Positions 1-64,000 of a stretch of 64,000 nucleotides of DNA are shown piece by piece. Numbering within the stretch: the first letter of the stretch is position 1; each line of letters begins with the position of its first letter. This DNA is from Acidobacteriota bacterium (lineage in GTDB: Bacteria > Acidobacteriota > Thermoanaerobaculia > Multivoradales > JBCCEF01). The DNA lies in the NCBI GenBank assembly GCA_039028635.1, contig JBCCHV010000007.1, forward strand, positions 1 through 64,000, read 5' to 3'. Under the pieces are notes generated by a model that saw nothing but the letters and a program-made list of their open reading frames with translations, was not told the origin of the DNA and did not search any database. Both the position numbers and the translations under genes were made by a program.

Positions 1-168
1 ACCCGCAGGCTGCACTCGGCTCTCGGCTACCTCAGTCCAGCCGAAGTCGAACGCCAAGCCGCGCGGACCGCCCCCGGTCACCTCCGGGGGGCGGTGGCAA
101 CGGCCGCTGACGCGACCACTGCTACCGCGATTAAACTGCCTGCTGAGAAAGAGAAATCTTTAGGCTGA
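1..168 (+). CDS. IS3-family transposase (OrfB), C-terminal end only
   Basis: The frame is open from the window edge to TGA at 166-168. It encodes the terminal part of an rve-type integrase core, ending with the IS3-typical RRLHSALGYLSPAE-like stretch (here TRRLHSALGYLSPAEVE) followed by a short hydrophilic tail. The DDE catalytic residues would lie upstream of the window. The neighbouring NACHT gene points the other way. I cannot tell whether the element is intact, or where its right inverted repeat is. Confidence 0.85.
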   Translation, partial: TRRLHSALGYLSPAEVERQAARTAPGHLRGAVATAADATTATAIKLPAEKEKSLG

Positions 169-198
169 TAACCGTCTACAAGATCGGGGCACGTCCAA

Positions 199-2508
199 TC
201 AACCCCCCAAGTCTGTGATCTCGCGGGCTAATCTGTACTTAATCTCGGCCTCATCGAGATTTCCCATAGCCTGAAGAGCATTTGCTAGCCCGTTGAGAGC
301 GACTTTCACGCCTCCAGCATTCTCTGCCAGCTGACTGGCTGACAAGGCTCGCTCGAATGACTCGGCTGCGAGCGAGTACTTGCCTTGCCTCGTGAAGGTT
401 CTTCCGAGTTTAACCAGGGCTCCTGCTGCGCCATCTTGGTCGGCAATTTCCTGTCGTGTGCCCACTGACGATCTGAACCAGCGTACCGCCGAGTCAAGTT
501 CGCCGAGTTCGGCGAAAATGTCCCCTAGGCGACTGCAACAGTATGCAGCATCGTCGGGAGCATTCAGCCTACCGGCGAGAGACAGCGCACTCACGAACCG
601 TCCTTCGGCTGCCGAGTAGTCTCCGGTTTGGAACTCAAGGTCCCCTAGAGTTCTGAGCTGCGTGAGCTCTTTCTCTTCCCCCTTTTCCGTGCTGAGCATC
701 CGAATGTGCTGAAGTGCTATCTCGTGATGCACAATTGCAGCGTCGAAGTGAGTCTGGCGAGCTAATAGTCCTCCGAATCTTCGGTGAAGATTTTGGATGA
801 CTTCGCTGGGCGGCTCAATGAGCCACCCTAGGCCGACTGCGAGCCGGAATCTCCGACGGGCTCCTTTCAAATCTCCCAGACTCTCGTAGAGGAGTGCGAG
901 ATTGTTCTCCGCAGCTATCAGGCTGGAGAGTATTGCCCCTGAGAGCGATCGCTGAGACCGGAGACTGGTGGAATAATAGTAGTAGTAGAGAGGTAGAGGC
1001 CTAGCCTCGTAGCTCAGGCCGCGTCCCAGTGCCTTTCTGATATCTGCGATCGAATAAGCTGCTCCTGGGGCGAGAATCTCGCGCTCGTGAAGTAGGCTCT
1101 CTTCGGGTACTCCTCTCATCATTTTCCAGCGGACTTTCTCTAGGCTTCGGAATGGTCGGATCTCTCCTTCGATTAGTGACGCAATTTGCTGAGTCACCAT
1201 TATTGGCTCGTCGAGTGGAAAAGGCTTTCGGCCAAGAAGACTCTGAGCTACGAGGAACTCTTGAATCGTATAGTGCGCGAATCGGAACTCGTCGCGTGAG
1301 GTTTTGTTGAGGAGTGATTGGCCTCCAAACTCGAGTCCTGACAGATTTGCAGGATGGTCTTCTAGAAGCTTGTCTAGTTCCTGCTCCCCGATCGATCGAA
1401 TCTGCCTTCCCTCGGCCTCCTGTCCTTGCATGTGCAGCGCAAGGCGAACGCAAGCATCCCAGAGCTCGGACGTGGTGGCACCTCGGTTCTTTCGTCTCCG
1501 TTGTTCCCGCTCTAGCCAGTGCCGAACCAAGGCCTCGTAGATGTCGTACTCAGAGGCCTGCTCTCTTAGGTCCATATTCATTAGGTCGTCGATGTAGGCG
1601 AGCAGCATGGGGCGCATTCGAAGAGACTTCATCTGCCCAACCAGCTTTCTGGCTCGCTCTTTGGGCTCCTCGCTGTGGGAGAACCAACGCTTGATTCTTG
1701 AAGTCGGCCCGGTTGGGTATTTCTTCGACAGATACTCGTTTATCTGGTTGTTCGAGAATGGTGAGAGATACAGGAGGTTGCAGTTGCTGAAACCGCCAAT
1801 GCTCATCTTTCCGGGCTCTTCCTTGAGTTCTGAATCGGTCTTTGGGAAGAACTGCGTGCGACAAGTTATGAAAACTCGTCGGAAGTGCTTCGAGGCGTCT
1901 AACAGGTTGGTGACGCGAGTCTCGATTCTCTCGCGGGTTGGGTCTTCGTCAAGCGCGTCGAGCAGGAGTATGGTCTTAGATTTTCCTTGATGCTCCTCTA
2001 GCTTTTTCAGTGTGTCTGTCCCAAGGGCCAAGATCCTGAACCTAATTGACTTGGGCCAGAAGCCCAGAATGGCTGTGAGTTGTAGCATCATTAAGAGCGA
2101 CGTCTTGCCCATTCCGGCGTCCGAGAGGATGAAGACGGTATTACGGCCATCTTTGATCTCGAATTCACCGGCAAGAAACTCATCGATCCAGTGACTTATA
2201 GGAGTTTGAAGAGATCGGCGCGGGTCATCTTCATTGAAGTCGGCAGGATTCAGCAGCTGGCAGTCTGGGTTGATGTAGTTTCTTGCCAGGATTCTCGCGT
2301 CCCCGAAGGCGTCGGAGAGCTGCTCAATTTGCTTTGAGCGCTCCCCTTTGACCTGGCCGAGGCGAGAGACGAGTTTGGCGATCCACCCAGCTGCGAGGAC
2401 TGGAGAAAAGAAGTCGGTCACTTGTCGGGTTCCCCCCTTCTCGGCGTAGCGCCCCCACGGGGCGATCTGTCCTTGGGGTCTTTCGATTTTGCGCGTTAGC
2501 GGCTTCAA
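199..2508 (-). CDS. NACHT-type STAND ATPase with C-terminal TPR repeats
   Basis: This is a 769-residue STAND NTPase. A P-loop (SDAGMGKTSL, about residues 129-138) and a Walker B ending in paired acids (ILLLDALDED, about 180-189) fit the NACHT clade. The last 250 residues are TPR-like helical repeats (ALLYESLGDLKGA, LGDLEFQTGDYSAA, LGDIFAELGELDSA, LGRTFTRQGKYSLA, LANALQAMGNLDEA), the usual sensor position in STAND proteins. The start is TTG at 2508, the first possible start after an in-frame stop. Base composition is visibly lower in GC than the phage operons. Bacterial NACHT proteins include phage-defence sensors. That role here is inferred from architecture and from its place beside an IS end and a prophage. 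Confidence 0.8.
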   Translation of the reverse strand: MKPLTRKIERPQGQIAPWGRYAEKGGTRQVTDFFSPVLAAGWIAKLVSRLGQVKGERSKQIEQLSDAFGDARILARNYINPDCQLLNPADFNEDDPRRSLQTPISHWIDEFLAGEFEIKDGRNTVFILSDAGMGKTSLLMMLQLTAILGFWPKSIRFRILALGTDTLKKLEEHQGKSKTILLLDALDEDPTRERIETRVTNLLDASKHFRRVFITCRTQFFPKTDSELKEEPGKMSIGGFSNCNLLYLSPFSNNQINEYLSKKYPTGPTSRIKRWFSHSEEPKERARKLVGQMKSLRMRPMLLAYIDDLMNMDLREQASEYDIYEALVRHWLEREQRRRKNRGATTSELWDACVRLALHMQGQEAEGRQIRSIGEQELDKLLEDHPANLSGLEFGGQSLLNKTSRDEFRFAHYTIQEFLVAQSLLGRKPFPLDEPIMVTQQIASLIEGEIRPFRSLEKVRWKMMRGVPEESLLHEREILAPGAAYSIADIRKALGRGLSYEARPLPLYYYYYSTSLRSQRSLSGAILSSLIAAENNLALLYESLGDLKGARRRFRLAVGLGWLIEPPSEVIQNLHRRFGGLLARQTHFDAAIVHHEIALQHIRMLSTEKGEEKELTQLRTLGDLEFQTGDYSAAEGRFVSALSLAGRLNAPDDAAYCCSRLGDIFAELGELDSAVRWFRSSVGTRQEIADQDGAAGALVKLGRTFTRQGKYSLAAESFERALSASQLAENAGGVKVALNGLANALQAMGNLDEAEIKYRLAREITDLGG

Positions 2509-2555
2509 GATACTAGCGAGCCGCAGCCTTTAGGCCAAGCCTGTATTGCTCATGT

Positions 2556-2715
2556 GCGAATCCGAATCTGTCGATAATTTAGGTCGCGCTGAAGGTTCAA
2601 CGACTTCGCGTGTCGGTAGCTTTAGGGAGAGCTGCCGTTGAGACTCTCTTCGCAAGCTCCGACGTTGGAGTATCTGCGTGCGGTCTAACTCGATGCGGAG
2701 CCGGTCTGTCATGCT
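2556..2715 (+). ncRNA. Structured RNA element, copy A (pseudoknot-like)
   Basis: A leading hairpin uses GCGAA/TTCGC (2556-2560 with 2605-2609), GTCG/CGAC and TTTAG/CTGAA. It is followed by CGGTAGC (2614-2620) paired to GCTGCCG (2631-2637). The loop GGGAGAG (2625-2631) can pair with CTCTCTT (2644-2650), giving a pseudoknot. TGTCGG (2611-2616) can alternatively pair with CCGACG (2659-2664). The same arrangement, with changed but still pairing bases, occurs at 47740-47890, and both copies share TGTCGGTAGCTTT and CTGTCATGCT. The + strand assignment is by analogy with copy B. No clear downstream ORF is seen, so this may be a decayed copy. Confidence 0.55.
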
Positions 2716-3078
2716 GGGAAGAAGTGTGTCCTGCGGTGTGGGCGACCAAGCCACCCAGTTAAGAATGAGGGCTAGAGATTTTCGGTGAGTGCTTCCGGGC
2801 TAAGCGTCAAGGGGAATTTTTGACAGAAAGCTCCATCAGCATCTTCCAGCCCAGAAAGGGGCCGCTCAGCCTTAGCGTTTGCAGGTCGACATGCCTTCTT
2901 CGAAAATTCGGTTGTCGCTCGCGGACTCCATTTAGGCCAGTTGAGACCTGGAGATTTCACTAGATTCAAATGATCTTTTCGCAACGCCACCGTAAGCTTC
3001 GGAGCACTTAATGCCTTCTGCTCAGGCCTGACTGATCGACTGCCAAGGAGAGATTCACTGGAGGGTCCAGTCGCCTTA

Positions 3079-3260
3079 GGGACTTGCCGTGCCGCCACCC
3101 GCGCTCCTCGGGAGCGCTGGCGCACCCCGAAGCCATCTGCTCCAGCGTGAGTGAGTGAAAAGAGGTGCGGAACGGAGGAGCTAGCTCCCAAGGGACTTGC
3201 CGTGCCGCCATCGCGCCCTGTGAGCGCGGTGGCGCACACCAAGACCTTCTGCTCCAGCGT
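3079..3260. repeat. Two direct repeats with internal hairpins
   Basis: Copies lie at 3079-3148 and 3192-3260, a period of 113 bases. Each begins GGGACTTGCCGTGCCGCCA and ends TCTGCTCCAGCGT. Between these is a hairpin whose arms differ between copies; in the first, GCGCTCC pairs with GGAGCGC (3101-3107 with 3111-3117). A partial third copy (CTTCTGCTC and a GACTGATCGACTG-like end) starts near 3013. They precede the leftmost phage operon and may be regulator or promoter repeats. Confidence 0.5.
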
Positions 3261-3289
3261 TTCTGACCGACTGATTAAGGAGGGAAGGA

Positions 3290-3454
3290 ATGGTGGCCCA
3301 CAGTGGACCCACTTTAAACCCTTCCCGAGGCAGCGACGAGGACGACGACGAAGAGGGCGATGCGGTAGCAGCGGGGGAGGTCCTGCATGCGTTTCTAGGG
3401 CGGCTTGAGGGATTTCGGGCCGCCCTACTTGCGTCTGGGGAGAGCCTCAAATGA
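3290..3454 (+). CDS. Small acidic protein, first gene of the left operon
   Basis: A 54-codon ORF starts at ATG 3290, about 9 bases after AAGGAGGG. Its stop (3452-3454) overlaps the next start as ATGA. The N-terminal half has an acidic run (SDEDDDEEGD), and the C-terminal half could form a helix (VLHAFLGRLEGFRAALLAS). No family is recognised. The ribosome-binding site and coupled overlap support translation. Confidence 0.5.
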   Translation: MVAHSGPTLNPSRGSDEDDDEEGDAVAAGEVLHAFLGRLEGFRAALLASGESLK

Positions 3455-3693
3455 GCGCCTCCTGCGAGACCTGGCAGGCCCTCATCCAGGACACCCCCGA
3501 CGGGCCGAAGATCCGTCACCTCGCCCTCGATCGCTGCGACCTGATCGACTACGCCCTGGTTCAGCACGAGAGCCGGCACGCCCTCAAGTATCCCAACCGT
3601 CGCCGGGCTGCGTGGCGGATCATCCGTAAGCGCTACAGCCTCCGCCTCGAGGCGGTCGAGGTTCCGGTCCCTGAGCGCAAGGGGGCGGCGTGA
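3451..3693 (+). CDS. Small hypothetical phage protein
   Basis: An 80-residue basic protein starting at ATG 3451, in a four-base overlap with the gene before. Its stop overlaps GTG 3690 of the following ORF as GTGA. It contains no motif I recognise. The stretch HALKYPNRRRAAWRIIRKRY is strongly basic and might bind nucleic acid. Operon position suggests an early or DNA-modification accessory role; function unknown. Confidence 0.6.
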   Translation: MSASCETWQALIQDTPDGPKIRHLALDRCDLIDYALVQHESRHALKYPNRRRAAWRIIRKRYSLRLEAVEVPVPERKGAA

Positions 3694-4820
3694 CGTGGCT
3701 GTACATTCCGCCGTCACCGCCCTCTCCGTCTGTACCGGAGTCGGGATGCTCGACCACGGCGTCGACATCGCTCTTGGCGGCGCGCTGCGCCCAATCATGT
3801 ATGTGGAGGGGGAAGCGTTCTGCGCCGCGCACCTGGCGACACAGATGGAAGAGGGCGTCCTGGCTCCGGCGCCTGTCTGGTCTGACCTCCGGTTGCTTTG
3901 CCATCCCCGACTCGGCGCCCGCCCCTTTGTCGAGCGGGAAGTCCGACGGCTCGGCGGCCTCGGCCTCCTCTTCGGCGGCATCCCCTGTCAGCCCTACAGC
4001 GGCGCCGGCCTCCGCCGTGGAAAAGACGATGCTCGAGATCTATGGCCGGCCACTCGTCGAGCGATTGGGGCGTTCCAACCCGGGCTCGTGTTTCTCGAAA
4101 ACGTCGCCGGATTCGCAGGAGACCCTTCCGGGCTTTGGCGAGTTGCCGGATCCCTGGAAGATCTGGGCTACCGCGTTGCGGCGGGACTATGGAGCTCGGA
4201 GGAGTGCGGCGCGAACCACGGCCGCATCCGGTGCTTCGTCCTGGCCGACCGCGACACTGACCGAGCTCGGGAACTCACCCGCCAGCTACGCGGCCATGAA
4301 GGACAGCATGACGACCGGCGCGCGGAAAGCGGTGACGGAGTTGTCTCAGGCCGCGAGACTGTGGCCGCTGGAGACGTGGCCAACCGTGGTCGCCTTGGAC
4401 GGCGCCGGCTTCCGAGGGGATGCGGGTCCGAACAGGCACGCCGGCGAGACTCTGACCGACGCGGTCCAGAGCTGGGCGACGCCGGTCGCGAAGGACGCAA
4501 ACGGTCCGACCTCGAATCACCGCGACCTCTGCCGCGAGGCCTCGATCTTCCCCGGTACGCCCTCAGTCGAAACGCCTTCCGAGCTTGGGCAGCTATCGCA
4601 GGTGCTCGCCCAGATCTCCTACCCGCAGCTCCCATCGGATGGCAAGAGCAGCGGCGGGAGGAAGCTCAACCCGGCCTTCGCGGCGTGGCTGATGGGCTGG
4701 CCCCCCGAGTGGACCGACTCCGTGCCACCGGAAACGGAGTGGACCCACTGGTGGCAGCGTACGCGTTCGTCTCTCTTTGGGCTGCTCTCCATGGCCGGGA
4801 GAGTTGAGGTGGCGGCGTGA
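3690..4820 (+). CDS. ORF fully overlapping the C5-methyltransferase in another frame
   Basis: This 376-codon frame spans the whole methyltransferase gene. GTG 3690 overlaps the preceding stop, and its TGA (4818-4820) overlaps GTG 4817 of the next gene, so both ends have the four-base coupling typical of this operon, whereas the methyltransferase frame itself does not. The product starts MTWLYIPPS. It contains WLRRLSG, a Ser/Pro-rich segment, CFSKTSPDS, repeated WPT/WATP motifs and, near the end, LNPAFAAWLMGWPPEWTDS. From memory, this matches a widespread phage hypothetical family with LNP.(F/W)VEWLMG(W/F)P.GWT. Whether it is translated or is a shadow constrained by the methyltransferase cannot be settled from one sequence. 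Confidence 0.5.
   Translation: MTWLYIPPSPPSPSVPESGCSTTASTSLLAARCAQSCMWRGKRSAPRTWRHRWKRASWLRRLSGLTSGCFAIPDSAPAPLSSGKSDGSAASASSSAASPVSPTAAPASAVEKTMLEIYGRPLVERLGRSNPGSCFSKTSPDSQETLPGFGELPDPWKIWATALRRDYGARRSAARTTAASGASSWPTATLTELGNSPASYAAMKDSMTTGARKAVTELSQAARLWPLETWPTVVALDGAGFRGDAGPNRHAGETLTDAVQSWATPVAKDANGPTSNHRDLCREASIFPGTPSVETPSELGQLSQVLAQISYPQLPSDGKSSGGRKLNPAFAAWLMGWPPEWTDSVPPETEWTHWWQRTRSSLFGLLSMAGRVEVAA
3695..4807 (+). CDS. DNA (cytosine-5)-methyltransferase
   Basis: A 370-residue C5-cytosine methyltransferase. Motif I is SVCTGVGMLDHG (residues 11-22). The catalytic PCQ loop is GGIPCQPYSG with Cys about 98, ENV is at 135-137, and the GRIRC motif VIII is near 176. After an Arg/Gly-rich target-recognition region, the C-terminal motif X (RATGNGVDPLVAAYAF) closes the fold. 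It would methylate phage and host DNA, probably to evade restriction. The start is GTG 3695, five bases after the start of the overlapping frame. The region from motif VIII to X is unusually rich in Arg, Asp and Gly, which may reflect the second reading frame. A second methyltransferase follows at 4817. Confidence 0.85.
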   Translation: MAVHSAVTALSVCTGVGMLDHGVDIALGGALRPIMYVEGEAFCAAHLATQMEEGVLAPAPVWSDLRLLCHPRLGARPFVEREVRRLGGLGLLFGGIPCQPYSGAGLRRGKDDARDLWPATRRAIGAFQPGLVFLENVAGFAGDPSGLWRVAGSLEDLGYRVAAGLWSSEECGANHGRIRCFVLADRDTDRARELTRQLRGHEGQHDDRRAESGDGVVSGRETVAAGDVANRGRLGRRRLPRGCGSEQARRRDSDRRGPELGDAGREGRKRSDLESPRPLPRGLDLPRYALSRNAFRAWAAIAGARPDLLPAAPIGWQEQRREEAQPGLRGVADGLAPRVDRLRATGNGVDPLVAAYAFVSLWAALHGRES

Positions 4821-6241
4821 CGTGGTCGGTCCTCTGCACCGACGTGCTCGAGGGCCTTGCTGCCCTGCCCTCGGACTCCGTCCAGTGCGTCGTGACCTCG
4901 CCTCCCTACTGGGGGCTCCGGGACTACAGCATCCCGCCGACGCGCTGGGCGGATGGCACCGTCTGTTGCCTTGGCCTCGAGCCAACCCCTCACGCCTTCG
5001 TCGAGCACCTGGTTGAGGTGTTCGATGGGGTGCGCCGCGTGCTTCGGGCCGACGGGGTGTGCTGGGTAAATCTGGGGGACACCTACGCCGGCGGGCGCCG
5101 CGGACCCGAGGGCGATCACTCCAACCTTGCGGGGACTCGGAACAACCAAGCCGAGTCCCGGAAGGTCGAGATCTCAAAGCGGGTCGACGGGGTGCCGGAC
5201 ACGAACCTCCTCGGCATCCCCTGGCGCTTTGCGCTCGCGGCGCAGTCGGCGGGCTGGTTCCTGCGCCAGAACGTCATCTGGCACAAGTCGAATCCCTTCC
5301 CGGAGACGATCACCAGCCCACGGTGGGAGCGCTGTAGGCGCCAAGTGGGCGGCGGCTGGCAAGGCGATCACCCTTCGAAGCGACCGGAAGGGGCGAGCCG
5401 CTCGGGGTGCTTCGGTTCTTCCGGCGGAACGGTGGACTCGCCTGGTGCTGCGACTTGGGAACCTTGTCCGGGGTGCTCCTCGTGCGAACCCAATGATGGG
5501 TTCGTTCTTCGCCGCGGCTCCTGGCGCCCAACGACGGCGCACGAGCACCTGTTCATGCTGACGAATTCCTCGGACTACTTCGGCTGTGGAGAGTCCGTCA
5601 GGGAGCCTCTCTCTCCAAAGACCCGAACGGTCAAGACTACGCCGCGGAAGGGCGAGGGCGTGGAGAGTCGAGGGGAGGCCCTCAACGCCTGGATGGAGTC
5701 GCAGGGCGGCCGCTACCATCCGAACGGCCGCAACCTTCGCTCGGTCTGGCAGATCTCCACGCAGCCATTCTCAGGCGCCCACTTCGCCACCTTTCCCGAG
5801 CGCCTCGTCGAGCCCTGCATCCTCTCGTCGACTCCTGAGGCCGGCTGCTGCTCGAGCTGCGGCACTCCCTGGCTCCCGATCATCGAGCGCCGTCCTGGCG
5901 CCGGCAAGCGCAAGCCGGCCCACGTTCCCGGAACCCAAGGTTCGAGGACCTCGTCGACCGGATGGCGCTCCACTTTTGGTGGTGTCCAGGGCCACCGTCC
6001 CGCCTGCGACTGCGATGCGCCGGCGCGCCCCTCTCTGGTCCTGGACCCCTTCGCCGGCAGCGGCACGACGGGGCTCGTCGCCCTTCGCCTCGGTCGCTCG
6101 TTCCTCGGCCTCGAGCGCTCCCTCGCTTACTGCTCAATGGCTCGCGACCGGATCGGCGAGGCGGACCCGAATGTCCGCCTGTCGAAGCCGGCCGAGCTCG
6201 CTCCGATCTCCGGGCCGCTCTTCGAGGAGGGCGCCGCCTGA
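4817..6241 (+). CDS. Site-specific DNA methyltransferase (N4-cytosine or N6-adenine)
   Basis: A 474-residue amino-methyltransferase with the catalytic motif IV TSPPYW (residues 27-32) near the N-terminus and the AdoMet-binding FAGSGTTG (about 412-419) near the C-terminus. This permuted order is the one used by the beta class. Cys pairs (CPGCSSC, CCSSCGTPW, CDCD) in the middle suggest a zinc-binding insertion, seen in related phage enzymes. It starts at GTG 4817, overlapping the stop of the alternative frame. Together with the C5 enzyme it probably modifies phage DNA against restriction. The base specificity cannot be read from sequence. Confidence 0.85.
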   Translation: MTWSVLCTDVLEGLAALPSDSVQCVVTSPPYWGLRDYSIPPTRWADGTVCCLGLEPTPHAFVEHLVEVFDGVRRVLRADGVCWVNLGDTYAGGRRGPEGDHSNLAGTRNNQAESRKVEISKRVDGVPDTNLLGIPWRFALAAQSAGWFLRQNVIWHKSNPFPETITSPRWERCRRQVGGGWQGDHPSKRPEGASRSGCFGSSGGTVDSPGAATWEPCPGCSSCEPNDGFVLRRGSWRPTTAHEHLFMLTNSSDYFGCGESVREPLSPKTRTVKTTPRKGEGVESRGEALNAWMESQGGRYHPNGRNLRSVWQISTQPFSGAHFATFPERLVEPCILSSTPEAGCCSSCGTPWLPIIERRPGAGKRKPAHVPGTQGSRTSSTGWRSTFGGVQGHRPACDCDAPARPSLVLDPFAGSGTTGLVALRLGRSFLGLERSLAYCSMARDRIGEADPNVRLSKPAELAPISGPLFEEGAA

Positions 6242-6309
6242 TGGTTCTACCCGCAATCCCGAATGACACAACCCCGGCGGCCACCGGCCGCCTGAAGGAG
6301 AGCGCATGA
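6241..6309 (+). CDS. Possible 22-residue coupled peptide
   Basis: ATG 6241 overlaps the methyltransferase stop by one base, and its TGA overlaps ATG 6306 of the next gene. The peptide MVLPAIPNDTTPAATGRLKESA has no motif. It may serve only to pass ribosomes from one gene to the next: the AAGGAGAG before ATG 6306 lies inside it. Confidence 0.3.
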   Translation: MVLPAIPNDTTPAATGRLKESA

Positions 6310-6602
6310 GGATTCCCTTTCTTTTCCTTGCCTGGGACGACGTCTTTCCCGACGAGGGCAGCTTCCTGACGTGGGCTTGGTCAGCAACTCGCGCTCGTCG
6401 CGCCTTGGTCCGTCGCTCGGGAGCGGAGCCCGGTGACTTTGGCGTCGTGAGCGTTCATCACGACGTGCTTTGGATTCGGATCCTCGCGATTTTCTCGGAG
6501 TGGGCTCGCGCCAAGGTAAGGGCGGCGGACCGAGAGCTCCGGGCGGATCGGGAAGCCTTCCGCAGGGAGGTGCGGAAGCACTCGGAAGGCGGTGGCGAGT
6601 GA
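6306..6602 (+). CDS. Hypothetical phage protein
   Basis: A 98-residue protein with a hydrophobic N-terminus (MRIPFLFLAWDDVF) and a basic, helical C-terminal half. An AAGGAGAG ribosome-binding site precedes ATG 6306, and the stop overlaps GTG 6599. No family recognised. Confidence 0.6.
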   Translation: MRIPFLFLAWDDVFPDEGSFLTWAWSATRARRALVRRSGAEPGDFGVVSVHHDVLWIRILAIFSEWARAKVRAADRELRADREAFRREVRKHSEGGGE

Positions 6603-6895
6603 CCAGGCCCGACATTGAGCCGCTCTTCGGCATCGTTCGCGAGGCGTTGGAAGCTGCCGAGAAGAGCATCATCTGGGCCGGATCCTGCTACGGCTCCGAG
6701 TGCACGAGTCTGGACTGCGCTTGTGCGATCGCCAAGGTTCGTGGCGCTCTTGAGGCGCTGCCGCACTTCGTCCTGGACGCCGCAGCGATCGACGCCTTCG
6801 CAGAGGCAGTCGCCAAGCACTGTGGCGCCGAGGGCGACGGCCTCGCCTTCGACATCGACATATGGACGGGTGAGGTCACCCCGGAGGGTGCCTAA
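6599..6895 (+). CDS. Hypothetical phage protein with Cys cluster
   Basis: A 98-residue acidic protein starting at GTG 6599, in a GTGA overlap with the previous stop. The open frame extends further upstream, but that would run through the previous gene. CYGSECTSLDCAC near residue 30 is a compact Cys cluster that might bind metal. It is immediately upstream of SSB, with no gap. No family recognised. Confidence 0.6.
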   Translation: MTRPDIEPLFGIVREALEAAEKSIIWAGSCYGSECTSLDCACAIAKVRGALEALPHFVLDAAAIDAFAEAVAKHCGAEGDGLAFDIDIWTGEVTPEGA

Positions 6896-7318
6896 ATGGT
6901 CAACAAAGTAATCCTTGTCGGGAACCTCGGCCGCGATCCCGAAGTCAGAAACACGCCCAACGGTCAATCCGTCGCCAGTTTCAGCCTCGCCACCTCTCGC
7001 CGCTGGCGCGACCGGGAGGGTCAGAGCCAAAGCGAGACCACCTGGCACAACATCGTCTGCTGGGGCAAGTCGGCGGAAATCGCCGGCCGCTTCCTGCAGA
7101 AGGGCAAACAGGTCTACATCGAGGGCCGTCTCCAGACCCGCTCCTGGGAGGACCGCAAGACCGGCGAAAAGAAGTACCGCACTGAGATCGTCTGCGACAA
7201 CTTCCAGATGCTCGGCCAGCGCGGCGAGCGGGACGACCGGGGCGCCTCGAGCGGCTACTCGGGCACGGGAGGAGGCGACCACGGTCCGGAGATCGAAGAT
7301 GACGACATCCCGTTCTGA
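6896..7318 (+). CDS. ssb: Single-stranded DNA-binding protein
   Basis: A 140-residue bacterial-type SSB. The OB fold begins MVNKVILVGNLGRDPEVR, with the conserved WHNIVCWGKSAE and GKQVYIEGRLQTR segments. A Gly/Asp-rich linker leads to the acidic tip DDDIPF, which recruits replication and repair partners. ATG 6896 directly follows the previous stop. The next gene starts 20 bases before the stop. It would coat ssDNA in phage replication and in ERF-mediated recombination. Confidence 0.95.
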   Translation: MVNKVILVGNLGRDPEVRNTPNGQSVASFSLATSRRWRDREGQSQSETTWHNIVCWGKSAEIAGRFLQKGKQVYIEGRLQTRSWEDRKTGEKKYRTEIVCDNFQMLGQRGERDDRGASSGYSGTGGGDHGPEIEDDDIPF

Positions 7319-7886
7319 CGCCCATCGCTGCCCGGACTGCGGAGGCCTCAAGAGCCGCAAGTCCAAGCGTTGCCGGGGGTGCGCTGTCAAGGCCCGCCGT
7401 GCCGCCGCGAAGCCTCGCCGTCACTGCCCGGGCTGCGGCGCGATCCTCAGGGGCACTCGGGCGAAGCAGTGCTACGCCTGCTGGGCGCGGGGGGAGCAAG
7501 ATCGCCACGACTCGCAGGCGGCGCGCACCTGCCCAACCTGTAAGGGCCGGAAGTCCAAGGGGGCGGTCCAGTGCCGAAAGTGCTCTTACGTCAACCGCGA
7601 GTTCTCACCGACGGTCACCTGTGGCGGCTGCGGCGACTCGATGCCCCGGGGCTCGGGTCTCTGCGCGGACTGCCGTGCCGAGCGGGATGCCCTGGGGGTC
7701 TCTCCGGATCTGATCGCCATCTCGACGGGCCGAGTCGTCGAGTTCCACGCGCCCTCCTGGGACTGGCTCGAGGAGGCTGTGGCGACGCTCATCGCCAAGG
7801 ACTACGAGCCCACCCGCGAAGTTTCGCCTGGCGCTGGGGAGTACTTTCGCGAGGGGATGCTGTTGCGATGGAGGGATGCGGCGTGA
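7299..7886 (+). CDS. Multi-zinc-ribbon protein
   Basis: A 195-residue protein starting at ATG 7299 inside the 3' end of ssb. It has four successive Cys-pair modules: CPDCGG...CRGC, CPGCGA...CYAC, CPTCKG...CRKC and CGGCGD...CADC, separated by Lys/Arg-rich stretches. The C-terminal 60 residues carry no Cys and look globular. This is the layout of a nucleic-acid-binding zinc-ribbon protein. The exact partner is unknown. Confidence 0.75.
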   Translation: MTTSRSDAHRCPDCGGLKSRKSKRCRGCAVKARRAAAKPRRHCPGCGAILRGTRAKQCYACWARGEQDRHDSQAARTCPTCKGRKSKGAVQCRKCSYVNREFSPTVTCGGCGDSMPRGSGLCADCRAERDALGVSPDLIAISTGRVVEFHAPSWDWLEEAVATLIAKDYEPTREVSPGAGEYFREGMLLRWRDAA

Positions 7887-8392
7887 TTGTTGAGCGAGCC
7901 AAGAGATGGGCGGGAATCCTTCATGCCGGGCAAGTCGACAAGGCGGGCTTACCGATCTTCGACCACGTTCAACGAGTCGGGGTCCGCGTCGGTGCGCTCC
8001 TCTGGCGGGCGGGGCGGCCCCGGATGGAGGTTCGCGAGGCGGAGATCGCCGGCTTCCTGCACGACGCCATCGAGGACACCGTCGCGACGCACCCAATGAT
8101 CGATGCTCTTTTCGGCCGACGGGTAGCAGCGGCGGTCCTGATCCTCTCTAGGGATGACTCAATCGCGTACTCGGAGTACATCGATCAGGTCTTCGTCCGC
8201 GGCGGCCTGATGGCCCAGCTCGTCAAATTCGTCGACATGGAGGACAACCTCCGGGAGCCGGTTCCGAACAGCCTCCGAAGGCGGTACGCGGACCACTTGC
8301 CACAGCTTGCGGAGGCCTGCCGTAGGAGCGGCTTCGAGATCGAGCCAGGGACCTCCCAGGTGCTCGACGAGATCCTCGGGAGGTCGGCGTGA
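7883..8392 (+). CDS. RelA/SpoT-type HD-domain hydrolase
   Basis: A 169-residue protein with the motif set of the (p)ppGpp-hydrolase HD fold: ILHAGQ (about 12-17), a His at about 28, FLHDAIEDT (HD 60-61, ED 64-65) and KFVDMEDN further on. There is no synthetase domain, so it resembles small alarmone hydrolases of the MESH1 type. It starts at GTG 7883, overlapping the preceding stop. An alarmone hydrolase would let the phage blunt the stringent response. Substrate is inferred from motifs only, and related HD proteins can act on other nucleotides. Confidence 0.7.
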   Translation: MIVERAKRWAGILHAGQVDKAGLPIFDHVQRVGVRVGALLWRAGRPRMEVREAEIAGFLHDAIEDTVATHPMIDALFGRRVAAAVLILSRDDSIAYSEYIDQVFVRGGLMAQLVKFVDMEDNLREPVPNSLRRRYADHLPQLAEACRRSGFEIEPGTSQVLDEILGRSA

Positions 8393-8838
8393 TCCGCCTC
8401 CCGTGGTGGCTCCGCCGCTGCAACTGCCGCTCCTTTTTCGCGCGAAACGGCTGGCATGCCGACGGTTGCCCTCGGTACCGCCGCGTCGATCGTTCCTACT
8501 TGTTCCGCGCTCCGAACATCCCTCCCCCGGAGGCCCCGCCGGCTTCCTCCTGGCACTCTCGGCGCCGCCCCCTCCCTCCCGACTCCCTTGCCGATGCGGA
8601 CGACGGACCGTGGCTGGAGATGGTGCGGAAGCTCGTCGCCGAGGCCAGAAAAGACGGCAGGAAGGTCCGAGCCAGCATCGAGAAGATGGCCCGCAAAGTG
8701 CCGCCGGAGCCTGGAGACCTGATCCTCCGAGCGGTGCATTCCGGTGGGTGGCGAATCGAGATTCGAATTGGCGATTGGCCTACCTGCGAGACCGGACTGT
8801 GTCGGTGTCGCGACTGTCGAGATAGGGAGGGGTCGTGA
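8389..8838 (+). CDS. Hypothetical phage protein
   Basis: A 149-residue protein starting at GTG 8389 in a GTGA overlap. It has Cys residues near both ends (CNC, CPRY; CETGLCRCRDC), a Pro-rich segment near 45-65 and a charged helix near 80-105. The two Cys clusters might meet in one zinc site. No family recognised. Confidence 0.55.
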   Translation: MIRLPWWLRRCNCRSFFARNGWHADGCPRYRRVDRSYLFRAPNIPPPEAPPASSWHSRRRPLPPDSLADADDGPWLEMVRKLVAEARKDGRKVRASIEKMARKVPPEPGDLILRAVHSGGWRIEIRIGDWPTCETGLCRCRDCRDREGS

Positions 8839-9038
8839 GCGCTGGCGCTCGGTCGCCATGGCAGGGACGTCGCAGGGATGTCGCCGTCACCCTGAGTGGC
8901 AAGGAGATCCGTGCAGGGTTGCGGACCCGCATGATTCAGCGCGACGACGATGACCGGCTTTGGATGTCAGCCGGGGATGCCGGCTGGGTGCTGGTGGTCG
9001 AGCACAGCCTCTTCCCGGCGAAGGAGGGCGAGCGTTGA
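8835..9038 (+). CDS. Small hypothetical phage protein
   Basis: A 67-residue protein starting at GTG 8835, coupled to the previous stop. Its stop overlaps TTG 9035 of a short ORF. The sequence VTLSGKEIRAGLRTRMIQRDDDDRLW shows no known domain. Confidence 0.5.
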   Translation: MSAGARSPWQGRRRDVAVTLSGKEIRAGLRTRMIQRDDDDRLWMSAGDAGWVLVVEHSLFPAKEGER

Positions 9039-9094
9039 CCAAACTGCGACAGCGGATACCCCATGACGGTCCCAATTCAGCGGATACCCCATGA
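9035..9094 (+). CDS. Possible 19-residue coupled peptide before terminase
   Basis: TTG 9035 overlaps the previous stop (TTGA) and its TGA overlaps ATG 9091 (ATGA). The ORF is built from the 28-base tandem repeat. It could merely carry ribosomes across the repeat to the small terminase gene. Confidence 0.25.
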   Translation: MTKLRQRIPHDGPNSADTP

Positions 9095-9099
9095 CGGTC
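9050..9099. repeat. 28-base tandem repeat at the terminase start
   Basis: The core GCGGATACCCCATGACGG occurs at 9052-9069 and again at 9080-9097. The full 22-base copies are 9050-9071 and 9078-9099. Each carries an ATG; only the second opens the terminase frame, because 28 is not a multiple of three. It lies just before the terminase genes, a common place for cos or pac sites. Confidence 0.7.
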
Positions 9100-9570
9100 A
9101 AGCCGAAATGCGGGGCCAAGACCCGGGCGGGCACTCCCTGTCAGCAGGTGGCTGGCTGGGGTACGGACCACGAAGGCTCCGGGCGCTGCAAGCTGCACGG
9201 AGGCGCCAAGCCCATCAAGCACGGCCGCTACTCCAAGGTCGCCCGCGACCGCCTGGGCGACATCCTGGACGAACTGCGCGAGGCCGACACGGACCCGCTC
9301 GACGCCCTTCCTGACCTCGAGCTCGTCCGAGCCTGCGCGGTCTACGCCCTGCGCAACGACGGCGCCCCGTCGACTGTTGCACGCCTCGCGGGCGAGGCCG
9401 CCCGCCTGGCCGACCAGATCCACAAGCGCCAGGCCTCGGGCGCCGTCACCCTTGAGACTCTCCACCGCGTCATCGAACAGCTAGGAGTCGCCGTTGCCCG
9501 ACACGTTCGAGATCCCGAAGCTCTCGCCGCCATCGAGCGAGACTGGGGATCTCTCCGAATCGGTTCGTAG
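9091..9570 (+). CDS. HGG-motif protein, probable terminase small subunit
   Basis: A 159-residue protein. The N-terminus has the Cys/His motif CGAKTRAGTPC...GRCKLHGGAKPIKHGRYS found in phage HGGxSTG-type proteins, often encoded directly before the large terminase. The remainder is helical and could oligomerise. ATG 9091 sits in the second copy of a tandem repeat. Its 3' end overlaps the large terminase by 77 bases. It would recognise the packaging site and start DNA packaging. Confidence 0.7.
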   Translation: MTVKPKCGAKTRAGTPCQQVAGWGTDHEGSGRCKLHGGAKPIKHGRYSKVARDRLGDILDELREADTDPLDALPDLELVRACAVYALRNDGAPSTVARLAGEAARLADQIHKRQASGAVTLETLHRVIEQLGVAVARHVRDPEALAAIERDWGSLRIGS

Positions 9571-11038
9571 CGCGGCCCTCCGCGGCCTGCGCCAGGCGGC
9601 CACCCTCCGCCGGCCCTGGATCACGTTCGATCCTCTGGAGCCGGAGCCCGACCGGTTTGCCTTCAGCTTCGACTTTGGCGCCGCCTCGCCGATCGCCGTT
9701 CGCGAGACCGAGGACCTGTCCCTTGACGCCGACGACGTCGAGTACTACTCCCGGATTGAGAGCTGGTCCCATCAGGCTCCGCAAGCGTCCTCCGCCTCCG
9801 CCTTGGCCCAGCGCCCTAAGCTCTACGCCTGGAACCGCCCCCGCCTCTACCCGAAGCAAGAGCAGGCGCTCTTCGATCCGGCGCGCTGGGTGTTCATCGA
9901 GGCGTCGACGAAGGCCGGCAAGACCGCCGGCTGCATGGTCTGGCTCCTCGAGCAGGCCCTCCGCGGCCGCCCCGGTGCCAACTTCTGGTGGGTGGCCCCG
10001 ACCTACCGGCAGAGCCGCATGGTGTTCCGCCGATTCGAGCGCGCCATACCGCGCCAGGCCTACATCGCCAACCGCTCGGAGCTGACGATCACGCTTCCCA
10101 ACGGCGCCACCATCTGGCACCTCTCGGCCGACCGCCCGGACAACGTCTATGGCGAGGACGTCGGTGCCGCGGTCCTCGACGAGGCCTCCCGCGTTTCCGA
10201 GGACATCTTCATCGCGGTCCGCTCGACCCTGACGGCCACCAAGGGACCAGCCCGCCTGATTGGCAACGTCAAGGGCCGGAAGAATTTCTTCTACCGCGAG
10301 TCGCGCAAGGCCGAGGCAAAGGAGCCCGGCCGGGCCTACTTCCGTCTCACCTGGCGCGATGCGGTCCAGGGAGGCGTTCTCGACGAGGAGGAGATCGAGG
10401 ACGCGCGGCGCTCGCTGCCGGAGGCGGCGTTCAAGGAACTCTACGAGGCGGAGCCGGCCTCCGACGAGGGCAACCCCTTCGGTATCGACAAGATCGAGGC
10501 GATCACCGTGCCGAGCTTGTCGGATGGCGAGCCCGTGATCTGGGGCTGGGATCTCGCAAAGTCCGTCGACTACACCGTCGGTATCGCCCTCGACGAGCAG
10601 GGCCGGGTCTGCCGCTTTGTTCGCTATCAACGCGACTGGACTTTCACGATGGCCGACATTCGGCAGCACGTCGGCACGAGCGTCCCGGCACTGGTCGACG
10701 CGACAGGGGTCGGTGACCCGGTGGTGGAGCAGATCCAGGAAGGCCGGGGGAACGTCGAGGGCTTCAAGTTCTCGCCTTCGTCGAAGCAAGAGCTGATGGT
10801 CGAGCTGTCCACTTGGATCTCGAGGGGGGCCGGAGAGGTTCCCCGAGGTGTGATCACCAACGAGCTCGAGTCCTTTGAGTATCAGTACACCGCGACCGGG
10901 GTTCGCTACTCCGCGCCGCCGGGGGCCTACGACGATTGCGTCATGGCGCTGGCCCTCGCGGTTCGGGGGTGGCGCGGCTATGGCTCGGCCCCGACGAGCG
11001 TCTACGGCGAGGTCTATGGGGGGGGGAATCGGCGATGA
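9494..11038 (+). CDS. Terminase large subunit
   Basis: A 514-residue packaging motor and nuclease. The ATPase has a Walker A-like ASTKAGKT (about 137-144) and a Walker B ending VLDE (about 227-230). The RNase H-like nuclease opens with GWDLAKS (Asp about 353), and further acidic residues occur at VDATGVGD and YDDC. The start is TTG 9494, preceded by TAGGAG. The overlap with the small subunit is long for this genome, so an internal start cannot be excluded. The stop overlaps ATG 11035. Confidence 0.93.
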   Translation: MPDTFEIPKLSPPSSETGDLSESVRSAALRGLRQAATLRRPWITFDPLEPEPDRFAFSFDFGAASPIAVRETEDLSLDADDVEYYSRIESWSHQAPQASSASALAQRPKLYAWNRPRLYPKQEQALFDPARWVFIEASTKAGKTAGCMVWLLEQALRGRPGANFWWVAPTYRQSRMVFRRFERAIPRQAYIANRSELTITLPNGATIWHLSADRPDNVYGEDVGAAVLDEASRVSEDIFIAVRSTLTATKGPARLIGNVKGRKNFFYRESRKAEAKEPGRAYFRLTWRDAVQGGVLDEEEIEDARRSLPEAAFKELYEAEPASDEGNPFGIDKIEAITVPSLSDGEPVIWGWDLAKSVDYTVGIALDEQGRVCRFVRYQRDWTFTMADIRQHVGTSVPALVDATGVGDPVVEQIQEGRGNVEGFKFSPSSKQELMVELSTWISRGAGEVPRGVITNELESFEYQYTATGVRYSAPPGAYDDCVMALALAVRGWRGYGSAPTSVYGEVYGGGNRR

Positions 11039-11268
11039 AGAGCAAACCGAAAGACGTTTCGGGCTGGGCCGCCCTGGGGTCCTGGACCGCGGGCTGGGCG
11101 TTGTTGACATACTCGATTTCGAGGCTTCTGCCGTGGGATCCGGTCGCGATTTGGGCCGGATCGGCAGGCCTCTTTCTGCTGGCCTACGGGGGCCTTCTCC
11201 CGCTGGCGCTGACGTTCTGGTTCGGAGTCCGCACGCTGACCGATGAGTCGAAAAGGAGATCAAGATGA
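11035..11268 (+). CDS. Small two-helix membrane protein
   Basis: A 77-residue protein with two hydrophobic segments (about 12-30 and 37-62: WAALGSWTAGWALLTYSI and AIWAGSAGLFLLAYGGLLPL) and a charged C-terminus. It is coupled to the terminase stop and to the portal start at 11265. Its position between terminase and portal is unusual for a membrane protein. Holin-like or membrane-docking roles are possible; none is shown. Confidence 0.6.
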   Translation: MKSKPKDVSGWAALGSWTAGWALLTYSISRLLPWDPVAIWAGSAGLFLLAYGGLLPLALTFWFGVRTLTDESKRRSR

Positions 11269-12530
11269 AGATGTTCGAGAGTCTCGATCGGCGGCTTGCG
11301 GGGGCGGCAAGGCGCGCCTCGGGCGCGCCCCTTCGTTCGCTGCCCGGGATTACTCCGGGGAGCCCCTACTATCCGGACTGGGATGCCGAGAAGGCTTCCG
11401 AGGAAGGCCTCAAGGCCTCGGCGGTGGTTTACCGCTGCGTGATGGGCAAGGCCGAGAAGGCGGCCTCTGTGCCGTGGTGCGTGTGGCAGCGCGCCGATCA
11501 CGAAGACGTCAAGGGCGAGCCGGTTCCGAATCACGAATACGCCCGCCTCATCGAGCACCCGCGCCGGGATGGCCGCTATGGGCGAGCCGAGCTGATCGCC
11601 TCCGCGACGGCCCATCTCGACCTCGCGGGCAACGCGCTGGTCCGGATGCTGCGCGCTGGCATCGGCGCCAAGGTTCCGATGGAGCTGAACGCCGAGGTAC
11701 CGGTCGGCGTTGAGCCGATTCCGCACCCGATCGACTTCATTTCCGAGTACCAGTTCGATGACGCGCAGCGAGGGCGCGGCACCTGGCCGGCCGAGGAGAT
11801 CATCCACGCTCGTCGGGTCGACCCTGGGAATCCGATCTGGGGGCTCAGCGTGGTGCAAGCGCTGGCTCGTTTGATCGACCTCGACGTCGAGCGAGACCGC
11901 ATGATGCTGCGCCGGATGGTCAACGACGGTCGCCCTTCGGTGATCCTGACCGACGAGGCCCTCAAGACGACGCAGGAGCGCGAGGATGTCGAGGACTGGC
12001 TCGCAGATCGGGCTGAGCGATACCGCGGCGGGTTCATGGTCCTCGGCGGCAACCAGGGTCTCCTGAGCATGGGGATGAGCTCCCGCGATCTGCAGCAGGT
12101 CGAGAGCGGCGCCTTCACCCGAGACATGTTGGCGATCGGCTTCGGATACCTCGCCGCCGGCTTTAGCAACGATGCAGCCACCTACAGCAACGCCGAGATC
12201 TTCGTGCGCCACGAATGGGCAGGGCCGGTGATGTCGAGCAACCGCATCCTCGCCGACGCCTTCACTCGCGCCCTGGTGCCACCGGACAAGTGGGGGGAGA
12301 TGTGGATCGCACCCGACTACTCGAGTGTCGAGGCGCTTCGGGAGAACTTCATCGACAAGGCCAAGGCGCTCCGGGATCTGCGCGACGCTGGCGTGGCTCT
12401 CAACGACGCCAAGCGCTACCTCGACATGCCGTTGCCCGACCAGGCAGGCGGCGACGTCCCGATCGTGCCCGGGAATTACCTGCCCGCCGAGATGCTGGCC
12501 GATGAGGCCCGCGGCCTGAGCGATGGCTGA
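11265..12530 (+). CDS. Portal protein (HK97 family)
   Basis: A 421-residue portal. Typical features are an N-terminal SAVVYRCV helix, the PNHEYARLIEHP segment, a helical stem region and VESGAFTRDMLAIGFGYLAAGFSND near residue 285, as in HK97-type portals. It starts at ATG 11265, coupled to the membrane protein, and overlaps the head morphogenesis gene by 8 bases. It forms the dodecameric vertex through which DNA is packaged. Confidence 0.9.
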   Translation: MKMFESLDRRLAGAARRASGAPLRSLPGITPGSPYYPDWDAEKASEEGLKASAVVYRCVMGKAEKAASVPWCVWQRADHEDVKGEPVPNHEYARLIEHPRRDGRYGRAELIASATAHLDLAGNALVRMLRAGIGAKVPMELNAEVPVGVEPIPHPIDFISEYQFDDAQRGRGTWPAEEIIHARRVDPGNPIWGLSVVQALARLIDLDVERDRMMLRRMVNDGRPSVILTDEALKTTQEREDVEDWLADRAERYRGGFMVLGGNQGLLSMGMSSRDLQQVESGAFTRDMLAIGFGYLAAGFSNDAATYSNAEIFVRHEWAGPVMSSNRILADAFTRALVPPDKWGEMWIAPDYSSVEALRENFIDKAKALRDLRDAGVALNDAKRYLDMPLPDQAGGDVPIVPGNYLPAEMLADEARGLSDG

Positions 12531-13482
12531 GCCGATCCGCCGAGACCTGCGCCGGCGTGCATTCGTCCGACGCTTCGACGAGGCGATCACTCCGGCAGTG
12601 CGCGAGATGCGCCGCACCTTCCGCGACGCGGTCGCCATTCTGGTGACCGAGATCGGGATCGATGAGCTCAAGAAGGCGCTCGAGGATGGAACGCTCGAGC
12701 GTCTTCTAACTCAGCACGCGGCCTGGGGTCGCTTCGCCGGCCTGCTCGAGGAGGACGGGAGACCGATCCTCTCGAGGGTCCTCACTCGAGCGGCAAGGGC
12801 GGCCGGCGAGACCACCCAGACTCTCGGCAAGGTCTGGACCCGGGAGAACATGGGCGACATCGCCGAGTTGCTCGAGGAGCTGGCCGATCGCCAGATCGGG
12901 GCGCTCGTCACAGGGGTGACCGAGCAAACACGCTTTGCGATTCGCGATCTGGTCGGTAGGGCGCTACGAGAGGAGCCAACGACGGTGCGTGCGATTCAGC
13001 GGGCGCTGCTGGCCCTCGATGGCGAGGGAGGCCGGCCGCGGCTCGGGCTGGATCGCCAGCGGCAGAGGGTCTTCGACCGCTACATGGCGGATCTCCTCGA
13101 CCCGGAGGGCGCCGGGAAGGGGCTCAGCTCCTCTCGTATCCAGCAGCTCCTCGATCGTCGGTACCGGGGCCTTCTGAGGGCCCGGACTGGTCTGATTGCG
13201 CGGACGGAGGCGAACGCCGCCGGCAACCGCGGTCAGTTTCGGGTCTGGGAATGGGCGGCCGACCAGGGGGACCTTGACGGCGGCCGATACGTGCTCGAGT
13301 GGGTGACGCGGGTGATCAACGTGTGCCCGCGCTGCGTGGCGATGGATCGCGCGACTCGGGAGGTTCGGAGCGGGCTATTCGTGAGTGATGGCTCGGGGCC
13401 GAAGGGGGTGGAGGCGGTGACGCAGCCGGAGCTGCATCCCGGTGGGTACTGCCAGGCGAGGACGGTTTTACGGCCTCGGTAA
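12523..13482 (+). CDS. Minor head morphogenesis protein (Mu gpF-like)
   Basis: A 319-residue protein. The C-terminal part has the MuF signature: LIARTEANAAGNRGQ, then CPRCVAMD and a terminal HPGGYCQA. The N-terminal two-thirds are helical and charged. In related phages it enters the procapsid with the portal and aids head assembly or ejection. It is the last gene before the reverse-strand HTH/RNA cassette. Confidence 0.85.
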   Translation: MAEPIRRDLRRRAFVRRFDEAITPAVREMRRTFRDAVAILVTEIGIDELKKALEDGTLERLLTQHAAWGRFAGLLEEDGRPILSRVLTRAARAAGETTQTLGKVWTRENMGDIAELLEELADRQIGALVTGVTEQTRFAIRDLVGRALREEPTTVRAIQRALLALDGEGGRPRLGLDRQRQRVFDRYMADLLDPEGAGKGLSSSRIQQLLDRRYRGLLRARTGLIARTEANAAGNRGQFRVWEWAADQGDLDGGRYVLEWVTRVINVCPRCVAMDRATREVRSGLFVSDGSGPKGVEAVTQPELHPGGYCQARTVLRPR

Positions 13483-13512
13483 AGTTACACGTCCCCAGAG
13501 ACAGCAGAAGCG

Positions 13513-13675
13513 AAGAGAGGGAGCAGGGCGGGACTTGAACCCGCGTTGACCCCGGACCGAAGGCGCGTCACCATCGGCTGCGGCCAGGACTCCGCTGGTC
13601 AACCTTTCCTGGTAGGCCCAGCTCTCCCGATAGGCGCCGTCACCAGTGCCTCACTGGAAGCCTCCTCCCTCTCTT
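13513..13675 (-). ncRNA. 163-nt structured RNA with tRNA-like T-arm
   Basis: The ends pair perfectly over 11 bases (AAGAGAGGGAG, 13513-13523, with 13665-13675) and, after one mismatch, over three more. Read on the reverse strand, the 3' strand of this stem directly follows a perfect T-arm: stem GCGGG/CCCGC around loop TTCAAGT (13528-13544). Next comes a seven-base stem GTTGACC/GGTCAAC (13545-13551 with 13597-13603) and a six-base hairpin CCAGTG/CACTGG (13642-13656). Acceptor-like stem next to a T-arm is tRNA topology, but there is no anticodon arm, CCA end or usual length. It lies 9 bases downstream of the HTH gene on the same strand. Confidence 0.55.
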
Positions 13676-13684
13676 GCAGATCTC

Positions 13685-13918
13685 TCAGGCCGCCTCCCCC
13701 CGCTCTGCGGCCGCCTGAATAAACCGCACCGCCTCGGCCTTCGGGATTCGATAGGACCGACCAGGCCGGAGCGCCTGAATCTCCCCGCTGGCGATCAACA
13801 TCGTCACTCGCCTGGGCGTAATTCCCACGGCCTTGGCGAGGTCTGAAACCCCAACATAATCCCCTCGGGGCAGAAGGTCGATCGCTGATTGAAGGACGTC
13901 TTTCGAGCCGTTTTCCAT
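13685..13918 (-). CDS. Excisionase/MerR-like HTH DNA-binding protein
   Basis: A 77-residue protein. VGVSDLAKAVGITPRRVTML is a helix-turn-helix, followed by a wing GEIQALRPGRSYRIPKAEAV, as in excisionase-family (helix-turn-helix domain 17) proteins. It is the only reverse-strand gene inside the + strand head operon. Immediately upstream lies a run of AGGAAA-type repeats (13933-13985), probably its own operator, and downstream a structured RNA. It may be an excisionase or a local regulator of the protease-capsid operon. Confidence 0.75.
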   Translation of the reverse strand: MENGSKDVLQSAIDLLPRGDYVGVSDLAKAVGITPRRVTMLIASGEIQALRPGRSYRIPKAEAVRFIQAAAERGEAA

Positions 13919-13932
13919 GGCCCGACTCTAGC

Positions 13933-13985
13933 AAGTTAGGAAATCTGAGAAATCTAGGAAAGTTAGGAAACCTGGGAAGTTTCGG
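13933..13985. promoter_or_regulatory. Iterated AGGAAA-type operator between divergent genes
   Basis: At least five near-identical units (AGGAAATCTG, AGAAATCT, AGGAAAGTT, AGGAAACCTG, GGGAAGTTT) repeat every 8-10 bases, close to one helical turn. AAGTTAGGAAA occurs twice. The block lies between the HTH gene (-) and the prohead protease gene (+), so a single oligomeric regulator could control both. Confidence 0.55.
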
Positions 13986-14024
13986 CTTCCGAGCCGCCTT
14001 CATCGTCGGTATACCAGGGCTGCA

Positions 14025-14837
14025 ATGGCCGACGACGAAAAGAAAGCCAAGCCGTCTCAGATCTACGTCTACGGACCGATCAATCCGTGGAACGTGAATG
14101 CCTCGGCCTTCCGCGAGCAGCTCGACGCCTTGGGCGATCCTGAGGAGATTGAGCTCCGGATCCACAGCCCGGGCGGGAGCGTCTTCGATGGCTTCGCCAT
14201 CTACTCGATGCTTCGCGAGCACGCGGCCAAGGTCACCACCTGCATCGATGGGCTCGCCGCCTCCGCGGCCTCGCTGATTGCGATGGCGGGCGACGACGTG
14301 AAGATGTCGGAGGTCGCCTTCTTCATGATCCACGAGGCGAAGAGCTTCACCTTCGGTGACGCGGCTGAGCACCGCCGCACGGCGGACCTCCTCGACAAGA
14401 TTCGCGGCCCCATGGTGCAGGCCTACCTGCGGCACTCGACGCTCTCGGAGGACGAGCTGGTCGAGGCCATCAAGGCCGAAACCTGGTACGACGCGGACGA
14501 GGCGATCAAGGCGGGTTTCGCGGGGTCGAAGTTCAAGAGCGCCGCCCCGGAGAACTCGGCCGCTCCCGCGATCGAGGGGGCCGCCGCCTTCGATCTGTCT
14601 TCGCTGCACCCCAGCGCTCCCGCTGCCGCGGTCGAGCGTTTCGTGAACGGTCAGCTCCCGGTCGCCATGCCCGAGGGTGAGGAGTCTGTCCTCGCCGCCG
14701 TGCAGGCCCATCTCAGCGATTTCAACTATCCGGCCCCGAAGGGCTCCGAGCCTGTTTCGGATCTCGACGCCGATTCCCTGAGCGCCGTCCTTGCGGAGCT
14801 CGAGAACCTACAGCCGCAACACGCGGCGGGAGGCTAG
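14025..14837 (+). CDS. Prohead protease, ClpP-like (S14)
   Basis: A 270-residue ClpP-fold protease. The HSPGGSVFDG oxyanion segment (47-56), nucleophile in GLAASAAS (Ser about 80) and FMIHEAKSFTFG (His about 103) are all present. The C-terminal third is disordered and Ala/Pro-rich, and may act as scaffold. In phages with this arrangement it processes scaffold and capsid during head maturation. ATG 14025 lies close to the iterated operator. Confidence 0.9.
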   Translation: MADDEKKAKPSQIYVYGPINPWNVNASAFREQLDALGDPEEIELRIHSPGGSVFDGFAIYSMLREHAAKVTTCIDGLAASAASLIAMAGDDVKMSEVAFFMIHEAKSFTFGDAAEHRRTADLLDKIRGPMVQAYLRHSTLSEDELVEAIKAETWYDADEAIKAGFAGSKFKSAAPENSAAPAIEGAAAFDLSSLHPSAPAAAVERFVNGQLPVAMPEGEESVLAAVQAHLSDFNYPAPKGSEPVSDLDADSLSAVLAELENLQPQHAAGG

Positions 14838-14841
14838 AACT

Positions 14842-16191
14842 TTGGCAACTCCGGCACAGACGGCTGAAATCGAGCCGCAGACCGATGACAAGCGCCCCGA
14901 ACTCACGGGAGACGCCAAGGAGATCGTCGAAACGATCCAGCAGAAGTGGGGGGAACTCAAAGCCTTCCATGCGGACGAGCTTGCCGCTCGCGATGATCGG
15001 CTCGCCAAGATCGAGGGTCTGGCGGGCGAAGAACAGCAGAAGCTGAAGAACATCGCGAACGAGGTGCTCGATCTCGAGCTCAAGCTGGCTCGCCTAGCCG
15101 GAAGCGGGCGGCAGCAGCCCGTCCCGGCGAACGAAGACGTCGAGCGAGTCACGGACCCCTATGACGCGAACAACCCTCGCAGGCTCGACGACTACGAGGC
15201 GGCTCAGGACTCCTATATCCGCTTCGGCAAGGACGGGGTCACCGCCAAGGCTCGGCCTGTTCTCGCGTTGGGCAACGCCTTCCAAAAGCACATCGAGAAC
15301 GGTTCGAGAGCCGATCAGTTCAACCCCCAGGCGGCGCTTTCGACGGACTACGGTCCCGGCGGCGGCATCTGGGCACGCCCTCACTTCGAGAGTGAGGTCG
15401 AGCGAATGCTGCAGGAGATGAACCCGTTGCGGGAGTTCGCCCGGGTCGTTCTCTGCAGCGGCGGGTCCTACGAGGGTGTCATTCGAAACGGCAACCATCA
15501 GCCGCTGACCCAGCGAGGTGAGCGAGAGGGGCGGCCCACCAACACCGAGCGAAACCTGTTCGTCGGAAAGAAGATCACGATCTACGAGTACACCGCGACC
15601 CCTGCCCTGACGCAAACGTCGATCGAAGATTCGGTGGTCAATCTCGAGGCGGAACTGGTGGACGACTCCAGCATCCAGTTCGGAGTCACCGAAGGGTACT
15701 TGGGCCTGCGCGGCAAGGGCCGAGGTGAGCCCGAAGGGCTGTTGGAGGCACCGGACATTCCGGAAATGGCAAGCGGAGTGGCCGACTCCTTCACGCACGA
15801 TTCCCTGATCAAGCTGATGATGAATCTTCCGCCGTTCTATCGGAAGAGCGCTCGGTACTTCATGGGGCGGGATGCCCTGGTGAAGGCGATGACCGCCAAG
15901 GATGGCAACGAGGCATATCGGTGGCAACCGTCCAATCAGGAGGGAATTCCCTCGCTTCTGCACGGCCATCCGTGGACGGAGTTTGTCGACCTCGACAACG
16001 TCGCCCCGAATGGCATCCCGGTGATCTTCGCGAATATGTACCGCACGTACCGAATCGCCGACCGTCGAGGTCTTCGCATCGTGCGTGACGAGGTCACCGA
16101 GACTCCGTTCGTCAAGTTCAACATCACTCGCCGGTGGGGCTCCCGAGTCTGGATGGGTGAGGCCGCCCGCAAGCTCCGGATCGCCGCCTAG
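14842..16191 (+). CDS. Major capsid protein (HK97 fold)
   Basis: A 449-residue protein with a cleavable-looking coiled-coil delta domain (about residues 15-80, EIVETIQQKWGELKAFHADEL and similar heptads). This is followed by the mature capsid with GGIWARP, an E-loop-like segment near GVIRNGNHQPLTQRG and a C-terminal ITRRWGSRVWMGEA. The best start is TTG 14842, just after the protease stop with GGGAGGC upstream. It builds the icosahedral shell after proteolytic maturation. Confidence 0.88.
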   Translation: MATPAQTAEIEPQTDDKRPELTGDAKEIVETIQQKWGELKAFHADELAARDDRLAKIEGLAGEEQQKLKNIANEVLDLELKLARLAGSGRQQPVPANEDVERVTDPYDANNPRRLDDYEAAQDSYIRFGKDGVTAKARPVLALGNAFQKHIENGSRADQFNPQAALSTDYGPGGGIWARPHFESEVERMLQEMNPLREFARVVLCSGGSYEGVIRNGNHQPLTQRGEREGRPTNTERNLFVGKKITIYEYTATPALTQTSIEDSVVNLEAELVDDSSIQFGVTEGYLGLRGKGRGEPEGLLEAPDIPEMASGVADSFTHDSLIKLMMNLPPFYRKSARYFMGRDALVKAMTAKDGNEAYRWQPSNQEGIPSLLHGHPWTEFVDLDNVAPNGIPVIFANMYRTYRIADRRGLRIVRDEVTETPFVKFNITRRWGSRVWMGEAARKLRIAA

Positions 16192-16203
16192 AAAGGAGCT
16201 GAG

Positions 16204-16611
16204 ATGCGAGATCTGAAAAGCGATATCGACGTCGACGTGATGCTCGACCACGGTCAGCTCACTGCGACCAAGACCGACGCCCCGATCTACGACACCAAGG
16301 GGGCGCAGGGGCACGTTCTCGTGATCTACGTGCCCATTGTCACGACTGCCGACGGTTCCAATTACTTCGAGTTCAAGCTGTTCGAGGGCGACGATCCGCT
16401 GCTCGCGGACGCGACCGAAGTGAGCGCCGACGACCTCCTGGGGGTCGCTCCGGTCGTGAACGATCCTAGCCAGGCGGGCGGGCTCTTCAAGTTCGGATAC
16501 CGAGGGTACAAGACCTTCCTCCGAGTTCAGCCGACCGAGAACGGCAATGCCGACATCGAGGCCTCGGCCATCGTGGTCCGCGGCCACCTCGAAGACTGGC
16601 CGAGCGCCTAG
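16204..16611 (+). CDS. Probable head decoration or minor capsid protein
   Basis: A 135-residue beta-rich protein starting at ATG 16204 after AAAGGAG. DATEVSADDLLG and FKFGYRGYKTFLRVQ resemble small capsid-associated proteins encoded right after major capsid genes in siphoviruses. It has no signal peptide or Cys. Assignment rests mainly on position. Confidence 0.55.
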   Translation: MRDLKSDIDVDVMLDHGQLTATKTDAPIYDTKGAQGHVLVIYVPIVTTADGSNYFEFKLFEGDDPLLADATEVSADDLLGVAPVVNDPSQAGGLFKFGYRGYKTFLRVQPTENGNADIEASAIVVRGHLEDWPSA

Positions 16612-16659
16612 CGCCTCGTGCTGAGCGAGCGACCAACAACTTTCGTTCCGGAGGATCTG

Positions 16660-16983
16660 ATGACAAATCAAGGATCGAGGCGGCCTCCCGAGGAGCGCGT
16701 TCTCTGCCGTTTCCTTGGGGACGCCAAGGGGTACCAGGATGGCGAACTGCGAGAGTTTGCCGAGGGCGACGAGGTCGAGCTCTGCGACGTTCTTGTTCAG
16801 TCGTTCACGTCGCTGGGCTTGATCGAGTCGATCGACACCGAGAAGGCCCGGGCAGAGGCCGAGGCGGCGCTGGCTGCCGAGAAGGCCCGGGCAGAGGCCG
16901 AGGCGGCCAAGAAGCAGGACGAAGGTAAAGCGACGCCGAAAACGAAGGCCCAGCGCCCCCGAAAGAAGACGGCCAGCGCTTGA
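16660..16983 (+). CDS. Hypothetical structural-region protein with Ala/Glu repeat
   Basis: A 107-residue protein. ATG 16660 is preferred to GTG 16618 because CCGGAGGATC precedes it. The N-terminal 60 residues are globular. The C-terminus repeats EKARAEAEA twice (near-exact DNA duplication around 16840-16910) and ends in a basic Lys-rich tail. The stop overlaps the next start. It may be a head-tail region assembly factor. Confidence 0.5.
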   Translation: MTNQGSRRPPEERVLCRFLGDAKGYQDGELREFAEGDEVELCDVLVQSFTSLGLIESIDTEKARAEAEAALAAEKARAEAEAAKKQDEGKATPKTKAQRPRKKTASA

Positions 16984-17585
16984 TCTCGGACGCCACGTTG
17001 CTCGCCTGGGTCGACCCTTCGGCCAGCGTGGCAACCCTCCGCATCTTCGAGCGGGGGGTTGTCCGCGATCTGGAGGGTTGGATCCCTCGGTACCTGGGTC
17101 CAGTCAAGACCCATACCGAGATCCTCTCCGGACCCGGAGCGGCTCGAGGGCGGGCTCTCCTCAGCCTGGGCGAGGGGCGTCCGTCGCCGCTCGTTCTGCA
17201 GGAGGAGATCGGTGGCGTGGGCGCGCTGCTGGCGGTGCGGTGCCGATCCTCAGAGGGCGACGCATGGATAGACCTCGACGAAGCTCCCTGGGACTCGCTC
17301 GAGGTCGACGGCCGCCGTCTGATTCGACTTGGCGAGGCCTGGCCGCCCGGGCACCGAAACCTACAGGTGCAGTACTCCTTCGGCTTTGACGAGGATCAGG
17401 GGCCCGAGGACGTCACCGCCTACGTCCTCGAAGCTGTGCGGACGCTGTACCAGCGTCGCCAGCTCGAGGGCGTCAGCAGCGAAGCTATCGACGGTCACCG
17501 GATCGTCTACGACGGCCTCAATGCCCTGCCGCAGGCTCTCGTCGAGGTCCGCAACAACCTCAAGCGTTCCGCATTTGGGGGCTGA
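16980..17585 (+). CDS. Head-tail connector (gp6-like)
   Basis: A 201-residue protein starting at TTG 16980, coupled to the previous stop. The C-terminal helices (DVTAYVLEAVRTLYQRRQLEG) resemble the helical bundle of HK97 gp6-type adaptors. Its site between capsid and tail genes fits a head-tail connector. Confidence 0.55.
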   Translation: MISDATLLAWVDPSASVATLRIFERGVVRDLEGWIPRYLGPVKTHTEILSGPGAARGRALLSLGEGRPSPLVLQEEIGGVGALLAVRCRSSEGDAWIDLDEAPWDSLEVDGRRLIRLGEAWPPGHRNLQVQYSFGFDEDQGPEDVTAYVLEAVRTLYQRRQLEGVSSEAIDGHRIVYDGLNALPQALVEVRNNLKRSAFGG

Positions 17586-17586
17586 G

Positions 17587-19719
17587 ATGCGCCTCTCGCT
17601 TCGTCTTGCTGGCGCGGCTCTCCTGATCGCCCTTCCGGCCCTGAGCCAGATCATCGGACTCGATCCCTCGGCCTTCGGTTCGGCGACCTGGCGTGAGTCG
17701 GTCGAGTCGATCGGGGATCTCCCGGCTTGCTCGGGCAAGGCGCTCGACACGATTCGTCTGGTTCGCTCGGTGGGCCTGCATCATTGCCCGCCCGCCGGCG
17801 GGGAGTGGACCCTCCTGGCGGGTGGAAGCGGAGGCTCTGGGGATGTCACAGGCGTGGGGTCCTGCGGCTCTGGGCCCTGCTTCAGCAACGAGCCTTCCCG
17901 GTTCGTGTTCGCTGCTCCGGACGGTGGGGGTGTAGCCGGGTTTCGCGCGCTGGGCGAGGCCGACATCGCCGACCTGGATCACTGCACGCCAGCGCCGGAT
18001 GCGACCTACTTCGTCTCCGGGTCCTTCTCGAGCTCGAAGTGTCCCTATTGCGACGCGAATCGCTGCCAGTCGACCGTCGCAGCAGCCGTGACCCAGGCGC
18101 GAACCGACTTTCCCTTGCCCGCCCGGGTGCGCATTGTCCTTTACCCCGAAGCGCATTCGATCGAGTCGCTGGCTCCCGGGCCGCTGGTCGATATCGCTTG
18201 CCTGTACGCCCTCGGGCCGTCGACGTCGACCGCGGCCGACCCGAAGTGCCGGATGGTCTCCTCTCAACCTTCGGGGGACGTTTACTCGATGCAGGTGTCG
18301 ACGCTGACCAATGTGAGCGTCGAGGGAACGGGAACGCCGACAGGCGACATCAACATCGTCAAGTGCGACCTGGGCGCCTGCTACGGGCGCAACGTCGACA
18401 TTCAGGACAGCTATGAGGCCTCGCCTCACGTCGTGCGGGGCGTCTACGCCACGGGGAGCACCTTCCCGTCGGCTCAGTTCTGGAACCTGTCGGTGCAGCA
18501 CTTCAAGACGGGGACACCAAGTGGGGTGTCGGTCGAGGTGGATCAAACTGCCTCGCTCGTGCTCTGGGGCGGCTGGCTGAATGATCACGGCTCGGTGCGG
18601 GCAAGCGCCGTCAAGTGTCGTACCAGCCAGAGCTGCCAGCTCAACAGCACCAAGATTGGCGCCAAGGCCGCGAACACCTTCGTTCTTCCTCTCGACTGTG
18701 AGGGCCTCTCGTGCGCCGTAGAAGGCGGCACCTCGCCTAGGGACCTGAAGAACCCTCCCGTGGGTACGGTCGAGTGGGACTCCGCGGCGACCTCGGATGT
18801 TCCCGGCCATCTGCAGCTCGCCGGAGATCTCACCGGGCCGGCGACGGCTCCCCAGGTTGCTCCGGACGCCGTCGAGCTCGGCACCGATACGACGGGCGGG
18901 TACGCCGGCTCAGCGACGGAGGGTGGTCCCGCGACGACGGCCCTGGAGCTCGACAGCGATCCGGCGGGGTGCTCTCCTGGCGACTTCGTCGTCGACGTCG
19001 ATGCCGATGGCACGTTGACCTGTGCCACGCCTTCTGGGGGTGGCGGTGGCGGAGCAACCGATCATGGCGCTCTTTCGGGGCTGCCGGATGACGACCACAG
19101 CCAGTACACGCTCTTTGGTGGTCGGCCGGGTGGTCAGTCCCTCTCGGGGGGCATCGCGGCCGGCGAGAGCCTCACACTTTTCGGCACCAGCCACGGCACA
19201 CCCGGCGATGTGTTTCTGGGCGCTGGGCGCTTCCGCCTCCCCGGGACCGGCTCGAATTCTGATGTCGAGCTCGCCCTTGATGTCGATGGCGACACCGGTT
19301 TCGCGTGCATCGGCGACGATGCCTGTTTCTGGATCCGGGCGGGTGGCTACCAATACGAGTTCGGAGCGAGTTATTTCGGCACGGCCCTTGGCTCCAGCGG
19401 CTTCCGGATCTACACGAGCTCGTCGGCGACGTCGCCCATGTACAGCGTTCGAGGTGACGTTAATACGGGCCTGGGCTTCGGGGGCAATGACAACTTCTTT
19501 GGCGTCGCGGGAGGAGTCTCTGCGTTCACTGCGTCGGAGGCCCTCAGTGTCGCCACCACCACGATTCACGACGCTTTCCGGCTAGAGCCCCAGAGCTCGC
19601 CGCCGCTCGCCTGCTCGGCGGCCACGCTGCATGTCCTCTACGGCGACGACTCCGTCGCGTTGTGTTGGTGCGATGGAACGTCCTGGCAAATTCTTGGCGG
19701 CCCTGGGAGCTGCTCGTGA
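17587..19719 (+). CDS. Tail-fibre-like protein with N-terminal signal peptide
   Basis: A 710-residue protein from ATG 17587. The first residues MRLSLRLAGAALLIALPALSQ form a classical Sec signal peptide, odd for a virion protein. The middle is beta-rich. At about 480-520 lies DHGALSGLPDDDHSQYTLFG, the repeat-like motif common in tail fibres, followed by beta-helix-like and Gly-rich sequence and a C-terminal VLYGDDSVALCWCDGTSW segment. Many Cys residues occur in the N-terminal half. It could be a receptor-binding fibre or an exported surface protein. Confidence 0.6.
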   Translation: MRLSLRLAGAALLIALPALSQIIGLDPSAFGSATWRESVESIGDLPACSGKALDTIRLVRSVGLHHCPPAGGEWTLLAGGSGGSGDVTGVGSCGSGPCFSNEPSRFVFAAPDGGGVAGFRALGEADIADLDHCTPAPDATYFVSGSFSSSKCPYCDANRCQSTVAAAVTQARTDFPLPARVRIVLYPEAHSIESLAPGPLVDIACLYALGPSTSTAADPKCRMVSSQPSGDVYSMQVSTLTNVSVEGTGTPTGDINIVKCDLGACYGRNVDIQDSYEASPHVVRGVYATGSTFPSAQFWNLSVQHFKTGTPSGVSVEVDQTASLVLWGGWLNDHGSVRASAVKCRTSQSCQLNSTKIGAKAANTFVLPLDCEGLSCAVEGGTSPRDLKNPPVGTVEWDSAATSDVPGHLQLAGDLTGPATAPQVAPDAVELGTDTTGGYAGSATEGGPATTALELDSDPAGCSPGDFVVDVDADGTLTCATPSGGGGGGATDHGALSGLPDDDHSQYTLFGGRPGGQSLSGGIAAGESLTLFGTSHGTPGDVFLGAGRFRLPGTGSNSDVELALDVDGDTGFACIGDDACFWIRAGGYQYEFGASYFGTALGSSGFRIYTSSSATSPMYSVRGDVNTGLGFGGNDNFFGVAGGVSAFTASEALSVATTTIHDAFRLEPQSSPPLACSAATLHVLYGDDSVALCWCDGTSWQILGGPGSCS

Positions 19720-20831
19720 GCGATCTCTACTTGCCGATTCGCGAGACCGGCCTGACGCTTGAGGATGTCGGAGTTCGCCTCTACCGCGACGGGGTCGCCC
19801 TCTCCGGTGCCGAGGTTGCCAGTTTGATGCTGGTCCAGGTCGAGGCGGACGGGGGCTATCGCCTCTCTGGTCTGCCCACGCCGGGCGCCGCCTCCTGGGC
19901 ACAAGTCACGTTCGAGTACCCGGCGGGCGTCGGTCAAGGCGACATCTGGCAGCGTGGTCTCGGATCGCCGTCGGCTCTCGTGATTCCAATCCGGGCGTCA
20001 GGTCTTGCGAGCGACGCCTTCGACCTGCGGCTCTTCGCCAACGGAGTGCGCCAGGCGGTCGACCTGACCGTCGTCGAGAGCCCTGGTGGCGGCGACTACG
20101 TCGTGAGTGGCTGGCCCACGGGCGTTCTTGGAGAGCAGTGGGAGCTGGCTTGGACCTACGGCGGGATCTCGGGCGCCGTGGGCTGGCGCGGAACCGTTCA
20201 GCCTGCCGCCGGCGGCCAGCTCGAGCAGCGCGCCCTGCGTTCCGCCCTCAGGATCGGCAAGCGGTGCGGCGAGACCATCCAGGTGCTCGAACCGCACTCG
20301 CTCTTCGCGACGCTCGAGGGCAAGCCTCCTGCGGTGCTCGAGCTTAGCTCCGCGGCGGTGGCCGGAGACTCGGCGCTGACCCTCCGCTCGACCCACGTCA
20401 AGGGCGTCCGGACGGGCGAGCCTCAGCCGCTCAAGGGTTCCGTCGAATCCGGGAACCGCCTCACGATCGACGGAAACGTCTACCAAGTGAGCGAGACCGC
20501 TTCCGTGGTCGAAGACGATCTCGCCGTGGAGGTGGAGCCGGCCCTGGCTTCAGCACTTCCCGAGGGGACCGAAGTCGAGCTCGGTCCCGGCGTGGACCGG
20601 GCCCTCGAAGGCTGTCGGTTCTCGGCCGTGGATCTCTCGCTCGTCGATGACGAGTTGATCCTCGAAGGCGACCAGGTGGTAAAGATCCCCAAGCTCGGGG
20701 CTCCTGTCGCGCCGACCGTCGGGATGTTCGTGAGTCGGGAGGCTGGACGCGACGGCGAGATTGTCCGGATCAGCCGCGACGAGCCCGGCTATTGGGAGGT
20801 GCACGTCGGCAGCCCGAGGTCTCGCCGATGA
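19716..20831 (+). CDS. Tail/neck structural protein with duplicated beta domain
   Basis: A 371-residue protein starting at GTG 19716. Two similar domains are visible at the N-terminus: LPIRETGLTLEDVGVRLYRDGVAL...GGYRLSGLP and IPIRASGLASDAFDLRLFANGVRQ...DYVVSGWP. The rest carries a Cys-containing turn and barrel-like segments. Each stop/start here overlaps by four bases. No named family; a virion role is inferred from the operon. Confidence 0.5.
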   Translation: MSDLYLPIRETGLTLEDVGVRLYRDGVALSGAEVASLMLVQVEADGGYRLSGLPTPGAASWAQVTFEYPAGVGQGDIWQRGLGSPSALVIPIRASGLASDAFDLRLFANGVRQAVDLTVVESPGGGDYVVSGWPTGVLGEQWELAWTYGGISGAVGWRGTVQPAAGGQLEQRALRSALRIGKRCGETIQVLEPHSLFATLEGKPPAVLELSSAAVAGDSALTLRSTHVKGVRTGEPQPLKGSVESGNRLTIDGNVYQVSETASVVEDDLAVEVEPALASALPEGTEVELGPGVDRALEGCRFSAVDLSLVDDELILEGDQVVKIPKLGAPVAPTVGMFVSREAGRDGEIVRISRDEPGYWEVHVGSPRSRR

Positions 20832-21391
20832 GCTTGATCACCCGCGAGCTCTCGCTCGAGCAACTGGGCCCGGCGATCCAGCAAGTCGCGAAGTGGCTGC
20901 CTGAGCTCGGCGTTTGGATCCACCGGTATGTGCACTTTGCGGTGGCTGTTCGGCTGCCGGTGGTGTCTCCCGTGGGCTCCTTTCCGGAAGACCCTCACCC
21001 GGGCAAGTTTCGCGGATCTCACCTGGCATCGGTCGGGTCGCCCCGCTTCGCCAACCTCCCGGACAAGGCGTTCTATCCGATCCCCGGTGCGGTCGAGGTC
21101 GAAGCCGCGCTGCGACACCTGAGGCCCGGACAGAAGTCCTACCAGACCAACGACGCGGCAACGCTCGGAAGTTCCGAGCTCGCACCGCCGAGCCGTCGGC
21201 GCAGAGGGCGGCGTCGGCGTTCTCGCCGCCGGCCGTCGAGCTACGCCTCTGCCCTCGAGCGCGGGCGTTCTCCTCAGGCCCCGAGCGGCGTGTTCGGCCC
21301 CGTGCTTCGAGACGCCGAGCGGAACGGAGCCCGAATCGTGGCGGAGGGGATCGTGGCAAGCCTTCGAGAGCTCGATCGGAGGCTGGGATGA
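20828..21391 (+). CDS. Head-tail joining protein, HK97 gp10-like
   Basis: A 187-residue protein from ATG 20828. SPVGSFPEDPHPGKFRGSH corresponds to the SPVDTG..R.SW region and SYASALERGRSPQAPSGVFG to the YA..LE.G.S.QAP.G region of gp10-type tail-completion proteins. An Arg-rich insert (RRRRGRRRRSRRR) separates the two. It would join tail and head. Confidence 0.65.
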   Translation: MSLITRELSLEQLGPAIQQVAKWLPELGVWIHRYVHFAVAVRLPVVSPVGSFPEDPHPGKFRGSHLASVGSPRFANLPDKAFYPIPGAVEVEAALRHLRPGQKSYQTNDAATLGSSELAPPSRRRRGRRRRSRRRPSSYASALERGRSPQAPSGVFGPVLRDAERNGARIVAEGIVASLRELDRRLG

Positions 21392-21822
21392 GTTGGATTC
21401 AAGACGATCGCCGGGCCGTGCTGGCTCCCTTGGCTTCGTGGTCTCCGGCGGCCTGGGGCGGCGATTGGCTGGGCATCTACGGACCCAATGAGAGCCCGGG
21501 GCGGGATCTGACGGCCCAGGGGGACGACTCCCGCCCCTCTGGCTTCCTGACCTGGTCGATCGACTACACCGGACAGCCTCAGGGATTCCTCGACGGCGAC
21601 GCCAATCCCATCCGGCGCGGCTTTGTCGTGCTGGCGCTGCATGTCCAGCTCGGGGCCGGTGAGGGGGTCTCGGCGCCCCTCTGGGAGGAGCTTCAAGGCA
21701 GGTACGACGGAGCCGACACGGGCGCCATGACCTTCTTTGCTGATGAGGCGCTGCCGCAGGCCGTCGGCGTGAAAGGCGAGTGGCATATCGAGAGTCTCGG
21801 TATCCCCTTCGTGGGGACCTGA
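21388..21822 (+). CDS. Probable tail terminator
   Basis: A 144-residue protein at ATG 21388, coupled to the gp10-like gene. Size, mixed alpha/beta character and location directly before the tail-tube genes match tail-terminator proteins. The sequence itself is not diagnostic. Confidence 0.45.
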   Translation: MSWIQDDRRAVLAPLASWSPAAWGGDWLGIYGPNESPGRDLTAQGDDSRPSGFLTWSIDYTGQPQGFLDGDANPIRRGFVVLALHVQLGAGEGVSAPLWEELQGRYDGADTGAMTFFADEALPQAVGVKGEWHIESLGIPFVGT

Positions 21823-21833
21823 AGGAGAGATCA

Positions 21834-22028
21834 ATGAAGGAGAAACAGGTTCTATCGCGCCCCTGGGGGACCCACAGGCCCGGCCTGGAGATCACGGCAG
21901 ATCCCGACGTGGCCCTGACCAAGATCAAGCGTCTCCCGCGGCAGGGCGTCCTGCTGGTGGATCCCAAGTGCTTCGAGGCGCTCGTCGAGGCCGGGTATCT
22001 AGAGACGCCCGAGCGGAAGGAGCAATAG
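21834..22028 (+). CDS. Small hypothetical tail-region protein
   Basis: A 64-residue protein with GAAGGAGAGATC before ATG 21834. RLPRQGVLLVDPKCFEALVEAGYL is the only structured-looking segment. It sits between the tail terminator and tail-tube genes. Function unknown. Confidence 0.5.
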   Translation: MKEKQVLSRPWGTHRPGLEITADPDVALTKIKRLPRQGVLLVDPKCFEALVEAGYLETPERKEQ

Positions 22029-22031
22029 AAG

Positions 22032-22814
22032 ATGGCGACCGACAAGCACGTCCTGAAGAATGTCGTCTTCTCGTTGGGCGGGCTTCGCCTCTCGACAGCG
22101 GCGAACAGTCTGACTCCAAACTTCGAAGCGCCACCGGTGGATGCGAGCTGCTTCGAAGATCCGGCGAACCGCTACCTCAAGGGTCCCGTCGGCGGGTCGG
22201 TCACCTTCTCGGGTGGTGCGACTTGCCTGGTCGAAGAGCAAGCGCTGGATCGGCTGGCTGCGGCAGAGGACCCCTGCGAGCCGCTGCTGATCCTCCTCAA
22301 CAGCGGCGGCGCCGTCGGCTCCTTCGCGATGTTCTTCGAGGCGACAGCCTTCAAGTATCAGCGTTCGGGTCAGCGGGGCTCGCTGGCCGAGTTCAGCCTC
22401 GAGTGCATGGCTCAGGGCCTCCCGTACGGCGGCCCGGTCCTCTACAACAACCTCGGTACCCCTGGCCTCACGGCTTCGGGTGTTGGTGCCGCCATCGACC
22501 TGGGGCGCACGCTGGGCCCCGGCGAGAAGCTCGTCGTCTCGCTCCATGTGGTCAATCCGCCGGGCGTCACGGGAACCAGTCCGACCCTCGATGTCGAGCT
22601 CGAGAGCGACATCGGCGCGAGCTTCGCCGCGCCGGTGAGTCGGGCAAGCTTCAGTCAAGTCCTGGGCGAGCCTGCTGCGGAGCAGATCGTTCTCGACGGC
22701 GATACCGACCCGATCACTCCTCACACCTTCTACCGCCCGCGGTTCACGGTCTCCGGAACCGGCGGAGTTGCCTACTACGTCCTGATGGCGCTCGCCATCG
22801 TGACCGAGCCGTAA
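22032..22814 (+). CDS. Major tail (tube) protein, first paralogue
   Basis: A 260-residue beta-rich protein starting MATDKHVLK. Its opening matches the next gene (MATDKHVIK), so the two look like tandem paralogues of a tail-tube fold. The longer one carries an extra C-terminal domain (LDVELESDIGASF and after). It would polymerise into the tail tube around the tape measure. Confidence 0.65.
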   Translation: MATDKHVLKNVVFSLGGLRLSTAANSLTPNFEAPPVDASCFEDPANRYLKGPVGGSVTFSGGATCLVEEQALDRLAAAEDPCEPLLILLNSGGAVGSFAMFFEATAFKYQRSGQRGSLAEFSLECMAQGLPYGGPVLYNNLGTPGLTASGVGAAIDLGRTLGPGEKLVVSLHVVNPPGVTGTSPTLDVELESDIGASFAAPVSRASFSQVLGEPAAEQIVLDGDTDPITPHTFYRPRFTVSGTGGVAYYVLMALAIVTEP

Positions 22815-22826
22815 AGGAGAGCCACC

Positions 22827-23261
22827 ATGGCGACCGACAAGCACGTCATCAAGCAAGTCCACGCAGTCTTCTCTGGCACCGATATTTCGGGCCTCATCCG
22901 CAGCGTCACCGTGAATCTCGGCTATGGGGACGTGGACGTCTCGGCCCTGGGGGACCTCGCCAACCGGCGGGCGAAGGGCGTCGGCGATCACCAGGTGACG
23001 ATCGAGTTCATCCACAAGACGGCGCTGTCGGAGTCTCTCGGCTTGCTCGTGGACGCCTTCCGGGCCGACGACGTCACGACCTTCGTTTACCGCCCGAAGA
23101 GCGGCGCCAAGGACGCGGACAATCCGGAGTTCCGTTGCGACCTCCTGGTCACCCAGCTCCCCTTTGGAGGCAACCGCGGCGATGCTCACACCTCGAGCCT
23201 GACGATTCCGGTCGACGGGCAAGTGACCTACGACGACAACACCGACGTCCACCAGATCTGA
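22827..23261 (+). CDS. Tail tube protein, second paralogue
   Basis: A 144-residue beta-rich protein with AAAGGAG before ATG 22827. VTVNLGYGDVDVSALGD and VTIEFIHKT fit a tail-tube fold. It lacks the C-terminal domain of the preceding paralogue. Two tube-like genes in tandem may make core tube and decorated or initiator rings. Confidence 0.6.
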   Translation: MATDKHVIKQVHAVFSGTDISGLIRSVTVNLGYGDVDVSALGDLANRRAKGVGDHQVTIEFIHKTALSESLGLLVDAFRADDVTTFVYRPKSGAKDADNPEFRCDLLVTQLPFGGNRGDAHTSSLTIPVDGQVTYDDNTDVHQI

Positions 23262-23304
23262 TTTTCAGAGAGATCGGGGGCCTCTGCCCGGTTCGTGCCC
23301 GGCT

Positions 23305-23325
23305 CCTGGCCCTACGCCGGCCAGG
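23305..23325 (+). promoter_or_regulatory. Hairpin between tail tube and tail chaperone genes
   Basis: CCTGGCC (23305-23311) can pair with GGCCAGG (23319-23325). There is no adjacent T-run. It lies in the 136-base gap after the second tube gene and may tune expression of the highly made tube protein relative to the tail chaperone. Confidence 0.35.
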
Positions 23326-23397
23326 CCTTGGGATCGGAGCAGGTGGCGGCCTCCGGCGATTTTTTCGACCAGCACGAGCTAGAGGAGAAAGCACGAC

Positions 23398-24045
23398 ATG
23401 AGCAACAAAGCAGCTATCGCGCCGAGCTTCGGCGACGTTCGTCATTTCGGCGGCCTGATCGACTCCCGATGGGTTGACGACCCTTGGGGGCTTGGTATCC
23501 GCCTCAAGGTTCGCCGCGCCGGCTTCGAGGGCTATCAGGCTTGGCTTCGCGACGCCTTTGGCAAGGAGAGTCCTCTGGCGGCCAAGTTGAGCAAGGCCGT
23601 CCTGCAGGAGTCGGTCAAGACCCGCGGCATGCGGAAGCGAAAGGGTAAGGGGCAGGGTGTCGACGACGAGCTCGTCGAGCGAGCCATCGAGAAGCTCGAC
23701 TTCTCGGGTGAGGCCCTCGCGGGTCAGGCCTTGGAGGAGCTCAAGCCGGGCATCTCGGAACACCTGATCGAGGATTGGGAAGTCACCTCCGAAACCGGTG
23801 AGCCCGTCGACTGCTCGGCCGAGCAGCGCGCGGCCTTCCTGCTGAATCGCCCGGGGCCCGAGGGCAACGTGGCCTGGGTCCCGACGGAGATGCCCTATGG
23901 CGGCCAGCCGCTGGGAGACGCCTGGGCCGAGTTCATTCTCGACGAAGCGGAAGACCAAGACGCTTTTCGCGCGGGATTTCTCGCCGACTCCGCGGCGTCT
24001 TTACCGCCTACGCCCGCTGGCTCTTCGGAGAGTGGGGAGGGCTGA
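23398..24045 (+). CDS. Tail assembly chaperone, G-type product
   Basis: A 215-residue protein, the usual gene between tail tube and tape measure. The N-terminal part (FGDVRHFGGLIDSRWV) is beta-rich and the middle is helical. The C-terminus PTPAGSSESGEG ends just after an alternative frame opens into a Cys-rich extension. This mirrors lambda G/GT, where a minority of ribosomes slip to make the longer chaperone. GAGGAGA precedes the ATG. Confidence 0.65.
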   Translation: MSNKAAIAPSFGDVRHFGGLIDSRWVDDPWGLGIRLKVRRAGFEGYQAWLRDAFGKESPLAAKLSKAVLQESVKTRGMRKRKGKGQGVDDELVERAIEKLDFSGEALAGQALEELKPGISEHLIEDWEVTSETGEPVDCSAEQRAAFLLNRPGPEGNVAWVPTEMPYGGQPLGDAWAEFILDEAEDQDAFRAGFLADSAASLPPTPAGSSESGEG

Positions 24046-24590
24046 GCCTCGAGCAACGAGACCGCATTGACGGGGCGCTGGAGCGTTGGCAGTGCCTTTG
24101 GCTCCAGTGCCCCGCATGCGCCCGCGAGTGGCGCCCGGACAACCTCGAGAACAAGCAATGCACCTGCGGACGAGCTATAGGGACGGACATCGGTTGCGGG
24201 CGCGAATGGCACCCGAGCCGCTGCCTCTGGTGCGAGCAGGATCTCGAGGAGCCCGGGCGCTGCGGGTCTTGCGAGAGGGAGTGGGATCCGCTTCGATGCC
24301 CCGGCTGCGGGCGGCGGGGTCGGGAGCGGCGAATGGAGGACTTCTTTCCGGACTTCGGGCCCATCGAGGAGGTGCCGGACTACCTCGAGCCCATCCTCGC
24401 GATCGAGGCTCAGTGCCCACGCGATGGATCCGGAACCCTGATCCCCAGCGAGCTCGATTTTCTACTGGCCTCGGTGGGAGTGACCTACGCCCCCGAGATG
24501 GAGGTATGGAGGTATTTCGTGCGAGCCGTGACGGGCGAGAGGCTCCGCGCCTCCGTGCGCCGAATGGAGGACTCCGGCAAGAAGGAGTGA
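24000..24590 (+). CDS. T-type extension of the tail chaperone (predicted -1 frameshift)
   Basis: In the -1 frame relative to the G-type gene the sequence is open through 24590 and reads FTAYARWLFGEWGGLSLEQ, then five Cys-pair modules (CPAC, CTCG, CLWC, CGSC, CPGC) and a helical end. No ATG or GTG start precedes the zinc region; the only ATG is at 24333. So translation most likely comes by -1 slippage from the G frame, perhaps near 23955-24003. I see no canonical heptamer, so the exact slip site is unknown. Its stop is 4 bases before the tape measure start. Confidence 0.55.
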   Translation, partial: FTAYARWLFGEWGGLSLEQRDRIDGALERWQCLWLQCPACAREWRPDNLENKQCTCGRAIGTDIGCGREWHPSRCLWCEQDLEEPGRCGSCEREWDPLRCPGCGRRGRERRMEDFFPDFGPIEEVPDYLEPILAIEAQCPRDGSGTLIPSELDFLLASVGVTYAPEMEVWRYFVRAVTGERLRASVRRMEDSGKKE

Positions 24591-24594
24591 GGGC

Positions 24595-27500
24595 GTGACC
24601 ACCGGCGTTCGCTTCAGCGCGGAGGTTGCGTTCCAGACCATCGGGGCGGCCAAGGCCGGTCGGGAATTCGAGCGCGGCGGCCGCCAGGTCGAAAGCGGGG
24701 CGAATCGTGCCTCTCGAGGATCGGATCGGATGCGCCGGTCCCTGCAGAGGCTCAAGCGAATCATCGCCACGCTGGGTCTTGGGATCCTGATCAAGCAGAT
24801 GGTGTTCTTCTCGAACGAGTTCGAACGGTCGCTGACGAAGATCAACACGCTGGTTGGTGTTTCCCAGCAGCAGGTTGCGGCCTGGAAGGGCGACCTGCTG
24901 TCCCTGGCTGTGGATGCCGGCCGCGGGCCCAATGAGCTCGCGCGGGCCTTGTTCGTCGTCACGTCCGCCGGCGAGCGGGGTGCCTCGGCTCTGGACGTGG
25001 TGGCCGAGGCGGGCAAGGCCTCGGCCGTCGGTCTTGGTGAGACAGCAACCATCGCGCGGGCGGTGACCGCTGCCATTCAGGCGTACTCGAAGCAGGGCCT
25101 CGAGGCCTCTCAGGCGACCTCGATCCTCGTGGCGACGGTGCGAGAGGGCAACCTCGAAGCCTCCGAACTCGCGGGCTCCCTGGGCCGCATTCTCGGTATC
25201 GCCGCCGAGGCAGGCGTGACCTTCGGAGATGTGGGTGGCTTCATCGCGACCTTCACGCGTCTCGGCGTGGATGCGAACGAGGCCGTGACAGCCCTGAGGG
25301 GCACCCTGAACCTGCTGTTCAAGAGCGGATCCGAAGGTCGGCGGGCTCTTGCTTCGGTCGGGCTCAGCTTGGACGACATCCGCCGATCGGTTCGCGAGAA
25401 GGGTCTCGCCCAGACCCTGGTCGACCTGCTGGATGCCTTCGACGGGAACCAGGAGGCCCTCGCGCGCTTCATCCCCAACGTTCGGGCCTTGGCGGGCGTC
25501 CTTGGTACCGCGGGGGCGCAGTCGGAGCAGTTCCTCGCCATCTCGCAGTCGGTCAGCTCCGCCATGAACGACAACCAGGTGGCGTTCGAGGGAACGGCCC
25601 AGTCTGGGGCGCACTCGATGGACCGTCTGCGAGCGGCCATCGAAGTGGTGGCGGTCACCTTGGGCGAGGGCTTCACCAGGGCGCTGAGCGGCGGCGCCGG
25701 CGACCTCTCAGACTGGGTCAAGGAGAACCGAGATCTCTTCAGGGAATGGGGGCGCGTAGCTGGTGAGGCCACGGCTTTGGCGGCCTCGGGCCTCAAGCTC
25801 CTCCTCGACTACTTCGAACTGCTGAAGATCGCCGTTGCAACGCTGATCACCATGAAGCTTGCAGCATGGCTGATCACCGTCGCCGGTGCCTCGAAGATCG
25901 CGAGCATCGCGACGCTCGACCTGAGTACTGCGCTGTGGGCTGTGACCTCAGGCTATACGCGGCTGGTGGCGATGGACATGGTGACCAACCTGAAGGCCAT
26001 CGCGATCTCGACGACCGCCCTGGGGGCTGCCGGCGTTGCTCTTGCTTTTGGCCTCAACGAGATCGTCAGCGCCTGGAGCCGGGCGCTCGACAAAGAGCGC
26101 GAAGCCATCATCGAGTCGTCGCGTCTCGCCGAGGTGTGGGGTCAGGTGCACCGGGCGATTCGAAAGGGCGTGGTGTCGCAGGATCTCTTCGACAAGCTGA
26201 CGGCTGGCGCTGAGCAGGCCCGCGAGGAGCTCGCCGAGCTCGAGGCGCAGCTCAAGAAGGCGCAGGAGAACAGCAATAAGGGAGGGATTCTCGGCAACGT
26301 CCTCGAAGTCCAGAAGCTCGAGGAGCAGATCGAAGCCAAGCAGGAGGACATTCGCGTCACCGAGGTCTGGATCGAACGGGCTCGGGACATGGTGACGGTC
26401 ATCGATGAGGTGACGGATGGCGGCGGCGGAGGCGGCGGCCTCTCCAAGCTCCGCGAGGCGTGGATCAACAACCGGCTCGCGATCATCGATCACACCATCG
26501 AGGTCTTGAAGGACATCGAAGCGCTGAAGGCCTTGGAGGCTGCTGCCCAGAAGGGCCAGCGCGAGCTTCGGCTTGTGGCGGCAGCGCTGGAGCGGGGGAT
26601 CAGCCCGGCGCAGCTCCTGGACGAGAGGCTGCGGGCCTTGCTGACGACCCTGCTGAATCTGGAGGAACTGCAGGGTGCCATCGAGGCATCGATCGAGGAG
26701 AGTCTCCAGGCTGCGAGCGACCGGATTCCGAAGATGGAGGTGGATCTCGAGCTCGACGTCATCCTTTCCGAGGCCGGTCAGGAGGTTCTCGAGCACACCG
26801 AGAAGAGCCTCGAGAAGATCAACGAGCAGCTCGACCAGCACCTCAGGGAGAAGCGCCTCAAGGCGATCCAGGAGACCTACGACCGATTCCTCGATGGGCT
26901 CCAGTCTGAGTTCGCGAACACCTTCGAAGCCATCTTTACCAACGGCATCGACTCCTTCGGCGACCTCTGGGAAGGCGTCAAGAAGCTCGCCATCCGAACC
27001 CTCTCCGAGGTTGCGGCGGCATGGGCAGCTCAGCAGTTTGCGGTCAACATCGCGACCTCGACGGGTGGTGGTGGCGGGTCCTTCGGAGGCCTTCTGGGGT
27101 CTCTCGGCAAGCTGTTTGGCGGTGGCGGCGGAGGGGGGGCGGCCGGAGCGGGCGCCGCAGGTGGAGGCGGTGCTGGTGGCGTCACTGCCGGCGCATGGGC
27201 GGGTCTCGGGGCGGCCATCGCCTTCGCCGCAATCGTCGCCTTGGACTCAGCGTCCCAGCGGCACAAGTTTGGGGCAGAGACCACCTTCGGAGTCTCCGGT
27301 GGTGAGCGGAGCCGGAGCGCCTTTGGGCAGCGTCACGCGATCGTCGACGCCTGGGAGGAGACCCTCGATGCCATCGAGGATCTGACGGGCGGCATCGTCC
27401 AAGACCTGCCCGAGATCGCCATCAAGATCCGCAACGACGGCGAGACGGTTCGGGTGTATCTGCGTGGTCAGTACATCGGCTGGTTCAAGACCGTCGAGGA

Positions 27501-29718
27501 GGCCATGCAGTTTGCCCTGCAGGAGGGCCTCCGCGAAGCGACTCTGTCGGGGGTCTCCGAAGAGATCCAACAGGTCTTCCAGGCGCCCTTCCGCTCCCTC
27601 GAGGAGCTGATGGAAAACCTGTCCTTTGTGCAGGGCCTCCTCGACGATGGCCTCTCGCCGATGCAGCAAACGGCCCGAGACCTAGCCCGAGATCTCCAGG
27701 CGACCAATCAGCGGCTCGAGGAGCTCGGCCTCTCGACGCGGCTGGGCGTCGACAAGTCGATCCGCGCATGGAACGACCTGCGCGACCAGGTCGCGGGGAT
27801 TGACCTCTCGCCCGTCGAGCAGCAGCTTCGGGACATCGAGGGCTTCAATACCGAGCTGCAGCAGTACATCAACGTCCGCCAGCAAGAGCGGGATGTCGTC
27901 CTTCAGCAGGTCCAGGAAGCGGAGCGGGCGGCGGCCATCCTTGCGTTACGGGGCGACGAAGCCGCGGCGGCTGTTCGCGAACTGGCGGAGCGCCTGCCCC
28001 TGCTTCGCGACCGCCTCGCCCAGATCGACCGCGAGCTCGCCAGCCTGCCCGACCCGATCGCGCCGGGCGAGGCCCGTCGGCGCGGGGGTGGCGGTTCGAA
28101 TCGACGCCAGCAGCGTGAATCCCTTGAGGACGAGTTGCGCAGCATCGTTCGGTCGGGCCTGCCGGAGTTTCAGAGGTCGATCGACGAAACCATGTCGCGC
28201 ATCTCTGATCTGCGGGAGCGGGTCCAGAAGCTAGGCGCCAATGGTGAGCTGGCCTCGGAGGCCATCGGAGTCCTCACCGAGCAGCTCCGCGACCAGTTCA
28301 GCGCGGCTCTCGCCGAGAACCTTCGAAGCGTGACCGGCTTCCCGGAGCGGCTGCAGGCGATCACCGATCGGTACTCAGACTTGCGGACGGCGAATGAGGC
28401 CTGGCTCGCTCAAACAGGAGAGCTGATCGAGGCTCGCTGGAAGATCAACGAGGCGGAGCGCCGGGCCCTTGAGGAGCTCGGGCAGGAGGTGCTCGCAAGC
28501 CTCGGGGTTCCGTCGGTTCAGACCCGCCGGCAGATGGCCGCCGTCGCCGAGTCCATCCAGTTCTTGAGGAACAACTTCGAGGCCCTGGGGCTGACGGCCG
28601 GCCAGGTCGGCGAGGCCGTTGCCGCCACCGGCGCGCAGCTCTTCGGCAACCTCGTCGACGGCTTGCTCCGGTGGACCGAGAACGAGGAGGCCCGCGCGCA
28701 GCTCGAGGACCTGCGGTTCCGAATGGAGATCGCCAACTACGAGCTCCAGTTCAAGCTGCTCCAGGAGATGGGGATCCTGACCAAGGAGCAAATCGTTCTC
28801 GTCGAGGGCCTCCTGGGTGATATTCAGGGGGCCTACGAAGCGGGAGAGATCGTTCTGCCCAGCGTCGGCAACGTGGTGCCGATCACTTCGAGCCCGCGGT
28901 TCAGTCCTGTCGACTTCGACCCGCGAAATGAGCGCCTCGAGAACGCCCTCCGGCTCCTCGAAAGCTACGAGAGCGAGGGCGGTTCTGACTCGAACCTCGA
29001 GCGCCTCGCCCAGATCCGGAGTGACTTCGAAGAGATCTTCGAGGTGCTGGGGCGTGGCGCCCGCGAGCTCGAAGCCTACGAGGGGGCGATTCAGCGGTTC
29101 TGGGACTCGCTCATCGACCCGCTTCGCCAGCTACGCAGCGAGCTGACGGGGCCGGGCGGAGGCTCCGGGGTCACGAGTCGCCAAGAGCTGGATCAGCTCT
29201 ATGGGCAAGCTCAGCAGCTTCTCCGTGCCGCGAGCTCCACCGATGACGCCACCCGCATCGCGGCCCTCGAGCAGCTCCCGGATGTCCTCCGGAACCTGTT
29301 GCAGGCCGGCCAGGACGTCCTCGGATCGGGATCTCAGTTCCTCTCCCTTCGCCAGTTCGTGCTCGCCGCCATCGACCAGCTCGCGGGGCTCGAAGAGGGC
29401 GGGGCCTCGGGTCTCGACGGACTCCCCGGATCGGGGCCCACGACGACCGACGGAATCCCAGGGAGTGCGGGCGTGATCCTGGCCGGTGATGCCTTTGTTC
29501 CCCCGGTGTCCGAGAGCTCCGATCTCGTGCGCGAGGTCCAAGGGCTTCGGGCCGAGGTTCGCGAACTGGTGGCCCTCACCGGAGCAGGAAATCAGCAGCG
29601 AGGCGAGGGCCTTGGCATCGCCCAGGTTCAAGCCGACGAGACGGCCAGCCTGCGACGAACCGCCGAGTACTCGGCATCGGAGCCGGTGCCTCATCCCTGG
29701 CATGGAGGCACGCGATGA
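24595..29718 (+). CDS. Tail tape measure protein
   Basis: A 1707-residue protein from GTG 24595. It has a basic N-terminus, a TP901-type core (MVFFSNEFERSLTKINTLVG...VTSAGERGASALDVV), hydrophobic segments around residues 400-480, long coiled coils and a Gly-rich stretch near 820-870. It sets tail length and helps DNA cross the cell envelope. Length predicts a tail of roughly 250 nm by the usual rule of about 0.15 nm per residue. Its stop overlaps ATG 29715. Confidence 0.93.
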   Translation: MTTGVRFSAEVAFQTIGAAKAGREFERGGRQVESGANRASRGSDRMRRSLQRLKRIIATLGLGILIKQMVFFSNEFERSLTKINTLVGVSQQQVAAWKGDLLSLAVDAGRGPNELARALFVVTSAGERGASALDVVAEAGKASAVGLGETATIARAVTAAIQAYSKQGLEASQATSILVATVREGNLEASELAGSLGRILGIAAEAGVTFGDVGGFIATFTRLGVDANEAVTALRGTLNLLFKSGSEGRRALASVGLSLDDIRRSVREKGLAQTLVDLLDAFDGNQEALARFIPNVRALAGVLGTAGAQSEQFLAISQSVSSAMNDNQVAFEGTAQSGAHSMDRLRAAIEVVAVTLGEGFTRALSGGAGDLSDWVKENRDLFREWGRVAGEATALAASGLKLLLDYFELLKIAVATLITMKLAAWLITVAGASKIASIATLDLSTALWAVTSGYTRLVAMDMVTNLKAIAISTTALGAAGVALAFGLNEIVSAWSRALDKEREAIIESSRLAEVWGQVHRAIRKGVVSQDLFDKLTAGAEQAREELAELEAQLKKAQENSNKGGILGNVLEVQKLEEQIEAKQEDIRVTEVWIERARDMVTVIDEVTDGGGGGGGLSKLREAWINNRLAIIDHTIEVLKDIEALKALEAAAQKGQRELRLVAAALERGISPAQLLDERLRALLTTLLNLEELQGAIEASIEESLQAASDRIPKMEVDLELDVILSEAGQEVLEHTEKSLEKINEQLDQHLREKRLKAIQETYDRFLDGLQSEFANTFEAIFTNGIDSFGDLWEGVKKLAIRTLSEVAAAWAAQQFAVNIATSTGGGGGSFGGLLGSLGKLFGGGGGGGAAGAGAAGGGGAGGVTAGAWAGLGAAIAFAAIVALDSASQRHKFGAETTFGVSGGERSRSAFGQRHAIVDAWEETLDAIEDLTGGIVQDLPEIAIKIRNDGETVRVYLRGQYIGWFKTVEEAMQFALQEGLREATLSGVSEEIQQVFQAPFRSLEELMENLSFVQGLLDDGLSPMQQTARDLARDLQATNQRLEELGLSTRLGVDKSIRAWNDLRDQVAGIDLSPVEQQLRDIEGFNTELQQYINVRQQERDVVLQQVQEAERAAAILALRGDEAAAAVRELAERLPLLRDRLAQIDRELASLPDPIAPGEARRRGGGGSNRRQQRESLEDELRSIVRSGLPEFQRSIDETMSRISDLRERVQKLGANGELASEAIGVLTEQLRDQFSAALAENLRSVTGFPERLQAITDRYSDLRTANEAWLAQTGELIEARWKINEAERRALEELGQEVLASLGVPSVQTRRQMAAVAESIQFLRNNFEALGLTAGQVGEAVAATGAQLFGNLVDGLLRWTENEEARAQLEDLRFRMEIANYELQFKLLQEMGILTKEQIVLVEGLLGDIQGAYEAGEIVLPSVGNVVPITSSPRFSPVDFDPRNERLENALRLLESYESEGGSDSNLERLAQIRSDFEEIFEVLGRGARELEAYEGAIQRFWDSLIDPLRQLRSELTGPGGGSGVTSRQELDQLYGQAQQLLRAASSTDDATRIAALEQLPDVLRNLLQAGQDVLGSGSQFLSLRQFVLAAIDQLAGLEEGGASGLDGLPGSGPTTTDGIPGSAGVILAGDAFVPPVSESSDLVREVQGLRAEVRELVALTGAGNQQRGEGLGIAQVQADETASLRRTAEYSASEPVPHPWHGGTR

Positions 29719-32084
29719 GTAGTCCCTGCGCGTGGCTGCTAGAGGCCTGGCCGCGCGATGCCGGCGGTAGCGAGGTGCCGGTTCGCTTCAGCACTCACGG
29801 CCTCCTGACGCTTCCCACGGACTCCCTGCCGACCAAGCACTTTCCGGCGTACCTGCTCGAGGCTCCGAACTACCGCCGGGACATCTTCCGGGCGGGCCTT
29901 CTGGGCGGCCCGGTGGCGGCGAGCTTCGGGGCCTGGAAACTCGGAAACCCCTCGGGCCCGGGTGAGCTGGGCCCGCTGGAGCACCTCCGAGATCTGAGCT
30001 TTGCCGGTGCTCGATGGTTGGCGCGTTGGGCGTTGGCGAATCCGGTCGCACCTCGCTCCTACGACGACTATGAGGAGATCCTGCGGGGTCGCTGCGACCG
30101 CTTAGTGTTCGCAGGGCCCGAGGCGGTTCTCCAACTCCAGGATCGGCGGAGGCTCCTTCAGCGCGAGCTCAACGTGCCGCGATTCTGGGGCAATGGTCCG
30201 GCGTGTCTACGGCTCGATTCCTCGAAGGGCACCCCGAGGGTGGACATGGGGGATGTCGGTGACGTCACCGGATCCTTCACATGGGTCTTCCACGTTCGTC
30301 CCGGAATCTCAGGGTCTTTTCAGGTCGTCGCCGAGAAGCGGGACGCGGGGGCTCCGGCTGGCTGGAGAGTCGCGACCTTCGGCGACGGTCAAGTGAGGTT
30401 CGTGATTGAGGAGCTCGCCGGCGGCACCGGTGGAGGGATCGTGGACACGCCGGTCGATTCCTTGATCGTCGACGAGTGGGCTGTCATCGCGGTGAGTGTT
30501 GACACGACAAGCCTTCAGATGCGGGTGGCGCGGGTCGATCGCTTCGGCGAAGCCGAGGTGTTGGCGGAAAAGTCCTATGCGACGGGTTCGCCCGCAGGGA
30601 ACGCTGCTCCGCTCACGTTCGGTGGCTCGGCGACGACGGATCTATCGCTCCTGGGATTCTCGCAGTGGTCCCGAGTGCTGACCCTGGACGAGCTGGTCCA
30701 GTACTCCGGGGGCGTGCTCGAAGGGGACGAGCCGGACCTACTGCGCCATTGGAAGCTCAACGACGGATTCGGGTCAACGGCTTTCGAGGAGGTCGAGAGC
30801 GCCAACGGCGCGATCACCAACGGCTCGTGGCAGGCCTCCCTGACGGGTGATGAGAACCTCGAAGGCGTCCCGATGCCGAGCACCTGGGGGGCGGGCTCGA
30901 GGAACGTCTCCCCGGTCCTGGTCAGCGCTCCGGACCGTGCCTACATGTGGCACTTTCGCCAAGCTCGCTCCGCGGATCCCGTCCGCTACCGGGGCGGACT
31001 CTTGTCCGAGGGGACCGGTCCGACCGACAACTACACCGTCAGCACGACGACCGGGAGTGTCGAGGTGCACACCCTCGTCGGCGAGCCCGGCGCGGTGACG
31101 ATGGATGTCGAAGGCGACTTCGACGGCACCAAGCTGCCGGCGACCTTCGGAGAGATCACCGAGGCGTGGCTGACCAAGCCGCTCGGACCGCTCGATCCGT
31201 CGGAAATCAACCGCTTCGCCTTCGACTCGTTCCCGATCACCGACCAGCTCGAGGCCTACCTGCCGAGCGGCGGCCGTCTGGTCGATGTCCTTTCGACTTT
31301 TGCCGCGGGCATTGGTGCCGGCTTCGACTTCGACAACTTCGATCAGGCGGTCATCTTCGAGATGGAGCGCCCGGTCGTAGATCCCGAGTGGTCGCCCGCC
31401 AGCAACCACAAGATCGGCGCCTGGATCGAACCCGTCAATCGTGGACTGAGCCGCCTGCGCTATCAGTGCACGACGGCCGGCACGACCGGAGGCTCGGAGC
31501 CGGCTTGGCCCAGCGTCATCGGCGGGACCGTGACCGACGGCTCGGTGGTCTGGACGGCCCGAGAGGGCTACGTCGAGATCCGCGAGGAGGCGGACATTCT
31601 CGATGCGCGCATCGTGGACACACTGACGCCGACTTCGAGGCAGACTGTCGCCTACGCCCGCAACTACACCGTGCAAGGGGATGCCGACCTGGTCGCCGAG
31701 GACTCTGCCATGGGAGGGACGGCGGAAGAGGGTGCTGCGCACCGGTCCTTCGTGGGGCGCGAGTGGCGGGAGGCCTCTTGGCCTGCAGCCTCGAATGTGC
31801 TCGAGCGGCACCCAGACGCCGAGCCTGGGCCGCGGATCCTGTCTCCCTTTAGGCTCCGCTCGCCGGCCCGCGTCAGCGCCATGAGGCGCCAACAAGACCA
31901 CTATGGAGTGGATGGGCTGAACCGGGTTCGGATTCGCCTCTCTCGCCCGGTGCCTCGGGTGGGAATCGGCAAGCCGATGAGGGTCTGGTCGGCCGAGCTG
32001 GGCCACCCCGACGGAAAGCTCTATCTCCTTACCGCCTTCGATTTGCAGACGGGCCCCTTTGGGGCTGTGGAAGGGATCGGATGA
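29715..32084 (+). CDS. Tail tip protein with LamG-like domain
   Basis: A 789-residue protein. Residues about 160-370 form a concanavalin/LamG-like sandwich (SFTWVFHVRPGISG, WAVIAVSVDT, LLRHWKLNDGFGST), a carbohydrate-binding fold. The flanking parts are unrecognised and beta-rich. Position after the tape measure suggests a distal tail or baseplate part that contacts the cell surface. The coupled stop overlaps ATG 32081. Confidence 0.6.
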   Translation: MSSPCAWLLEAWPRDAGGSEVPVRFSTHGLLTLPTDSLPTKHFPAYLLEAPNYRRDIFRAGLLGGPVAASFGAWKLGNPSGPGELGPLEHLRDLSFAGARWLARWALANPVAPRSYDDYEEILRGRCDRLVFAGPEAVLQLQDRRRLLQRELNVPRFWGNGPACLRLDSSKGTPRVDMGDVGDVTGSFTWVFHVRPGISGSFQVVAEKRDAGAPAGWRVATFGDGQVRFVIEELAGGTGGGIVDTPVDSLIVDEWAVIAVSVDTTSLQMRVARVDRFGEAEVLAEKSYATGSPAGNAAPLTFGGSATTDLSLLGFSQWSRVLTLDELVQYSGGVLEGDEPDLLRHWKLNDGFGSTAFEEVESANGAITNGSWQASLTGDENLEGVPMPSTWGAGSRNVSPVLVSAPDRAYMWHFRQARSADPVRYRGGLLSEGTGPTDNYTVSTTTGSVEVHTLVGEPGAVTMDVEGDFDGTKLPATFGEITEAWLTKPLGPLDPSEINRFAFDSFPITDQLEAYLPSGGRLVDVLSTFAAGIGAGFDFDNFDQAVIFEMERPVVDPEWSPASNHKIGAWIEPVNRGLSRLRYQCTTAGTTGGSEPAWPSVIGGTVTDGSVVWTAREGYVEIREEADILDARIVDTLTPTSRQTVAYARNYTVQGDADLVAEDSAMGGTAEEGAAHRSFVGREWREASWPAASNVLERHPDAEPGPRILSPFRLRSPARVSAMRRQQDHYGVDGLNRVRIRLSRPVPRVGIGKPMRVWSAELGHPDGKLYLLTAFDLQTGPFGAVEGIG

Positions 32085-33454
32085 ACGAACCCGATTGCGT
32101 GATTGGTGCGGTGCCGGACTGGAGTCTGACCTCGACGTTCTCGGCGTCGAGCGAGGCCGATCCCGTGGAGGCGCCGGTCGAGAACCTCAAGACGCGAAAC
32201 CTGTTCGATTGGTGGCGGTCGGCAAGCGCTTCGGAGCCGGATTGCGTTCTCGACGTCGCACTGGCGCCGGCAGTTTTTCAGCCCAACCCCATCAAGCTGC
32301 TTTCGATCGGCGCCATCGGTGGCAACCTGAGCCAATCGGCCCGGATCCGCGTCAGCGTCTCGAACGCCCATGACCTCTTTGTGCCGGACCGCGTCCGCCT
32401 CGCTCCGGACTCGGTCTCAGGCTCCGACTACGCCGGAACCGTGGTCGACATCGACGAGGACCCTACGGCACCGGATGGGGCCGAGCTGATCCCCGTAGAT
32501 GCTTCGCAAGGGATGTCGTCCGCCCTGATCGGGTTTCCGGCGCCCGTCTCGCTCTCACCGGCCCGCTTGGTGCACACCGCGCGTGCCTTGGTACAGCTCA
32601 AGAGCGCCGGCCTCATGTCGATCGAGACCCGAGTCAATCTGTACCTCTCCGAGGGCGGTGCGGATGTGCGCCTGCTGCGGTCCGTGACGCTCAGGGGGAG
32701 CGATGCCGACACCGACGTCCTGATCCGCGGGCACTTCTCGGCCGATGAGATCTCCGACCCCGCGAGCCTCGAGCTCCGAGTCGAGCGGGACATCGCCACC
32801 TCTGGGGGATCTTCGGCCGATGTCCGGATCAAGGCGGTCGACCTCGAGTACCAGGAGGCGCCGCCGGCGGGCATTCATGACACCGGCTTCGTCGACGTCT
32901 GGCCGGCGATCCTGCAAGACGGCTTCGAGCTCATCCACCCCTCCGAGGTGCGGAGTAGTTCCGTGCCGTGGATCTACAACTTTCGGGATGCCGGAGGGGA
33001 GATCAGTCCGGTCGACGCCCTCCGCATGCGGGTCGAGATCATGGATCCCGACAATCCGGATGGATTCGTCGAGCTCGCTGCCCTGCCCTTCGGCCCTGGC
33101 CTCGCGGCGCGCTTCTTGGGCCGAAACCTCACGCTTCAGCCGGTGGACCTGCGGAGCCAGATCCTCCGTACGGCCGGTGATCGTGACCTCGCCGCGTTTG
33201 GAGCGACGCGCGGAGGGGCGAACCTGCGACTCGCCCCCTTGACGCGGGAGCAGGCCTATGGCTCGGTGCTTCGGTATCTCGGGCAGCGTGCGTGGCCCGA
33301 AAACTTCCTACTTTCCCTACTTCCTGATGATGAGGATTTCCGGACCGAACTGAGGATGTTCGGCCACCTGGCCGGCCGCCCGGCGGGGATCCAACACATG
33401 CCGGGCAGCCGGGGGCTCTACAGCGCCTCGATCGCCTTCGAGGAGGCGCGATGA
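32081..33454 (+). CDS. Distal tail structural protein
   Basis: A 457-residue beta-rich protein, last of the + strand structural operon. NPIKLLSIGAIGGNLSQSARIRV and PWIYNFRDAGGEISPVDALRMRVEI suggest jelly-roll segments like those of distal tail or fibre-adaptor proteins. No specific family. The next gene is on the reverse strand. Confidence 0.5.
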   Translation: MNEPDCVIGAVPDWSLTSTFSASSEADPVEAPVENLKTRNLFDWWRSASASEPDCVLDVALAPAVFQPNPIKLLSIGAIGGNLSQSARIRVSVSNAHDLFVPDRVRLAPDSVSGSDYAGTVVDIDEDPTAPDGAELIPVDASQGMSSALIGFPAPVSLSPARLVHTARALVQLKSAGLMSIETRVNLYLSEGGADVRLLRSVTLRGSDADTDVLIRGHFSADEISDPASLELRVERDIATSGGSSADVRIKAVDLEYQEAPPAGIHDTGFVDVWPAILQDGFELIHPSEVRSSSVPWIYNFRDAGGEISPVDALRMRVEIMDPDNPDGFVELAALPFGPGLAARFLGRNLTLQPVDLRSQILRTAGDRDLAAFGATRGGANLRLAPLTREQAYGSVLRYLGQRAWPENFLLSLLPDDEDFRTELRMFGHLAGRPAGIQHMPGSRGLYSASIAFEEAR

Positions 33455-33459
33455 GAGCC

Positions 33460-33897
33460 CTAGCAAGGGGAGAAATCGAACGCCAGGGCAGCGCCGCCCT
33501 TCGCCACGTCAACGCCGACCAAGTCGGCGCACTGGCGGCGATGAACGAAGTCGCGGAGCAGCTCGAGGGCGACAGGTCCCGAGGCCCAGTGGGCGCCGAA
33601 AAAGAATTCCAGATCGTCCGTCGACAGGACGGCGTTGCCGAAGCCGGAGCTGAACTGGAGAGTCAAGGTCGCGCCGTTGATGGCAACGCCGGTGACCTCG
33701 ACATCGGCCGGCCGGCGCGTGAACTCGAGGATGAGCGCGAGGGCCTGACCGTCCTCCCAGCGGTTGCTGAAGAAGAAGGACAGGTCCGAGGCCTTCAATT
33801 CAGCGCTGTCGACAGCGGGTTCCGAGGCCGAGGCGCAGCCTGCCAGGGGAATCAAAGCGACCAAGATCAGGACGGCAGAGGGCAACAGCTTTCGCAT
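33460..33897 (-). CDS. Prophage lipoprotein with internal duplication (probable moron)
   Basis: A 145-residue protein. The start at 33897 gives MRKLL, a hydrophobic core and lipobox LAGC with Cys at residue 21, so it is a lipid-anchored exported protein. The mature part is two copies of one unit: DLSFFFSNRWEDGQALALIL...GATLTLQFS and DLEFFFGAHWASGPVALELL...GAALAFDFS. It is transcribed against the late operon, as expected of a gene expressed in the lysogen. A palindrome at 33958-33977 overlaps its likely promoter. Superinfection exclusion or envelope modification is a reasonable guess. Confidence 0.7.
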   Translation of the reverse strand: MRKLLPSAVLILVALIPLAGCASASEPAVDSAELKASDLSFFFSNRWEDGQALALILEFTRRPADVEVTGVAINGATLTLQFSSGFGNAVLSTDDLEFFFGAHWASGPVALELLRDFVHRRQCADLVGVDVAKGGAALAFDFSPC

Positions 33898-33957
33898 GGG
33901 GTTCTCCGAGGGGTTATCGCGCCGTGGCGCGAATTCGTAGATCAGCTCTTGAACTAC

Positions 33958-33977
33958 TATACCCCTATGGGGGTATA
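33958..33977. promoter_or_regulatory. G-tract palindrome resembling a CsoR/CstR/RcnR-family operator
   Basis: TATACCCC (33958-33965) and GGGGTATA (33970-33977) form a perfect eight-base inverted repeat around TATG. CsoR-family repressors of metal, sulfur or formaldehyde genes bind such G-tract palindromes. On the reverse strand, TATAGT overlaps its end and could be the -10 of the lipoprotein gene. No csoR-like gene is seen in the window, so a host regulator would be needed. Confidence 0.5.
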
Positions 33978-34024
33978 CGTGCATGAAGCGTCGATCTCGG
34001 GGCTAGGCAATGTAGTCTCGGCCT

Positions 34025-34237
34025 ATGTCCGACTCATCCGGCAGGGCTCGAGGCCCCCGGGGCGGAAAGCACTCCGTGACCCCTGGTGGCCTTCACCGCG
34101 AGAACGCCTATCTCACGGACGAGGAGCGGCAAGCTCTCCGGAAGTTCGCCTTCGACAACGAGATGAGCAAGAGCATGGTCATTCGGATCGCTCTCTGCCG
34201 GCTGCTCGGAATCGAAGAGCCCGACCCCTACGCCTAG
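34025..34237 (+). CDS. Small RHH-like DNA-binding protein
   Basis: A 70-residue protein. The basic N-terminal arm is followed by AYLTDEERQALRKFAFDNEMSKSMVIRIALCRLLGI, which fits a ribbon-helix-helix pattern. It lies divergent to the lipoprotein gene with the palindrome between them. The 3' end overlaps the next exported-protein frame. Confidence 0.55.
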   Translation: MSDSSGRARGPRGGKHSVTPGGLHRENAYLTDEERQALRKFAFDNEMSKSMVIRIALCRLLGIEEPDPYA

Positions 34238-34812
34238 CCCTTCTTGTCGGCGCGCTGCTTGCGCTGGCGCCGCCCGCACTCGCGGATCCTCCGGCCCGTC
34301 CTGACGTCGAGGCCTGCCTCGACGCCTACTACCGGCCCGCCTGGTCGACCCGCCGCTGTCTGTCTACCCGTGATCGCCTCCTGAGGGAGCGCGGCCACGC
34401 CGTCATGAGCGCCGACGGCTGCACGGTGCTCGGCGGCACGTTCCCCGACGACTATTCGCGGTCCGTCGTGCTGGCGGTGACGTTTGCCGATGTCGACATT
34501 GACCATCGGTACTCAGCACGCGCGATGTGGGATCGCTACTGCGAGACCCACGGCAAGCCGCCCAGCCGCCGGCTCTGGCGCCGGATGTACGAGGACCGCC
34601 GCAATCTGGCGATCTCGAGTGCCTCGACCAACCGCTCGAAGGGTGACCGAGGCCCTCACGAATGGTGCCCCAGCAGTCCCTCCGCTCGCCGCCGAGCGGC
34701 GGCCCCCTACCGAGCCCAGGCTGAGCGCTACGGGCTCTCGATCAACGACCAAGAGGAGGCCGGCCTCCGCGCCTGGGAGCGCGGGGAGTGTCTGGCCGAG
34801 GAGGTTCCATGA
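34195..34812 (+). CDS. Exported hypothetical protein (start uncertain)
   Basis: The frame is open with no ATG, GTG or TTG near the expected start. CTG 34195 would give a convincing signal peptide: basic RNRRARPLR, hydrophobic LALLVGALLALAPPALA and cleavage at ALA-D. The mature part of about 170 residues has Cys (EACLDAYY, TRRCL, DGCTVLG) and basic helices. It overlaps the RHH gene and its stop overlaps ATG 34809. A longer product fused across the RHH region is less likely. Confidence 0.5.
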   Translation: MPAARNRRARPLRLALLVGALLALAPPALADPPARPDVEACLDAYYRPAWSTRRCLSTRDRLLRERGHAVMSADGCTVLGGTFPDDYSRSVVLAVTFADVDIDHRYSARAMWDRYCETHGKPPSRRLWRRMYEDRRNLAISSASTNRSKGDRGPHEWCPSSPSARRRAAAPYRAQAERYGLSINDQEEAGLRAWERGECLAEEVP

Positions 34813-36248
34813 TGCGAAAGATCCGATTGGCCGGTCTGGCCGCCGCCATCCTGTTTTCGTTGTGGCCGGTGTTCGTCCTCCTGCCGGCGCCGCCTGCCGA
34901 CGCCCAGGTGGTCGCCTACGACGCCTGTCGGGACGCCACGGGCAATGCCTTGCTCCGGTACGGCCGCCTTCAGAGCAGCGACAGAGCGCCGGATGGCCGT
35001 CGGGCCGTCCTCAGTTACCGGATGCGCTGCCAGCGCGATCCCTGGCGGGAGTCCGGAACCTCGCCCGAGTGGCCGCTCGACCGGAGCAATCCGGTGGTGG
35101 CCGACGCCTACCGCCAGCGCTACGGCCGGCCCGCCGCCAACACGGGCTGGCGCTTCCGGTGTGCCGACGAGCGCTCCCAGCTCATCAAACGGGCCTACGA
35201 GCAGCGCCATGGCCGGCCGCCAAACGCGCGGGAGACCGAGGACATGCTCGCAACCTGCGGTGCTGGCCTGGACTGGCGGCCGCCGCGGTCGACCGGCTGT
35301 CCTCAGGGGTGGGAGTGCGATCCCGATCTAAGGCCCTGCGATGGTCAGCCGGGCTGTCTCGAGGTCGACGAGATCCTCGATCGGTGCCGGGCAAGCGGCC
35401 GGGTGTTCAGCGATCCCAACTTCGACGGCTGCCGGCGTTACTTCGTGCGGTGGCGCTGCAACGAGGCTCCCCAATGCCTCCCGAAGGTGGCACCGGAGCC
35501 CGAGTCCGACCCACCGGAGCCGGAGGAGCCCGAGACCCCGGCCGACCCGGAACCGGAGCCCGACCAGCCGCAGACGCCGGCGGACCCGGCCGAGCTCGAC
35601 GAGATCCGCCAGCGGCTCGACGGCCTGGAGGCTCGGGTTGATTCGCTGGGCGGCCGTGTCGAGGACCTCGAGCAGGTGCCGGCCGTACCGGAGCCCGAAC
35701 CGGATCCAGCACCCGACCCGGCGCCGGATCCCGAGCCGGAAGAGCCCCAGCCCGTCACTCTGTCGCTGATCCCCGGGTCGTGGGTCGCCACCTCTGGCGA
35801 TTCGGAGCGCGTCTTTGATCTCCCCGACGGGGCCCGCTCGCTAACCGTACGGGCGGTGATCACCGCCTCCGATCCGCCGGCCGGCATCTTCCCGGGCCTG
35901 ATCCGGCTGCGGAGCGGCTCCGGCGTGATCTTGGAGCTCCTCGCAAACACCCGGTATCGGCGCACCGACCGGGTGCTGCTGGACCCACACGACGGCAGCC
36001 ATCGGGCGTGGGCGGGGCGGGCTCGGGCTCTGCGACCTGGCGCTCGTGTGGCGATCGAGCTGCGCGTCGATCTGGTGGCGAGGACGGTGACCTACACCGG
36101 CGGCGGCCAGACGTCGCCGGCTCTGCGGCTGGGGGCGGGCGGTCTTCAGGGTCTCGAGCTCGTCCTGGGGCAACAGCGCGACATCGTCAACGCCTACGTC
36201 CGCCCGCTGGGCTGGCGGTTCGAGCGGGTCGAGGTGGAGGTCGAGTGA
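34809..36248 (+). CDS. Exported Cys-rich protein with Pro/Glu linkers and beta-sandwich end
   Basis: A 479-residue protein from ATG 34809. Signal peptide MMRKIRLAGLAAAILFSLWPV ends at ADA-Q. A Cys-rich region (about 35-220; CPQGWECDPDLRPC, CRRYFVRWRCNEAPQC) is followed by Pro/Glu/Asp linkers, a coiled coil (LDEIRQRLDGLEARVDSLGG), another Pro/Asp linker and a C-terminal beta-sandwich of about 140 residues. The layout resembles an extended cell-surface or periplasmic spacer protein. It shares the Cys-domain style of the gene before. Function unknown. Confidence 0.6.
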   Translation: MMRKIRLAGLAAAILFSLWPVFVLLPAPPADAQVVAYDACRDATGNALLRYGRLQSSDRAPDGRRAVLSYRMRCQRDPWRESGTSPEWPLDRSNPVVADAYRQRYGRPAANTGWRFRCADERSQLIKRAYEQRHGRPPNARETEDMLATCGAGLDWRPPRSTGCPQGWECDPDLRPCDGQPGCLEVDEILDRCRASGRVFSDPNFDGCRRYFVRWRCNEAPQCLPKVAPEPESDPPEPEEPETPADPEPEPDQPQTPADPAELDEIRQRLDGLEARVDSLGGRVEDLEQVPAVPEPEPDPAPDPAPDPEPEEPQPVTLSLIPGSWVATSGDSERVFDLPDGARSLTVRAVITASDPPAGIFPGLIRLRSGSGVILELLANTRYRRTDRVLLDPHDGSHRAWAGRARALRPGARVAIELRVDLVARTVTYTGGGQTSPALRLGAGGLQGLELVLGQQRDIVNAYVRPLGWRFERVEVEVE

Positions 36249-36252
36249 CGCC

Positions 36253-36639
36253 ATGATCGCTCTCTCCCAGCTCGGGGCCCTCCTCGAGCACGTCGACCCC
36301 AAGGTTGCAGGCCTGATCGCGCTTGCGGTGGCGCTGGTCGTCCTTTCCGGCCTCCTGACAAGGGTGATCGGCCAGCGGAACCAGCTCCAGAGCCAGACCT
36401 CGCAGGACCTGGTGGCCCTCGCAGGCACGGCGGCGAAGGGGTTGGCCGAGACCTACCAGCGCGAGGTGGAGGCTCTGCTGGAGAGGCTCGCGCGCACCGA
36501 GCGGCGGCTCGAGGAGGCTGAGCAAGAGATCGAGCAGCTCAAGCAGGAGGTGGAAGCCTGCAAGGCAAGTCACCGGCGAGCGCTGGATGAGGCGGAGTGT
36601 CTCCGTAGGCAGCTCGAAGAGGCGAGGGGTGCCGCATGA
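36253..36639 (+). CDS. Membrane-anchored coiled-coil lysis protein (holin or spanin-like)
   Basis: A 128-residue protein. One transmembrane helix (about 17-38, VAGLIALAVALVVLSGLLTRV) is followed by a long coiled coil (VEALLERLARTERRLEEAEQ and onward). Its position directly before the endolysin gene suggests a lysis role. The single helix plus coiled coil looks more like an inner-membrane spanin than a canonical holin. The stop overlaps ATG 36636. Confidence 0.55.
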   Translation: MIALSQLGALLEHVDPKVAGLIALAVALVVLSGLLTRVIGQRNQLQSQTSQDLVALAGTAAKGLAETYQREVEALLERLARTERRLEEAEQEIEQLKQEVEACKASHRRALDEAECLRRQLEEARGAA

Positions 36640-37142
36640 TCCATCCCCTACACCTCCGCCGCGCCATCTGGGACGCGCTTCGCCAGATGGGCAGCAAGTT
36701 CGCCACGGACGCCGCTCTCCAGCTCCTCTTGTTGATTGCGGCTCACGAGAGTCGAGCTGGTCGGTACCTCTGGCAGGTGGACGCCGACGGAAAGCCTCGG
36801 GGTCCCGCCTTGGGCATCTTCCAGATGGAGGCCGCCACCCACCGGGATCTGTGGCTCAACTACGTCCGGTGGAAGCCGGACTACCACGCCATCCTGGCGA
36901 TGGCTCTCGGTCGCAACGGCGGGACGCTCGAGGACTTGATCGCCATCGGCGAGCGAGCCCTCCCGGTCAACCTCCGGTACGCGACGACGGTCGCCCGCCT
37001 GCAGCTCTGGCGCCATCCGAAGCCTCTACCGGCGCCCGCCGACATCGAAGGGCTCGCCCGGTACTGGCATGCCGCCTGGTGTAAGGGCTGTGCGGGGACG
37101 GTCGAGGAGGCCATCGCCAACTATCGGCGGTACGTGTTATGA
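36636..37142 (+). CDS. Endolysin, lysozyme/transglycosylase-like
   Basis: A 168-residue protein. LLLIAAHESRAGRY supplies the probable catalytic Glu (about 38), and PALGIFQMEAATHRDLW matches the G.FQM..AT region of phage muramidases and lytic transglycosylases. There is no signal peptide, so release would need the upstream membrane protein. It is coupled to small ORF 37139. Confidence 0.7.
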   Translation: MIHPLHLRRAIWDALRQMGSKFATDAALQLLLLIAAHESRAGRYLWQVDADGKPRGPALGIFQMEAATHRDLWLNYVRWKPDYHAILAMALGRNGGTLEDLIAIGERALPVNLRYATTVARLQLWRHPKPLPAPADIEGLARYWHAAWCKGCAGTVEEAIANYRRYVL

Positions 37143-37309
37143 CGCTGCGCCGCGAGCGTTTCAAGCTCTTCGAGCAGGCATGCGTCCGCGAGCGCGGCGG
37201 CTACCATCGGCACCTCAAGCGATCGCTCAACCGGCGAGAGAGGCGCCGAGCTCGCCGCTGGCCTGATTGTCCGCCCGCGTACCGCAGGTTCAGGGGTTAC
37301 GAGCTCTGA
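37139..37309 (+). CDS. Small very basic protein in lysis cassette
   Basis: A 56-codon ORF starting at ATG 37139 in an ATGA overlap with the endolysin stop. About a third of residues are Arg (RRERRRARRWPDC). Its 3' part overlaps the patatin gene by 43 bases. No family recognised; translation is supported by the coupled start. Confidence 0.45.
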   Translation: MTLRRERFKLFEQACVRERGGYHRHLKRSLNRRERRRARRWPDCPPAYRRFRGYEL

Positions 37310-38205
37310 TCCTCACCGAGCCCTCGCCACCAGCGAAGCTCGCCCAGGTCCGCGCCGTCGCCTTCGAGGGCGGCGGCATCAACGGCCTAGCGTACCTGCC
37401 CATCATCGAGGCCCTCGAAGACTGGGGCATCCGCCCCGACCACCTCGCCGGCACCTCGGCCGGCGCGATCACCGCCATGCTCTGGGCTCTCGGCTACGAC
37501 GCCCAGGCGCTTCGCCGGGTGATGCTCGAGACGCCCTGGGATCGGTTCACCGCCTCGAGCTGGCTGGCGGCCCTCTGGCGCTTGATCACCCGTGGCGGGG
37601 CGCTGTCGCTCGACTATCCGCACCGCTGGCTCCGGGAGCGGGTGCTCGAGGCCGGCTTTCGCGACCCTGACCTCACCTTCGCGCAGCTCGTCGACGAACG
37701 CGGTGTACGCCTCTCTGTGGCCGTCACGCTCTACGGGCGACTCGGAGGACGCGCGAGGGCTCAGGCGGACGTGCTGGACCACCTGGCGGCCGACGACGTG
37801 CCGATTGCAACGGCGGTGCTGGCGTCGATGGCGGTGCCGGTGGTATGGCCGCCGGTGCGCATCGGTGATCACTGGTGCTGCGACGGGGGCGTGGTCGCGA
37901 ATCACCCGCTTCACGTCTTCGAGGGTTTGCCGCCCGAGCAGATCCTTGGGCTGAGGCTCGATGAGGGCGAGGACGAGGGAGAGCTGCAGCCGTACCGGCC
38001 GGGGCTGCTAGGGATGGTGCGGAGCTTGGTGCCGCTGATGCGGCGGCTCGCGAACCGGGCTCATGTGCCGGAGGAGCTGTGGGGCCGGGTGGTGCCCATT
38101 GGCGTCAGCGGATCGAAGGGGCTCGACTTCGACGTCGACGAGCAGCGGGTGAAGGGGCTCGAGGACTGCGGGAGGGCGGCCCTCGAGAAGTGGCTGGCGG
38201 GCTGA
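37267..38205 (+). CDS. Patatin-like phospholipase
   Basis: A 312-residue protein with the complete patatin set: oxyanion FEGGGINGLAYL (about 34-45), nucleophile elbow GTSAG (about 64-68) and Asp in CCDGGVVANHPL (DGG about 203). It would hydrolyse membrane phospholipids. The start is TTG 37267. Encoding it directly after the endolysin suggests help in lysis or envelope disruption; a lysogen-expressed toxin or defence effector is an alternative. Confidence 0.85.
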   Translation: MSARVPQVQGLRALILTEPSPPAKLAQVRAVAFEGGGINGLAYLPIIEALEDWGIRPDHLAGTSAGAITAMLWALGYDAQALRRVMLETPWDRFTASSWLAALWRLITRGGALSLDYPHRWLRERVLEAGFRDPDLTFAQLVDERGVRLSVAVTLYGRLGGRARAQADVLDHLAADDVPIATAVLASMAVPVVWPPVRIGDHWCCDGGVVANHPLHVFEGLPPEQILGLRLDEGEDEGELQPYRPGLLGMVRSLVPLMRRLANRAHVPEELWGRVVPIGVSGSKGLDFDVDEQRVKGLEDCGRAALEKWLAG

Positions 38206-38218
38206 TCAAAAGTTGCAG

Positions 38219-38458
38219 CTAGCGGGACCTGTTGCCCTGTTCGGCAATCCGGGCGCCCAAGTGGGCGCCAATGCCCTCCGCGAAGCGCCGGAACTCGGAC
38301 CTGTCCTCGGCTGCGAGACGCCCGACGACTCGAAACTCAATCTCGACCCCGAGGCCGTCCCAGTCGTAGCAGTAACGGCTGCGGCCCCGCATGTTGGCCC
38401 AGAGGACCAGCGCGCTTCGATGAAGCCGGCGAAGTCGGCGGCGAATCCGAGCCGCCAC
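38219..38458 (-). CDS. Small basic hypothetical protein
   Basis: A 79-residue protein with an Arg-rich start (MAARIRRRLRRLHRSALVLW). It begins at GTG 38458, sharing one base with the upstream stop. YCYDWDGLGVEIEFRVVG could be a beta segment. It converges with the patatin gene, leaving only 13 bases between stops. Confidence 0.45.
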   Translation of the reverse strand: MAARIRRRLRRLHRSALVLWANMRGRSRYCYDWDGLGVEIEFRVVGRLAAEDRSEFRRFAEGIGAHLGARIAEQGNRSR

Positions 38459-38976
38459 TACGCCCGCCCCTCGGCGTAGCGAAGGAGCTCGCGCAAGCGC
38501 GCGTCCAGGGTTACCAGCGAGTTGGCAAAGGTGACCTGTGCGGGCGGCATCTTGCCTCGGTACGGCGCTCCGGTCTTGTAGAGGAGGACGTACGGGGAGC
38601 GCACGGCCCCGATGGCCTCCTCATCCAACTCGCCGTCGACGACGGCGATCGTCGCCTCGCCGTCTGCACTGGCGGGCTGGGCTCCGCGAAAACCCGAGGC
38701 ACGGAGCTCTCGCCAGATCTCGTCACGCTCGGAGACGACGGCCACCGGAGAGGTCAGGAGCCGTGATTCGCGGCCGGCCTCTACGACGAGGTGCTCCAGG
38801 CTGGCGATACGGCCGCCGGAAATCGCATGGAGCCGGTTCTCGATCTCAGCCTGGACGTTTCGGGCTGCGGCCTTGGCGGCCGCTGATCGAGCCCGCAGGG
38901 ACTGAACAAAAGCGACGATGCCGGTAATGATGCCGGCTGCGCCGGTCAGGGTCTCAGGGGTAAGGGTGATGGACAT
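38458..38976 (-). CDS. Membrane-anchored hypothetical protein
   Basis: A 172-residue protein; the start at 38976 has GGAGAAGCT before it. Residues about 8-28 (TGAAGIITGIVAFVQSLRA) form a transmembrane helix, followed by an Ala/Glu helix and a globular end (IAVVDGELDEEAIGAVRSPYVLLY). A hairpin GCCGCCC/GGGCGGC sits just before the ribosome-binding site (38987-39004). No family recognised. Confidence 0.5.
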   Translation of the reverse strand: MSITLTPETLTGAAGIITGIVAFVQSLRARSAAAKAAARNVQAEIENRLHAISGGRIASLEHLVVEAGRESRLLTSPVAVVSERDEIWRELRASGFRGAQPASADGEATIAVVDGELDEEAIGAVRSPYVLLYKTGAPYRGKMPPAQVTFANSLVTLDARLRELLRYAEGRA

Positions 38977-39146
38977 AGCTTCTCCTTCTGCCGCCCGTCG
39001 GGGCGGCACCTTTGGGTTGTCTTGGCCTGGCGGGTCGGCTCGTCCGACCCCGGCCTCAATCCCCTCTGCTGCGGCGGGGCAATCGTTGGGCTGGCGCCTG
39101 TCCCAGCGTCCCGCGGTGGCGAGGCGTTGGAGCTGGCGTCAGCCGC
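38977..39146 (-). other. Intergenic leader between two reverse-strand genes
   Basis: No gene is visible in these 170 bases. The sequence is GC-rich with several hairpins, the last ending 10 bases before the start at 38976. It may form a structured leader or hold a promoter. Confidence 0.35.
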
Positions 39147-39533
39147 CTAGGCGTTGCTGGCCTCGATCTCGGCCGTCATGATCTCGATGGCCTCTGCGTC
39201 GCCGATTTGTTCCAAAATCGCTAGACGCTCCTCGTCGTCCCGCGCGTCGGCGAGGTCGGCGGCCCACTGCTGCTCCTCGGCGGTATCCGGGTCCCAAGCA
39301 CCAGCGCTGATGCGGTAGATCGGGACCTCGATGCCGGCCTCGATCGCTGCCGCAAGTCGGTGCGTGCCGGAAAGAGCCATCGTCTCGTCGAGCACCAGGA
39401 TCGAGCGGCCAATCCAGCCCTCAGCGCGCATCGACTCGGCCAGCGCCTCGACCTTGCACTCGTCGTGGACTTCGTGCAGCGCCTCAAGGCGCTGCGGGTC
39501 GATGGTGTCGTGCTCGTTGATGATGATCGTCAT
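39147..39533 (-). CDS. ParB/sulfiredoxin-fold protein
   Basis: A 128-residue protein. ALAESMRAEGWIGRSILVLD followed by ALSGTHRLAAA is the ParB-like N-terminal pattern (R..L...I..P......D....G.HR). There is no HTH DNA-binding domain, so it is the short phage form, often a nuclease or NTP-binding regulator. It is transcribed leftward from the divergent operator region at 39.57-39.65 kb with GGAGAACAGCC before the ATG. Confidence 0.7.
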   Translation of the reverse strand: MTIIINEHDTIDPQRLEALHEVHDECKVEALAESMRAEGWIGRSILVLDETMALSGTHRLAAAIEAGIEVPIYRISAGAWDPDTAEEQQWAADLADARDDEERLAILEQIGDAEAIEIMTAEIEASNA

Positions 39534-39571
39534 GGCTGTTCTCCGTTTCCTTGTCCGCCTTCGATGGTCAA

Positions 39572-39600
39572 ATAATATTCCGAATATTTTTTGATGTCAA
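39572..39600 (-). promoter_or_regulatory. Strong sigma70-type promoter, leftward
   Basis: On the reverse strand, TTGACA (39600-39595) and TATTAT (39577-39572) are separated by exactly 17 bases. It drives the ParB-like gene. One ATATTCCGAATAT palindrome overlaps its -10 and spacer, so a bound repressor would block it. Confidence 0.75.
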
Positions 39601-39615
39601 GGATATTCCGAATAT
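39575..39615. promoter_or_regulatory. Two identical 13-base palindromic operators
   Basis: ATATTCCGAATAT occurs at 39575-39587 and 39603-39615, 28 bases apart, each followed by TTTTTTGA. The first overlaps the leftward -10. The second lies directly before the rightward -35. The likely ligand is the HTH protein at 39655. Confidence 0.75.
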
Positions 39616-39618
39616 TTT

Positions 39619-39648
39619 TTGACGAATCGTCTCGTCCGGTGCTATCTT
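39619..39648 (+). promoter_or_regulatory. Rightward promoter producing a leaderless mRNA
   Basis: TTGACG (39619-39624), an 18-base spacer and TATCTT (39643-39648). Transcription should begin at about 39655, the first base of the start codon, as in lambda cI from PRM. Confidence 0.6.
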
Positions 39649-39654
39649 GAGGTC

Positions 39655-39924
39655 ATGGAGGAGCGCGAATACCAGGCCATCGGCGAGATCGTCTTGCCCG
39701 AACTGCTTGAGGAGGATGCCCGGACACTCCTCGACATCTGGCGCGCCCGCCATGGCCTCCTGAAGCAGGGCGACTTCGCCGCAGCGATAGGGCGATCCCA
39801 GTCGCAGGTCTCGAAGGCGCTCCGCCGGGACAGTCCTGAGCTCTGGGCTCCCGTCGCCGAGCGCATTAAGGCGATCACCGGGATTGACCTCAAGGCCGCT
39901 CCGGCGGCCGAGGAGTTGAAATGA
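39655..39924 (+). CDS. HTH regulator, candidate lysogeny repressor
   Basis: An 89-residue protein. GLLKQGDFAAAIGRSQSQVSKALRR is a helix-turn-helix. The start at ATG 39655 follows the predicted promoter with no room for a leader. It is divergent from the ParB-like gene across two identical palindromes, the classic geometry of an autoregulated switch. It is coupled to the gene at 39921. Confidence 0.7.
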   Translation: MEEREYQAIGEIVLPELLEEDARTLLDIWRARHGLLKQGDFAAAIGRSQSQVSKALRRDSPELWAPVAERIKAITGIDLKAAPAAEELK

Positions 39925-40310
39925 TGGAGACTGTCGAGGTCCGCACCGGGCAGGCAGGCAAGCCCTCGCGCCTGACCGTCGTCTGGAGAGGGTCCATCGA
40001 GCTCGATTTGCCAGATCCCCTGCGCGCCAACAACGCTTACGTCAGGGCCACCGCCGAAACCTATGAGCCTCTGGTGCGTGTGCCGGCGCTCCTCGGCACG
40101 CACGCCAACGGTAAACAGATCTTTGCCGTGGAGCTGCCGAACAGCCTTGGCCAGCCTCGTTGGACCAGCTTGACGGCAGAGAGCTACTCCTACTCGCCGC
40201 GAGGTGATGCCATTGGCTGCCGAGAGGCTGAAAACGAAGACGGCTCCTTGACCTCGCCCGAGGTGGTGGCGGCGATCGACGCAGCCCTGGCTGCCGAGAG
40301 CTCCGGCTAG
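39921..40310 (+). CDS. Hypothetical protein co-transcribed with repressor
   Basis: A 129-residue protein starting at ATG 39921, overlapping the HTH gene stop. RLTVVWRGSIELDLPDPLRAN and KQIFAVELPNSLGQPRWTSL suggest a beta-rich fold. No family recognised. It converges with the 40307 gene, overlapping by 4 bases. Confidence 0.5.
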   Translation: MMETVEVRTGQAGKPSRLTVVWRGSIELDLPDPLRANNAYVRATAETYEPLVRVPALLGTHANGKQIFAVELPNSLGQPRWTSLTAESYSYSPRGDAIGCREAENEDGSLTSPEVVAAIDAALAAESSG

Positions 40311-40570
40311 CACTCCGACCATCCGCCCTCGAGACGCCTGAGCATCGCTAGGCACTCGTCGTAGTCCTCAATCATCTGCGCCCTCTGGATGAGGTCGAGG
40401 CGCTCGGCCTCTGATACCTCGCCCGCCCGAAAGCGGGCGATCTCCTCATCGGTGGGTCGATGCCAGGGACGGCCGTCTCTGAATCGCTCGAGCAGCGCTC
40501 TGATGGCCAGGTCTCGGTGTAGCGCGACGCGTAAGTCTTTGGGGAGCGGGAGGTGATCGAGTAGTCCCAT
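40307..40570 (-). CDS. Hypothetical acidic helical protein
   Basis: An 87-residue protein. ATG 40570 is chosen because the upstream gene ends at 40572. The sequence is mainly helical (LPKDLRVALHRDLAIRALLE, RFRAGEVSEAERLDLIQ). No motif recognised. Confidence 0.5.
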   Translation of the reverse strand: MGLLDHLPLPKDLRVALHRDLAIRALLERFRDGRPWHRPTDEEIARFRAGEVSEAERLDLIQRAQMIEDYDECLAMLRRLEGGWSEC

Positions 40571-40571
40571 G

Positions 40572-40829
40572 TTAGAGAGGATGCGCGAGCTCCAGAGATT
40601 GTTGAAGGCGATCGAGAAGATTTTCGATTTCCTCGCTCTCCGCGCCCTCCGGGCAGCGGTGATCGCTGCCATCAGGCCCGAGCTCGAGCGAGCCGCCGCA
40701 GGTGTCACAGCTCCAGGCTGCAACGCATTGGCACGTCCACTGGTCTGATCCGCAACCCGAGCGAGGAGACTCGTAGGCCGCGACGTAGGCGTCGGTGTCG
40801 TCGAGGTTGGTGATGTCGTGCTCGTCCAT
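40572..40829 (-). CDS. Small zinc-ribbon-like protein
   Basis: An 85-residue acidic protein with CGSDQWTCQC and CDTCGG...HRCP, enough for one or two zinc sites, then a short helix. It is followed after one base by ATG 40570. Confidence 0.5.
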   Translation of the reverse strand: MDEHDITNLDDTDAYVAAYESPRSGCGSDQWTCQCVAAWSCDTCGGSLELGPDGSDHRCPEGAESEEIENLLDRLQQSLELAHPL

Positions 40830-40868
40830 GTCTCTACCGACACGGTGCCGAGCGGGAAGGGGGAGGCG

Positions 40869-41756
40869 CTAGTCTTTTGATCGCGCCAGCTTGCTCCGAC
40901 GGGTTGTCACCGCGTCGTAAGAGCGGCCGAGGTCCTCAGCGATCCGCCGGCTCGTTACTCCTTGTTCGACCAGCTCGAGCAATCGGGCATCCTCCTCGTC
41001 CGTCCAGCGGGGCCGAGGTTGAGGGCGAGCCTCCCGCTCCTGCAGAGAGCACAGCGCGCGCACGACGTGGCCGATCAGGCCCGGCGTGACGCTGTAGGCC
41101 TTGGCGAGCTCGTGGCTCGATTCGCCGGCAAGCCAGCGGCGGGCGATCTTTTTGTTGCGCGCGGCGATCTCTGGCGACCCCTGGCCGCGCTTGGTCTTCG
41201 CCATCTTGGCCCTCACCTCGGGACGTCGGGCCGTGGTCCGCCCCTGGGCCGCCACGTCGTCAGGGAGCTTGCTGGGCTTGTACTCCTGATAAAGGCGGTT
41301 GGTGCCCTCAGTGATGGGCCCCACGCCGAGGGCTTTGCGCCAGTGATACACAAGGGTCTCGCTGACGCCCCAGTGGTGGGCCACGGCGATCTCCGACTCT
41401 GTCCGCACCGCCCGGGCCAGATCGTCCGTCACGATCGGCGAGTGCCTGCCAGTCTTGAGGACCCGCGGCCAAGAGATGGGGGCATCCGTGTACCCGCCGA
41501 CGACCTGCTCGCAGTGACGATAGTGGCAGTAGAGCCGGCTGCGTCGACGGGCAAGCGGAGCCACGTACGGGCCAGCGATGAGGTCGAGGCGGCCTTCGAT
41601 GGACGCCTCGCCGAGGAGTCCGAGCTTGCTCCGGCGGATCTCCACGGCTCTGAGTGTGCGGTTTAGGGAGCGGGCGATTTCGGCGTCGCTCATCCCTGCC
41701 TCGACCAGGGTTGCGAGAGTCTCTTCGTGTTCGCCGGTCCAGCGGCGGCCCCTCAA
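40869..41756 (-). CDS. Multi-HTH regulator with SANT-like domains at both ends
   Basis: A 295-residue protein. The N-terminus (RRWTGEHEETLATLVEAGMS...LRAVEIRRSKLGL) and C-terminus (PRWTDEEDARLLELVEQGVT...YDAVTTRRSKLARS) are two copies of one SANT/Myb-like unit. Two homeodomain-like helices lie between (EIAVAHHWGVSETLVYHWRK and SHELAKAYSVTPGLIGHVV). TTG 41756 is chosen because the upstream gene ends at 41761. It probably binds DNA at several half-sites and may control late or accessory operons. Confidence 0.65.
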   Translation of the reverse strand: MRGRRWTGEHEETLATLVEAGMSDAEIARSLNRTLRAVEIRRSKLGLLGEASIEGRLDLIAGPYVAPLARRRSRLYCHYRHCEQVVGGYTDAPISWPRVLKTGRHSPIVTDDLARAVRTESEIAVAHHWGVSETLVYHWRKALGVGPITEGTNRLYQEYKPSKLPDDVAAQGRTTARRPEVRAKMAKTKRGQGSPEIAARNKKIARRWLAGESSHELAKAYSVTPGLIGHVVRALCSLQEREARPQPRPRWTDEEDARLLELVEQGVTSRRIAEDLGRSYDAVTTRRSKLARSKD

Positions 41757-41760
41757 GAGG

Positions 41761-42018
41761 TTATCCGCGCTTCTCGACGAGGCGTCGCCCCTCCCGTTGC
41801 GGGAAGGACTGGAAGGAGCCGGCGACGTAGAGGGCGAACTGCTGAGTATCGAGGTTGCGCACCAGGAGACCGGAGCGTCGACCGTCAGCGCTCTCCACCG
41901 GGAAAAGGCCCTCCCAGTTGGGGCGGTTGAACTCGGTCGAGGCCCAATGTGCCGCGTCGGAGGCGGCAATCCAGGACGGCTTATTTGGGGCGCGGAAGGT
42001 ATCGCGCGAAGGCTTCAT
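41761..42018 (-). CDS. Hypothetical protein
   Basis: An 85-residue protein with several Trp (KPSWIAASDAAHWASTEF, PNWEGLFPVE). RRSGLLVRNLDTQQFALYVAGSF looks like a small beta domain. It lies upstream of, and is probably co-transcribed with, the multi-HTH gene. Confidence 0.45.
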   Translation of the reverse strand: MKPSRDTFRAPNKPSWIAASDAAHWASTEFNRPNWEGLFPVESADGRRSGLLVRNLDTQQFALYVAGSFQSFPQREGRRLVEKRG

Positions 42019-42041
42019 CGGGCGAGTGTAGCAGGAGGCCT

Positions 42042-42428
42042 CTATCCCCCCAGGGGCACCACCCTCACCAGGCGCAGCGCCAGCGCCGGCTCGTGCATCG
42101 TCGCCACCGCCGGAGCCCCCTGGCGGAGCTCGAGCTCCTGGAGCAGCCTCCCGGGGCGTAGCCGGGTCACTACTTCGCGCCCATCGGCCAGCCGCCTCAC
42201 CTCGACAGTCACGGTCTGACCGTCGACAGCGACCAGGTGGAGTCCGACGGCACCCATCCCGGTATGCTTGGTCGACCCGTCAGACTCCGCGGTGATGTAG
42301 ACGCGGCCGGTTGCCTTGCCGTGGACGACGGTCTCGATCCAGGCGCCATAGTCCGGCGGTGAGGCCTGAGAGGGCGTCCAGGACGAAAAGATCAGGATGG
42401 CGGCGGCCAGAACGGTGAGTCGTAGCAT
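42042..42428 (-). CDS. Exported hypothetical protein
   Basis: A 128-residue protein with signal peptide MLRLTVLAAAILIFSSWTPSQA. The mature part is beta-rich (GRVYITAESDGST, VTVEVRRLADGREVVTRL). It follows the other exported gene at 42442 by 13 bases; both would act outside the cytoplasm of the lysogen. Confidence 0.6.
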   Translation of the reverse strand: MLRLTVLAAAILIFSSWTPSQASPPDYGAWIETVVHGKATGRVYITAESDGSTKHTGMGAVGLHLVAVDGQTVTVEVRRLADGREVVTRLRPGRLLQELELRQGAPAVATMHEPALALRLVRVVPLGG

Positions 42429-42441
42429 CAGGTGTCTCCGG

Positions 42442-42888
42442 TTACTCGACGCAGCATGAGCCGCAGTCGTTGCTGGCGCAGCCGCCGCAATGGAGTTGTT
42501 GGCCGCAGAAGATGCAGCAAGAGCGAGGGCGAAAGTCGGCGTCGAGCGACAGCTCGGCCACCGAGTAGGAGATCAGCTCGACTGTGCCGTCGAGCAACGG
42601 GAGCGAGGTGTGCCCCCAGGGTGGTAGCGGTGTCTTGGTGAGCGGGCGGAGCTCGCCGAGGCCGTCGACCTCGAAGACCTCGAGCGTCACGCCGGTGACG
42701 TCGACCTTGGGGACGATCCAGAGGCCGAGGTCGGCCTCGGCGATGATGAGAGGGGCACCCCACTGGCCGGAGAGGGTGGCCGTGGTGCTGTCCAGGTGCA
42801 CCCGCAGTTCGATGTCGTGAGTCTGGGCCGAGGCGGTGGCGGGTAGGAGCAGCAGGGTGATGACGGTGATGGCGAGGCGTAGACGCAC
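42442..42888 (-). CDS. Exported protein with Cys-rich tail
   Basis: A 148-residue protein with signal peptide MRLRLAITVITLLLLPATASA. The central part is beta-rich. The last 25 residues contain a dense Cys cluster (RSCCIFCGQQLHC and CGGCASNDCGSCC), which could be disulfide-bonded or metal-binding. It is divergent from the DprA-like gene. Confidence 0.6.
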   Translation of the reverse strand: MRLRLAITVITLLLLPATASAQTHDIELRVHLDSTTATLSGQWGAPLIIAEADLGLWIVPKVDVTGVTLEVFEVDGLGELRPLTKTPLPPWGHTSLPLLDGTVELISYSVAELSLDADFRPRSCCIFCGQQLHCGGCASNDCGSCCVE

Positions 42889-43015
42889 GGATTCCCCTCA
42901 GGCGGTGATTCGGATTGTCCTCTTGACTGAGGGAGTGCTGAAATTCTGCGGGAGCGGGACAGGTGGAACAGATCATGGTGAATTGAATTACGCCCCAGTT
43001 ACGCCTCGTGTCAGT

Positions 43016-43021
43016 TATAAT
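43016..43021 (+). promoter_or_regulatory. Consensus -10 box of the dprA-prt operon
   Basis: A perfect TATAAT ends 9 bases before ATG 43031, so the transcript would have at most a few leader bases. I see no good -35 box at normal spacing; an activator may be needed. Confidence 0.5.
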
Positions 43022-43030
43022 GACATTTGT

Positions 43031-43741
43031 ATGCCGTCCACCCCGCCTGCTGAGCACGACCGCAAGGGCTTCGCCCCTTGGAGTCCTGAGGATGTCCTTG
43101 GGCCGTTGAACTCGTTTGAGGCCAAGCATGCGCCCGAAGCGCTCTACCTCCGCGGAGACCTTGACCTTCTGAGATCCGGGCCCAAGGTGGCGATCGTGGG
43201 CTCTCGGAAGGCGTCGCCGGATGGCCTGAAGCGAGCCCGCAAGTTGGCTCGAGGACTGGTGGAGCATGGCGTCACGATCGTCAGCGGCTTGGCTGAGGGC
43301 ATCGACACCGCAGCCCATACGGCGGCGATCGAAGCGGGCGGCCGGACGATTGCGGTCATTGGAACGCCTCTGGACAGGTACTACCCGAGGAAGAACGCAG
43401 CGCTCCAGGACAAGATTGCAGCGGAGCACCTGCTGGTTTCCCAGTTTGCCCCGGGCGTCGAGACGGCTCGATTTCACTTCCCGATGCGCAATCGAACCAT
43501 GGCCCTGATTTCGGATGCTTCCGTCATCATCGAGGCTGGCGAGTCGAGCGGCACCAAGTCACAGGGGTGGGAGGCGCTTAGAATGGGGCGTCCACTTTTC
43601 TTGGTCAGGTCGGTGGTCGAGAATCCCTCTCTGAGCTGGCCCAAAAAGATGGTCGACTACGGCGCTGGCGTTCTTCGTCGAACCGAGGACCTCCTCGGCT
43701 CGCTGCCTTTCTCACAGGCCACTGGTGAGCTTGCTTTCTAG
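43031..43741 (+). CDS. DprA/Smf-like SLOG-domain protein
   Basis: A 236-residue protein with a DprA-type Rossmann fold: KVAIVGSRKAS (about 52-62), VTIVSGLAEGIDTAAHTAAI (81-100), AVIGTPLDRYYP (108-119) and a C-terminal NRTMALISDASVIIEAG. The SAM-like and winged-helix domains of competence DprA are absent. SLOG proteins of this group bind nucleotides or ssDNA and appear in conflict systems. The gene overlaps a phosphoribosyltransferase by 17 bases, so the two act together. Confidence 0.8.
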   Translation: MPSTPPAEHDRKGFAPWSPEDVLGPLNSFEAKHAPEALYLRGDLDLLRSGPKVAIVGSRKASPDGLKRARKLARGLVEHGVTIVSGLAEGIDTAAHTAAIEAGGRTIAVIGTPLDRYYPRKNAALQDKIAAEHLLVSQFAPGVETARFHFPMRNRTMALISDASVIIEAGESSGTKSQGWEALRMGRPLFLVRSVVENPSLSWPKKMVDYGAGVLRRTEDLLGSLPFSQATGELAF

Positions 43742-44417
43742 GCAGTCGTTCGCCTCATTCCTTCGATACTCGGTCCGAGGCGACTCGGAGCTGTCACGAA
43801 AGTCTCGCGATGCGCGACTTGACCTCAAGAACAACAAGGTCATCGCCAGTCTCGGGATCACGAATGCGCAGTACATTGCGCTCAGGCTTACCGAGGAGTT
43901 TCAGAAGGAGGACGAGGAGTTCGAGAACCCGGAGCTTCGTCGAAAGCTCAGGTTGCTGGAGACCGTCCTCAGCCCGACGGCGGCACTCGTTCCAGTACCA
44001 AGAAGCTCCCTGATCGGACCAGATTCTCTCTGGCCTCCCTTCGAGCTTGCGACCGCTCTGGTCGATCAAGGCTTGGGAGGCCAAGTCCTCCCGATCCTGA
44101 AGCGTACGAGAGCCGTCCCGAAGGCAGCCTTCGCCGCGCCGGGTGAGCGCTCAAGCGCTCAGGATCACTTTGAAACCATCGCAGTCGATCAGGATCAAGA
44201 AGTGCCTCGGACCTTGATTCTTGTCGATGACATCATCACAACGGGAGCGAGCATACTGGGCACCGCAAGCTTGCTCCGGCGAAGTTGGCCGACGGCAGAG
44301 ATCAGGGCATTTCTGGCCTATTTGCCGTTGTCGTTCGGCGAGGTCGAATCCATCGTCGACCCACAGATCGGCAGCATCCAACTCAGGCCGGATGGAAGCA
44401 CCAGCAGAACTCCGTAG
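43725..44417 (+). CDS. Phosphoribosyltransferase-fold protein
   Basis: A 230-residue protein starting at GTG 43725 inside the DprA-like gene. The PRPP-binding loop is ILVDDIITTGAS (about 165-176), and VPVPRSSLI near 90 matches the early PRTase strand seen in ComF-like proteins. The N-terminal 75 residues are a helical extra domain. Pairing with a SLOG protein suggests nucleotide synthesis or sensing rather than salvage. Confidence 0.8.
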   Translation: MSLLSRQSFASFLRYSVRGDSELSRKSRDARLDLKNNKVIASLGITNAQYIALRLTEEFQKEDEEFENPELRRKLRLLETVLSPTAALVPVPRSSLIGPDSLWPPFELATALVDQGLGGQVLPILKRTRAVPKAAFAAPGERSSAQDHFETIAVDQDQEVPRTLILVDDIITTGASILGTASLLRRSWPTAEIRAFLAYLPLSFGEVESIVDPQIGSIQLRPDGSTSRTP

Positions 44418-44497
44418 GCCCTTCCTGAGGCAACAGCCCTATTTCCTGGGGGGGGGGATATAAGCAAATATCAAATATATTTAATTTAAATTTAGTG

Positions 44498-44526
44498 TTG
44501 ACACCTACATACATTTGTAGTAAAGT
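44498..44526 (+). promoter_or_regulatory. Sigma70-type promoter upstream of structured leader
   Basis: TTGACA (44498-44503), 17-base spacer and TAAAGT (44521-44526). The spacer contains CTACA/TGTAG as an inverted repeat, a possible operator. Transcription from about 44533 would cover the hairpin, the pseudoknot and the 44705 gene. Confidence 0.65.
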
Positions 44527-44589
44527 ATTTGCTGGACGCATTCCTTGCGCTTTCCCTGATATTCCCCTATAGTAATCCCGGAAAGGCGA

Positions 44590-44692
44590 AAGCCCCGGCG
44601 GCAACCGGGGCTTCCTGCTCACGCGACACGGAGCGTCGCTGAGAGCGTCTGAGGGAATCCTACCTTTGTGGCGCCCGTGTCGCAACTCTCAG
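44590..44692 (+). ncRNA. Structured RNA element, copy C (hairpin plus pseudoknot leader)
   Basis: AAGCCCCGG pairs with CCGGGGCTT (44590-44598 with 44605-44613). Then GCGACACGG (44623-44631) pairs with CCGTGTCGC (44675-44683), and CTGAGAG (44639-44645) with CTCTCAG (44686-44692). The last two interleave, forming an H-type pseudoknot. The segment at 44659-44677 matches 17 of 19 bases of copy B (CCTCCCTTTGCGGCGCCCG). GCGAC can also pair with GTCGC at 44635-44639, so two folds compete. The ribosome-binding site AAGGGAGG follows at once, so the fold could gate translation. Confidence 0.6.
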
Positions 44693-44704
44693 AAGGGAGG
44701 CGAC

Positions 44705-44905
44705 ATGCGTCTATTTTCCTGGTTAGCGGAAATTCTCCTCCGTTCACTCCAAAGATTCTTCGGCGGCAGCTCCAGCCTCGTGGGCGCCTTGAGAGCGGCA
44801 AAGCGCTCGCTCTACGGCCCCTCCAGCGAGGTGCCGGGCTGGGTGCCCTGGGCTGGGCTGGTAGTGGCGCTGGTGGGTGTGGTGCTGACGGTGGTGCTGA
44901 GGTAG
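44705..44905 (+). CDS. Small membrane protein behind structured leader
   Basis: A 66-residue protein with AAGGGAGGCGAC before ATG 44705. The basic amphipathic N-terminal half (LAEILLRSLQRFFG) is followed by a C-terminal transmembrane helix (VPWAGLVVALVGVVLTVVL). Size and build recall holin-like or toxin-like peptides, but there is no family match. Confidence 0.6.
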   Translation: MRLFSWLAEILLRSLQRFFGGSSSLVGALRAAKRSLYGPSSEVPGWVPWAGLVVALVGVVLTVVLR

Positions 44906-44909
44906 GGGG

Positions 44910-45146
44910 CTAGCCGTTGGGATCGATGAACGGCCCGGAGTCGAAGCCATTGAGATCGATGAACGGGCCAGCCTCGGCGCCGGTGGGGTCGATGTGAGGG
45001 CCGACCTCCAGCCCATGGGGGTCGATGAAGGGACCAACCTCGAGCGCGATCCCGAGAGGATCGATGTGCGGCCCGACGGAGAGGGCCAGGGCGGGGGAAG
45101 CTGCGAAGCAGATCAAGATGGCGGCGAAGAGAGCAGTGCGTCGCAT
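44910..45146 (-). CDS. Exported peptide with GP(H/F)IDP.G repeats
   Basis: A 78-residue protein. Signal peptide MRRTALFAAILICFAASPALA is followed by five repeats: GPHIDPLG, GPFIDPHG, GPHIDPTG, GPFIDLNG and the terminal GPFIDPNG. It is divergent from 45210, which encodes related repeats without a signal peptide. No known family name is recalled with confidence. The role could be adhesive, ion-binding or signalling. Confidence 0.6.
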   Translation of the reverse strand: MRRTALFAAILICFAASPALALSVGPHIDPLGIALEVGPFIDPHGLEVGPHIDPTGAEAGPFIDLNGFDSGPFIDPNG

Positions 45147-45209
45147 ACTGCAATCCTACAACAGCGGCAGCGCAATCTCGTAATCGCCGGCCGGCGGTAT
45201 ACTCCGCCC

Positions 45210-45455
45210 ATGAACTCCTCAATGCAGTTGACGGGCGGGCACATCGACCCCAACGGCTCGATCTCCCTGAATGGCGGCCAGGTGGACCCCAACGGCCGGC
45301 AGCTCCCCGGCGGCCCTGGGCAGGACCCGAACGGCGGCGTCTCCCTCAACGGCGGCCACATGGACCCCAATGGAGGCGTCTGCCTCAATGGGGGGCAGTA
45401 CGACCCGGACGGAGCTCCGGTGGCGGGCGGACCGGAGGTCGACCCGAACGGCTAG
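45210..45455 (+). CDS. GG.(I/V)DPNG repeat peptide
   Basis: An 81-residue protein made almost only of repeats: GGHIDPNG, GGQVDPNG, GPGQDPNG, GGHMDPNG, GGQYDPDG and the terminal GPEVDPNG, each followed by a short linker. A TATACT box (45198-45203) lies 6 bases before ATG 45210, so the mRNA looks leaderless. It lacks a signal peptide and has a single Cys. It is the partner of the exported repeat peptide on the other strand. Confidence 0.6.
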   Translation: MNSSMQLTGGHIDPNGSISLNGGQVDPNGRQLPGGPGQDPNGGVSLNGGHMDPNGGVCLNGGQYDPDGAPVAGGPEVDPNG

Positions 45456-45501
45456 GCAGCCCGCTCGACGGCCTTCTCGCGGTCGGCGGTGAGGATTGCC
45501 A

Positions 45502-45879
45502 CTAGGCCTCCTCCGGAAAGCAGAAAGTCAGCGCTTGGCCGTCAAAGCTGACGCAGATGGTGTGGTTCCGTCGCCGGCCGGTGCCGGTGATGATGACCTG
45601 GTACGCGTGGGTCTCGCCCGCCGGGAGGCCCCGGCGGAGCCCGAAAGTCGACATATAGGCCACATCCCACCAGACCCCCTTGAGGTCGTTGCACCAGCGG
45701 GGGTTGGCGACCGCGCGCTCAATCAGGGAGAGCAGTCCGGCGGCGATGTAGACCGGGGTCTCTCGGAAGAGCTGTTGAGTGATCTCCTCGAAGTCGCCTT
45801 GGTAGGCATCCATCAGGACACCGTCGTTGACGGCCTGGTCGCGGGTGTAGGCGTAGATGACCTTCTCGTTTGCGAGCAT
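45502..45879 (-). CDS. DUF6573-like conserved phage protein
   Basis: A 125-residue protein. IYAYTRDQAVNDGVLMDA and the central W..D..YM...GLR..LPAGE..A pattern match a conserved family of phage and plasmid proteins of unknown function. ATG 45879 overlaps the upstream stop (TGATG). It belongs to a three-gene reverse-strand operon with 45879 and 46094. Confidence 0.65.
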   Translation of the reverse strand: MLANEKVIYAYTRDQAVNDGVLMDAYQGDFEEITQQLFRETPVYIAAGLLSLIERAVANPRWCNDLKGVWWDVAYMSTFGLRRGLPAGETHAYQVIITGTGRRRNHTICVSFDGQALTFCFPEEA

Positions 45880-46094
45880 CAGACGCCCTCCTGAGCGGGA
45901 CACTGTCGGTTGGAGTCTCCACCGCAGGTGATCAAGGCGACCCAGCCGTCTCCGTCATGGTCGCCGTCGAGGTCGGCGCACTGCCCGCATAGAGTGGCAT
46001 CGCAGGAGTGGCAGAAGTAGACGGAGGGCTCATTGCAGTGGCTGCATGGGTATCCGAGCTCTTCGGTGGTTTCCTGCTGTAGCTTCGTGGTCAT
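45879..46094 (-). CDS. Small zinc-finger protein
   Basis: A 71-residue protein. CSHCNEPSVYFCHSCDATLCGQCADLDGDH has the spacing of a B-box-like or LIM-like double zinc site. ATG 46094 (or GTG 46097) overlaps the upstream stop. It lies in the middle of the operon controlled from 46.4 kb. Confidence 0.6.
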   Translation of the reverse strand: MTTKLQQETTEELGYPCSHCNEPSVYFCHSCDATLCGQCADLDGDHDGDGWVALITCGGDSNRQCPAQEGV

Positions 46095-46345
46095 CACTGC
46101 TCCTCCATGTACTCGGCAACGACGTCTTCGGCGAGGTCAACGGGGAGCCCCTCGATGCGGGCCGCCAGCTCGGCAGCGTCGCCGTTGTCGTAGTCGGGAT
46201 GATCGAGGGAGCCGACCAGAATGCCGTCGACAAACAGATCCCAGCTCTCGACGCCGTCCGCGCACTGCCGGCAGCCGCGGCCGAGGCAGCGGTCGCACTC
46301 GATGGCTTGGACGGTGGCGGTGGTGATCTGAATGGCTGCGAGCAT
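46094..46345 (-). CDS. Small hypothetical protein with Cys cluster
   Basis: An 83-residue acidic protein; ATG 46345 has GGAGAAAAAGAG before it. CDRCLGRGCRQC looks like a half DnaJ-type zinc module. The rest is acidic and helical. First gene of the operon transcribed from the promoter at 46375-46403. Confidence 0.55.
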   Translation of the reverse strand: MLAAIQITTATVQAIECDRCLGRGCRQCADGVESWDLFVDGILVGSLDHPDYDNGDAAELAARIEGLPVDLAEDVVAEYMEEQ

Positions 46346-46374
46346 CTCTTTTTCTCCCTCGTCGGTATGACCAA

Positions 46375-46403
46375 ATGATATCCAATGGATATCCAACTGT
46401 TAA
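46375..46403 (-). promoter_or_regulatory. Leftward promoter overlapped by GATATCC/GGATATC operator
   Basis: On the reverse strand TTAACA (46403-46398) and TATCAT (46380-46375) are 17 bases apart. The inverted repeat GATATCC-AAT-GGATATC (46377-46393) covers the -10 and spacer. A further half-site lies at about 46425. The divergent RHH protein is the likely binder. Confidence 0.65.
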
Positions 46404-46441
46404 GCCTTGACGTGGATTTCCGATGGATATACATTCCGGCA

Positions 46442-46618
46442 ATGGCGAAAGATGAAAGAGAGACCAGGAGACACAGCTCATCCGTGCTCGTGAGGCTCAC
46501 CGAGGAGCAGCTCGAGCTGGTGGACCGGGCGGCCGAAGCCACCGGACTCAATCGGACGGGATGGGTGCGGATGACGCTGCTGCAGGCGGCGAAGCAGCAG
46601 CTTGGAGAGGGTGGCTAG
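46442..46618 (+). CDS. Ribbon-helix-helix regulator
   Basis: A 58-residue protein. HSSSVLVRLTEEQLELVDRAAEATGLNRTGWVRMTL is a typical RHH fold (beta strand, two helices, N-cap Asn-Arg). TATACA (46428-46433) lies 8 bases before ATG 46442, so a leaderless transcript is likely. It probably represses the divergent three-gene operon and itself. Confidence 0.75.
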   Translation: MAKDERETRRHSSSVLVRLTEEQLELVDRAAEATGLNRTGWVRMTLLQAAKQQLGEGG

Positions 46619-47136
46619 AGGCGGTCGACCAGCGCCTTAATGAGTGGCACCAGGGAGCTGCCGAGGAGTGCACCCCAAAAGCTCAGGCGAGCAAGGCGCT
46701 TGCGAAGGGCCGCCTCCTGCTCAAATTTCAGGTCCTTTTCTTGCCTGGCGAGATGCTGTGCGGGGCCGCGGTTCGGCGTGTATGAAACGAAGTGAGGGCA
46801 TTTCCGACGGTCTTCGGACAGCTCGTCGGCAATGGCAGCTTCGTCGGCCCTAGCGAAGACTCCGGCTGTCCAGGCGCTACGCCAGCAGTTCGCCACGATG
46901 ATCAAGTGCGGTTCGATTCCAGGGGAGGAGCCCCGCTTGAATGCCGTAGCGATCGCCGCCAGCCGCCACCTATCGACTGTCGAAGCTTCGCTGTCTCCCT
47001 TGGCGAGGTAACCGCAGTCCAGGCAGGTCGGATTTCTGGCGCCTCGGATGCGCCGCTTCGCCTGCCTCCACCAGCGCCAAAGGCGTCTCCGTTGTGATTT
47101 CTTCCAGCGTCCCGGGCGAGGAACGAGGCGGCTCAT
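46615..47136 (-). CDS. C-terminally membrane-anchored hypothetical protein
   Basis: A 173-residue protein; ATG 47136 is chosen because an upstream gene ends at 47168. It has a very basic N-terminus, CLDCGYLAKGD, further Cys (ANCW, RKCPHF), a charged helix and a C-terminal transmembrane segment (LSFWGALLGSSLVPLIKAL). The Cys residues may form a zinc site. Tail-anchored layout on the cytoplasmic side. Confidence 0.5.
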   Translation of the reverse strand: MSRLVPRPGRWKKSQRRRLWRWWRQAKRRIRGARNPTCLDCGYLAKGDSEASTVDRWRLAAIATAFKRGSSPGIEPHLIIVANCWRSAWTAGVFARADEAAIADELSEDRRKCPHFVSYTPNRGPAQHLARQEKDLKFEQEAALRKRLARLSFWGALLGSSLVPLIKALVDRL

Positions 47137-47167
47137 AAGTGCTCCGTGGGTGGGTCGAGGGGCCTGC

Positions 47168-47569
47168 CTAAAGGAACGAGACTTCGGCTGTCTTTGCACC
47201 CAGATCCGCTTGACACAGAAATTCTCGGCGCACCGTACCGCCTAGAGCGGTTTCAGCTTCTACCCACGACTGCACGAGGAACTCGCCTTCCGAAAGCTGG
47301 TGGACGTCATCCAGTGGGCCGCTGAGGGCCCCCTTGAATTTGGCGCTCCGCGGATTCTTGAGCTGGCTCTCCACGGCGCGGCGGCAAGCCATGAGCGCAT
47401 CAATCGCTCCTTCCGGCCGGGCGGGTGCCGGAGCGGCCTGTTCTTGGGGGGGAGCGGGGCGCCGAGTCGACCTCCAGGTGAAGAAGCTGAACCAGAAGAT
47501 GGCGGCGATGACGGCACAGCCGGCCAGAATCTTCCCGTCGCTCGGCAGTGGCTTCGGCTCGGAGGTCAA
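47168..47569 (-). CDS. Single-pass membrane protein with extracytoplasmic domain
   Basis: A 133-residue protein. TTG 47569 overlaps the stop of a 28-codon zinc-ribbon ORF (TTGA). The transmembrane helix is ILAGCAVIAAIFWFSFF. The C-terminal domain has ACRRAVESQLKNPRSAKFKG and SWVEAETALGGTVRREFLCQ, a pattern I have seen in membrane-linked bacterial proteins of unknown function. A longer start at GTG 47620 is possible. Confidence 0.55.
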   Translation of the reverse strand: MTSEPKPLPSDGKILAGCAVIAAIFWFSFFTWRSTRRPAPPQEQAAPAPARPEGAIDALMACRRAVESQLKNPRSAKFKGALSGPLDDVHQLSEGEFLVQSWVEAETALGGTVRREFLCQADLGAKTAEVSFL

Positions 47570-47652
47570 CGGGAGATCACCCCTGACAACAGGTGGATCT
47601 CTTCCGCGCAGTAAGGGCACGTTTTCAACGGCGGCCCTCCCCTTGAACTCAT
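47566..47652 (-). CDS. 28-residue zinc-ribbon micro-ORF
   Basis: ATG 47652 opens MSSRGGPPLKTCPYCAEEI, with the common zinc-ribbon beginning CPYCAEEI. It stops at 47566-47568, inside a TTGA overlap with the next gene. In many proteins CPYCAEEI heads a zinc ribbon joined to a membrane protein, so this may be a split version. Alternatively it is the stub of a frameshifted longer gene. Confidence 0.4.
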   Translation of the reverse strand: MSSRGGPPLKTCPYCAEEIHLLSGVISR

Positions 47653-47956
47653 TTCGATGTTGCGCTATCGCAGCGTCTCGATATTACCGAGCCGCAGCGC
47701 TCAAGCCAAGCCTTCAGGGCGAATGATCTAATGGCGATGCGTCGATCTTCAGGGTTGCGCTGAACGATCGACGAGTTTCCGTGTCGGTAGCTTTGGGGAG
47801 GGCTACCGCCGATGGCCTCCCTTTGCGGCGCCCGACATGGGAGCAATTACATTCGAATTCGCTACGTTGCGAATCCGATGCTGTCATGCTCTGGGGGACT
47901 GTGGCCCTACGGGCCAATGCCGGCCCCGTAGGGACCTCGGCAAAAGGAGAAGTGCT
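47653..47956 (+). other. Intergenic region upstream of DPDG peptide
   Basis: No gene is clear. A 73-codon extension of the 47957 ORF would start at 47837, inside the structured RNA, and has no ribosome-binding site. The region is filled mainly by structured RNA copy B and a hairpin (CTACGGG with CCCGTAG, 47907-47931) just before AAAGGAGAAG. Confidence 0.5.
47740..47890 (+). ncRNA. Structured RNA element, copy B (hairpin plus pseudoknot)
   Basis: A 13-pair hairpin with one bulge: CGTCGATC/GATCGACG (47740-47747 with 47766-47773) and TTCAG/CTGAA around loop GGTTGCG. Then CGGTAGC/GCTACCG (47785-47791 with 47802-47808), whose loop GGGGAGG (47795-47801) pairs with CCTCCC (47816-47821). TGTCGG (47782-47787) can pair with CCGACA (47832-47837). 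Copy A keeps these pairs with different bases, good evidence of conserved structure. It leads into the 47957 peptide gene. Confidence 0.65.
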
Positions 47957-48058
47957 ATGTGGGAACTGATTCTCGAGATTCTCGGCTTGGGAGATGGATC
48001 GACCGCAGAGAGCAATGGAGAGCAGGAAGGCAATCCCGGAGCCGATCCTGACGGCTAG
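47957..48058 (+). CDS. 33-residue peptide ending GADPDG
   Basis: AAAGGAGAAGTGCT precedes ATG 47957. The peptide MWELILEILGLGDGSTAESN... has an amphipathic hydrophobic start and the terminus NPGADPDG, like the DPNG ends of the repeat peptides at 44910 and 45210. It is convergent with and overlaps by 4 bases the TPR gene. A small peptide beside an XRE-TPR pair recalls peptide-sensing regulators. Confidence 0.5.
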   Translation: MWELILEILGLGDGSTAESNGEQEGNPGADPDG

Positions 48059-49146
48059 CTCGGCCTAGCTGATGCTCGGTGCCTCGCCTTCTCCAGGAGT
48101 TCTAGGAGTTGAACTTCGGCCTGGCGCCGAGCAGCCCCGCTGCTGACCAACAAAACTGCTGCGAGGGCCTCGCGGTCTGACCCAGCAGCTTCGAGAGCTC
48201 CAGCAGCCAGTGTGGCGGCATACTGGACCTCAGCGAGATTGCCCATTCTCAAGAGAACCTCAGCTCGGTCAAGTTCTATCAGTCCCGCCAAGTGGGGGTG
48301 CTCAACGCGTTCGGCTTGCTCCCGAGCTAGCCGAAGGCGAAGCTCTCCCTCCTCAAGGCTGCCCATACCAACCGCGATACGAGCCTTGAGCCAGTCGCGG
48401 TTAATTGAGAGCTTCTCGCTGGCGTGATCCCGGTATAGGTACTTGATCTTGTGAAAGAGCATCATGGCCGACTCGAAGCGGCCCGATTCCACAAGACTGA
48501 AGGCGAGGTTATGGATGGCATTCAGCAGCATTCGAGGCTCAGACTCGTCCATCTCCTGAATAGCCCCTGCCAAGATCTCAGACGCACCAGACTGGTCGCC
48601 CGAATCTGCTAGGACCTGCCCGAGTTTGATCTGAATGGGGTTCAGGGTTTCCGGCGAGACGAGTCCTGTCGCCGCCTGGATGGCGCTCCTGAGAATCACC
48701 TCAGCTCGATCCAGATCGCCCAGGTCCATCCAAAGCGAAGCCTCGAGCGATGAGATGGCGGCGGCGTCATTCTCGTCTGTGACGTCATCGATGAGGTCAC
48801 GGACCATCTCAAACATCCACGCCGCTTTCCGCAGGTTGCCAAGGGCTCGATAGGCGTTTCCAACGACCGCCCAAGCTAGCGGCAGCAGCTCCGGCCCAAA
48901 GGGGCTCGGACTCTTTTCGGCAGCGGCAACTGCCACCCGCCCCCAACTCACAGCCTCAGTATCGCCTTCAATTGCAAGCCTTCGGCAGAATCCTATGGCT
49001 AGCTGGATGAAGGCACGACTGCGACAGGCCTCAAGCTCTCGGGCCCTCTGGACTCTCTCGCGGGGAGGAAGGCCGGCCAACTCAGCCGCTGCGACGTTGG
49101 CTGCGAGCTCATAAGAGTTCTGGAGCTCGATGGTCTTGTCGATCAA
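48055..49146 (-). CDS. TPR-repeat regulator-like protein
   Basis: A 363-residue all-helical protein with TPR units (AWAVVGNAYRALGNLRKAAW, LEASLWMDLGDLDRAEVIL, HNLAFSLVESGRFESAMMLF, RIAVGMGSLEEGELRLRLA). It has no DNA-binding domain of its own, but the XRE-type gene lies 3 bases upstream, so the pair may form a split version of HTH-TPR (RRNPP-like) peptide-sensing regulators. Base composition is lower in GC than the phage core. Confidence 0.65.
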   Translation of the reverse strand: MIDKTIELQNSYELAANVAAAELAGLPPRERVQRARELEACRSRAFIQLAIGFCRRLAIEGDTEAVSWGRVAVAAAEKSPSPFGPELLPLAWAVVGNAYRALGNLRKAAWMFEMVRDLIDDVTDENDAAAISSLEASLWMDLGDLDRAEVILRSAIQAATGLVSPETLNPIQIKLGQVLADSGDQSGASEILAGAIQEMDESEPRMLLNAIHNLAFSLVESGRFESAMMLFHKIKYLYRDHASEKLSINRDWLKARIAVGMGSLEEGELRLRLAREQAERVEHPHLAGLIELDRAEVLLRMGNLAEVQYAATLAAGALEAAGSDREALAAVLLVSSGAARRQAEVQLLELLEKARHRASARPS

Positions 49147-49149
49147 CTC

Positions 49150-49614
49150 TCAATCCTCTTCCGCCTTCGCGTAGCCTGGCTGCTGGCGCTTGACCCTAGA
49201 CTCGGATCCTTCCGCTCCTGATTCCGTGCTCTCTGGACTGAGAATCGACATTCCGGCAATGTGGCGGACAACAGCCGCCGCCAGCTCGTCCATCGGATTC
49301 TGAAGATCAAACGCCCACGGAGCCTTCCCGGACGAATCAGCCGGCGTGCTGCGAAGCTCCTTCAGCACTTCAGTGGTTTCCGGTTGGCGCCCAGTGTGGC
49401 CCATCGCGACCGCAAGGTCAAGCAAGTCCGCGTCTAGCGCTTCTAACAGCGCAACCAAGCGCGGAAGGGGAGGGACCGATGGCCCTTTTTCGTACTGCTT
49501 TACGGACGATTGGGATACTCCTAGCCTTTCGGCTAACTCCGCTTGGCTCAGGCGTCTGTCGTCGCGAAGCTTTCGCAGGTAGTCGCGGAACGCCTTGAGG
49601 GTGATCTCGTCCAT
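49150..49614 (-). CDS. XRE-family HTH regulator
   Basis: A 154-residue protein. RRLSQAELAERLGVSQSSVKQYEKG (about 19-43) is a Cro/CI-type helix-turn-helix. The C-terminal half is helical and could contact the TPR protein encoded just downstream. It is divergent from the Cro-like gene at 49731. TATAGT (reverse of 49629-49634) is about 14 bases before its ATG, so the leader is very short. Confidence 0.8.
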   Translation of the reverse strand: MDEITLKAFRDYLRKLRDDRRLSQAELAERLGVSQSSVKQYEKGPSVPPLPRLVALLEALDADLLDLAVAMGHTGRQPETTEVLKELRSTPADSSGKAPWAFDLQNPMDELAAAVVRHIAGMSILSPESTESGAEGSESRVKRQQPGYAKAEED

Positions 49615-49628
49615 TTGGGATTAATCCT

Positions 49629-49723
49629 ACTATACAAGATAGCAGAACCACCAGATTTCAGCCAGTTGGCTATCTAAGTTGCCTGGTTAGTACCTTGACA
49701 CGCCTTTTTTGAGTATCTATACT
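49629..49723. promoter_or_regulatory. Divergent promoter region between XRE and Cro-like genes
   Basis: Rightward: TTGACA (49695-49700), 17 bases, TATACT (49718-49723), ending 7 bases before ATG 49731, so leaderless. Leftward: TATAGT at 49634-49629. GATAGC (49638-49643) and GCTATC (49669-49674) form an inverted repeat between them. This is the second repressor/Cro-style switch in the window. Confidence 0.7.
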
Positions 49724-49730
49724 GACCATC

Positions 49731-49991
49731 ATGGTCAGCAAAAACACTGGATCGAGTATCAAGACGCGCTCTCGGGCCGCCATTCAGTTGGCAGAGTTCA
49801 TCCTTATGAAGGGATGGAAGTTTGAGCGGGCCGGCCAAGAGTTTGGCTGCTCCAAGGCGATGATCGCTCACCTGGTGAGCGGCCGCCACACGCCAGGTCT
49901 GGAGTTGGCGACCCGCATAGCCGACCAGGGAGGTCCCGCCGAGAGGCTGTGGTTCAGCCTTCCTGCGCCCGACCCTAGGGAGGCCGCATGA
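49731..49991 (+). CDS. Cro-like HTH protein, first gene of early operon
   Basis: An 86-residue protein. WKFERAGQEFGCSKAMIAHLVSGRHTPGLELATRI is a Cro/CI-type HTH. It is transcribed from a consensus promoter with no leader, divergent to the XRE repressor-like gene. The stop overlaps ATG 49988, and the early operon continues to at least 52245. Confidence 0.7.
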   Translation: MVSKNTGSSIKTRSRAAIQLAEFILMKGWKFERAGQEFGCSKAMIAHLVSGRHTPGLELATRIADQGGPAERLWFSLPAPDPREAA

Positions 49992-50470
49992 GCCTCCCGG
50001 CCTGCGCCTCCCTCGACTGGCTCCGCGCCCACTCCCTGACGCCAGGCGCCATCTGCCAGGCCTGCGCAACCAACGTCGGCGTCTACGAGGTCGACCTCAA
50101 GAGCTCGACCGTGAGCGCGTGTGAGGACTGCTGGCCCGAGATCGCAGCCGACCGTCCTCGCCCGCGCCGCCCCCAGCGCTCCGAGCGCATCACCGACCTC
50201 ACTGCCGCCCTCGCCGAGGCCAACGGCGTCGAGCCTCCGCCGCGTCGGCGGAAGTTCAGCGTCCAATGCTCCGCCCAGGACTGCGGCACGGTCATCGGCG
50301 GCTTTCCGTCCGCAGAGCCGCAGAGCGCCGTCCTCGCGCGCCATGGCTGGGCAACAGAGCCCGACGGCTCCTACTACTGCCCGCAACACGCAAAACCAGC
50401 CGCCCCTCTGCAGTTCCAGCGGTGGACGGCACCAGCCCCGGCGCCCAGCGCCGGAGGGGAGGTGGCATGA
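49988..50470 (+). CDS. Early protein with zinc sites
   Basis: A 160-residue protein. CQACATNVGVYE...ACEDCW forms a first Cys quartet and CSAQDCG...YYCPQH a second Cys/His site, with a basic Pro/Arg linker between. It may bind nucleic acid. Coupled at both ends. Confidence 0.55.
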   Translation: MSLPACASLDWLRAHSLTPGAICQACATNVGVYEVDLKSSTVSACEDCWPEIAADRPRPRRPQRSERITDLTAALAEANGVEPPPRRRKFSVQCSAQDCGTVIGGFPSAEPQSAVLARHGWATEPDGSYYCPQHAKPAAPLQFQRWTAPAPAPSAGGEVA

Positions 50471-50679
50471 GCAGCTCGCCGGAATATCGCCTAGTCGAGG
50501 CCTCAAGCGGTGACACTCTTTCGGAGCGAGTAACCGCCTTGATGGCTGAGGGGTGGATTCCCCACGGCTCCGTCCAGGTCCCTGTCGGGTTCGGCGCTGG
50601 CTTTACCTCATGGGTTGAGTTTGTCCAGCCGATGGTGCGCTTCGCTGCTGAGGCGGACGAGCAGGGAGGTGCCGCATGA
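50467..50679 (+). CDS. DUF1737-like protein
   Basis: A 70-residue protein. YRLVEASSGDTLSERVTALMAEGWIPHGSVQV matches the small DUF1737 fold (strand, helix, GW..HG strand). Overlapping start and stop. Function unknown. Confidence 0.6.
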   Translation: MSSSPEYRLVEASSGDTLSERVTALMAEGWIPHGSVQVPVGFGAGFTSWVEFVQPMVRFAAEADEQGGAA

Positions 50680-51173
50680 GCTTCGGCGGCCGCAACCTCA
50701 TCACCCTTGAGGGGTGGATCCCTGCCGACGAGCGCTTGCCTGATCGCGGGGCCCACGTCCTGGTCACCGTCGTGGACCGCGACGGTCGGATGTGGACCGA
50801 TACCGGCTGGTGGCCCAAGGACTGGCAGCGCTGGGTTGACCCTCTGGGGCACGACCTCTGCGACGGCGACACCACGGTGCTCGCCTGGATGCAGGCGCCC
50901 GAGCCGGCGAAGCTCGAACTGCCCTGGTTCGATGCGCCGGTCCGGATATACCTCCGACGCGGCGAGCTGACGATTTCTCGGCATGGTGAGACCCTTGGGC
51001 ACCTTCCGGCTCGGCTCGCCAGCCCGGAGGCGATGCAGTTCGTCGGCGACCTCGGCGTCCTCGACGACGACCAGGCCCGCGAGGCGATCGCTCACTACGC
51101 CGAGACGGGTCAGTACTCCCTGTTCTTGGCTGACCTCCTGGCGGATCGGTGCGCCGAGCAGGAGGTCGCATGA
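50676..51173 (+). CDS. DUF551-like protein with C-terminal extension
   Basis: A 165-residue protein. WIPADERLPDRGAHVLVTVVDRDG...VLAWMQAPEP is the DUF551 signature common in phage early regions. A second domain of about 80 residues (VRIYLRRGELTISRHGETLG onward) follows. Coupled on both sides. Confidence 0.65.
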   Translation: MSFGGRNLITLEGWIPADERLPDRGAHVLVTVVDRDGRMWTDTGWWPKDWQRWVDPLGHDLCDGDTTVLAWMQAPEPAKLELPWFDAPVRIYLRRGELTISRHGETLGHLPARLASPEAMQFVGDLGVLDDDQAREAIAHYAETGQYSLFLADLLADRCAEQEVA

Positions 51174-51286
51174 CGACCCTGCTCACCGCGGCCGGGTTTC
51201 TCGTCATCGCTTTGGGCGGGATGGCTGCTGGTTGCAGCCTCCTCGCTCCCGTCTCGGATCCCGAGGAGATCGGGGGTCGGCGATGA
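51170..51286 (+). CDS. 38-residue single-helix membrane peptide
   Basis: ATG 51170 overlaps the previous stop. Residues 3-22 (TLLTAAGFLVIALGGMAAGC) form a transmembrane helix. The stop overlaps ATG 51283. Small membrane peptides are frequent in phage early operons. Confidence 0.45.
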   Translation: MTTLLTAAGFLVIALGGMAAGCSLLAPVSDPEEIGGRR

Positions 51287-51498
51287 TCAAGGACGTCGTC
51301 CACGTCCCGGTTTTTCGCAGCAAGACGGAAGGTCGCTATGCCTTCTTGGAGGGCGTGAGCTATCGCCGGGACGCCTCGCAGGCCGCCGTGCGTCGGTATC
51401 TGTCCGGCGTGAGCAAGGCCTGGAAGGACGGCAACTCCTTTATCGGCATCAAGGCCTTCGAGCTGCGCGAGCTCCCGCTCGACGAGGCGTCGGCATGA
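51283..51498 (+). CDS. Small early protein
   Basis: A 71-residue basic protein (VFRSKTEGRYAFLEGVSYRR). It is coupled at both ends, with no family recognised. Confidence 0.5.
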   Translation: MIKDVVHVPVFRSKTEGRYAFLEGVSYRRDASQAAVRRYLSGVSKAWKDGNSFIGIKAFELRELPLDEASA

Positions 51499-51677
51499 GC
51501 CCTCTCGGCTGGTTCCTCCTGGCCGCCACTTGCGCGCTTGGCATCCCGGTCGGGGTTCTGGTCGACGCCCCCGTGGTCACTCCGGTACTGCTGATCTTCG
51601 GATCGGCCGGCGCGGTCGCCTTCCTTGGTCGCGGCCAGCAGGCCCGGGCTCGCCGGCGGGATCGGGGGCGGCGATGA
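51495..51677 (+). CDS. Small two-helix membrane protein
   Basis: A 60-residue protein with two hydrophobic helices (LGWFLLAATCALGIPVGVLV and VVTPVLLIFGSAGAVAFLG) and an Arg-rich C-terminus. Coupled starts and stops. Confidence 0.5.
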   Translation: MSPLGWFLLAATCALGIPVGVLVDAPVVTPVLLIFGSAGAVAFLGRGQQARARRRDRGRR

Positions 51678-51931
51678 GCGAGCACTTCCCGACGGTCGAC
51701 ACCTTCCGCGAACTTCGTGCCGCCCTGCGCAACCTTGAGGACAGGTTCACAAGCCTCTACACCGACACGGGCGACGTTTCGGTTCGAGCGGCCGCGTCCT
51801 TGTGCGCCCTGACGGTTGCCTGTCTGCATTCGCCGGCCTTGGCGGAGGCGTCTCTGCGCCAGCTCGGCCAGGTGATCGAGCAGGCTTCCGATGCCTCGGA
51901 GCCTGAGGCGGCCGAGGGGGCGATCCACTGA
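51674..51931 (+). CDS. Small early protein
   Basis: An 85-residue helical acidic protein (FRELRAALRNLEDRFTSLY). No family recognised. ATG 51674 overlaps the previous stop. Confidence 0.5.
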   Translation: MSEHFPTVDTFRELRAALRNLEDRFTSLYTDTGDVSVRAAASLCALTVACLHSPALAEASLRQLGQVIEQASDASEPEAAEGAIH

Positions 51932-52245
51932 TGACGGTCTTCCGCGTCCGCCTCGACATGCCCCGCGTCAAGCGCCACGCCGGCCTCCTGCTGGCCTGCC
52001 TGCTGCAGGGCAGTCGAGCCCGGGTCTGCTCGCAATGGGATCTACGGGCCGAGCTCGCCAAGGCCGAAGTCGCGTATCCCGCCGTGCCCTCGGTTGAGGG
52101 CCGGGACTACCTGGTCGAGCACGGCCTTCTGGTGCGCGTCCCGATGGCCGGGACCGAGTACTACCGTCTCAACCTCGATCGCCTCGACGAGGCTCGCGGC
52201 TTGGTCGGCGAGGTCCTCGCCTACGAGCTTCGGAGGGCCTCCTGA
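51931..52245 (+). CDS. Winged-helix-like early protein, last before terminator
   Basis: A 104-residue protein. HAGLLLACLLQGSRARVCSQWDLRAELAKAEV and DYLVEHGLLVRVPMAGTEYYRL resemble a winged helix: helices followed by a two-strand wing. ATG 51931 shares one base with the previous stop. A terminator follows 100 bases later. Confidence 0.5.
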   Translation: MTVFRVRLDMPRVKRHAGLLLACLLQGSRARVCSQWDLRAELAKAEVAYPAVPSVEGRDYLVEHGLLVRVPMAGTEYYRLNLDRLDEARGLVGEVLAYELRRAS

Positions 52246-52346
52246 TGTCCTTCGCCGCCCCTGCCTTGCTGGCTGCTCCGTGCCTCGGCTCCGTGCCGGT
52301 GCAGGGAGGAGTCCGTCAGGCGGTGGGCTCCCCCTCGATGTCCCAC

Positions 52347-52392
52347 GGGCGCCCGGTACCTGTTCTCGAGTCGGCCGGGCGCCCTCTTTTTT
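52347..52392 (+). terminator. Rho-independent terminator
   Basis: GGGCGCCCGG (52347-52356) pairs perfectly with CCGGGCGCCC (52375-52384), followed by TCTTTTTT. It ends the early operon 49731-52245. Confidence 0.85.
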
Positions 52393-52712
52393 CGCTCTGC
52401 GCGTCTGCGCCGAGCCTCCAGGACCACTGCAGCACCCCCTCAGTAGTCCTCAGCCCGGAGCCTCCGGGCGTCACTGATCGCCCCGCTCGGGGCAGTTCCA
52501 CCTGTCTTGGATGTTCGGCGGAGCCGCGTGAGCTCCGTCTAGGTAGTGACCCCCTCTGCGCGGGGGGGCTGACAACGACACTTGAATCGTTACCCCTTTC
52601 CCGGCTGGCGCAGCGGCCGGGATCCACTTCGACCGCCTCATCGCTGGATGCCCTGTGTTTCGCCTTGCCGGCGAGGCACAGGGGATTCCGCGGCGATGCG
52701 GTCTCCTCTCTT

Positions 52713-52747
52713 GGCCCCTGCCATGCGCAGCGCAGGGGCCTCTTTTT
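52713..52747 (+). terminator. Rho-independent terminator
   Basis: GGCCCCTG (52713-52720) pairs with CAGGGGCC (52733-52740) and is followed by TCTTTTT. With the terminator at 52347 it brackets about 320 bases of structured non-coding sequence. Confidence 0.8.
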
Positions 52748-52887
52748 CCACTTCGCGGCTCCGCACGAGCCGCATGACCTGACTTTCGAAGGCCAAGGCC
52801 TCGGCCGGTGCGGCGGCCCTGTAGCCATCAACTAAACGGGGCCCGGTGAGCTGCCACTCGCCGAGCCCCAACGATCACGGAGGAATC

Positions 52888-53730
52888 ATGACCATCGCAA
52901 GCATCAACTCCCCGCAATCTACCGCCGACGATAGCAAGGCAACCCTCAACGTGTACCAGCGCCTGCTGGCCGTGATGGACGCCGTCGGCGGGCTCGGCAA
53001 GTCTGGCACCGCCGACGGGTCCGTCGGCGGATACCGCTTTCACCGGATCGACGACATCGAGGGCGCGCTGCGGCCCGCCCTCGTCGAGAACGGCCTGGCG
53101 ATGATGCCTCGGGTCACCTCGCACACCCTTGAGGCCCAGGAGTTCGTCAACGGACGCGGCGACCGGAAGGTGCAGTGGGTGGCCAACCTCCAGGTCGAGG
53201 TCGAGGTCACCAACGTCGACGACCCAGTCGATTCTGTCGTCTTCAGCACCGTCGGCCACGGCATCGACTCCGGAGACAAGGCCTTCGGCAAGGCCCTCTC
53301 TTACGCGCTCAAGATGTGGCTCCTTTCGGCCCTCCACCTGCGCGGCGGAGAGGACAACGAGGCCGACGACCACGGCGACCGACCGACGCCGGCACCGAAT
53401 CTTTCGATCGTCGATCGCAAGAGCGCCCTCGCCTGGCGCCCCGCCTTCTCGGGGCCCCAGGGCCAGAAATTCCGGATCAATGAAAAGAAGGTCGGCCAGG
53501 TATGGCAGGTCGCGGAGTCCAAGGGTTGGACCAAGCGCCAGGTCCATGACTGGTGCATCAAGGTTCTGGGGTGCAGTCTCCCCGAGACGTCGTTCAAGTA
53601 CTTCGTGGATCTACGGCAGATCTTCGACCTCACGACGCCCGCCGACTGGTCCCTCGCCGAGCCGCCCCAGCAGCAGGCACCGCCGCCGGCAGGGCCCGAC
53701 TCCGAAGACATCCCCGGGATGGACGACTGA
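52888..53730 (+). CDS. ERF-family single-strand annealing protein
   Basis: A 280-residue recombinase. NVYQRLLAVMDAVGGLGKSG, GGYRFHRIDDIEGALRPAL and VFSTVGHGIDSGDKAFGKALSYALK are ERF/Rad52-type annealase features; the Pro-rich C-terminal tail ends acidic. ATG 52888 follows GGAGGAAT; a longer 52846 start is unlikely. It anneals ssDNA during phage recombination, together with SSB (6896) and the SbcC-like ATPase encoded next. Confidence 0.88.
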   Translation: MTIASINSPQSTADDSKATLNVYQRLLAVMDAVGGLGKSGTADGSVGGYRFHRIDDIEGALRPALVENGLAMMPRVTSHTLEAQEFVNGRGDRKVQWVANLQVEVEVTNVDDPVDSVVFSTVGHGIDSGDKAFGKALSYALKMWLLSALHLRGGEDNEADDHGDRPTPAPNLSIVDRKSALAWRPAFSGPQGQKFRINEKKVGQVWQVAESKGWTKRQVHDWCIKVLGCSLPETSFKYFVDLRQIFDLTTPADWSLAEPPQQQAPPPAGPDSEDIPGMDD

Positions 53731-53733
53731 GCC

Positions 53734-55161
53734 ATGCCCGAGAACGTCAAGGAGTTCGCGATCACCAACGTGGGGGCCGTTGGCTCCCTCGACATCAAGC
53801 TGCGGCCCGGCGTGACTGTCCTCCGCGGCCCCAACGGCGCCGGGAAGACCACGGCCATCAAGGCGATCACCCGTGCCAGCGGCGGCGGCGGCTCGCTGGA
53901 GCCGAAGCGCGGCGCGAAGGCCGGATCCGTGCGAGGGCCTGGCGTGGTCCTCTCGATCGGGAAGAAAGTCACTTCCACCGGCGATCCCGTCGTCTCCCTC
54001 GGCGACTACGGCGAGCTTGCCGCCCTCATCGACCCCAAGCGCAAGGGCAAGGAGGCGGCCGCGAAGCGCCGCCTGGAAGCCCTTCTGAACCTGGTGCCCG
54101 TCGAGGTTACCGACGATCTATTCCTCGAGCTTGCGGCCGGTGACGAGGAGGTAGCGGGCGGCGCCGAGTTCCGGGGCGCCTCGCTGGATCTCCTGGCGGC
54201 TGCGGAGCTGATCCGGCGCACGGCCAATGCTGTCGCCAAGGACCACGAGACCCGCCGTGACCAAGCGGACGGCGCCGCGGCGGCCGCCCGTGAACGCCTG
54301 GAGACCTATGACACCTCCTCAGTGGACAAGGCCAAGAGCTCCGTCGAGGAGCTGCAGGAGGTCGCCAGGACGGCCGTCAGAGATTTGACCCGCACTCGCG
54401 ACCGACGGGAGGCCTTCGAAACGCTCCAGGCCAGGCGTCTTGAGATCCAGGCATCGCTGGGAGCGCGCCCCGAGTACGAGCCAGTGCGGGAGCTCTACAA
54501 GGAGCAGAAGGCGCTCGTCGCTGCGCTCAAGGAAGAGCTCCGCCAGGCGGAGATCGAGGAGGCCCGGCTGCTCGCTGCCGGCAATGAGCTGCACAAGCAG
54601 CTCCTCGAATGGACCGAGCGGAAGAAGGTGCTCGACGCCCCGATCGAAGGCACCACCGCCGAAGACGTCGAGGCCGCCGAGGAGGCGGCGCGGCAAGCGG
54701 AAGAAGACGTGCAGGTCGCCCGGGAGGCGTCCGAGATCCAGGGTCTCCGCTTCGAGATCGAGGAGGCGGAGAAGGGCAAAGAGGCCTCCGCGGAGCGGGC
54801 CGCCGCCCTTCGCTCGATCGCGCAAAGCGTCTGGGCCCGCATCGCTGACGCGTTGGAGTCCTCGACCGACCTTCCGGAAGGCCTCCTGATCGACGATGGA
54901 GCCCTCTGCTACGTCAAGCCCGGCACGGGCGAAATGGTGGCCTTCGACGAGCTTTCCCTCGGCCAGCGGACTCGCCTGGCTCTCGAGGTCGCCCTGGCTG
55001 CCGGCGATGGCGACGTCCTTCCGCTGGACCCCGGCTTCTGGGCGGCCTTGCAGCCAGAACGTCAGCGCGAGATCGCCACGGCTGCCGCCGAGCGCGGCGC
55101 CTACCTCTTGACCGAAGCTCCGGCGGACGAGCCGGGCATCCGAGAGGAGCACATCGCATGA
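53734..55161 (+). CDS. SbcC/Rad50-like ATPase
   Basis: A 475-residue ABC-type ATPase with Walker A GPNGAGKTT (about 32-40), a long coiled coil (about 200-370) and signature FDELSLGQRTRLALE (about 405-419). At the Walker B, GDVLPLDPGFW keeps the Asp but has Pro where the catalytic Glu is expected. No nuclease partner of the SbcD type is seen. Paired with ERF, it may load or regulate recombination rather than hydrolyse ATP normally. Confidence 0.8.
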   Translation: MPENVKEFAITNVGAVGSLDIKLRPGVTVLRGPNGAGKTTAIKAITRASGGGGSLEPKRGAKAGSVRGPGVVLSIGKKVTSTGDPVVSLGDYGELAALIDPKRKGKEAAAKRRLEALLNLVPVEVTDDLFLELAAGDEEVAGGAEFRGASLDLLAAAELIRRTANAVAKDHETRRDQADGAAAAARERLETYDTSSVDKAKSSVEELQEVARTAVRDLTRTRDRREAFETLQARRLEIQASLGARPEYEPVRELYKEQKALVAALKEELRQAEIEEARLLAAGNELHKQLLEWTERKKVLDAPIEGTTAEDVEAAEEAARQAEEDVQVAREASEIQGLRFEIEEAEKGKEASAERAAALRSIAQSVWARIADALESSTDLPEGLLIDDGALCYVKPGTGEMVAFDELSLGQRTRLALEVALAAGDGDVLPLDPGFWAALQPERQREIATAAAERGAYLLTEAPADEPGIREEHIA

Positions 55162-55565
55162 GGCGGCGCGCCCCTCACGCTGACCTGCCCGGCATCCCCG
55201 ACCTCGTCGAGGAGTTGGGCCGCCTCTCGGAAGAGCTCGATGAGGCGCTGCGCTTTCAACGATCCCGGGCGGAGCGCTGGGCTGAGTCCGAAAACGCCTA
55301 TCGCCTCGCCCGCGCCGCGGCGCAGCTCGAGGCCGTGGATGAGCTCCAGAAGGCCAAGGGCTGGGACCGGCCCACCGTCGACCAACAACGCGCCTGGGTG
55401 GACCTGCAGACGGAGAAGGAGCGGGTCGAGGCTCACCTGGCCGACAAGATGCTCGACGCGGCCCGGGAGGCGGTGCGCGCCCGCCGCGCGCAGCTCTCGG
55501 CGATGCAGTCCGTCGCCACAGCGGTACGCACTGAGATCGAGTTTGCGCGAGGGCAGGCAGCATGA
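55158..55565 (+). CDS. Hypothetical helical protein
   Basis: A 135-residue protein, mainly long charged helices (LVEELGRLSEELDEALRFQR, WVDLQTEKERVEAHL). Coupled to the ATPase stop and to ATG 55562. It may be an accessory of the recombination operon. Confidence 0.5.
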   Translation: MRRRAPHADLPGIPDLVEELGRLSEELDEALRFQRSRAERWAESENAYRLARAAAQLEAVDELQKAKGWDRPTVDQQRAWVDLQTEKERVEAHLADKMLDAAREAVRARRAQLSAMQSVATAVRTEIEFARGQAA

Positions 55566-56131
55566 CGGCCCGCGACCTCCCGATCCTGTTCAGCGCCCCG
55601 ATGGTCCGGGCCATCCTCGATGGCTCGAAGACCCAGACGCGGCGGCTGATCAAGGCTCCGGCGGGGGCCGAATGGCTCATGGACGAGCTTCCTGATGGGA
55701 CCCCGCTTCCGCTGCGTCAGATCGGCTGGGGCGAGTACCACCCAATTCAATGCCCTTACGGCGCTTCCGGCAATCGCCTGTGGGTCCGCGAGGAGTGGGG
55801 CACCATCTCGGTACTCGACCCATTGCCGCCTCGATCGATCGGGCGCCAGGCCCCGGTCCACTACAGGGCGGACGGCGCCGGCTCCGGACGCTGGCGCCGT
55901 GCCTTCCACATGCCTCGATGGGTATCCAGAATCACCCTGGAGGTGCTTGAGGTGTGCCCGGAGCGTCTCCAGAAGATCACCCAGGCCGACCTACACGCCG
56001 AGGGCTTCGACGAGCTCGGTGCCTTCGCTGGCGCCTGGGACGAGATCCACGGCCAGCACGGTCCAGAGTCCTGGGCCGGCGATCCCTGGGTCTGGGCGAT
56101 CCGCTTCCGCGTCGCGGAGGTGCGCCAGTGA
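55562..56131 (+). CDS. ASCH-like phage protein
   Basis: A 189-residue protein. ILFSAPMVRAILDGSKTQTRR is the well-known start of ASCH-type phage proteins, followed by GNRLWVREEWG, HMPRWVSRITLEVLEV and WVWAIRF. ASCH domains are thought to bind RNA or modified nucleosides. The stop overlaps GTG 56128. Confidence 0.75.
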   Translation: MTARDLPILFSAPMVRAILDGSKTQTRRLIKAPAGAEWLMDELPDGTPLPLRQIGWGEYHPIQCPYGASGNRLWVREEWGTISVLDPLPPRSIGRQAPVHYRADGAGSGRWRRAFHMPRWVSRITLEVLEVCPERLQKITQADLHAEGFDELGAFAGAWDEIHGQHGPESWAGDPWVWAIRFRVAEVRQ

Positions 56132-56556
56132 AGCGCCCCGGATTGGCTCGCCGCACCCCGCTCCGCCAGGGAAGGCCTCCCAAGCGCTCCGGCTGGATCA
56201 AGCGCGGTACCAAGGCCCTGGTCCGCCATGTCCGCCTCCGGGCGCGCAACCCTGAGCGGATGAAGCTTCGCAAGGAGGCCGCCTATGGCCCTGGTGGCGT
56301 ACAGGGTGCCTTCGTCCGCGAGCATGACTGCTGCGTTCCGGGCTGCTGGTGGCGCCCGATCCACGCCCACCACTACATCACCCGGGGAGCCGGCGGCAAC
56401 TGGCGCCACTTGGTCCCCCTCTGCTCCCGCCATCACGACGAGTTCCACGATCGCGGGCGGGAGACCTTCGCCCGCAATCACCGGGTCGACCTCGCTGAGG
56501 TCGCCCGCCAGATGGTCACTTCCGGGCCTTTGGCCTATCTCGAGGAGGTTGCATGA
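56128..56556 (+). CDS. HNH-type nuclease-like protein
   Basis: A 142-residue protein from GTG 56128. A basic N-terminus leads to CCVPGCWWRPIHAHHYITRG...WRHLVPLCSRHHDEFHDRG, a Cys/His zinc-bound HNH-like beta-beta-alpha core as in phage recombination nucleases (DUF968/NinG-like). It could resolve or nick recombination intermediates. Confidence 0.65.
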   Translation: MKRPGLARRTPLRQGRPPKRSGWIKRGTKALVRHVRLRARNPERMKLRKEAAYGPGGVQGAFVREHDCCVPGCWWRPIHAHHYITRGAGGNWRHLVPLCSRHHDEFHDRGRETFARNHRVDLAEVARQMVTSGPLAYLEEVA

Positions 56557-56927
56557 TCAGTTGGCACGACGAGGATCTAGGGGCGGTGATCGACTACCTC
56601 GTTCCCCTGGGGGCCTGCCGCACCGGGACTGGGACCTCATCGCTGGCTGTGTCCGAGATTCTTACCAACGGCCCCGATGGATTTGAGGCGGCCGGATATA
56701 TCTGGGAACTTCCGCCAGAGGGCGCCTGCTGGGACGTCCTTGGCCACCGCAAGGAATCGCGCATTATCGTGCGCGTGAGGGCTGCCATTGAGCGCTGTCC
56801 GTCTGGTGACTGGATTTACGACTCCTGCAAGCGGTTGACCTTTTGCGCCGACCGACTGGAGGATGTCGACGCCGAATGCCGCCGCCGGATCGCCGAGTTC
56901 CGCGCCGAGCAGGAGGCCGCGGCATGA
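56553..56927 (+). CDS. Hypothetical early protein
   Basis: A 124-residue protein starting at ATG 56553, coupled at both ends. AVIDYLVPLGACRTGTGTSS and RIIVRVRAAIERCPSGDWI show no known motif. Confidence 0.45.
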   Translation: MISWHDEDLGAVIDYLVPLGACRTGTGTSSLAVSEILTNGPDGFEAAGYIWELPPEGACWDVLGHRKESRIIVRVRAAIERCPSGDWIYDSCKRLTFCADRLEDVDAECRRRIAEFRAEQEAAA

Positions 56928-57142
56928 CTCGTTTCCTTCGCCGCCTCTGGCGCTCGATCAGCCCTCCCGCGCACGTCTCCCTCGACAACTGGCTCGAGTC
57001 GAGGGATGGGGAATATCCCTGGGTCGATTGCCCGGATTGCCGGGCTGTCGTTCGCGGCGCCCACAACTGCCCAGGGCCTCGCCCGGCGTCCGCTGACATC
57101 CCCAGCTTGCTGGACCACCAGCAGGGCGGGAGGGTGGCGTGA
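56924..57142 (+). CDS. Small zinc-knuckle protein
   Basis: A 72-residue protein; PWVDCPDCRAVVRGAHNCPG gives a CxxC-x8-C metal-binding pattern. Coupled start at ATG 56924. Confidence 0.5.
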   Translation: MTRFLRRLWRSISPPAHVSLDNWLESRDGEYPWVDCPDCRAVVRGAHNCPGPRPASADIPSLLDHQQGGRVA

Positions 57143-57396
57143 CGGGCGTCGACGAGCTCCACCGCCGCATCGGCGTGGCCGCGCTGGACTGGCACCGCCG
57201 CCGCCAGCAGGTGCCGCTGCGCAACCGATGCCTCCGCCGGTACGCGGGTGCCCCTCATCAAACGTGTCAAGACATCGTGGCCTACAAGAGTGGCTTCTGC
57301 AGCCCTTGTGCACGGCGTGCCGAGTATCAGCATGAGGCATGCCTCGCGCGTCGCCGGCTGTCCTACGCGATCAAGCGCTTCGAGGCGAGCGCGTGA
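57139..57396 (+). CDS. Small basic early protein
   Basis: An 85-residue protein from GTG 57139. Cys at C..FCSPCARRAEYQHEAC suggests a metal site amid Arg-rich helices. Coupled on both sides. Confidence 0.5.
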   Translation: MTGVDELHRRIGVAALDWHRRRQQVPLRNRCLRRYAGAPHQTCQDIVAYKSGFCSPCARRAEYQHEACLARRRLSYAIKRFEASA

Positions 57397-57620
57397 CCAC
57401 CATCTACCCCTGGGTCGTGGGGCACTCCCAGCGCCCCCACGCCGTCGCCGAGCTTGCTCCGGACCCTGACCGGCCCGGCAGGCCTGCGGCGCACCAAAGG
57501 CCGCTCTGCGGCCTCGACACGGACTGGGTCCAGCACGGGCCGGACTTCTCGGCCCGCCACCCCAGGGACTGCACCAACTGCCGGCAGATCGCCGGCCTCG
57601 AGGAGGGCGCTTCAAGTTGA
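57393..57620 (+). CDS. Small early protein
   Basis: A 75-residue protein from GTG 57393. HPRDCTNCRQIAGLEE is a short CxxC region also seen at the end of small actinobacterial and phage proteins. Coupled to TTG 57617. Confidence 0.45.
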   Translation: MTTIYPWVVGHSQRPHAVAELAPDPDRPGRPAAHQRPLCGLDTDWVQHGPDFSARHPRDCTNCRQIAGLEEGASS

Positions 57621-58753
57621 GGCGGTACGGCAGGCTTTCTCCGCGGCTTTGGACCGGCAGCCTGGGCCGATCCATGAAGGGCGACGAGGGCGCCCTGGCC
57701 CTCGCTCCCTACCTGGCCTGTGGGCCCCATTCGAATGAAATTGGGCTCTATCGAATGCCGGTCTCCTACGCATCCGAAGACCTTGGGATGTCGATCAAAA
57801 CGACTTCCGATCGACTTCGAAAGCTCATCGAATGGGGATATTGCCAGTACGACGAGGAGGCAAAGGTCGTGTGGGTGATTGAGCACGCCCGGCACGAATG
57901 GGGTTCCGCTCCGAACCCCAATGACAAGAAGGTGAAGGGGCTCAAGAATCGCTTGCCGGGCATGATCGAGGCTCTAGGTAACTGCCCTCTTATCAATAAC
58001 TTCATAGCCCACTACCGGACTGGATGGGCACCCCTTTTCGAAGTACTTCCGAAGTCGATTCGAAGAACTTCCGAAGTCGATTCCGAGTCGATCGAAATTT
58101 CTCCAGAAGTCGATGGCATCAAGTCTCTTGAGGAGAGTGGAGAGAGGAGAGAAGAGACTGGAGAGAAGGAGAGGGGAGAACCTACAAGTCCGGAGCCCTC
58201 GCGGGCTGCCGGACGTGTTGAGTCTCAACAGGGGGTCGTAATGACTTTCCCGGTAATCGGCGAAGACTCTCCTTGGGAGCTGACGAAAGAGAAGCTCGCC
58301 GAGTGGGAGGACACCTTCGAGGCCATGGACGTGGTCCAGCTCCTTCGAAGGGCTCGGCAATGGCTCCGCGACAATCCCAGGAAGCGAAAGACCCCAGGTG
58401 GCATGACCACGTTCCTCGGTGCCTGGCTCGAGCGTAAGTGGAACGGAGGCGACTATCCGCCTCGCCCGCTCGAACCCGGCGGTCCCGAGTCAGAGCTGCC
58501 GACATTTGCCCCGATCAGGTCCGAGCGCTGGCTTGAGGCCCGCGAAGTCCTCCGCTCGGTGCTCGACCCGGATGAGTGGAGGACTTGGATTCGTCCGCTC
58601 GTCTCAGTCGGGGAGACTGCCGACGACGTGGCGATCTGGGCCCCGAGTCCCGGATTCCTCCACACCCTCAGCGAAACCTACGCAGACCAGATCAACCGCG
58701 CTTTCGATGGTCCCTCCGTCCGCCTCGTGACGGGGCATCTCGAGGGTCGCTAG
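57617..58753 (+). CDS. Replication initiator with winged helix and DnaA-N-like end
   Basis: A 378-residue protein from TTG 57617. Residues about 20-90 form a winged helix (VSYASEDLGMSIKTTSDRLRKLIEWGYC). The middle is charged and low in structure. The last 85 residues (WLEAREVLRSVLDPDEWRTWIRPLVSV...IWAPSPGFLHTLSETYADQINRAF) match the DnaA N-terminal domain, which recruits helicase. Directly repeated sequence within the gene (58045-58108) looks like an origin, as in lambda O. Confidence 0.7.
   Translation: MRRYGRLSPRLWTGSLGRSMKGDEGALALAPYLACGPHSNEIGLYRMPVSYASEDLGMSIKTTSDRLRKLIEWGYCQYDEEAKVVWVIEHARHEWGSAPNPNDKKVKGLKNRLPGMIEALGNCPLINNFIAHYRTGWAPLFEVLPKSIRRTSEVDSESIEISPEVDGIKSLEESGERREETGEKERGEPTSPEPSRAAGRVESQQGVVMTFPVIGEDSPWELTKEKLAEWEDTFEAMDVVQLLRRARQWLRDNPRKRKTPGGMTTFLGAWLERKWNGGDYPPRPLEPGGPESELPTFAPIRSERWLEAREVLRSVLDPDEWRTWIRPLVSVGETADDVAIWAPSPGFLHTLSETYADQINRAFDGPSVRLVTGHLEGR
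58045..58108. repeat. Iterons inside the replication gene, candidate origin
   Basis: ACTTCCGAAGTCGATTC occurs at 58045-58061 and 58067-58083, 22 bases apart. Weaker relatives follow (CCGAGTCGATCG, CAGAAGTCGATGG) and one precedes near 57799 (GACTTCCGATCGACTTCG). The spacing of two helical turns and location inside the initiator gene fit a phage origin. Confidence 0.6.
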
Positions 58754-58804
58754 TACTGATTGATGTGCTCGCCGGCGAGAGCCGGCGGGGAAAGGAGTAG
58801 AGGG

Positions 58805-59257
58805 ATGGAACGACGACTCAGAAAGCTCAAGGTGAAGGATGGCAAGGTGACCATCCTCTTCGAGCAGCTCAGCGAGGCAACCGGGCTGTGGGACGAATAC
58901 GCCTTCACCTGCTGGGAGAAGCCCCTCCCTGAGCTCGGAGACGCTCTCCACGACCTGGTCGTTGATGTGCTGGCGGTGTGCCGGCTTCCGGACGGCTATC
59001 GCTCCGGGCTGAAGGTCGCTGGGGTCTCCTGCTCGTACGCCGGTGACGATGGCGATCTCGGCGCGACCATCACGGCCCTCAAGACGCTCGGGACCGCCAA
59101 CTCCCCATTGGTCCTGAACACGCCCTATCTATCGGTCACCGGTGATCCCGGCATGAGCGACGAGATGGAGGCCAGGCTCGCAACTCTCGAGCTGCACGCG
59201 TTCGCCTATGTCGACGGCCGGCGGGCGCAGGGCAATCTCTTCGAGGATGCGGCGTGA
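58805..59257 (+). CDS. Conserved phage protein of unknown function
   Basis: A 150-residue protein from ATG 58805. DEYAFTCWEKPLPELGDALHDL, VAGVSCSYAGDDGDLGATIT and SPLVLNTPYLS are a pattern I recall from many phage early regions. A hairpin (GCCGGCGAGAGCCGGC, 58770-58785) precedes it. No activity is known to me. Confidence 0.6.
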   Translation: MERRLRKLKVKDGKVTILFEQLSEATGLWDEYAFTCWEKPLPELGDALHDLVVDVLAVCRLPDGYRSGLKVAGVSCSYAGDDGDLGATITALKTLGTANSPLVLNTPYLSVTGDPGMSDEMEARLATLELHAFAYVDGRRAQGNLFEDAA

Positions 59258-60321
59258 GCGACGCCACCAAAATCGAGTGGACGGACCGCACCTGGAATCC
59301 CGTCCGCGGCTGCACCCGTGTCTCGGAGGGCTGCCGAAACTGCTACGCCGAGCGCACCGCCGTTCGACATGCTGGCCCCGGCCGCCCCTACGAGGACCTC
59401 GCGAAGTCCACCCCGGGCGGTCCTCGCTGGACCGGTGTCGCCAAGCTGTTCCCGCACAAACTGGCCGAGCCCCTCGGTTGGCGGGAGCCTTCGAAGGTGT
59501 TTGTCAACTCGATGAGCGACCTCTTTCACGAGTCGCTCGCCTTCGAGGAGATCGCCGCCGTCTTCGGCGTAATGGCGGCGGCGCAGCGGCACACCTTTCA
59601 GGTGCTCACCAAACGGCCGGCACGGGCGCTCGAGTGGTTCGAGTGGATCGCCGATCAGGGCGAGGAGCTCGAGGCCGCGGTGGGAGATAAGCCCGAAGGG
59701 GTCGGCGCCGCGGCCTCCGCTTGCGCGATCTTCGCGGAGCAGACCGCGGGCCCGAACCTGCTCGAGGCCTACAGTCAACCCTGGCCTCTCCCAAACGTCT
59801 GGCTCGGCGTCAGCGTCGAGGACCAGGCGACGGCGGAAGAGCGGATCCCCTTGCTTCTCGAGTGCCCGGCGGCCCTGCGATTCGTCAGCTATGAGCCAGC
59901 GCTTGGCCCCGTCGACTTCGAAGCGCTAATCGTTCAGCGCGGTGGTGTTGTTGGCCAGCTCAACGCACTGGGTTGCTCTTGGTGGCCCGCCATCGGTGAT
60001 GCCGACGAAGAGGAACGGAGGCGCGAAGAGGTCGAGGCGATCGACTGGGTCATTGTTGGCGGCGACAGCGCTCGGGAGTGCGACCTCGGGTGGATCAGGC
60101 TCGCGGTCGAGCAGTGCGCCGGCGTCGGGATTCCGGCGTTTGTAAAACAGCTTGGAGCTCGTCCGGTGACTCGCCCGCATGCCATTCCTGGTGGCCTGGC
60201 TCGACCGCATTGGAGCAATGTCCCTGGCAGACCTCTCGATCTCCGCCACCCCAAGGGCGGCGACCCCGAGGAGTGGCCCGAGGATCTCCAGGTGCGGCAG
60301 TTCCCGGAGGTCGCAGCATGA
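59254..60321 (+). CDS. DUF5131 (phage Gp37/Gp68 family) protein
   Basis: A 355-residue protein from GTG 59254. TKIEWTDRTWNPVRGCTRVSEGC...NCYAE places three Cys near the N-terminus. FVNSMSDLFHE, VLTKRP, LPNVWLGVSVEDQ and WVIVGGDSA are the hallmark blocks of this family, related to radical SAM/TIM-barrel proteins. The Cys triplet could hold an Fe-S cluster. Substrate unknown. Confidence 0.85.
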   Translation: MSDATKIEWTDRTWNPVRGCTRVSEGCRNCYAERTAVRHAGPGRPYEDLAKSTPGGPRWTGVAKLFPHKLAEPLGWREPSKVFVNSMSDLFHESLAFEEIAAVFGVMAAAQRHTFQVLTKRPARALEWFEWIADQGEELEAAVGDKPEGVGAAASACAIFAEQTAGPNLLEAYSQPWPLPNVWLGVSVEDQATAEERIPLLLECPAALRFVSYEPALGPVDFEALIVQRGGVVGQLNALGCSWWPAIGDADEEERRREEVEAIDWVIVGGDSARECDLGWIRLAVEQCAGVGIPAFVKQLGARPVTRPHAIPGGLARPHWSNVPGRPLDLRHPKGGDPEEWPEDLQVRQFPEVAA

Positions 60322-60656
60322 GCCGGAGTCGCAACTCGATGCATCGCCTCGGCCGCTCGTCCTCGGTGCCCTACATCGAGGGCGAGGCCGCCCAGGACCG
60401 TCACGTCCGTCGGGAGGCGGCGGCAGCCGACCGCGAGGCAGAGCTCTCGGCGTGGTGCCAGGGTGCCGGCCTCGACCTGCGCGTCACCGGAGAAGGCTCG
60501 CACTGGCGCATCCTGCGCAGCAAGGAGGTCATCGCCCAGTGGTGGCCGAGCTCTGGCCGCCTTGTCCGCGGTGAGTGCTACCGCTCGGCCTGGAAGGCTC
60601 ACGACATCACCCAGGTGATGCGACAGGTCGGCAAGTGGCAGGGGGCTGCGGCATGA
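60318..60656 (+). CDS. Small early protein
   Basis: A 112-residue protein from ATG 60318. ELSAWCQGAGLDLRVTGEGSHWRI...AQWWPSSGRLV is a beta-rich fold seen in small phage proteins. Coupled to ATG 60653. Confidence 0.5.
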   Translation: MSRSRNSMHRLGRSSSVPYIEGEAAQDRHVRREAAAADREAELSAWCQGAGLDLRVTGEGSHWRILRSKEVIAQWWPSSGRLVRGECYRSAWKAHDITQVMRQVGKWQGAAA

Positions 60657-61336
60657 CCCGCCGCCTCGGTTTCTGGCTCGCCGCCGCCGCGTTCGTCGTC
60701 AACGGACCGCGCTTCGTCCTCGCCTATCTCGAGGCCGAAGGCGAGGGCCTGGCCGGCGAGCTCGTCCGCCCTCTCTTGACCGCCTCTGCCGTCAGCACCG
60801 GCGTGGTCCTCACGCTGGGCGGCTGCTATCTGGTGTACGTGCTCGCGAGCACCCGAGCAGAGCAGTCGAGCATGCTCCGGCGAGCAGTGCTCTGGTGCTG
60901 GCTGCTGGTGCTTGGTAGCGCGGTGGTGCTCCTTGCTCCGGTGCTGGTCTCCGGCATCCTCCGGGCAGGACTCCAGGAGGTGCTCAGCTCGGCAGCGTGG
61001 ATGCCCTGGGCTTGGGCGCTGGTGGCGGTCCTCGCCCCCGAGGTAGTGGCTGGTGGTGCTGTTGCGGGGCAGATGCTCCTTGCGCGGCAGCGGGAGCACG
61101 GACAAGGCACCGAGGAAGAGCTGCTCGAGGTTGCTCGCGAGCGCGATCGTCTGCGCCGCCATCTTGAGGAGCTGCAGGCCGCACCGCGGGCGCTGCGAGC
61201 CGTGCAGGCGCCGACCGGCGAGCCCGTGCCCTGCCGCCACAGATGCGGCAAGGAGTTCGCCAGCCAGAGGGCTGAGCGGGCTCACATCTCGTACTGCGAA
61301 GACAACCCCGCCAACCGACAGGAGGCCACAGCATGA
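60653..61336 (+). CDS. Multi-pass membrane protein with C-terminal zinc-finger-like motif
   Basis: A 227-residue protein. There are about four transmembrane segments (WLAAAAFVVNGPRFVLAYL, TASAVSTGVVLTLGGCYLVY, AVLWCWLLVLGSAVVLLAPV, WMPWAWALVAVLAPEVVAGG), a cytoplasmic coiled coil, then CRHRCGKEFASQRAERAHISYC, spaced like a C2H2/C2HC finger. A membrane protein with a DNA-binding-like tail might tether DNA to the membrane. Function unknown. Confidence 0.6.
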   Translation: MTRRLGFWLAAAAFVVNGPRFVLAYLEAEGEGLAGELVRPLLTASAVSTGVVLTLGGCYLVYVLASTRAEQSSMLRRAVLWCWLLVLGSAVVLLAPVLVSGILRAGLQEVLSSAAWMPWAWALVAVLAPEVVAGGAVAGQMLLARQREHGQGTEEELLEVARERDRLRRHLEELQAAPRALRAVQAPTGEPVPCRHRCGKEFASQRAERAHISYCEDNPANRQEATA

Positions 61337-61476
61337 CTTCGAAATCGACGAAAAGTCCTGCTACGGTGGAGGAGCGCCCGCAGTCGAATCAGCTCCAGGC
61401 CGCCGCTGTCGCCGTGGCTCAGATCATCCTCGAGCACTACCTCGAGGAGAGTAAGTCCGACCGCAAGGCCGCCTGA
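61333..61476 (+). CDS. 47-residue protein before integrase
   Basis: ATG 61333 overlaps the previous stop. The peptide has a Lys/Ser start and one helix (LQAAAVAVAQIILEHYLEE). Eight bases separate it from the integrase start; it could be a recombination directionality factor by position only. Confidence 0.4.
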   Translation: MTSKSTKSPATVEERPQSNQLQAAAVAVAQIILEHYLEESKSDRKAA

Positions 61477-61484
61477 CAAGACCA

Positions 61485-63104
61485 ATGCTCGCCGTCCTCT
61501 ACCTCCGCATCTCCTCGCGCCACCAGGTGGACAACATGTCCATCCCGACGCAGCGGGAGGCTTGTCTCGCCTGGGCTCAGCGCCAGGGGCTCGAGGTGGG
61601 GGAGGTGTTCGTCGACGAGGCCCAGAGCGCCAAGTCGGCCGATCGCCCGGAGTTGCGGCGCCTCCTGGACTACTGCTTCCAGCACCAAGCACAGGTCTCG
61701 TGCGTTGTCGTCTACAGCGTCGATCGCTTCTCCCGCGAGGTTTCGGACTACTACCCCCTCAAGGACAAGCTGGCCTCCTGGGGGATCTCGATCCGGTCGG
61801 CCACCCAGGCATTCGACGACTCTCCCGAGGGCGAGCTTCTTGAGACCCTCGGCGTCAGCTTCGGGCAGTACGACAACCGCAAGCGCTCCGCCCGTACCGA
61901 GGCCGGTATGCGCTTTGCCGCCGAGCACGGCCGCTGGGTCTGGCTCGCCCCCCTCGGCTACAAGAACATCCAGGAGGGCAAGGTCAAGTCGATCGCGCCC
62001 TGCCCCGAGTCCGGCCCCATCATGCGCCGTGTCTTCGAGCGCCTCGCCACGGGCGCCCACGCCCCAGCGGACCTCCTCCGATGGGCCCACGACCAAGGCC
62101 TCCGCGCCGCCCGCGGCGGCCCCATCCGCCGCCAGTCCTGGGCCAAGCTTCTGCGCAACCCGATCTATCGGGGCCGCATCGTCGTCCCCAAGTGGGGCAT
62201 CGACCTCCAAGGCGACTTCCAGGCCCTCGTCGACGACGCCACCTTTGCCCGGGCCCAGCGAGTCCTCGACCAGCGCAACCGTCAGCCGCGCACCAAGCGC
62301 GTCGACCGACCAGAGTTCCCACTTCGCCGCTTCTGCCTCTGCGGCGCCTGCGGCGCCGGCCTCACCGGCGGCTTCTCGAAGGGCCGCTCTGCCCGTTACG
62401 GCTACTACTGGTGTTGGAAGTGCAACAAGGTCCGCGTGCGCCGGTCGCGCCTTCACGAGCTCTTCGGCGACCTGGTCCGCGACGTGGTCCCCTCTCAGGC
62501 ATTCCTCGAGGAGGTAGAGCACGCCCTCCGCCTCCAGTGGCGAGACCGCACGGCCGTCGTCCGCGAGGCCGAGGCTCGATTCCGCAAGCAGCTCGAGCGC
62601 CTCCGCGACAAGCGCAAGGGCCTAGTCGACAAGTTCGCCCTCTCGGAAGTCCTCACGGAGTCCGATTTCCAGCGCCTCAACCGCGGCCTCGAGCGCGAGA
62701 TCTACGACGTCGAGTCCCGCCTTGCGGACCTCGCCCACGACGATCGAGAGATCGACCTCTCGGAGCTCATGACCTTCGCCCGCAACCTGCTCGGGCAACC
62801 CGACCGGAGTTGGTCGCGGATGAGCCTCGGGCTACAGGTTCGGTTCCAGGCTCTGCTCTTCCCGGAGGGTCTGAGCTACCGCAAAGAGAGCGGACTTAGA
62901 ACCGCCGCAAGTGGTATACTTTTCAATCAGATGTGGAAAATTCTGGGAAAATCCACCATGAGAGACGCTGACGCACTTAGAACCGCGCAAGATGCGCAGG
63001 ATCAGTGGTTTGCGGCCGATTTCCCGAAAAGGGGGGGAATGGTGGAGCAGAAGGGACTTGAACCCTCGACCCCCACGTTGCGAACGTGGTGCTCTCCCAG
63101 CTGA
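61485..63104 (+). CDS. Large serine recombinase (integrase)
   Basis: A 539-residue frame. The catalytic domain starts LAVLYLRISSRHQ with Ser about 10, and has VYSVDRFSREV and the Arg-rich helix. A recombinase domain, a zinc ribbon (CLCGACGAGLTGG...CWKC) and a coiled coil (AEARFRKQLERLRDKRKGL) follow. The last 15-20 residues (QKGLEPSTPTLRTWCSPS) are antisense tRNA-Ala, i.e. host attachment-site sequence, so the phage-form protein would end differently. It integrates and, with a directionality factor, excises the phage. Confidence 0.92.
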   Translation: MLAVLYLRISSRHQVDNMSIPTQREACLAWAQRQGLEVGEVFVDEAQSAKSADRPELRRLLDYCFQHQAQVSCVVVYSVDRFSREVSDYYPLKDKLASWGISIRSATQAFDDSPEGELLETLGVSFGQYDNRKRSARTEAGMRFAAEHGRWVWLAPLGYKNIQEGKVKSIAPCPESGPIMRRVFERLATGAHAPADLLRWAHDQGLRAARGGPIRRQSWAKLLRNPIYRGRIVVPKWGIDLQGDFQALVDDATFARAQRVLDQRNRQPRTKRVDRPEFPLRRFCLCGACGAGLTGGFSKGRSARYGYYWCWKCNKVRVRRSRLHELFGDLVRDVVPSQAFLEEVEHALRLQWRDRTAVVREAEARFRKQLERLRDKRKGLVDKFALSEVLTESDFQRLNRGLEREIYDVESRLADLAHDDREIDLSELMTFARNLLGQPDRSWSRMSLGLQVRFQALLFPEGLSYRKESGLRTAASGILFNQMWKILGKSTMRDADALRTAQDAQDQWFAADFPKRGGMVEQKGLEPSTPTLRTWCSPS

Positions 63105-63115
63105 GCTACTGCCCC
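63040..63115 (-). tRNA. tRNA-Ala (CGC), intact, with encoded CCA
   Basis: A full cloverleaf: acceptor GGGGCAG/CTGCTCC with the G3-U70 pair that defines tRNA-Ala, anticodon stem CCACG/CGTGG around loop TTCGCAA (anticodon CGC), T-arm GAGGG/CCCTT-type stem with TTCAAGT, and ACCA encoded at 63043-63040. Its 3' end faces the prophage, and the integrase frame ends inside it, so this is the right attachment site. It has its own promoter at 63132-63160. Confidence 0.95.
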
Positions 63116-63131
63116 ACGAGTGGGAGCGCGT

Positions 63132-63160
63132 ATTGTACTCCCGCCGGAGGGGGGTGGCAA
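63132..63160 (-). promoter_or_regulatory. Promoter of tRNA-Ala
   Basis: On the reverse strand TTGCCA (63160-63155), 17-base spacer, TACAAT (63137-63132). Transcription would start near 63125, 10 bases before the mature tRNA. Confidence 0.7.
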
Positions 63161-63293
63161 CTGGTTTGTGATGGCGGGCGGAGGCGCTTGGGGGCGGCGC
63201 GGGGTATGATCGGCGGGAGGCGGCCGAGGGCCGTTCCCAGGGATTTTCTGAGGACGCGGTGAACCCGTCCCGGGGCGCCGCGGAGGATGTGCG

Positions 63294-63641
63294 ATGGCAG
63301 ACGAGCAGTCGACGGAGAAGAAGGGAAGCTCGCGTCTCGAGGAGGCTCGGGAGCGGTTTCAGAAGGCGGCCGAGAGTGTTTCGGAGCGCTACCAGGAAGT
63401 GTCCGACGATGTCCGGCGCGGCGCCAGCCGTGCCACCGAGGAGCTGCGCCGCGAGGCGCGCCAGGGGGCGGAGTCGGCGAAGCGCAATGTGCGCCAGGGC
63501 TATGAGCGCGCGGCCGGCCAGGCGAAGACCCTGTCGGAGGACCTTCACGCCTTCGTGAAGGAGAACCCGGGCCGCTCGGTGGCGGTGGCGGCGGCGGCGG
63601 GCTTTTTGATCGGCCTGCTGTTCCGGGGACGCGGCGAGTGA
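63294..63641 (+). CDS. DUF883/YqjD-like membrane-anchored protein (host)
   Basis: A 115-residue host protein. A long charged helix (ERFQKAAESVSERYQEVSDD onward) ends in ENPGRSVAVAAAAGFLIGLLF, the DUF883 (ElaB/YqjD/YgaM) C-terminal transmembrane signature. Such proteins bind ribosomes at the inner membrane in stationary phase. It is coupled to the next gene. Confidence 0.8.
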   Translation: MADEQSTEKKGSSRLEEARERFQKAAESVSERYQEVSDDVRRGASRATEELRREARQGAESAKRNVRQGYERAAGQAKTLSEDLHAFVKENPGRSVAVAAAAGFLIGLLFRGRGE

Positions 63642-63874
63642 GAGCGGTGCAGGATCGGCCGATGCCCGATCGCCTGGTGGACGAGCTGGTGCCCGAGTCG
63701 GTGGATTGGGAGCGCCTGGTGCGGCGTTATCCGCTGCCCTGTCTGGCCCTGGCGGCGGCGGGGGGGTTTATCCTCGGCCGCCATCGCGGCTCGGAGCTGA
63801 TCGCGGCGCTGACCGACTTCGCCACCCGCCAGGCGAGCGACAGCATCCACCAGTTCCTCGGCCCCGACGCCTGA
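63638..63874 (+). CDS. Small membrane protein (host)
   Basis: A 78-residue protein from GTG 63638 (ATG 63662 is an alternative). YPLPCLALAAAGGFILGRHRG is a transmembrane helix resembling the DUF883 end. It is probably co-transcribed with 63294. The 126 bases after it show no gene. Confidence 0.6.
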   Translation: MRAVQDRPMPDRLVDELVPESVDWERLVRRYPLPCLALAAAGGFILGRHRGSELIAALTDFATRQASDSIHQFLGPDA

Positions 63875-64000
63875 GGCTGGTTGTTGGGTTTTCGCCGGCG
63901 GCGCGGCGGCGCCGGACGCTCCTTCTTGCGTCGGCGCTCTTTCTTCCTTAGGCGCTGAGGAGCCTGGGGTTGCGCCTGCTGCACATTTCCGATGTCCATT

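Follow-up and report, generated by a model that had tools for sequence, protein, structure and literature searches.

A prophage-borne peptide-TPR gene pair in Acidobacteriota as a member of a large family of candidate peptide-receptor pairs

We analyzed a 64,000-nucleotide stretch of an Acidobacteriota genome (the window), in which PHROGs matches to terminase, portal, protease, capsid, tape measure and serine integrase confirm that the region is a prophage. The integrase gene is located at tRNA-Ala, and no exact attachment-site repeat of at least 16 bp turned up when the tRNA-Ala end was compared with the remainder of the searched region. Here, a CI-like XRE/HTH_3 regulator gene (49150-49614, minus strand; Pfam HTH_3 E=1.6e-14, with matches to phage transcriptional regulator PHROGs) lies directly upstream of, and is probably co-transcribed with, the gene for a 363-aa TPR protein (48055-49146, minus strand), which we propose as a cytoplasmic peptide receptor based on its Pfam TPR match, paralogues, AlphaFold2 model and fold matches. 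A convergent small gene, pepC (47957-48058, plus strand), shares 4 bp with the 3' end of the TPR gene, confirming the arrangement described in the original prediction. Its 33-aa product (MWELILEILGLG...NPGADPDG) is a candidate cognate ligand precursor; the gene has paralogues and a strong ribosome-binding site, with AAAAGGAG preceding the ATG. Divergent from the XRE gene lies a gene for a small 86-aa HTH protein (49731-49991, plus strand) that is Cro-like by position, with a weak HTH_31 match (E=3e-4) and no match in the PHROGs comparison. The XRE/HTH intergenic region holds a promoter-like site (TTGACA-17-TATACT, 11/12; 49695-49723, plus strand) and short inverted repeats (49637-49643/49669-49675 and 49712-49748), all of them consensus matches only. 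By analogy, an XRE-TPR-peptide module and an HTH gene pointing away from it, with a near-consensus promoter in between, resemble the layout of a lysogeny switch.

Two further repeat-bearing ORFs were found in the window. The first, pepA (44910-45146, minus strand; 78 aa), is a predicted exported multi-copy precursor with a signal-peptide-like N-terminus and five repeat units (GPHIDPLG, GPFIDPHG, GPHIDPTG, GPFIDLNG and GPFIDPNG), whose core grammar is that of the TPR-linked precursors described below. These had been reported as five GP(H/F)IDP.G repeats; the number of units and the signal-like N-terminus stand, but the fourth reads IDLNG, with IDL rather than IDP, giving the pattern GP[HF]ID-x-x-G. 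The second, pepB (45210-45455, plus strand; 81 aa), is divergent from pepA, composed of GG..DPNG repeats and without a signal peptide, in agreement with the earlier reading; its coding status is uncertain because its codon-position signal is weak. A second pepB-like ORF was found on another contig (G000:C14, L074:4781-5044). The original prediction had placed all three window peptides near the XRE-TPR pair, and this holds for pepC, which adjoins it, but not for pepA and pepB, which are separated from the TPR gene by some 3 kb. Repeat peptides occurring without TPR genes, which had been named as evidence against the link, are not the rule for the family as a whole, but pepA, pepB and the pepB-like ORF all lack an adjacent TPR gene.

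The link between peptide and TPR gene, proposed earlier from this one locus, was borne out elsewhere. The 6.28-Mb genome carries 23 close TPR paralogues, window gene included, and a small ORF whose C-terminal core is of the same type lies beside all of them (23/23), with one peptide ORF common to two TPR genes at C82. Across all loci read, 76 of 116 distinct TPR genes have a core ORF within 0.9 kb under a strict pairing rule, and several of the misses are clear variants; by comparison, 20 control stretches of other DNA from the same genome (400 kb in all) gave a single match, a shadow ORF. The genome has 15 instances of DP[ND]G followed by TRR vs. one of a reversed control pattern, and nearly all small-ORF matches adjoin genes of one TPR family. 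In 58 of the 76 pairs, the peptide gene precedes the TPR gene in the same orientation. Collectively, these findings strongly support DP[ND]G peptides and this TPR family as genomic partners, which together make up a large and seemingly undescribed gene-pair family (a G-P-x-I-D-P-N-G-like small peptide and a helical-repeat protein).

The modules are placed among unrelated genes. In phylum-wide counts of DP[ND]G-stop, the motif is not diagnostic alone, since most genomes lie at or near control level. A comparison of per-genome internal-core counts with TPR copy number was noisy, the motif also being found in ordinary proteins, and was dropped, and repeat matches at G033:C58 were discarded as a shadow ORF.

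Structure prediction of the TPR protein, one of the checks originally suggested, yielded an AlphaFold2 model with 19 helices (pLDDT 93.8) and Rap and NprR among its best matches. VIA fold matches included Rap3T-pheromone (Z 26.1), Rap-CSF (25.9), RapF with an inhibitory peptide (25.6) and NprR-NprX (23.6), while the eukaryotic TPR proteins LGN and APPBP2 scored as high as Rap. The model thereby supports a Rap/NprR-like TPR fold, one also found in TPR proteins outside RRNPPA. A PDB profile search found Rap105 (E=6.6e-9), outranked by many designed or eukaryotic TPR proteins, and no RRNPPA model was among the matches listed in the Pfam and NCBIfam scans. Four residues (N96, R99, N212 and W251) are near-invariant, all on the first helices of TPR pairs, which face the groove in TPR folds. 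TPR folds bind many ligands, an observation that speaks against a signalling role. Similarity between receptors and cores was weakly correlated overall (Mantel test, r 0.146, p 0.009), a signal carried by close TPR pairs only; with so weak a correlation, lost altogether below 40% TPR identity, the data do not establish that receptors and cores match in specificity.

Precursors share a common plan of Sec-type signal, Trp-rich helix, linker and core (xG[PS]x[MILV]DP[ND]G), with Sec-like N-termini, called by a crude hydropathy rule and not by SignalP, in most of them. The core is present in 2-9 copies in 27 of 76 precursors, with core similarity of 0.65 within precursors vs. 0.16 between them; a glycine at -4, a position outside the selection rule, is found in 65/76, and tryptophan occurs in the middle segment of 54/58 (4.7% vs. 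1.06%). In mini-peptides (26-34 aa), the Sec signal is absent and the Trp-rich amphipathic helix forms the N-terminus, and window pepC has no Sec signal by the same hydropathy rule. Third-codon-position bias among the mini-peptides supports their coding status, with the five paralogues of the pepC family differing mainly at third codon positions.

A signal peptide joined to an amphipathic Trp-rich helix resembles secreted membrane-active peptides. Together with the operon-like placement of 58 of the 76 peptide genes and the weak co-variation of TPR and core, this would fit a reading of the peptide as output rather than ligand: a secreted peptide (antimicrobial, membrane-active or located at the surface) whose gene depends on, or is controlled by, the TPR protein and regulator, with the TPR protein possibly regulating something else or serving as an immunity factor. 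We consider this unlikely, given that multi-copy, internally uniform cores are typical where a short core is the active unit, that the TPR fold and its conserved polar groove-side residues suit peptide binding, and that no gene for a dedicated transporter, a protease or a modifying enzyme was seen beside the loci. The leader-core design of the precursors, along with weak NCBIfam similarity of the TPR proteins to HaaT and to TPR proteins of FxSxx-COOH systems, would also fit RiPP-like maturation, in which the core would carry post-translational modifications and the TPR protein would act as a pathway scaffold. This seems highly improbable: inspection by eye of the own-genome loci and the listed relatives showed no radical SAM, cyclase or other peptide-modifying enzyme in view beside the modules, the precursors carry Sec-type signals, and the NCBIfam matches reflect generic TPR repeats.

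XRE or ECF genes are frequent operon partners of the peptide-TPR genes: among the 116 loci, the TPR gene is preceded by an XRE or other HTH gene in 9 and by an ECF-sigma-like gene in 20, while 87 TPR genes have no recognised regulator immediately upstream. The XRE-TPR gene order of the window is repeated in four further loci, and this group forms one clade (tree support 0.98) whose 5 copies were found, among the relatives searched, in the own genome only. Comparisons with phage records gave no relatives of the TPR protein or pepA, nor did the XRE-type TPR alignment against IMG/VR. A Hx3-4Cx2C motif is present at the TPR N-terminus in most members and absent from the window protein, the XRE subgroup being without this N-terminal domain. 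The motif and the upstream sigma gene recall pairs of ECF sigma and soluble anti-sigma factors, of which the zinc type has a zf-HC2-type domain, and at L162 and L165 the sigma gene is present and the peptide absent, as might be expected if the TPR protein were an anti-sigma or anti-repressor sensing a non-peptide cue (stress or a metabolite) while the peptide binds another host protein. That prospect is a rather slim one, since peptide genes adjoin TPR genes far too often for the two to act independently and the TPR N-terminal segments matched no anti-sigma family in Pfam; the added peptide gene and the XRE subgroup further separate the modules from such pairs. The lack of a Sec signal in mini-peptides and of a recognised regulator immediately upstream of most TPR genes are two observations that run against a signalling model.

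Among known systems, Rap-Phr/RRNPPA (Rap, Rgg, NprR, PlcR, PrgX and AimR; Bacillota) offers the closest parallels, such as a TPR protein of 350-470 aa without an export signal, an adjoining small ORF, mostly with an export signal and the presumed pheromone in its C-terminal part, several pairs per genome, and carriage on mobile elements. The modelled protein also has the 5-9 TPR repeats and right-handed superhelix by which RRNPPA receptors are recognised. Unlike in RRNPPA, the HTH is not fused to the TPR protein (separate ORFs both here and at four paralogous loci, the sigma factor likewise), the phylum has an outer membrane, the sequence similarity observed is at the generic TPR level, the precursors have a near-universal DP[ND]G core and a Trp-rich helix, and some precursors exceed the 10-100 aa accepted by RRNPP_detector (PMC10075063). 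The module would work like an RRNPP system, a functional likeness that does not imply membership. Bacillus phage Rap3T-Phr3T and Rap105-Phr105 have tandem-pheromone Phr precursors (PMC11343458), which likewise carry several pheromone copies per exported precursor, are phage-borne and belong with the closest solved Rap structures, but differ from the up to nine copies, other core, separate HTH gene and other phylum seen here. With arbitrium (AimR-AimP-AimX) the module shares a peptide and a TPR protein in a temperate-phage regulatory region, with possible lysogeny control, but AimR itself binds DNA, whereas in this module the XRE and TPR proteins come from two genes, Pfam found no HTH domain in the window TPR protein, and no sequence link is shown. 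The original Rap-Phr and arbitrium comparison survives for the predicted fold and the XRE/ECF operon partners, but does not extend to membership, given sequence similarity seen at the generic TPR level, a separate HTH gene and a different phylum.

On balance, we think it fairly probable that the prophage in the window carries one representative of a large family of peptides and their cognate receptors, in which an exported, cleaved and re-imported peptide binds the TPR protein and alters the neighboring regulator. We infer that a small precursor would be made and exported, through Sec in most cases and by another route for mini-peptides, and that proteolysis would free one or more short peptides with the core. 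These would re-enter the cell and bind the concave groove of the cognate TPR protein, changing the activity of the adjacent regulator, XRE here and an ECF sigma or unknown target elsewhere. In the prophage, the likely output would be control of the XRE repressor at the XRE/HTH promoter, i.e., the lysogeny decision.

The surveys consulted treat RRNPPA as a family of Bacillota/Firmicutes (PMC9765709, PMC10075063, PMC12700828). Throughout the literature consulted, accounts of intracellular peptide-TPR communication come from Bacillota only. Our findings suggest that a phylum outside these Gram-positives evolved dozens of parallel peptide-signalling channels. More tentatively, at slightly less than even chances, this would be intracellular peptide signalling of an undescribed kind in an outer-membrane phylum, with up to ~45 parallel TPR receptors per genome, distinct DP[ND]G pheromones and separate XRE/ECF regulators, captured by a prophage for use in deciding on lysogeny; pepA may be an extra phage-made signal to host receptors. 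If true, tens of pairs per genome in Acidobacteriota would mean that this signalling style arose or spread beyond Gram-positives, and would provide many cognate pairs for immediate use in peptide-specificity studies, along with a phage-borne case for directly testing whether peptides govern lysogeny in hosts other than Bacillus.

To get back into a diderm cell, the peptide would have to pass two membranes, a further observation against a signalling model. The genome encodes one SBP_bac_5 and one OPT gene, whose products are possible peptide importers.

The three small products of the original prediction were all present. pepA (44910-45146, minus strand) joins a signal-peptide-like N-terminus to five GP[HF]ID units, although one of these reads IDLNG; the divergent pepB (45210-45455, plus strand) carries GG..DPNG repeats without a signal; and pepC (47957-48058, plus strand) encodes 33 aa ending in NPGADPDG, with a strong ribosome-binding site upstream. 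By ORF coordinates, pepC shares 4 bp with the 3' end of the TPR gene (48055-49146, minus strand), which encodes the proposed peptide receptor and has a Pfam-matched XRE regulator gene (49150-49614, minus strand) as its upstream neighbour. The prophage setting was likewise borne out by PHROGs matches to terminase, portal, head protease, major head protein, tape measure and a serine integrase, the last located at tRNA-Ala. The XRE gene and a small HTH gene point away from each other, and the stretch between them holds TTGACA-17-TATACT and short inverted repeats, positions that suggest a lysogeny-switch layout. Elsewhere in the prophage, two neighbouring ORFs at 42860-44417 resemble, by eye, DprA and a ComFC-type phosphoribosyltransferase (LVDDIITTGASILG).

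Across the 6.28-Mb source genome, a DNA pattern encoding DP[ND]G with TRR directly after it occurred 15 times vs. once for a reversed control, and its sites, when read, were repeatedly small ORFs adjoining TPR genes. Searching genome-wide with a profile built from eight TPR proteins of these sites, we found 23 close paralogues, each next to a peptide ORF (on contig C82, two TPR genes have one in common), while 20 other 20-kb stretches of this genome gave a single ORF, apparently a shadow ORF, under a similar rule. Gene calling relied on a simple home-made program, and the domains of several neighbours were read by eye. The next, more distant TPR match (L075) had no adjacent peptide ORF. A second pepB-like ORF of 87 aa (NGGQIDLDGRQLPGGPSVDPDG...; L074:4781-5044, G000:C14:39780-40043, minus strand) had no TPR gene within the 10 kb covered, and its comparison with pepB showed no clear codon-position bias.

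Of 40 genomes chosen by kinship, the source genome among them, 25 contained the TPR family (16/22 genera, up to 45 copies per genome), but only 9 of 199 drawn across the phylum did; related contigs were labelled Acidobacteriota, mostly Thermoanaerobaculia. Under a strict rule, 76 of 116 distinct TPR genes had a peptide ORF no more than 0.9 kb away; 58 of these ORFs lie upstream in the same orientation and 12 are convergent. The other 40 include clear core variants (e.g., GPGLDPIG, GTGIDPIG, GVTVSPDG and a threefold CRADPYGGC), loci truncated by contig or locus ends, and TPR genes that neighbour an ECF sigma gene but lack a peptide. In one precursor flanked by two TPR genes (L185:4163-4531), three Cys-flanked C[WRL]ADPYGGC units are possibly disulfide-closed, and two others (L060, L109) terminate in CGPG[AI]DP[ND]GCP. 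Another peptide family is perhaps represented at L201:4436-5205, where a distant TPR relative is followed by a tandem run of four 60-62-aa ORFs that have signal-like N-termini and end in IPRP or IPRPKP.

The last core of the 76 precursors follows xG[PS]x[MILV]DP[ND]G, in which the search rule imposed D, P and the terminal G but left free the G at -4, present in 65/76. Multiple cores (2-9) occur in 27 precursors, and variable core positions agree at 65% within one precursor vs. 16% between precursors. A Trp-rich segment separates signal (assigned by hydropathy, not SignalP) from core in 54/58 (4.7% Trp vs. 1.06% in TPR proteins). Five XRE-type mini-peptides, precursors of 26-34 aa without a Sec signal, begin at this segment itself, and they differ from one another chiefly at third codon positions, which speaks for their translation.

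Directly upstream of the TPR gene lies an XRE or other HTH gene in 9/116, an ECF-sigma-like gene in 20/116, and neither in the rest. At L207:3721-5843 (genome G007), the gene for a 29-aa peptide ending in ELDPNG is followed on its own strand by an ECF-sigma-like gene and then by the TPR gene. XRE-type TPR genes form one clade (support 0.98), seen only in the source genome among the 40. Three of the five XRE-TPR-mini-peptide modules (L053, L054, L059) adjoin ORFs that by eye resemble RHS/YD-repeat N-termini (..YDYSGIDSVNLFNGNLVLA..).

An AlphaFold2 model of the TPR protein (44 family members as input, pLDDT 93.8) had Rap and NprR structures, several peptide-bound, among its best fold matches (Foldseek, VIA; Z of 26.1 for Rap3T, 25.9 for Rap-CSF, 25.6 for RapF with inhibitory peptide, 23.6 for NprR-NprX), with eukaryotic peptide-binding TPR proteins equally placed (APPBP2 26.6, LGN 23.6). 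For a longer TPR type with an N-terminal Hx3-4Cx2C segment, LGN was the top match and Rap ranked lower. The groove of TPR proteins is lined by the first helices of pairs, where near-invariant N96, R99, N212 and W251 all lie. Given these matches and residues, the predicted fold is compatible with peptide binding but no proof of it.

RRNPPA signalling, the Rap, Rgg, NprR, PlcR, PrgX and AimR family of Bacillota, is defined by a TPR receptor with an adjacent exported propeptide (PMC9765709), as are the RRNPP_detector rules (PMC10075063), and the Acidobacteriota loci match this design in kind; their several cores per precursor also recall tandem RRNPPA pheromones (PMC11343458). The resemblance to the Rap-Phr-type parts list proposed originally is one of design: the phylum and core differ, the DNA-binding partner is separate, and sequence similarity of the TPR protein is at the generic TPR level, so the system probably works like RRNPPA yet is not classed within it. 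We found no published description of such loci in the open-access literature searched.

Because receptor and core similarity correlated weakly, the case for cognate specificity draws on the adjacency of the genes and on within-precursor core uniformity. We infer that the peptides would be processed, imported and bound, and may affect the prophage; possible importers in the genome are one SBP_bac_5 and one OPT gene.
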